18,146 nt of DNA from Candidatus Hydrogenedentes bacterium CG07_land_8_20_14_0_80_42_17. Its GTDB lineage: Bacteria > UBA8481. Positions 1 to 18,146 of this stretch are shown one piece after another (the stretch's first letter is position 1; each line of letters starts with the position of its first letter). The stretch is taken from the NCBI GenBank assembly GCA_002780065.1, contig PEWQ01000079.1, positions 1-18,146 on the forward strand, read 5' to 3'. The notes beneath the pieces were generated by a model. The model saw only the letters and a program-made list of their open reading frames with translations, did no database searches and was not told where the DNA came from. A program made the position numbers and the translations under genes.

Positions 1-266
1 AGCCGATCGAATTCTTTACTCGAATAAGGCGACGGCGTCTTGAATATTATCATAAAGTAAATAATAACTACGTCTATGATAATGACCATAAATGACGAGA
101 TCAGCATTGCCTGCTGAAGCGAAAGAATTTTGGTGATAGGTCCTAAATTTCTTGAGATAAAAAGTTGTATTGCCAAAACATTGAACGAAGCCATGACTGC
201 AAGCGCAAGAATTATTCGCATAAAACTTCGGCCTGCATTTCGAGCAGTCTTCAAAGAGTCTGCCAT
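1..266 (-). CDS. Partial membrane protein of unknown function (N-terminus only)
   Basis: The reading frame is open from an ATG at 266 to the window edge, so the C-terminus is missing. The 88 visible residues begin MADSLKTARNAGRSF and contain two hydrophobic stretches, about residues 15-34 (IILALAVMASFNVLAIQLF) and 54-77 (MLISSFMVIIIDVVIIYFM). They are separated by a short polar loop, which suggests a small hairpin of two membrane helices before a soluble part beginning FKTPSPYSS. The ATG overlaps the stop of the upstream lipoprotein gene by one base (TAATG) and has GAGG a few bases upstream, so translation is probably coupled to it. It would be the fourth gene of the cyd operon. I do not recognise the family. 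Confidence 0.7.
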   Translation of the reverse strand, partial: MADSLKTARNAGRSFMRIILALAVMASFNVLAIQLFISRNLGPITKILSLQQAMLISSFMVIIIDVVIIYFMIIFKTPSPYSSKEFDR

Positions 267-877
267 TACTTCCTCGTTATTAAATCGTACATTGTTCTGT
301 CAGGCGGCGGCCATTGCCGCAAGTTCGAGGTCTGTAAAGTGTTTCTCTCCTCGTCGCTTCCCCCGCTACGTCGTCTCTCTTTTCTCAGAGCCTCTTCTTC
401 CGCAATTCTCTTCTTCACTGCCTCCAGCCGCTGATATCCTGTCTGCCCTGCTTCAGTAGTCGTGTACTCCGAGGCTCTTTCATAATCCAACTTCGCATCT
501 CTTAGCCAGCCTTCGATTTCGTAAAGCTCGCCGGCTCTCAAAAAAGAGTTCGGAGCCAGACTCGATCGATACCATGCCATGCCGGTCGCTCTGTATGCGT
601 CAGCCGCTTCCATTCTCTGCCCCAAAGCCTCAAGCGACTGCGCAATTCTGAAAGATGCGTCGTCGGACTTGTGCAAATCGCGATACTTGTCGAGATATTC
701 GCTGTAATCGTTTATAGCCTCTGCATATCGTCCTGCAGAATAATATTCTTCAGCGCGTTCATATAATGCATTCGCTCTATAATTCGCCCACTGGTCGTCA
801 GACCGCGCCGCAGAGCTTCCTCCTGTGCATCCTGAAATAAATACGCTCGCCAAAAATAAATATAATGTTCGATTCAT
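266..877 (-). CDS. TPR-repeat lipoprotein (BamD/YbgF-like architecture)
   Basis: A 203-residue exported protein with a lipoprotein signal: a hydrophobic N-terminus ending in ISGC, so the predicted lipidated cysteine is near residue 17. The mature part is helical and looks like tetratricopeptide repeats, for example ALYERAEEYYSAGRYAEAIN followed by SDDASFRIAQSLEALGQRMEAADAY-type units, and then a charged tail rich in Glu and Arg. This layout resembles BamD or YbgF-type periplasmic adaptors, but length and detail do not allow either name. The start is taken as the second of two adjacent ATGs, at 877, because AGGAGG lies 4 bases upstream of it but only one base from the ATG at 880. It begins a few bases after the cydB stop, so it is probably transcribed with cydAB. 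A role in oxidase biogenesis is possible but only inferred. Confidence 0.75.
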   Translation of the reverse strand: MNRTLYLFLASVFISGCTGGSSAARSDDQWANYRANALYERAEEYYSAGRYAEAINDYSEYLDKYRDLHKSDDASFRIAQSLEALGQRMEAADAYRATGMAWYRSSLAPNSFLRAGELYEIEGWLRDAKLDYERASEYTTTEAGQTGYQRLEAVKKRIAEEEALRKERRRSGGSDEERNTLQTSNLRQWPPPDRTMYDLITRK

Positions 878-886
878 CATGCCTCC

Positions 887-1906
887 TCAGTAACTCGTTT
901 CATCAATCTTTACTACACCTCGAAATATTCTATGAACATAATAAGTATAAATCACTACCAAAGGAATTCCAGCTCCGGCAATCCACAACATAATCTCCAG
1001 AGTTCTTTTTGAGGAAGCCGCAAAAAATATTGTAAGGCTGTTAGATGATTCCGGAAGCGCAGGCACAATTTCAGGGAACAAACTTATTCCGCCAAGAGCA
1101 ATCATTCCAATAATCAAAATCGAAGAAGCCGAAATTGCTAAAATATATTTCCCCTTAAAAGAAGCAAAAAGCAATGCAGCAAGAGAAGATACAGTTACTA
1201 CTGGAACAATATAAAGCCATGAATATTCTGAGTAATTTCTTAACATTCTCTGATTTGCAAAGAATACCGACACGGACAAAAATACAAAAAATATTGCAAA
1301 TGCAAACGAAGAACCTCTAACGCATCTCAATATTCGATCTCTTAATTCTTCGCTAGTTTTGAAACTCAAGTATAAAGCGCCATGGCAATAAAATAATGCT
1401 ACAGTGGTTAATCCAACCATCAAAGGAAACGGACCTAATAGTCCGATAAATGTTCCTCTATATTCATGAGTCGAATCGAGCTGAAGCCCCCACAAAACAT
1501 TTCCAAACGCAATTCCAAGCAAGAGCGGAGCCAGATAACTCGAAATCATAAAACTTTTTTCCCAAATAATTTTCCATTTTGCATTTTCAACTTTGCTTCT
1601 AAATTCAATCGAGGTTGCGCGAAGGATTAAGACAAAAAGAAATATTACGAATGCCTCGTAAAATGCAGAGAAGATCGTCGCATAAGCCTCTGGAAATGCG
1701 GCAAAGAGCGCTCCTCCCGCAGTCACGAGCCAAACTTCATTGCCGTCCCAAACAGGCGCAATCGAGTTGATAATCAGACGCTTTTCATTTTCATTCTTTG
1801 CACGGAAAAAAAGCATGCCGGCTCCAAAATCATATCCGTCAAGAATAGAATAAACTGCGAATAGAATTCCAATAAGTAAAAACCAAATAATGCTAAGACT
1901 TATCAT
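887..1906 (-). CDS. cydB: Cytochrome bd quinol oxidase subunit II (CydB)
   Basis: Subunit II of the bd-type terminal oxidase, which with CydA reduces oxygen to water using quinol in the inner membrane. At 339 residues it has normal family length and about eight to nine membrane helices. Family signatures are the N-terminal LDGYDFGAG at residues 22-30 and VWDGNEVWLVTAGGALFAAFP starting near residue 52. Its ATG overlaps the cydA stop as ATGA, so the two are translationally coupled. The TPR lipoprotein gene starts a few bases downstream. No third small subunit of the CydX type was found between cydB and the lipoprotein gene, because there is no room for one. The identification is firm. Confidence 0.97.
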   Translation of the reverse strand: MISLSIIWFLLIGILFAVYSILDGYDFGAGMLFFRAKNENEKRLIINSIAPVWDGNEVWLVTAGGALFAAFPEAYATIFSAFYEAFVIFLFVLILRATSIEFRSKVENAKWKIIWEKSFMISSYLAPLLLGIAFGNVLWGLQLDSTHEYRGTFIGLLGPFPLMVGLTTVALFYCHGALYLSFKTSEELRDRILRCVRGSSFAFAIFFVFLSVSVFFANQRMLRNYSEYSWLYIVPVVTVSSLAALLFASFKGKYILAISASSILIIGMIALGGISLFPEIVPALPESSNSLTIFFAASSKRTLEIMLWIAGAGIPLVVIYTYYVHRIFRGVVKIDETSY

Positions 1907-3246
1907 GTTGTTCCTGCCTTAGAAATCTTTTTTGCAAGCAGAAAGATGTAGCATGCAAAAAGTAAAAGATAAATCGTAGTGAATACTGTTATGGAAAACA
2001 ATATGCTTGTTGCAGAAACGCTCGGAGAAAATGCCTCTACAGTCTTCATTATTCCATAAATAATCCACGGTTGGCGGCCTGCCTCAGCTGCAATCCAGCC
2101 TGCCTGATTCGCAATTTGCGGTCCGAGAACCGATAGCATCAGAAGCCGGAGAATCCACTTCGTCTCGAAAAGTTTTCCTCGAATTAAATAATAGCATGAT
2201 AGAATACCCAATCCTATTATTGCAAATCCCAACGCAATCATAATATGATAACTTTGAAATACGACATTGAGCATAGGCCAATCGATCTTTGAATAAGATT
2301 TTAGTCCAGTCACAGGAAGCGAAGGGTCTCCGCTGACAAGAAGTCCTACTCCTCCACGAATAGACAAACCAAATCGAACAATCTCTTTTTCTCTATCCAC
2401 CCATCCAAATAGATAAAGAGCAGCCGGAGCATTTTCCGCGAAGTGCCCTTCAAACGCGGCTAGTTTCAAAGGCTGATTTTTAAATACTCCAATAGCACTC
2501 GCATGCCCGACTCCTAATTGAAGAAGAGAAACTATCAAAAAAAGCGGCACGCATATTTTTAAAGCCAATCGAGCAGTATGAAAATCTTTTTTCTTTAAAA
2601 TCTGCCAAGCCGAAATCGATATAACAAAAGTTATACCGGCAAGCCACGCTCCAAGAATTACATGCGAAAGTCTTTCAATAGTAGAAGGATTTAATATGAC
2701 AGCGGAAAGATCGGAGATTTCAGCTCTAATTCCGTCACCGTGTTCGACAAGTCTGAATCCTTTGGGAGTCTGCATCCATGAATTTGCAACAATAATCCAG
2801 ATCGCGCTGAGATGAGCTCCAAGCATCACCATCAGAGCCGAAAAGAAATGCATCTTCGGGCTGATTCGGTTTCTACCGAAAAGTAGAAGGCCCAAAAAAA
2901 CGGATTCAAGAAAGAAAGCAAATATGGCCTCTGCCGCAAGCGGCGCTCCAAAAATATCGCCTGCGAATCTGGAGAATCTTGACCAATTCATTCCAAACTG
3001 AAATTCCATTACAATTCCGGTGACAACACCCATCACAAAAGTTAAAGCAAAAATTTCAGTCCAAAATTTTGAAAGTTTTAAATAAATATCGTCTTTGCTT
3101 TTCAAATATAAGCCTTCAATCAAAACTATAAAGAGGCTGAGACCAATAGTGATGGGAGGATAGATATAATGAAAAGATGCAGTCAAAGCGAATTGAACGC
3201 GCGCAAGAAGAAGCTGATCAGAAATAATTCTTTCCAAAATTTCCAT
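1903..3246 (-). CDS. cydA: Cytochrome bd quinol oxidase subunit I (CydA)
   Basis: The haem-carrying subunit of the bd oxidase, 447 residues from the chosen start. The conserved N-terminus ARVQFALTASFHYIYPP contains His26, the family's high-spin haem ligand. Further family residues are MEFQFG (Glu81), His195 in the RLSH helix and Met336 in YHIM, which match the low-spin haem ligands, and Glu388 before GRQPW at 390-394. The quinol loop carries QPLKLAAFEGHF (Lys261, Glu266) and is short, so this is the short-Q-loop type rather than the Escherichia coli long-loop type. A GTG at 3288 would add 14 residues, but the ATG at 3246 has GGAAAGG at good spacing and gives the usual N-terminus. It is the first gene of the leftward operon. 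Confidence 0.97.
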   Translation of the reverse strand: MEILERIISDQLLLARVQFALTASFHYIYPPITIGLSLFIVLIEGLYLKSKDDIYLKLSKFWTEIFALTFVMGVVTGIVMEFQFGMNWSRFSRFAGDIFGAPLAAEAIFAFFLESVFLGLLLFGRNRISPKMHFFSALMVMLGAHLSAIWIIVANSWMQTPKGFRLVEHGDGIRAEISDLSAVILNPSTIERLSHVILGAWLAGITFVISISAWQILKKKDFHTARLALKICVPLFLIVSLLQLGVGHASAIGVFKNQPLKLAAFEGHFAENAPAALYLFGWVDREKEIVRFGLSIRGGVGLLVSGDPSLPVTGLKSYSKIDWPMLNVVFQSYHIMIALGFAIIGLGILSCYYLIRGKLFETKWILRLLMLSVLGPQIANQAGWIAAEAGRQPWIIYGIMKTVEAFSPSVSATSILFSITVFTTIYLLLFACYIFLLAKKISKAGTT

Positions 3247-3281
3247 AACTAACCTTTCCAAAAAGGTGTCGTATTGACGCT

Positions 3282-3309
3282 TTGACACTTTCAGAAAATA
3301 TTCTATTAT
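3282..3309 (+). promoter_or_regulatory. Probable sigma-70 promoter for the ECF sigma operon
   Basis: A perfect -35 box TTGACA (3282-3287) is followed after 16 bases by TATTAT (3304-3309). The predicted start near 3316 would leave a leader of about 70 bases before the sigma-factor ATG at 3385. The box lies inside the alternative N-terminal extension of cydA, which also argues for the shorter cydA. Confidence 0.5.
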
Positions 3310-3319
3310 TTTTTTATTG

Positions 3320-3349
3320 AATATAGTAGAGAATTACAAGCAAATTCAA
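3320..3349 (-). promoter_or_regulatory. Possible sigma-70 promoter for the cyd operon
   Basis: On the minus strand TTGAAT (3349-3344) and TATATT (3325-3320) are separated by 18 bases, about 75 bases upstream of the cydA start. The match is moderate and the region is AT-rich, so chance is possible. Confidence 0.35.
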
Positions 3350-3384
3350 AAAAATTGGAACTTTATTTATGAGGCATCGTCTAA

Positions 3385-3939
3385 ATGGTTGAAGAGAAAT
3401 TTAGTAAGCTTGATCCGAACTCCGTCGACAGCTTCGTCCGTAGAACGATCGACCGCGTTTATTCCATGCTGTATGGAATTGTCGGGCATAAAGAAGATGC
3501 AGAGGATTTGACTCAGGAGGTTTTTGTGAAGGCTTTGCGCGCGATAAATTCATTTCGCGGCGATTCTTCGCCGGAAACATGGCTTTACCGCATTGCCGTA
3601 AATACGGGCAGAGATGCGATTGGCAGGCGTCAAAGAGAAAGAGCCTTTGAGAGCGGTGAAGCCTTTCCTGACGATAATTCGTCAAATATCGAATTATCGA
3701 AATGCGATCCTGCAAATTATGTTGTTGAGTCTGAAGAAATTCTGTTGATCAGAGAAGCAGTCGCAGATCTCAAGAATGATTGGAAGGAAGTTATAACTCT
3801 GGTTGACATAGAGGATATGAAAATAGAAGAAGCCGCGGCTATATTAGGTATTCCGGAGGGAACCGTTAAATCACGGCTTGTGCGAGGTCGAGAGCAGTTA
3901 AGAAATATGCTCAAACAAAGGATGAGGGTTGAGAGATGA
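3385..3939 (+). CDS. ECF-type RNA polymerase sigma factor (sigma-70 family, RpoE-like)
   Basis: A 184-residue extracytoplasmic-function sigma factor with only regions 2 and 4. Region 2 spans roughly residues 18-85, with the -10-binding helix motif EDAEDLTQEVFVKALRAI and then FRGDSSPETWLYRIAVNTGRD. Region 4 spans roughly 120-178, with the helix-turn-helix IEEAAAILGIPEGTVKSRLVRGRE that reads -35 elements. The frame has a stop directly before the ATG, so the start cannot lie further upstream. GAGG sits 10 bases away, which is a long spacing. The stop overlaps the start of the anti-sigma gene as ATGA. It probably directs transcription of its own operon and an envelope-related regulon, but the target promoters are not identified here. 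Confidence 0.95.
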   Translation: MVEEKFSKLDPNSVDSFVRRTIDRVYSMLYGIVGHKEDAEDLTQEVFVKALRAINSFRGDSSPETWLYRIAVNTGRDAIGRRQRERAFESGEAFPDDNSSNIELSKCDPANYVVESEEILLIREAVADLKNDWKEVITLVDIEDMKIEEAAAILGIPEGTVKSRLVRGREQLRNMLKQRMRVER

Positions 3940-4790
3940 ATTGCATTCAAGTACTGCATCATATCGATTCGTATGTTCGAAATGAAACCACTCCAATTCT
4001 CTCAAAGGATATTGCGGAGCACATTGAAATCTGCGAGTCATGCAGAGCCGAAGCCGAATTTGCAAAAGAGATTGCAACAAAAATAAAGTTTCTTAAGGCA
4101 AGAGCAAGCGAGACATTAGTTAAAAAGACGCTATCAAAAGCACAGCAGAAAAGAATTGCGTGGTTTACTCCGATGCGAGCTATTGCCGCTTCGCTTTTGA
4201 TAGGAGCAGTCATCTATCTATCATCAGAAGGCAGAAAACTTTTGACCGAAGATACTTTTAAGGAAGTCACTCAATCAGCTCGGCCGAATAGTGAAGATAA
4301 AAGTTTAGAATTAGAGCAGGCAATCGAGCTCAACACTACGCCTTCGGAAAACAGAACTGAAAATATTTCTGAGCATAATGAAGCGGCTAATTCAAATAAT
4401 AGTTTAAGTTCGTCAGAAAAAGGTTCATCAGCACGGCGAATAAGATTCTCATCTACAGAACCGGAGCAGGAAAACAAATTTGAAAGTCCCTCAGAAGAAG
4501 CAATGCCAGCGCCTCAGCCTGCAATTCCTTCAACTCCAGGTTCTTTATCCGAACCTGCCTCAACTTCTACTCTGCGCAGTTCTTCTCCGACAATGCTCGG
4601 CGTAGGAACATCGTATATTCCCTCAGCTTCCAGACCGATTTATGGCTCTTCAGATGAGCCTAATGAATTAGGCAAAAGTATTAGTTTTGAAAGAACTTTT
4701 GTTGACTCATCTCCAAGAAACATGGAAACTTTAGGAGACACGCACGTTTCAGATTCAAAAAAAGTTATTGATAAATTAGACGAGAAATAA
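3936..4790 (+). CDS. Membrane-anchored zinc-type anti-sigma factor with long Ser/Glu-rich periplasmic region
   Basis: The likely cognate inhibitor of the preceding ECF factor. The N-terminus has the zinc anti-sigma motif H-x3-C-x2-C (His29, Cys33, Cys36), with Cys3 and His8 as possible additional ligands. One membrane helix lies at about residues 79-96 (MRAIAASLLIGAVIYLSS). Everything after it, about 185 residues, is low-complexity and rich in Ser, Glu, Pro and Asn, and is predicted to be disordered outside the inner membrane. This layout fits a sigma factor held at the membrane and released by an envelope signal. Translation is coupled to the sigma gene through a 4-base overlap. The function of the long tail is unknown, and it is far longer than in minimal family members. 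Confidence 0.88.
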   Translation: MNCIQVLHHIDSYVRNETTPILSKDIAEHIEICESCRAEAEFAKEIATKIKFLKARASETLVKKTLSKAQQKRIAWFTPMRAIAASLLIGAVIYLSSEGRKLLTEDTFKEVTQSARPNSEDKSLELEQAIELNTTPSENRTENISEHNEAANSNNSLSSSEKGSSARRIRFSSTEPEQENKFESPSEEAMPAPQPAIPSTPGSLSEPASTSTLRSSSPTMLGVGTSYIPSASRPIYGSSDEPNELGKSISFERTFVDSSPRNMETLGDTHVSDSKKVIDKLDEK

Positions 4791-4802
4791 AAAGGAGAAA
4801 AA

Positions 4803-5720
4803 ATGGAAAAATCATTTTCATATATTAAATGTTTAGCAATCGCAGAGGTATTATCTCTACTATTAATAGCATCTGCAAAAGCTGGCGAATATAAAATTTT
4901 CATACCTACGGACAAAGACAACATTTCACTGAATGTTATATCAACCGACGCCGACGGCAGAATTGCAATGGACATTTATTATCCTCAGCCCACAGAAGGT
5001 AAAGCTGAAATCACAATTTTAGTAGATGGAATTGATTACGGATTCGAAAAAAATGGCGGAGGATTCGGAGGAGGGCTCGAAAACAGCACTGTATATTTTG
5101 CTCCGCCGACATTTGGAGAAAAAATAATTAATGTTTCAGTTTCAGTAAACGGCAGAGAGTATACAAAATCGACGCGCATAGAATATAGGCCAAAAGCTGT
5201 AGTTCTGCCGTCATGGATTGAAAACGAATTGATGTTACAGCGTAATGCTCTTCGAGCCTCATTGCGGTTCATTCAAGATGTATCCGTAAAAATAAACGGG
5301 AAAGAAGTCGCTACAAGCTTTGAAAAGAACATCTCTTCAGACTTTATTACTAAAACTGTTGTAATAGATCCTGTGTTTAAATCCGGAGAAAATGTTATAG
5401 AAATAACAGCTATAAAATTCGGCGGGGAGACTTTCGTTCAAGAATCCAGAATTCACTATGCTCCACGTGGCAGAGTCAGAAAAGGCTCTTCGTTTAGAAT
5501 AGTTTATGGAGTTGAAGGCTCTAGATCAGGCCCCTTCTACAGTTATGAAGTCAAAGGCAAGTCAATAAAAAGTAATGGAGTCAACACAACAGAAGGCGGC
5601 CGAATGATTGCAGAATTTAATGCGGTAAAACGCGGAAGAACAACAATTCAAATAAATGTAAAACCTCATTTTCTGCAACCGATTAGAAAAGATAGAGAAA
5701 TACATTTAACTGTTATCTAA
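4803..5720 (+). CDS. Secreted protein with Ig-like beta-sandwich domains, function unknown
   Basis: A 305-residue protein with a signal-like N-terminus (hydrophobic stretch about residues 9-25, then AKA/GE). The mature part is beta-rich. Two modules of similar pattern can be seen, one about residues 60-128 ending in TRIEYRPK and one about residues 150-222 ending in ESRIHYAPRG. Both contain an INVSVSVNG- or ENVIEITAI-type strand followed by a repeated RIxY(R/A)P ending. A third beta-rich region closes the protein. This suggests tandem Ig-like folds, but no named family is recognised. It has a strong ribosome site (AAGGAG) and follows the anti-sigma gene by 12 bases, so it is the third gene of the sigma operon and a candidate envelope target or sensor partner. 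Confidence 0.75.
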   Translation: MEKSFSYIKCLAIAEVLSLLLIASAKAGEYKIFIPTDKDNISLNVISTDADGRIAMDIYYPQPTEGKAEITILVDGIDYGFEKNGGGFGGGLENSTVYFAPPTFGEKIINVSVSVNGREYTKSTRIEYRPKAVVLPSWIENELMLQRNALRASLRFIQDVSVKINGKEVATSFEKNISSDFITKTVVIDPVFKSGENVIEITAIKFGGETFVQESRIHYAPRGRVRKGSSFRIVYGVEGSRSGPFYSYEVKGKSIKSNGVNTTEGGRMIAEFNAVKRGRTTIQINVKPHFLQPIRKDREIHLTVI

Positions 5721-5950
5721 ATTCTATTTTTTTCTATAATCCTGCAGATATATTTCTGTGAGATATAGTAAACAGAATCATCAGAAAGCATCGGCAAAAA
5801 ATAATCCGAACGATTCAGGCAATCAAGTAGTCTGAATTCACGGGTCGAGTCATTAGGAAAAAGAAAAGTTCCTTCAAGAGTTTCTCCCGATCCCAAAGAA
5901 GCCTTTGCAAGCACTTTCTTGAACAGTTCGTTTTTCTCAAGAAGTCCTAT
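5717..5950 (-). CDS. Small hypothetical protein, apparent ATA start (possibly broken)
   Basis: The frame is open from 6043, but residues upstream of about 5950 read antisense to the pilT fragment and look spurious. A strong ribosome site, GGGGAGG (5962-5956), lies 5 bases before an in-frame ATA at 5950-5948, exactly where a start codon is expected. From there the product would be 77 residues, including LEGTFLFPNDSTREFRLLDC, then LNRSDYFLPMLSDD and VYYISQKYICRIIE. This pattern resembles small proteins with an 'R-x-x-D-x-LN ... FLPL' core, but I cannot name the family with confidence. The next in-frame alternative is a GTG at about residue 14. Either initiation is non-standard or the start was lost by mutation. 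The stop overlaps the tail of the Ig-like gene on the other strand. Confidence 0.5.
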   Translation of the reverse strand: MGLLEKNELFKKVLAKASLGSGETLEGTFLFPNDSTREFRLLDCLNRSDYFLPMLSDDSVYYISQKYICRIIEKNRI

Positions 5951-5974
5951 ATCTTCCTCCCCTGCAATGTTTTT

Positions 5975-6412
5975 ATGGACAGAAAAGGAATGGGAGGAGT
6001 ATTCAGGATTATCGATCAGTTTCCGCCAGCTCAGCAGAACCAAATTAGAATGATGCTTTCGGAATCATTGAAAGGAGTTCTGTCGCAGACACTATTAAAG
6101 AAAAAAGGCGGCGGGCGTCTTGCGGCTCATGACATACTTCTCGGCGCATCAAGCGTTTCGAATCTAATTCGAGAAGGAAAAACATTTCAGATTCCCTCGA
6201 TAATGCAGACCAGTTCTAATATTGGAATGCAAACTTTAAACGATTCAATTATGTATTATGTTCGAAAGCGCTTGGTCGAACCGCTTGAAGCCTACATGAA
6301 GGCAGTTGATAAATCCGGGATTTTACAACAGCTTGAAGAAGCCGGATACAAAATAGATATTTCAAAGATTTCCGATCAGGTAAAATCTAAAGCCGACGAT
6401 TTCTGGGAATAA
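5975..6412 (+). pseudogene. pilT: 3' fragment of pilT (type IV pilus retraction ATPase)
   Basis: From residue 11 onward the product matches the C-terminal part of PilT: RIIDQFPPAQQNQIR, then LSESLKGVLSQTLL, GGGRLAAHDILLG, LIREGKTFQIPS and GMQTLNDS. Full PilT is about 350-400 residues. Here the first two thirds are absent, including the Walker A motif, the Asp and His boxes and the usual GHLV...TLHT segment just before RIID. The homology starts abruptly at about base 6005, and no PilT-like residues are visible in any frame upstream. The ATG at 5975 has no ribosome site. The remaining sequence is intact, without stops, and ends in a 40-residue charged tail. It is best read as a remnant left by a deletion or rearrangement. 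An assembly join is the other explanation. Confidence 0.75.
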
Positions 6413-6427
6413 ATATATTTACTCATT

Positions 6428-6498
6428 CTGGGGCGGATGGAATCGAACCATCATTACCGGATTCAAAGCCCGGTGTCCTTCCGTTGGACGACGCCCCA
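6428..6498 (-). tRNA. tRNA-Gln (anticodon TTG)
   Basis: On the minus strand the 7-bp acceptor stem TGGGGCG/CGCCCCA encloses an anticodon arm CCGGG-CTTTGAA-TCCGG with anticodon TTG, and a T arm ATGG-TTCGATT-CCAT. The discriminator base is G, and CCA is not encoded. It converges on the pilT fragment. Confidence 0.95.
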
Positions 6499-6544
6499 TC
6501 AGTTATGAATTTATCACAAATTATTGAACTATGAAATTAAATCT

Positions 6545-7648
6545 ATGATAAGATACGACTTCAATATGAAACGAATGTTGCCATCTGCTCTCACCTCGGT
6601 TGTGGGTTTTTTTTCGGGTTTTCAACTTTACGCTGTGATTAATCTCCTGCCATTCCTGCTATCTCTTGTTGAAGATTCGGGCGCAATAGATCTTATAGTT
6701 TTGATTGCTTTTACTGTACTCATTCTTTCTCAAATGGAACTAGGAAAAAGAATTGCTACGCACTCAGCTGCGTCATCTATACGTGATTCTGTTGTTTGGC
6801 AGTCTGTGGCATTTCTCATATTCGTTCTGGCTCCTCAGAGTTTCTGGCTGATAATCGCATTTGTCGGCTGGCTGACAGGTTTCTCGGCAACTCAAATCGC
6901 TCTTGGAAGATGGACTCTTCTCTCAAATAAAATCGCGACAAGACACTTGGAAGCAACACTAACACTTGTCGGAGTAGGACTAGGAATTGCCTCTGCAAAA
7001 AGTATCTCTTTCTTTATAGGTTCCGCTGATATTTTAATCTATTCTTCTCTTGCCGTGACTGTAATCGCATCTTTTCATACTCACTTATTTTCAAAGGATA
7101 ACCCAGGGTTCTTTGGAAACACTCAGATCTGGTTCTGGCGTGATTTCTTTCGCGATATAAATATACTCGCGCTCTTCGGAGTTTCTTCTTCAATGGGCGT
7201 AATGATAGGCTTGATGGTTTTTTTTCGAGCAAAGATTTCTTTGGCACTTATAGGATTTGGACTCTTTGTTTTAATCTCTAAATTTCTTTTTTCTTTTTCT
7301 TCACCTGAAAAAATAGCAAGATTTGCAATTTATTTTTCCGGACTTATATTCGCTATCGATTCTCTCTTCAGTGAGACGCTCATTTTTTCATCAGTTTTTT
7401 TTGTTTTATTCTCATCAATAATTTATACAGCAGTCCGCCTTTCCGCCTTCTCTCCGAAAATTCCTCTTACAACATCTGAGCGAATGGCAGTTCACGGCTT
7501 GGGATTCTATTTAGGCATGGCTGTAAGCGGAATTTCTAAATTGCCGAATATAACCTTTGGGGAGACAACCATAGGCGTAATATTATTTTTTATCGTAACA
7601 GGCTATCTTGTCTCATTCGTTCCGGAAACAGCCAAAAGCGAAAATTAA
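6545..7648 (+). CDS. Polytopic inner-membrane protein, family not recognised
   Basis: A hydrophobic protein of about 367 residues with roughly ten to twelve predicted membrane helices and short polar loops. Segments such as FVGWLTGFSATQIALGRW and GVGLGIASAKSISFFIG resemble transporters of the major facilitator type, but no diagnostic motif is present and I do not assign one. A TTG at 6524 would lengthen it, and ATGs at 6545 and 6566 are alternatives. None has a clear ribosome site. A five-codon frame (ATG at 6531) ends in a TGA that overlaps the ATG at 6545, which mildly favours that start by re-initiation. It is divergent from tRNA-Gln and converges tail to tail with the next gene, with one base between the stops. 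Confidence 0.7.
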   Translation: MIRYDFNMKRMLPSALTSVVGFFSGFQLYAVINLLPFLLSLVEDSGAIDLIVLIAFTVLILSQMELGKRIATHSAASSIRDSVVWQSVAFLIFVLAPQSFWLIIAFVGWLTGFSATQIALGRWTLLSNKIATRHLEATLTLVGVGLGIASAKSISFFIGSADILIYSSLAVTVIASFHTHLFSKDNPGFFGNTQIWFWRDFFRDINILALFGVSSSMGVMIGLMVFFRAKISLALIGFGLFVLISKFLFSFSSPEKIARFAIYFSGLIFAIDSLFSETLIFSSVFFVLFSSIIYTAVRLSAFSPKIPLTTSERMAVHGLGFYLGMAVSGISKLPNITFGETTIGVILFFIVTGYLVSFVPETAKSEN

Positions 7649-7649
7649 T

Positions 7650-8240
7650 TTATAGCATCCAGAGAAAAATTATCACAATCCAATATCCTACAGAGAATAT
7701 CGCGGTTATGTCTCTAATTCGTGAGCGGCTTCGAAAATAATCGGAAATCTTTAAAAGCAATAATGCTCGCACTGCAATCTGCGCCCCGACAAGCAAAGCA
7801 AAATAAAAAGAATTAAAAGTTCCTCTTTGTCCAATCATTATTGCAATATCCCGAAAAGAAGGAATATGAGTTCCATTCAATTCTGCAATGAAGCCCAGCC
7901 AGCCGGCAGAAAACGGCAATAAGCCTCCAAAAAATTCTCTAGCTTCCTGATAATCGTGAATGCTCTTCAAACCTGAAGTATCGAGAATAAAGACAACGCT
8001 CCCCGAGCCGGCAAACCATTTCCCTAATAAATAAAAACTAATTACCGATATCCAAAGCCCCAGCGCAGATAGAAAAACTGTTTTACGCAATTCACTTTTA
8101 GTCAGAACGCAGATGGGCAACAGCCACAGTTCATGCGGAGGAGCCTGAAGCGCAAGCGCTGAAAATCCTATAATGAAAGCAACCAGAGGAATAGCTCGTG
8201 AATCAGCCATCACGGGAACTAATTTTTTTCCTATTACCAA
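7650..8240 (-). CDS. Small membrane protein, function unknown
   Basis: Up to 196 residues with about five hydrophobic segments. The pattern (GFSALALQAPPHELWLLPI near the N-terminus, later REFFGGLLPFSAGWLGFIAEL and a terminal helix pair) is faintly like small VTT/DedA-type membrane proteins, but this is not a safe assignment. The annotated start is a TTG at 8240 that overlaps the preceding gene's stop by 7 bases. It has AGAGG about 10 bases upstream, so coupled translation is plausible. ATG at 8210 or GTG at 8213 are alternatives without a better ribosome site. It is the last gene of the operon with the PorV-like and SAM hydroxide adenosyltransferase-like genes. Confidence 0.65.
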   Translation of the reverse strand: MVIGKKLVPVMADSRAIPLVAFIIGFSALALQAPPHELWLLPICVLTKSELRKTVFLSALGLWISVISFYLLGKWFAGSGSVVFILDTSGLKSIHDYQEAREFFGGLLPFSAGWLGFIAELNGTHIPSFRDIAIMIGQRGTFNSFYFALLVGAQIAVRALLLLKISDYFRSRSRIRDITAIFSVGYWIVIIFLWML

Positions 8241-9004
8241 GTTACAAATACCTCTGCTCCTGGCTCGGCGGAAAAAAATTCGTATGCGGAGCCTTCCCTA
8301 ACCGCAATCTCGAGCACATTGTCGGAAGACTCGATTGCAACAGGCGTTCCAATATCTGAATCATTGTAGCAGGATTTAATATCCACATTCTTTCCAAACA
8401 ATTTTACTGTTGCTCCGTTAGGAATCTTTCTAAATGGAATATTCGTTTTTAAATTACCAAAACTATCTATAAAAATAATTTCGCCGCTGATTTTACTTTT
8501 TTCATAAATAGGCATTTTTTCTTCAAATAAAGTTAATCCATTTGCATGAGCTCCTACTTCCATATCCAGCGCCAGCCGGGCGGCCGCAGGAGCAAAAAGG
8601 TCTCTGCCGTCAAATACTCTTGAAATACTTTTTTTTCTTAACGAAGAGTCGATCTCCACAATTTTACTTGTCGAATTTCGAAGCGGAGTAAAAATGCCGT
8701 TATCAGGCCCTATAAACCATTGCTCATTGCTTGAAACTGCAAGCGCCCTTCTTTCGGAGCCTACACCTGGATCAACAACGATAATATGAATTGAGCCTTT
8801 TGGATAAGTTTTCAATAAAGAGTTAACCATTCTTGCTCCCGCTCTAATATCAAACTTAGGCAGATCATGCGAAGCATCTATAACTGTAAATGCGCCGATA
8901 TCTCCAGACAAATTTGAAAGTTCTGAAAAAAAAGCGCCCTTCATTTCAGCAGCATAGCTTTCTCTCCAACCAAAATCTGAAGAAAAAGTTATAACTTTTT
9001 TCAC
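8234..9004 (-). CDS. SAM hydroxide adenosyltransferase-like protein (DUF62, chlorinase/fluorinase superfamily)
   Basis: Family members cleave S-adenosylmethionine to adenosine and methionine using water, and the halogenases of the same fold use halide instead. The 256-residue length is normal. Signatures are SSDFGWRESYAAEMKG at the N-terminus, VIDASHDLPKFDIRAGARM, VVDPGVGSERR at 77-86, PDNGIF at 100-105, FDGRDLFAPAAA at 131-141 and, in the C-terminal domain, DSFGNLKTNI. The hydrolase triad is Asp-Arg-His. Asp78 and an Arg (85 or 86) are present, but the His of the usual TFHGRD motif is replaced by Asp132, so the activity is uncertain. The start is GTG at 9004, overlapping the stop of the PorV-like gene as GTGA. 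Its role next to an outer-membrane protein gene is unknown. Confidence 0.93.
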   Translation of the reverse strand: MKKVITFSSDFGWRESYAAEMKGAFFSELSNLSGDIGAFTVIDASHDLPKFDIRAGARMVNSLLKTYPKGSIHIIVVDPGVGSERRALAVSSNEQWFIGPDNGIFTPLRNSTSKIVEIDSSLRKKSISRVFDGRDLFAPAAARLALDMEVGAHANGLTLFEEKMPIYEKSKISGEIIFIDSFGNLKTNIPFRKIPNGATVKLFGKNVDIKSCYNDSDIGTPVAIESSDNVLEIAVREGSAYEFFSAEPGAEVFVTW

Positions 9005-9972
9005 CGTCTTCTTCCCTCTCCAAAAACCATTCTGATCGAAGCCTCAAGACGCGAATTACGCAATCCGTTTCTTGCAGGCACAGCGGCGAGATCAATCAGC
9101 ATCTCCCTAAAATTAACGCTGATTCCGCCGCGAAAAGTTCCTCCGTAAGAATTTCCTGTTTTTTCGCGCGCTAAACCATCGTAGCCTAAACGCAGGCCGA
9201 GATAATTCGCCCACCAATACTCGGCTCCGGCTCTTACGGCAAGGTCGTGCTTCTCAGTTGCAATACCTTCAACAGCAAAATTTGCGTAGTTGATAGATGA
9301 AAGCAATTTCCCGAAAGAAAATCCCGCAGAAACTGAAATAGGGATATCCGGATCCGCACTTCCTTTTAATTTGCCGCCAAGATTTTTAACTGTTGCGGCA
9401 AAAACCATTCCTTTAACAGCAGAGTTATATCTGATTCCGATATTGCCAAAAAGCCCGTCATAATTCGCAAAAGGATCTGTCGAAGCTGTTTTTGTATATC
9501 GTGCCGAAGCTCCAATTGAAAGTCCTCTGCCGATAATTCTGCCGAATCCAATCTCTGCAATATCCTGCATCTCGCTCTTGATATACTGTTTTGTGTGATA
9601 GTTATTGTCGTTGCCAAGAACTGGAATCGAGTATCTGTCATCAAGTTTCAATCCGGAATAAGCTATCGCTACTGTTGTTCTTCTCTGAAATGGAATTGCA
9701 AGAGCAAACGACCCGAAGAGATCCCTGTTATGCGTATTGCCGAGGTCGAAAAATGTTTGATACTGATCCACTCCTGTAAGTCCTGCCGGATTTGAGTAAA
9801 GAGAAGTGACATCATCTAAAAGCGCAGTTGTTGCTCCACCGAGCCCTGTACTTCTTGCGCCAATCTCTTCGAAAATAAAAGCTGCCGGACGGTAAGAATC
9901 AGCCGCCGTGGAAGGCAAACTCACTAAAAGAAGGAGCATTAGTAGAAAAAATAATAATATTTTTATCTGCAC
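9001..9972 (-). CDS. PorV/PorQ-like outer-membrane beta-barrel protein
   Basis: A 323-residue exported protein. The signal peptide is residues 1 to about 24 (a run of Leu/Phe followed by STAADS). The mature N-terminus carries the PorV/PorQ hallmark EIGARSTGLGGATTALLDD followed by SLYSNPAGL, the plug-like start of FadL-related barrels in this family. The rest alternates amphipathic strands with Gly/Asp/Asn turns and AGAEYWWANYLGLRLGY-type strand pairs, as expected for a barrel. It starts at GTG with GAGGAG 7 bases upstream. Family members serve type IX secretion in Bacteroidetes, but many are found outside that system, and no other secretion genes are seen here, so no such role is claimed. It is the first gene of a three-gene leftward operon. 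Confidence 0.88.
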   Translation of the reverse strand: MQIKILLFFLLMLLLLVSLPSTAADSYRPAAFIFEEIGARSTGLGGATTALLDDVTSLYSNPAGLTGVDQYQTFFDLGNTHNRDLFGSFALAIPFQRRTTVAIAYSGLKLDDRYSIPVLGNDNNYHTKQYIKSEMQDIAEIGFGRIIGRGLSIGASARYTKTASTDPFANYDGLFGNIGIRYNSAVKGMVFAATVKNLGGKLKGSADPDIPISVSAGFSFGKLLSSINYANFAVEGIATEKHDLAVRAGAEYWWANYLGLRLGYDGLAREKTGNSYGGTFRGGISVNFREMLIDLAAVPARNGLRNSRLEASIRMVFGEGRRR

Positions 9973-10062
9973 ACAATAACTCCTCTGTAAGAAGAATGAA
10001 AGGAGTGAAGTTCAATTAAATTCATAATTTTATCCCATACAATTCAACATAAATAATAATCG

Positions 10063-10135
10063 TGCGCTCGGCAAGATTCGAACCTGCGGCCTTTGGCTTC
10101 GGAGGCCAACGCTCTATCCGCTGAGCTACGAGCGC
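10063..10135 (-). tRNA. tRNA-Arg (anticodon CCG)
   Basis: On the minus strand acceptor GCGCTCG/CGAGCGC, D arm GCTC...GAGC, anticodon arm TTGGC-CTCCGAA-GCCAA with anticodon CCG, and T arm GCAGG-TTCGAAT-CTTGC. The discriminator is A, with no encoded CCA. Confidence 0.96.
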
Positions 10136-10143
10136 GCAGAAAA

Positions 10144-10172
10144 ATATTAGTTCTACTTTGATATCTATTCAA
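10144..10172 (-). promoter_or_regulatory. Promoter of tRNA-Arg
   Basis: TTGAAT (10172-10167), a 17-base spacer and TAATAT (10149-10144) on the minus strand place transcription start a few bases before the tRNA 5' end. Confidence 0.6.
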
Positions 10173-10235
10173 TAGCAGAATAAATTCAAAAACGAATCAT
10201 TGACATTTAATAAATTCAATGCAAATTTTACTTTT

Positions 10236-10946
10236 ATGCGAAAAGAATATGAGATATGGCATAAAACTATCAAGAGCATTCCAGAGTCAGAACTTCTTTC
10301 CAGCGTATGGTATCAAGCAGTGCGCAAAAGATTGCTGAAAAGAAACGGATTGACTTTGGAAGTTGCCTGCGGCTGTGGTGCGTATGCCAGAGAGAGAGCT
10401 GAAAGCGGCGAAAAAATCATTGCCGTTGATTTTTCGATAACGGCACTCATGGAAGCAAAAACTCGTTCCAAAAATTTCAAAATACGATATCCAATTTACG
10501 TCGCGGCTGATGCTCACTGCTTGCCATTTAAAAATAATACGTTTGACACAATAATTTCCTGTGAGACTTATGAACATCTTGAAAAGCCGAGAATATTTCT
10601 TTATGAAATTCATCGTCTGCTAAAGCATGATGGAATATTATGCATCACTTTTCCTTCATATTTGAATCTACTCGGTCTTTATCGAATTTATCTTTCTTTA
10701 CGAAAAAAAGAATTTTCCAGTGGAGCTGGAAATCAGCCTAGGGAAAATGCTCCTCTATGGCCATTCGTGCTTATCGAAATGTTGTTAAAAGGATTCAGAC
10801 TAATTTCTTTTTTTGGACAGGTGCATTTAATTCCATTCCCGAGACGGCCGATTATATGGTTAAAAAAAATAGATGCCATTCCAGTATTGCAAAGATTTCT
10901 GTCGCCGTTTGCTCTGCATATTCTGTTTTTACTTCGAAAAAATTGA
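10236..10946 (+). CDS. Class I SAM-dependent methyltransferase (Methyltransf_11 type)
   Basis: About 236 residues with a Rossmann-type methyltransferase fold. SAM-binding motif I is [13 protein letters not shown], followed by the acidic end of strand two in IAVDFS, then [20 protein letters not shown] (motifs II/III) and [16 protein letters not shown] (post motif). The C-terminal third is hydrophobic and basic, which could hold it at the membrane. The substrate cannot be told. Position upstream of a membrane glycosyltransferase fits lipid or polysaccharide modification, but this is inference. A TTG at 10200 would add 12 residues. The ATG at 10236 is chosen, although neither start has a ribosome site. 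Confidence 0.85.
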
Positions 10947-10989
10947 AGAGCGCCGTTGTTTTGATATACTTGAACAGAGAGGTGAAATT

Positions 10990-11226
10990 ATGTCAGAACC
11001 TGTAATAGCAGATAAGAAACCGTCAGTTTTAGAATTGGAGCCGGGCACATATCATTGGTGCAGTTGCGGCAGATCTTCAAAACAGCCGTTTTGCGATGGA
11101 AGCCATAAAGGTACCGATTTTATTCCGATGACAGTTGTAATAAAAGCAAAGGAAAAAAAAGCCTTCTGCAATTGTAAAAAGACTGGTACTCCCCCGTGGT
11201 GTGATGGAACTCATAAAAATTTGTGA
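10990..11226 (+). CDS. Double CDGSH-type [2Fe-2S] protein
   Basis: A 78-residue protein with two CDGSH iron-sulfur motifs in tandem, each giving three Cys and one His to a [2Fe-2S] cluster. The first is [16 protein letters not shown] near residues 24-39 and the second is [16 protein letters not shown] near 60-75. This is the usual layout of small bacterial two-motif members, which are soluble and redox or iron-sulfur related, with no agreed substrate. The start is the ATG at 10990, which has AGAGGTG at good spacing. A longer open frame upstream runs over the end of the methyltransferase gene in another frame and is not real. It lies 43 bases after the methyltransferase gene. Confidence 0.93.
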
Positions 11227-11250
11227 TTGGGCTTTGTAATTTATTTTTTT

Positions 11251-12675
11251 ATGATTAAAAAGTCGATTCTTATTTTTTGCGCTGTTTCTCTTTCTTTATT
11301 GCTTCTTGCATCAGGAAGACTTTATTCGCTTGACGATGAAACAAATTATCTCGTCACACGCTCTATTTGCGAATACGGAAGAATAGATATCTCTCCACAA
11401 ATGGAAAAACCAATTAATGTTTCTGCCGGACGTAGTGGAAAGCTGTACTCCTATTATGCTCCGGGCACTTCATTCTTTGGAATCCCTTTTTATTTTGCCG
11501 GAAAACTTGCGTCCGCTTTCTCTGGAATCGGAGACATTTACATAACCAGAGCTTTTTTCTCATTGCAAGGGAGCGTATGGGGCGGGCTGTGCGCGGCAAT
11601 ACTCTTTATAATAATTACCAAACTCGGCTATGATGAAAAAACGGCAGTGGCAATCTCTCTAATCAATTCTTTTGCTACTTATTCATTCGCTTTATCGCAC
11701 ACAATAATTTCTAATTTTCCTGTCGGTGTGCTTTATCTATTAGCATGGAGCACTATTTTTGAAAACGAAAAAATATTTCGTAAAGGACTTGCATCAGGCA
11801 TAGCTCTATCGCTTGCTTTTTTATACAGATATGACAGCGCATTGTTTTGGCCTATTCTTCTTATTGGAAGGCCTCGCAGAGCATCAGGAATAATTTTAGG
11901 ACTAATTCCAGGAATAGTTTTAGGTGGGGTTTACAATTTTGCGAGGTTTGGATCCGTATTAGATACCGGCGCTCCGGATATGCAAAATATGTTTGCCGGT
12001 AATTTTGGGGAAGGCTTCTTAGGACTCACTATTCATCCGAGCCGAGGAATATTATGGTATTCGCCGTTAACTGTTTTAGGATTGTTTGGTCTTATACTAT
12101 TGAAAAAGAAATTCGGGAAATTTATGTTAATTCCATTCATAATTGGAATTCTTCATATCCTAATCGTATCTAGCCATTCAATCTGGAATGGAGGTGCATG
12201 CTGGGGGCCAAGGCATCTCGGTTCGATTGTTCCAATGCTGAGCATTGGCTTAATTCCATTCATAAAGGTAAGAAAAAAATGGATAAAGAATCTTGGAGTG
12301 GTCTCAGCAATTTTAATTCAATTATATGGAACGGTAGTTGCTACAGATTCATGGAATGATCTTCTTTGGGATTACGGAATCAATTATGAGGTGTCTTGGT
12401 CAACGGTAAAATACAATCCATGGTACGGTCAATTCGAATTACTAAAGAGAGTTAATTTCCAACGCTTGCCGGCAGAGTATCAAAGAAGCAAAAAAATAAT
12501 TCCAGTTGGCGACACTGCTCCTAACCAAATCATGCGTAAGAGCATCGACCAATGGTCAGTCTATGCATGGAAGATGGGAATAAATTCTAAAATTATTATT
12601 TTGTTTTTAGTGATGCAAATCGCGATTACTTTATTTTTTTGGAAAAGAGTTAATACCCGGACTTATGCAAGTTGA
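11251..12675 (+). CDS. ArnT/GT39-like polytopic membrane glycosyltransferase
   Basis: About 474 residues with ten or more membrane helices. The first outside loop carries SLDDETNYLVTRSICEYG, matching the acidic catalytic loop of GT-C enzymes of the ArnT/PMT type, which move a sugar from a polyprenyl phosphate carrier. Further family-like segments are LYSYYAPGTSFFGIPFYF and, near residue 310, SIWNGGACWGPRHLG. A soluble-looking tail follows the last loops, then one C-terminal helix. The start at ATG 11251 is preferred over a TTG at 11227, but there is no ribosome site. The last codons (Arg-Thr-Tyr-Ala-Ser-stop) lie inside the left arm of the palindromic element at 12657-12787, so the original C-terminus may have been different. 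Confidence 0.8.
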   Translation: MIKKSILIFCAVSLSLLLLASGRLYSLDDETNYLVTRSICEYGRIDISPQMEKPINVSAGRSGKLYSYYAPGTSFFGIPFYFAGKLASAFSGIGDIYITRAFFSLQGSVWGGLCAAILFIIITKLGYDEKTAVAISLINSFATYSFALSHTIISNFPVGVLYLLAWSTIFENEKIFRKGLASGIALSLAFLYRYDSALFWPILLIGRPRRASGIILGLIPGIVLGGVYNFARFGSVLDTGAPDMQNMFAGNFGEGFLGLTIHPSRGILWYSPLTVLGLFGLILLKKKFGKFMLIPFIIGILHILIVSSHSIWNGGACWGPRHLGSIVPMLSIGLIPFIKVRKKWIKNLGVVSAILIQLYGTVVATDSWNDLLWDYGINYEVSWSTVKYNPWYGQFELLKRVNFQRLPAEYQRSKKIIPVGDTAPNQIMRKSIDQWSVYAWKMGINSKIIILFLVMQIAITLFFWKRVNTRTYAS

Positions 12676-12787
12676 TGATTTACCTCGGAGAACAGTAGAG
12701 TAGGCGCGGGACGGACAAGTTGAAGCGTCCGTCGCCGCGCCTACTCTACTGATAAATGAAAGTTTTCGGCGACTTGCATGACTCCGG
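12657..12787. repeat. 131-bp GC-rich palindromic element (MITE-like)
   Basis: The outer arms are imperfect inverted repeats: CCGGACTTATGCAAGT (12657-12672) against the reverse complement of ACTTGCATGACTCCGG (12772-12787), 14 of 16 matching. Inside them is a near-perfect long hairpin (12693-12751). The left arm overlaps the last codons and stop of the glycosyltransferase gene. Base composition is clearly richer in G+C than the flanks. No coding sequence is supported. No target-site duplication was identified. Confidence 0.7.
12693..12751. repeat. Long inner hairpin of the palindromic element
   Basis: The arms 12693-12716 and 12727-12751 are perfectly complementary except for one extra base in the right arm. 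The loop is AAGTTGAAGC (12717-12726). The stem is 24 base pairs, much longer than an ordinary terminator, and no T-run follows on either strand. Confidence 0.9.
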
Positions 12788-12904
12788 TTAACACTTAACA
12801 AAAGAACGGGGAGGCCGGCAGAATCAGCATGCGTAGCTAGCAGACCTGTAGGCACGCACGCGAGGCGCCTGTGCCTCCAAAGCGAGCGCCTTGAATCCAT
12901 TGGT
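12788..12904. other. GC-rich non-coding stretch with competing stems
   Basis: No credible gene is seen here. Several alternative pairings are possible: CGAGGCGC (12861-12868) with GCGCCTTG (12886-12893), AGGCAC (12850-12855) with GTGCCT (12871-12876), and GGAGGC (12810-12815) with GCCTCC (12873-12878). Together with the preceding palindrome it forms a block unlike the AT-rich surroundings. Confidence 0.45.
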
Positions 12905-12905
12905 T

Positions 12906-12934
12906 GCGATACATCCTGTATCGCTTTTAATTTT
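12906..12934 (+). terminator. Rho-independent terminator
   Basis: A stem GCGATACA/TGTATCGC with a three-base loop is followed by TTTTAATTTT on the plus strand. It would end transcripts coming from the glycosyltransferase operon or from the GC-rich block. The reverse strand has no T-run after the stem. Confidence 0.65.
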
Positions 12935-12949
12935 CGGTCCTCGTTTCAC

Positions 12950-13023
12950 TCGGGCCGGGCGGATTCGAACCGCCGACCCCCTGAACCCCATTCAGGTGCG
13001 CTACCAAACTGCGCTACGGCCCG
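12950..13023 (-). tRNA. tRNA-Pro (anticodon GGG)
   Basis: On the minus strand acceptor CGGGCCG/CGGCCCG, anticodon arm CCTGA-ATGGGGT-TCAGG with anticodon GGG, and T arm GGCGG-TTCGAAT-CCGCC. The discriminator is A, with no encoded CCA. It lies 40 bases downstream of merR on the same strand and may share its transcript. A weak TTGACT/TAGTGT pair also lies in between. Confidence 0.96.
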
Positions 13024-13063
13024 GTTTACAATCACATCACACTAAAACTTGAACTCATCGAAG

Positions 13064-13396
13064 TCAAACTTCTTTTAGCAATTTCAAAATAACTCTCAAT
13101 TCGTCGGCAATTTTTTCCCCAGTCAAAGTATCCATTCCAACTTCTTCATCCGAGATTAAAGCGCGTCTAGCTCCAGGTATCGTAAACTTTTCTTCATACA
13201 ATAGTTTTTTTATTTTGAAAACAGCCTCGATATCTTTCTTCCTGAAAATTCTTCTTCCGGATTCATCTTTTCGCGGCTTCAATAATGGAAATTCCTGTTC
13301 CCAATATCTTAATACATGAGGTTTTATTCCGGTAATCCGAGCAACCTCTCCTATACTAAAATAAAGTTTTTCCTCAGGAAGAATTTTTTCGAACAC
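13064..13396 (-). CDS. MerR-family transcriptional regulator
   Basis: About 110 residues. The winged-helix DNA-binding domain is complete: LYFSIGEVARITGIKPHVLRYWEQEFPLL, then RRIFRKKDIEAVFKIKKLLYEEKFTIPGARRAL. The C-terminal part is short (about 30 residues) and has no recognisable effector domain or metal-binding cysteines, so the signal is unknown. GTG at 13396 is chosen. A TTG at 13426 would overlap the end of the IHF/HU gene by 23 bases. Neither start has a well-placed ribosome site. The pairing IHF/HU-merR followed by tRNA-Pro is a gene order I know from other bacteria, which supports the annotation. Confidence 0.88.
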   Translation of the reverse strand: MFEKILPEEKLYFSIGEVARITGIKPHVLRYWEQEFPLLKPRKDESGRRIFRKKDIEAVFKIKKLLYEEKFTIPGARRALISDEEVGMDTLTGEKIADELRVILKLLKEV

Positions 13397-13403
13397 TACT
13401 CCG

Positions 13404-13691
13404 TTAACTCTTCTTTGAAGCGGCAATTCTCAGCTTGAAGTCCTTGCCAGGCGTAAACTTTACAGCTTTTTTAGCCGGCACTTGAATAACTTCTCCGGTA
13501 CGAGGATTTCTGCCTTTTCTAGGTGCGCGTGAGCGCAGTCTAAATGAGCCAAAACCGACAATGTGAACATCTTCGCCTTTTTGCAGCCCGGACTTAATGG
13601 AACCTATTAGAGTCTCTACTGCCTCTCGGGCCGCTCTCATCGGCAGACCGGTCTTTGAAGATACCCTTTTGATTAATTCAGCTTTATTCAT
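13404..13691 (-). CDS. Integration host factor / HU-family DNA-binding protein
   Basis: A 95-residue nucleoid-associated protein that binds and bends DNA as a dimer. MNKAELIKRVSSKTGLPMRAA opens the helical body, VHIVGFGSFRLRSRAPRKGRN leads into the beta arm with the intercalating proline region GRNPRTGE, and VKFTPGKDFKLRI closes the domain. The length and the KAELIKRVS start are closest to the IHF alpha type. ATG at 13691 has GGAGGG 5 bases upstream. A six-residue longer frame starts before the predicted transcription start and is rejected. The promoter is at 13711-13740. Confidence 0.93.
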   Translation of the reverse strand: MNKAELIKRVSSKTGLPMRAAREAVETLIGSIKSGLQKGEDVHIVGFGSFRLRSRAPRKGRNPRTGEVIQVPAKKAVKFTPGKDFKLRIAASKKS

Positions 13692-13710
13692 TTTTTCCCT
13701 CCAATGCAAT

Positions 13711-13740
13711 GTTATACGGCGAAATACTTTTTATTGTCAA
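13711..13740 (-). promoter_or_regulatory. Strong sigma-70 promoter for IHF/HU
   Basis: TTGACA (13740-13735), an 18-base spacer and TATAAC (13716-13711) on the minus strand give a start near 13704 and a leader of only about 13 bases, which holds the ribosome site. Confidence 0.7.
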
Positions 13741-13753
13741 CTCAAAAAATAAA

Positions 13754-13765
13754 TTCAAATTTGAA
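13754..13765. promoter_or_regulatory. Perfect 12-bp palindrome, possible operator
   Basis: TTCAAATTTGAA lies between the divergent IHF/HU and XPB helicase genes, just upstream of the IHF/HU -35 box. It has the symmetry of a dimeric repressor site, but it is AT-rich and short, so chance is not excluded. Confidence 0.3.
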
Positions 13766-13812
13766 AATCAGTCCTGACTTCGAACAATTATTATGATATA
13801 GTTCTTGGTTCA

Positions 13813-15492
13813 ATGAATTATAGACCTGAAAATCCGCTGGTAGTTCAATCCGATAGAACAATTTTATTGGAAGTGAACAACGAAAAATTTACGGAAGCCA
13901 GAAATTTATTATGCAGTTTTGCAGAACTCGAAAGGTCTCCTGAGCATATCCATACCTACAGGATTTCTCCTTTGTCTTTATGGAACTCAGCGGCGGCTGG
14001 CCATGATCCGAACGGAATTATTTCCGCACTTGAAGAGCTTTCCAAATATCCAGTCCCGCAAAATGTTATTTATGAAATCGAAAATTGGATGTCGAGGTGG
14101 GGCGCTTTACAGCTTTTGCCGCACAAAGATGGATATGTTCTGCGTTCTTCATCTGCTTCTTTGATGAAAGAAGTTTTGTCGAACAAAAATGCCGCCAGAT
14201 ATGTTATCTCTGAACTCGGCAAAGATACCGCTCTAGTTAATCCGGCGATGCGAGGACATCTCAAACTCGAACTTATTAAAATAGGCTGGCCGATCGAAGA
14301 CCTTGCAGGATATAAAGAAGGAGCTGAATTCAACATTACACTTCGAGATACAGCAGTATCCGGGTCATCATTTACGCTCAGAACATATCAGAAGCTTTCA
14401 GCGGATGCTTTTACTGCCGGCGGCACCGAGCGCGGGGGCGCAGGTGTAATATGTCTGCCGTGCGGAGCCGGAAAGACAATTGTTGGAATAGAAGCAATGC
14501 GGCAGATCAGAAAAAAAACTCTGATACTTACTACCAACACGGTCGCGTCTCGTCAATGGAAAGCGGAGCTTCTGGATAAAACAGAAATCAATGAAGATGA
14601 TATCGGAGAATATTCAGGAGAAATAAAAAACATTAGACCTATCACTATTGCAACATATCAAATACTGACTCACAGAAAAACTAAGAAATCTGATTTTGTC
14701 CATTACGATCTGTTTAACTCGGAAGATTGGGGATTGATTATCTACGATGAAGTTCATCTGCTTCCTGCGCCGGTCTTTCGTTTCACCGCTGAACTTCAAT
14801 CAAGACGAAGGCTCGGATTAACTGCTACTCTCGTCCGCGAAGATAATCGTGAAGCTGACGTCTTCAGTTTAATCGGACCAAAAAAATTCGATATTCCATG
14901 GCGAGATCTGGAGGCTTCAGGCTGGATCGCAAGCGCAGACTGCATTGAAATACGCATTCCGCTCAATCAGGATCTTGAAGACGAATATGCAGTCTCAACT
15001 GACAGAGACAAATTCAGAATAGCGGCTGAAAATTCTCAAAAACTTACTGTACTGCTGAAACTTCTCGAGCGACATAAAGGCGATCATATTCTCGTTATCG
15101 GTCAGTATTTGGATCAATTAGGAGAAATCGCGCGGCTAACCAAAGCTCCCCTATTGACAGGACAAACCTCCAACAAAGAACGCCAACGGCTCTATCAAGA
15201 ATTTAGAGACGGACTAATCCCCGTGTTGATTGTCTCCAAAGTTGCTAATTTTGCAATTGATCTTCCTGATGCAAATGTTGCAATCGAAGTTTCGGGGCTC
15301 TTCGGCTCGCGTCAGGAGGAGGCCCAACGGCTCGGCAGAATCTTGAGACCCAAAGAAAAAAACAACAAAGCGTATTTTTATGTTCTTGTGTCCAGAAATA
15401 CTATTGAAGAAATTTTTGCGCAGAAGAGACAACTATTTCTAGTTGAGCAGGGCTATAAATACGACATAGAGCTATCTGATGATATTCTATAA
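13813..15492 (+). CDS. XPB/Ssl2-type superfamily 2 DNA helicase
   Basis: A 559-residue bacterial XPB homologue, a 3'-5' DNA translocase related to the TFIIH subunit. The N-terminal ~185 residues match the damage-recognition side of the family. The helicase core follows: PCGAGKT (Walker A, 216-222), DEVH (Walker B, 312-315), GLTATL (motif III, 335-340), the XPB-specific RED motif (342-344) and QRLGRILRP (motif VI, 505-513). All catalytic motifs are intact, so the enzyme should be active. ATG at 13813 has no visible ribosome site. The last codons overlap the next gene by 14 bases, which ties the two proteins together. A role in repair or transcription-coupled DNA unwinding is inferred. Confidence 0.93.
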   Translation: MNYRPENPLVVQSDRTILLEVNNEKFTEARNLLCSFAELERSPEHIHTYRISPLSLWNSAAAGHDPNGIISALEELSKYPVPQNVIYEIENWMSRWGALQLLPHKDGYVLRSSSASLMKEVLSNKNAARYVISELGKDTALVNPAMRGHLKLELIKIGWPIEDLAGYKEGAEFNITLRDTAVSGSSFTLRTYQKLSADAFTAGGTERGGAGVICLPCGAGKTIVGIEAMRQIRKKTLILTTNTVASRQWKAELLDKTEINEDDIGEYSGEIKNIRPITIATYQILTHRKTKKSDFVHYDLFNSEDWGLIIYDEVHLLPAPVFRFTAELQSRRRLGLTATLVREDNREADVFSLIGPKKFDIPWRDLEASGWIASADCIEIRIPLNQDLEDEYAVSTDRDKFRIAAENSQKLTVLLKLLERHKGDHILVIGQYLDQLGEIARLTKAPLLTGQTSNKERQRLYQEFRDGLIPVLIVSKVANFAIDLPDANVAIEVSGLFGSRQEEAQRLGRILRPKEKNNKAYFYVLVSRNTIEEIFAQKRQLFLVEQGYKYDIELSDDIL

Positions 15493-17074
15493 TTTAAATA
15501 AATGTCTTTCAGGACTCTCTCGCGAAAATCTATCCATAATTGCCGATAAGCTCGGGATAAGCATAGGTAGAGATATGATTCCGGCAATAGAATCTAATCT
15601 TAGGCGTGATGAATTTGCGAACTCCATAATAAAAAAAATGCCTGAAGAAACTCTTGATATTCTTGAAAAGATTTTAAAGATTTATGATTGGTTTAAACAA
15701 AATGACCGCTATTTTATTTCAAGCGAAAAAACTATCCCGCTTTTTGAACACGGAATTTTATTTTTAGGGCAAGAAGAATTAAGCGATCCGCATATTGTGA
15801 TGCCTATTGAATTGGAGCAGAGTATACGTTTGGCAGTCAGAGAAAGAATATTGCAAAGAATCAGAATATCCAAAACCTCGGAAAATATTTTCACTGGCAG
15901 TGATAAATTCATAAGGAATGCAACTACAATAACAATGCTTGTTCATAACAATCCCATTCCTTTAACTAAAACCAACCAATTTATGAAGAAATATGTTCAG
16001 AAAAATATTTTACCGTTTTTAGAGCAATACAACTTGAACAAAAATGAAAAAGATAATGAGTATCTAATTCTGAATATAATTTTTGATTTTATGTTTACAT
16101 TTAGAATTTTAGAGAAAAAAGAAAATAAAATTATTTTGGGTGCGACTTGGAAATCATGGCTGGAAGCAGATAGAGAGACGATAAGAAGATCTCTTTTCGA
16201 ATTTTCATATTATTATTTCAATAGTGATTTTAATCTAAATGAACTAATTAAGCTTTTCAAAATGTGCAAAAATAATTGGCTTTATTCCGATGATATTATT
16301 CGAGAGTTATTCCCTTACGATAAAAAACATTCATATTACGAAAACTTCGCAAATGCTCATAATCATTTATTCGATTTCTTATCAATTTTGGGAATACTTA
16401 TGAGCGGAAAAGCGAACGGCGAAAAAGTTATTGCAACCGGTCTAATGTTTGATTTTGAGAAGAGACTATCAGACGGCGCCGACCATTTTACAGTGACACC
16501 TGATTTTAAAATAATCGCTCCGCGCGAACTTGCTCCACGTATAAGGCAGAAATTAAGTATCGTCGCAGAATATGTAAAATCCGACATGATGGATCAATGG
16601 GCAATAACTAAAGAAAGCATATGTTGTGCAATCGATCAGGGAATGAATGAAAGCGATATAATTAATTTTCTTAATTCCAATTGTAATGTCTCACTACCGG
16701 CAAATGTGAATAAGAGCATCTGTCTTTGGATTGAAGAGCATATGACAATTCAATTTTTTAATGGGCCTGTGTTGATAGTAGAAAAATCTTCGCGTGAACT
16801 CGAAAAGATAAAATCAATTCTGAACGCCGAGTCGGCAATTATTTTAATGCCTGCCGAAAATGTGTTTCTATTAAAATCTGAAAAATGTGAAAAAGTTATA
16901 AATAAAATCAAAATCAATCGTTCCTTTCAAAAAATTCAGTCTTTCCAAAAAACCTCAAAATTTGATAAAGAGTTTGAGGTCGTCATAAATGATTTTCAAA
17001 AAAGAGAATCTGTTCTGAAAGAATTGAACAATAACATAAGCAGATTCGTGAAAATTCTTCCGTTCAAGAAGTGA
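15479..17074 (+). CDS. Helicase-associated protein (Helicase_C_3 domain), XPB partner
   Basis: A 531-residue protein. Its C-terminal half holds the XPB/Ssl2-associated Helicase_C_3-like domain from about residue 335: HFTVTPDFKIIAPRELAP, then WAITKESICCAIDQGMNESDI, NFLNSNCNVSLPANV and CLWIEEHMTIQFFNGPVLIV. The same arrangement, an XPB gene followed by a gene for this domain, is known from mycobacteria (ercc3 and its neighbour). No Walker motif is present, so it is not itself a helicase. The N-terminal half is helical, Lys- and Asn-rich, and unrecognised. It starts inside the end of the XPB gene, 14 bases overlapping, which points to stoichiometric production and a physical complex. Compared with the actinobacterial members it appears shorter. 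Confidence 0.82.
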   Translation: MIFYNLNKCLSGLSRENLSIIADKLGISIGRDMIPAIESNLRRDEFANSIIKKMPEETLDILEKILKIYDWFKQNDRYFISSEKTIPLFEHGILFLGQEELSDPHIVMPIELEQSIRLAVRERILQRIRISKTSENIFTGSDKFIRNATTITMLVHNNPIPLTKTNQFMKKYVQKNILPFLEQYNLNKNEKDNEYLILNIIFDFMFTFRILEKKENKIILGATWKSWLEADRETIRRSLFEFSYYYFNSDFNLNELIKLFKMCKNNWLYSDDIIRELFPYDKKHSYYENFANAHNHLFDFLSILGILMSGKANGEKVIATGLMFDFEKRLSDGADHFTVTPDFKIIAPRELAPRIRQKLSIVAEYVKSDMMDQWAITKESICCAIDQGMNESDIINFLNSNCNVSLPANVNKSICLWIEEHMTIQFFNGPVLIVEKSSRELEKIKSILNAESAIILMPAENVFLLKSEKCEKVINKIKINRSFQKIQSFQKTSKFDKEFEVVINDFQKRESVLKELNNNISRFVKILPFKK

Positions 17075-17117
17075 AGCTAAGGTTTGACTTAGTAATGCTA
17101 AATGCTAAATTCATTGT

Positions 17118-17984
17118 ATGAAAATTGATTCAGTAAAATCGACTGATGAAATGATTTCCAAACTTCTGCCGATTCGTTCTCCGTTTGCACACAAAGGCTC
17201 ATCCAGACTTACTATCATAGGAGGCTCTCAAGGATTGTTTGGAGCAGTTCAGCTTTCTGCACTCGCCGCATTTTCCTCAAATTGCGGCTACGTTTTTATC
17301 TCTGCTCCCGAGATGAGCCGAGACAGCGGATTTCCCATTGAGGCTGTTCGTAAACCGTTGCCGTCAGATGAGAAAGGAAATTTCACTATAAAAGCTTGTG
17401 ATAAACTTTTTGATGTAATTCAAGGAAGCCACGCAGTAGTAATTGGAGGCGGATTAGGACGAAAAGAGTCTGCTAAAAAATTGGCTTTGAAATCTATAAA
17501 GGAAATTCCTGTTCCGACAGTCATTGACGCTGATGCTCTGACAATAACCTCTCCGAAAGATTTTATCGATGCGCCTGCCCCCAGAATTCTAACTCCGCAT
17601 CCAGGAGAATTTAAATCACTCTTCGGAATTAGTCCTGAAGAGATCGAAAAGGATAGAATAAAGCATGCGGTTGAAGCCTCAAAGAGATGCGGGCAAATTG
17701 TGGTTTTAAAAGGGCGTCCCACAGTGACTGCTCACCCCGACGGACGGTGCGTAATCAATTCAACAGGTGATGAAAGACTTGCAACGTGCGGAAGCGGTGA
17801 TGTTTTAGCCGGTATTATAGGAGCTCTCCTTGCGCAAAAAGTCGAACCTTTTTCTGCGGCGTTTTCGGGGGTTCATCTTCACGGAAAAACTGTTGAATAT
17901 TGGAATTGGAAGGTTGGAATGAAAGCGAGTGATATAGCAAATTTAATTCCTAAGGCATGGGAAAAATTATCGGCAGATTCGTAG
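17118..17984 (+). CDS. nnrD: ADP/ATP-dependent NAD(P)H-hydrate dehydratase
   Basis: Repairs hydrated NAD(P)H by ATP- or ADP-dependent dehydration. The 288 residues have the ribokinase-like fold with family signatures: HKGSSRLTIIGGS (25-37), VVIGGGLGRKES (107-118), VIDADAL (135-141), LTPHPGEF (158-165), VLKGRPTV (196-203) and LATCGSGDVLAGIIGALLAQ (221-240), with Asp228 the expected catalytic base. Only the dehydratase domain is present. The epimerase domain often fused to it is absent here. It follows the XPB partner gene by 43 bases, on the same strand. A short repeat (AATGCTA twice at 17094-17107) precedes it, and no ribosome site is visible. Confidence 0.93.
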   Translation: MKIDSVKSTDEMISKLLPIRSPFAHKGSSRLTIIGGSQGLFGAVQLSALAAFSSNCGYVFISAPEMSRDSGFPIEAVRKPLPSDEKGNFTIKACDKLFDVIQGSHAVVIGGGLGRKESAKKLALKSIKEIPVPTVIDADALTITSPKDFIDAPAPRILTPHPGEFKSLFGISPEEIEKDRIKHAVEASKRCGQIVVLKGRPTVTAHPDGRCVINSTGDERLATCGSGDVLAGIIGALLAQKVEPFSAAFSGVHLHGKTVEYWNWKVGMKASDIANLIPKAWEKLSADS

Positions 17985-17999
17985 CGCACGTGCCTCAGA

Positions 18000-18063
18000 A
18001 AATACGGGAGAAAATACGGGGAAAATACGGGCGGTAAATACGGGTAAATACGTAAATACGGGG
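18000..18063. repeat. Short irregular repeats of AAATACGGG
   Basis: Six copies of AAATACG, most followed by GG, stand at 18000, 18012, 18023, 18036, 18046 and 18054, with 1-4 base spacers. The last copy runs into GGGACACATTACTTATTT, directly beside the transposase tail. The spacers are too short and irregular for CRISPR. Confidence 0.8.
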
Positions 18064-18072
18064 ACACATTAC

Positions 18073-18146
18073 TTATTTAGTTTTTTTCCTTCCCGGTTTC
18101 TGTGGTTTTAATATCCTGCCTGTCATCTTTTCTAGTTTTTCTGTAA
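18073..18146 (-). CDS. C-terminal tail of a probable REP-associated tyrosine (Y1/IS200-like) transposase, cut by window edge
   Basis: Reading leftward, 24 codons are open from the window edge to TAA at 18075-18073, giving TEKLEKMTGRILKPQKPGRK followed by KTK. A Leu-Glu-Lys-x-x-Gly-Arg segment, then basic Pro-Lys-Pro-Gly-Arg-Lys-Lys, is the typical end of small Y1 transposases of uncultivated bacteria. The flanking GGGGACACATTACTTATTT string is one I associate with the ends of such elements. Catalytic residues lie outside the window, so the call rests on the tail and context only. Confidence 0.55.
   Translation of the reverse strand, partial: TEKLEKMTGRILKPQKPGRKKTK

Follow-up and report, generated by a model that had tools for sequence, protein, structure and literature searches.

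The stretch of DNA analysed here (the window, 18,146 nucleotides) contains a membrane glycosyltransferase-like gene that faces a convergent tRNA-Pro gene, and a palindromic element of exactly 131 bp lies at the end of the former (Table 1). The outer arms of the element are paired in the predicted fold, and 24 pairs with a single bulge form the inner stem (12693-12716 with 12727-12751). The predicted folding energy of the element as DNA was -40.6 kcal/mol, compared with -16.3 in shuffles (z -9.35), and as RNA it was -76.3 compared with -35.6 (z -10.9); in both cases, 0/200 shuffles equalled the element. Arm matching and folding thus confirmed the palindrome, the 14/16 outer repeats and the one-bulge 24-bp hairpin of the original prediction. 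The composition was also predicted to differ from the flanks. This was true against the gene to the left (GC 0.53 versus 0.3-0.4). On the right, however, the DNA as far as the tRNA-Pro gene is as GC-rich as the element. All but one of the six frames of the window element contain stop codons, and the element has no gene of its own.

Table 1. Features at the end of the glycosyltransferase-like gene (positions in the window).
Feature	Position	Strand	Remarks
Membrane glycosyltransferase-like gene	11227..12675	+	LA_3751/LA_3752 family, E 7.3e-10, below the NCBIfam cut-off
Left target-site duplication copy, TTAATAC	12650..12656	.	6/7 to 12788-12794; 7 bp is the family rule
Complete element (very probable MITE), 131 bp	12657..12787	.	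Both ends match the dispersed family end CCGGASTCRTGCAAGTCG
Left terminal inverted repeat	12657..12672	+	14/16 to right repeat
TGA stop now used by the glycosyltransferase-like gene, within the left arm	12673..12675	+	
Inner GC-rich hairpin: 24 bp, one bulge, 10-nt loop	12693..12751	.	
Right terminal inverted repeat	12772..12787	-	14/16 to left repeat
Right target-site duplication copy, TTAACAC	12788..12794	.	6/7 to left copy
Presumed original TAA stop, displaced by insertion	12796..12798	+	Flanks joined in silico

The reading frame of the glycosyltransferase-like gene extends 19 bases into the left arm, which confirmed that this arm holds the last codons and the TGA of the gene. When the element and one duplication copy were removed in silico, the joined flanks read GTT AAY ACT TAA, giving a protein of 477 aa that ends in WKRVNT, whereas the present predicted protein has 482 aa and ends in WKRVNTRTYAS. 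From the joined flanks, we infer that the ancestral stop was TAA. The element probably supplies the last five residues (RTYAS) and the stop, ahead of the old TAA. The C-terminus would therefore have been rewritten as originally proposed, by five residues and a new TGA, but the effect is mild. A homologue in a genome of the same order (G001) is 49-50% identical and ends at a similar distance. As its own tail is unrelated, the alignment of C-termini does not decide for or against the ancestral stop. A search with the glycosyltransferase brought up no named close relative. Between the element and the tRNA-Pro gene, at 12858-12885, lies another dispersed repeat (GCGAGGCGCCTGTGCCTCC...), distinct from the element, with dozens of matches in the same genome.

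The ends of the element are dispersed in its own genome (G000). Allowing up to 3 mismatches, we counted 39 occurrences of the 21-nt end in 2.39 Mb, and the reversed control gave 0. A whole-genome search with the element returned 33 matches, mainly of the terminal ~20 bp. We extracted and aligned 53 family junctions. Their flanks are unrelated, and the common part is the flank followed by CCGGASTCRTGCAAGTCG, after which come several interior types; ACCACGGAGACACAGAG motifs and TTTGCAATTTCCAA arrays are found in many of them. Since the interiors vary, family membership rests on the ends. From 12657, the left arm is identical at 27/27 positions to a copy at G000:C159:3981, and the right arm, 36 bp long, agrees with copies at C150 and C99 in 34/36 positions. 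Four complete copies of 52-131 bp were found in this genome. The exact 21-mer was detected in no other genome of an 84,980-species collection, from which records very near this genome may be omitted, and the one literature library searched gave no paper on the CACAGAGACACAGAG-type internal motif. The internal motifs are partly common to the same-order genome, in a different arrangement. A virus-borne origin was rejected, the four viral exact 18-mer matches being without family context and read as chance; so was a plasmid origin, for which no match was found.

Target-site duplications accompany these ends. The duplication in the window has one mismatch (6/7), and other copies in the genome have TTAATAA (7/7, at C140) and TTAAAA (6/6, at C166); the complete copy C207 has none. 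The target consensus of the aligned flanks is TTAWTAA. G001 contains a related element of ~277 bp in about 20 copies, and its end, CGACTTGCAGGAGTCCGG, is likewise related. Six of these copies have perfect 7-bp duplications (TAAAGGA, TGACAAG, TTATCCG, TTGTTCA, TGAGTAA and TTCAACG), one has an 8-bp duplication and two have 6-bp duplications. The number of 7-bp duplications in G001, in a table that counts mirrored rows of some elements, was far above that in shuffled flanks, and the excess was gone at 9 and 10 bp.

The two arms of the window element are different end subtypes (GATGATTTACC and GCCGAAAACTTTCATTTA), each with other copies, as if a recombination junction had joined arms from two different family elements. 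However, unlike ends are also found in the complete copies C207 and C166, and the 6/7 duplication points to a joint insertion of the two present ends. A recombination junction is therefore unlikely. Searches with the outer arm, as the original prediction had proposed, found many copies, but the inner 24-bp stem was detected in the window copy alone. The near-perfect pairing of this stem, compared with 14/16 at the ends, suggests that the hairpin arose or was corrected later, and we infer that it is a copy-specific feature. Speculatively, template switching could have produced it.

A very stable fold between convergent genes might also be a vertically inherited regulatory hairpin of the glycosyltransferase gene, acting as a terminator or as a 3' stabiliser of its mRNA. 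We give this almost no credence, since the arms recur at unrelated loci, the element has no Rfam match above the gathering score, and no T-run follows the stem, which excluded it as an intrinsic terminator. The sole terminator-like site lies downstream, at 12906-12933. As this likely terminator is beyond the element, transcripts of the gene probably carry the hairpin in their 3' UTR. A regulatory hairpin as the origin of the element is refuted by the dispersed copies and target duplications, with which an RNA role acquired later would be compatible.

The element is short and without coding capacity, shares terminal inverted repeats with its family, is flanked by a target-site duplication, and has multiple dispersed copies. 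On the strength of this inverted-ended family and of the related element with target duplications in G001, the palindrome is very probably a MITE with 16-18-bp terminal inverted repeats and 7-bp duplications, which was mobilised in trans and landed at the stop of the gene. This agrees with the original prediction of a non-autonomous mobile palindrome at the gene end. Because the inverted ends are combined with fixed-length target duplications, the enzyme is presumed to be of the DDE type. Such a transposase would act in trans on the ends CCGGAGTCATGCAAGTCG, which are 16-18 bp long, and the element would insert at a 7-bp site rich in AT (consensus TTAWTAA), duplicating it. Here, the site would have been TTAAYAC, one base upstream of the TAA of the glycosyltransferase-like gene, and the left arm would then supply RTYAS and TGA to the gene.

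An autonomous element with the family ends was found in neither G000 nor G001, both of which are fragmented drafts. In these two genomes, the DDE_Tnp_1 genes lack family ends, and searches for ISNCY_1, IS982-type and ISL3 transposases gave no match. The transposase at C127 was rejected as a partner because it has no matching ends. Two ends 2.9 kb apart at C159 enclose only housekeeping genes, and the copy at C203 holds only a decayed IS91-like fragment, identified by eye. At this last locus (L145, 1574-2020), a MITE end is followed by the transposase fragment, beyond which the sequence is GC-rich and unrelated; a nested insertion or an assembly chimera may explain this.

The original prediction had also named a BIME-like repeat, in which two inverted REP units are spread by a RAYT (Y1) transposase. 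The element is indeed palindromic, intergenic and multi-copy, and both genomes have Y1_Tnp genes. However, perfect 7-bp target duplications are not expected with REP/RAYT, the two Y1_Tnp genes that we examined for repeats are flanked by different inverted repeats, and the family ends are found at none of the Y1 loci. We therefore dropped this part of the prediction, and consider such an origin highly improbable. As a separate observation, one Y1/RAYT-like gene (L232, G000:C131) is flanked by inverted GGGGTCAGGCTTGAACTTTTTTACTTTTT at 1008-1041 and 1899-1932, and GGGGTCAGGCTTGAACTTTTTTACTTTTT also adjoins two MITE insertions (L153 and L053).

Bacterial MITEs in general, including RUP, Correia/NEMIS and ERIC, are reviewed in PMC2229807, as are Rickettsia palindromic elements (RPE), stem-loop elements of 105-146 bp. 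The present family resembles RUP, Correia/NEMIS and ERIC in its size (below about 300 bp), terminal inverted repeats, target duplications, lack of a gene of its own, many intergenic copies and occasional ORF fusion. It differs from them in its ends, which are CCGG... and not TA, and in its 7-bp duplication, and none of the other lineages searched yielded its end sequence. RPEs occur within genes, in frame. The present element is likewise a stem-loop able to contribute codons to genes, but its family lies at stop codons, and the window copy adds five codons only. With REP/BIME and RAYT, the family shares inverted palindromic units between genes, and it differs from them in its target duplications and in the other repeats carried by the RAYT-like genes examined in this genome.

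Family junctions are concentrated at stop codons. In 22/53 cases, the junction is no more than 10 bp from the end of an ORF of at least 90 codons, compared with 4% of random intergenic sites, and in 18/53 the entire stop codon falls in the last 7 bp, which is the duplicated target. The expectation was 3.6% when a background of intergenic sites only was weighted by the target motif (p ~2e-13, taking junctions as independent, with both sides counted for a few elements). These statistics concern ORFs rather than curated genes and a 201-kb background, with contig ends over-represented among the copies. In G001, such a stop is found no more than 10 bp away from 8 of 37 junctions. Part of this concentration must come from selection against damage elsewhere, but the null already includes intergenic confinement and the target motif. 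It is conceivable, though we hold it only tentatively, that the transposase of the family actively seeks gene ends with the stop inside the 7-bp target, a preference common to two families of one order. On this reading, a stop codon within the target would make insertions harmless.

The MITE reading accounts for the palindrome and, probably, for much of the assembly fragmentation of this genome. Many draft contigs (about 20 contig starts) are interrupted within MITEs that carry CACAGAGACACGGAG and TTTGCAATTTCCAA arrays. The reading also adds a MITE family from a lineage that has been little sampled, and the copies of this family are natural cases of protein tails made by transposon insertion. 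Tn7 and group IIC introns have comparable safe-harbour strategies. If targeting, and not selection alone, accounts for the concentration at gene ends, this family would have an unusual strategy of this kind, at the stop codon itself.
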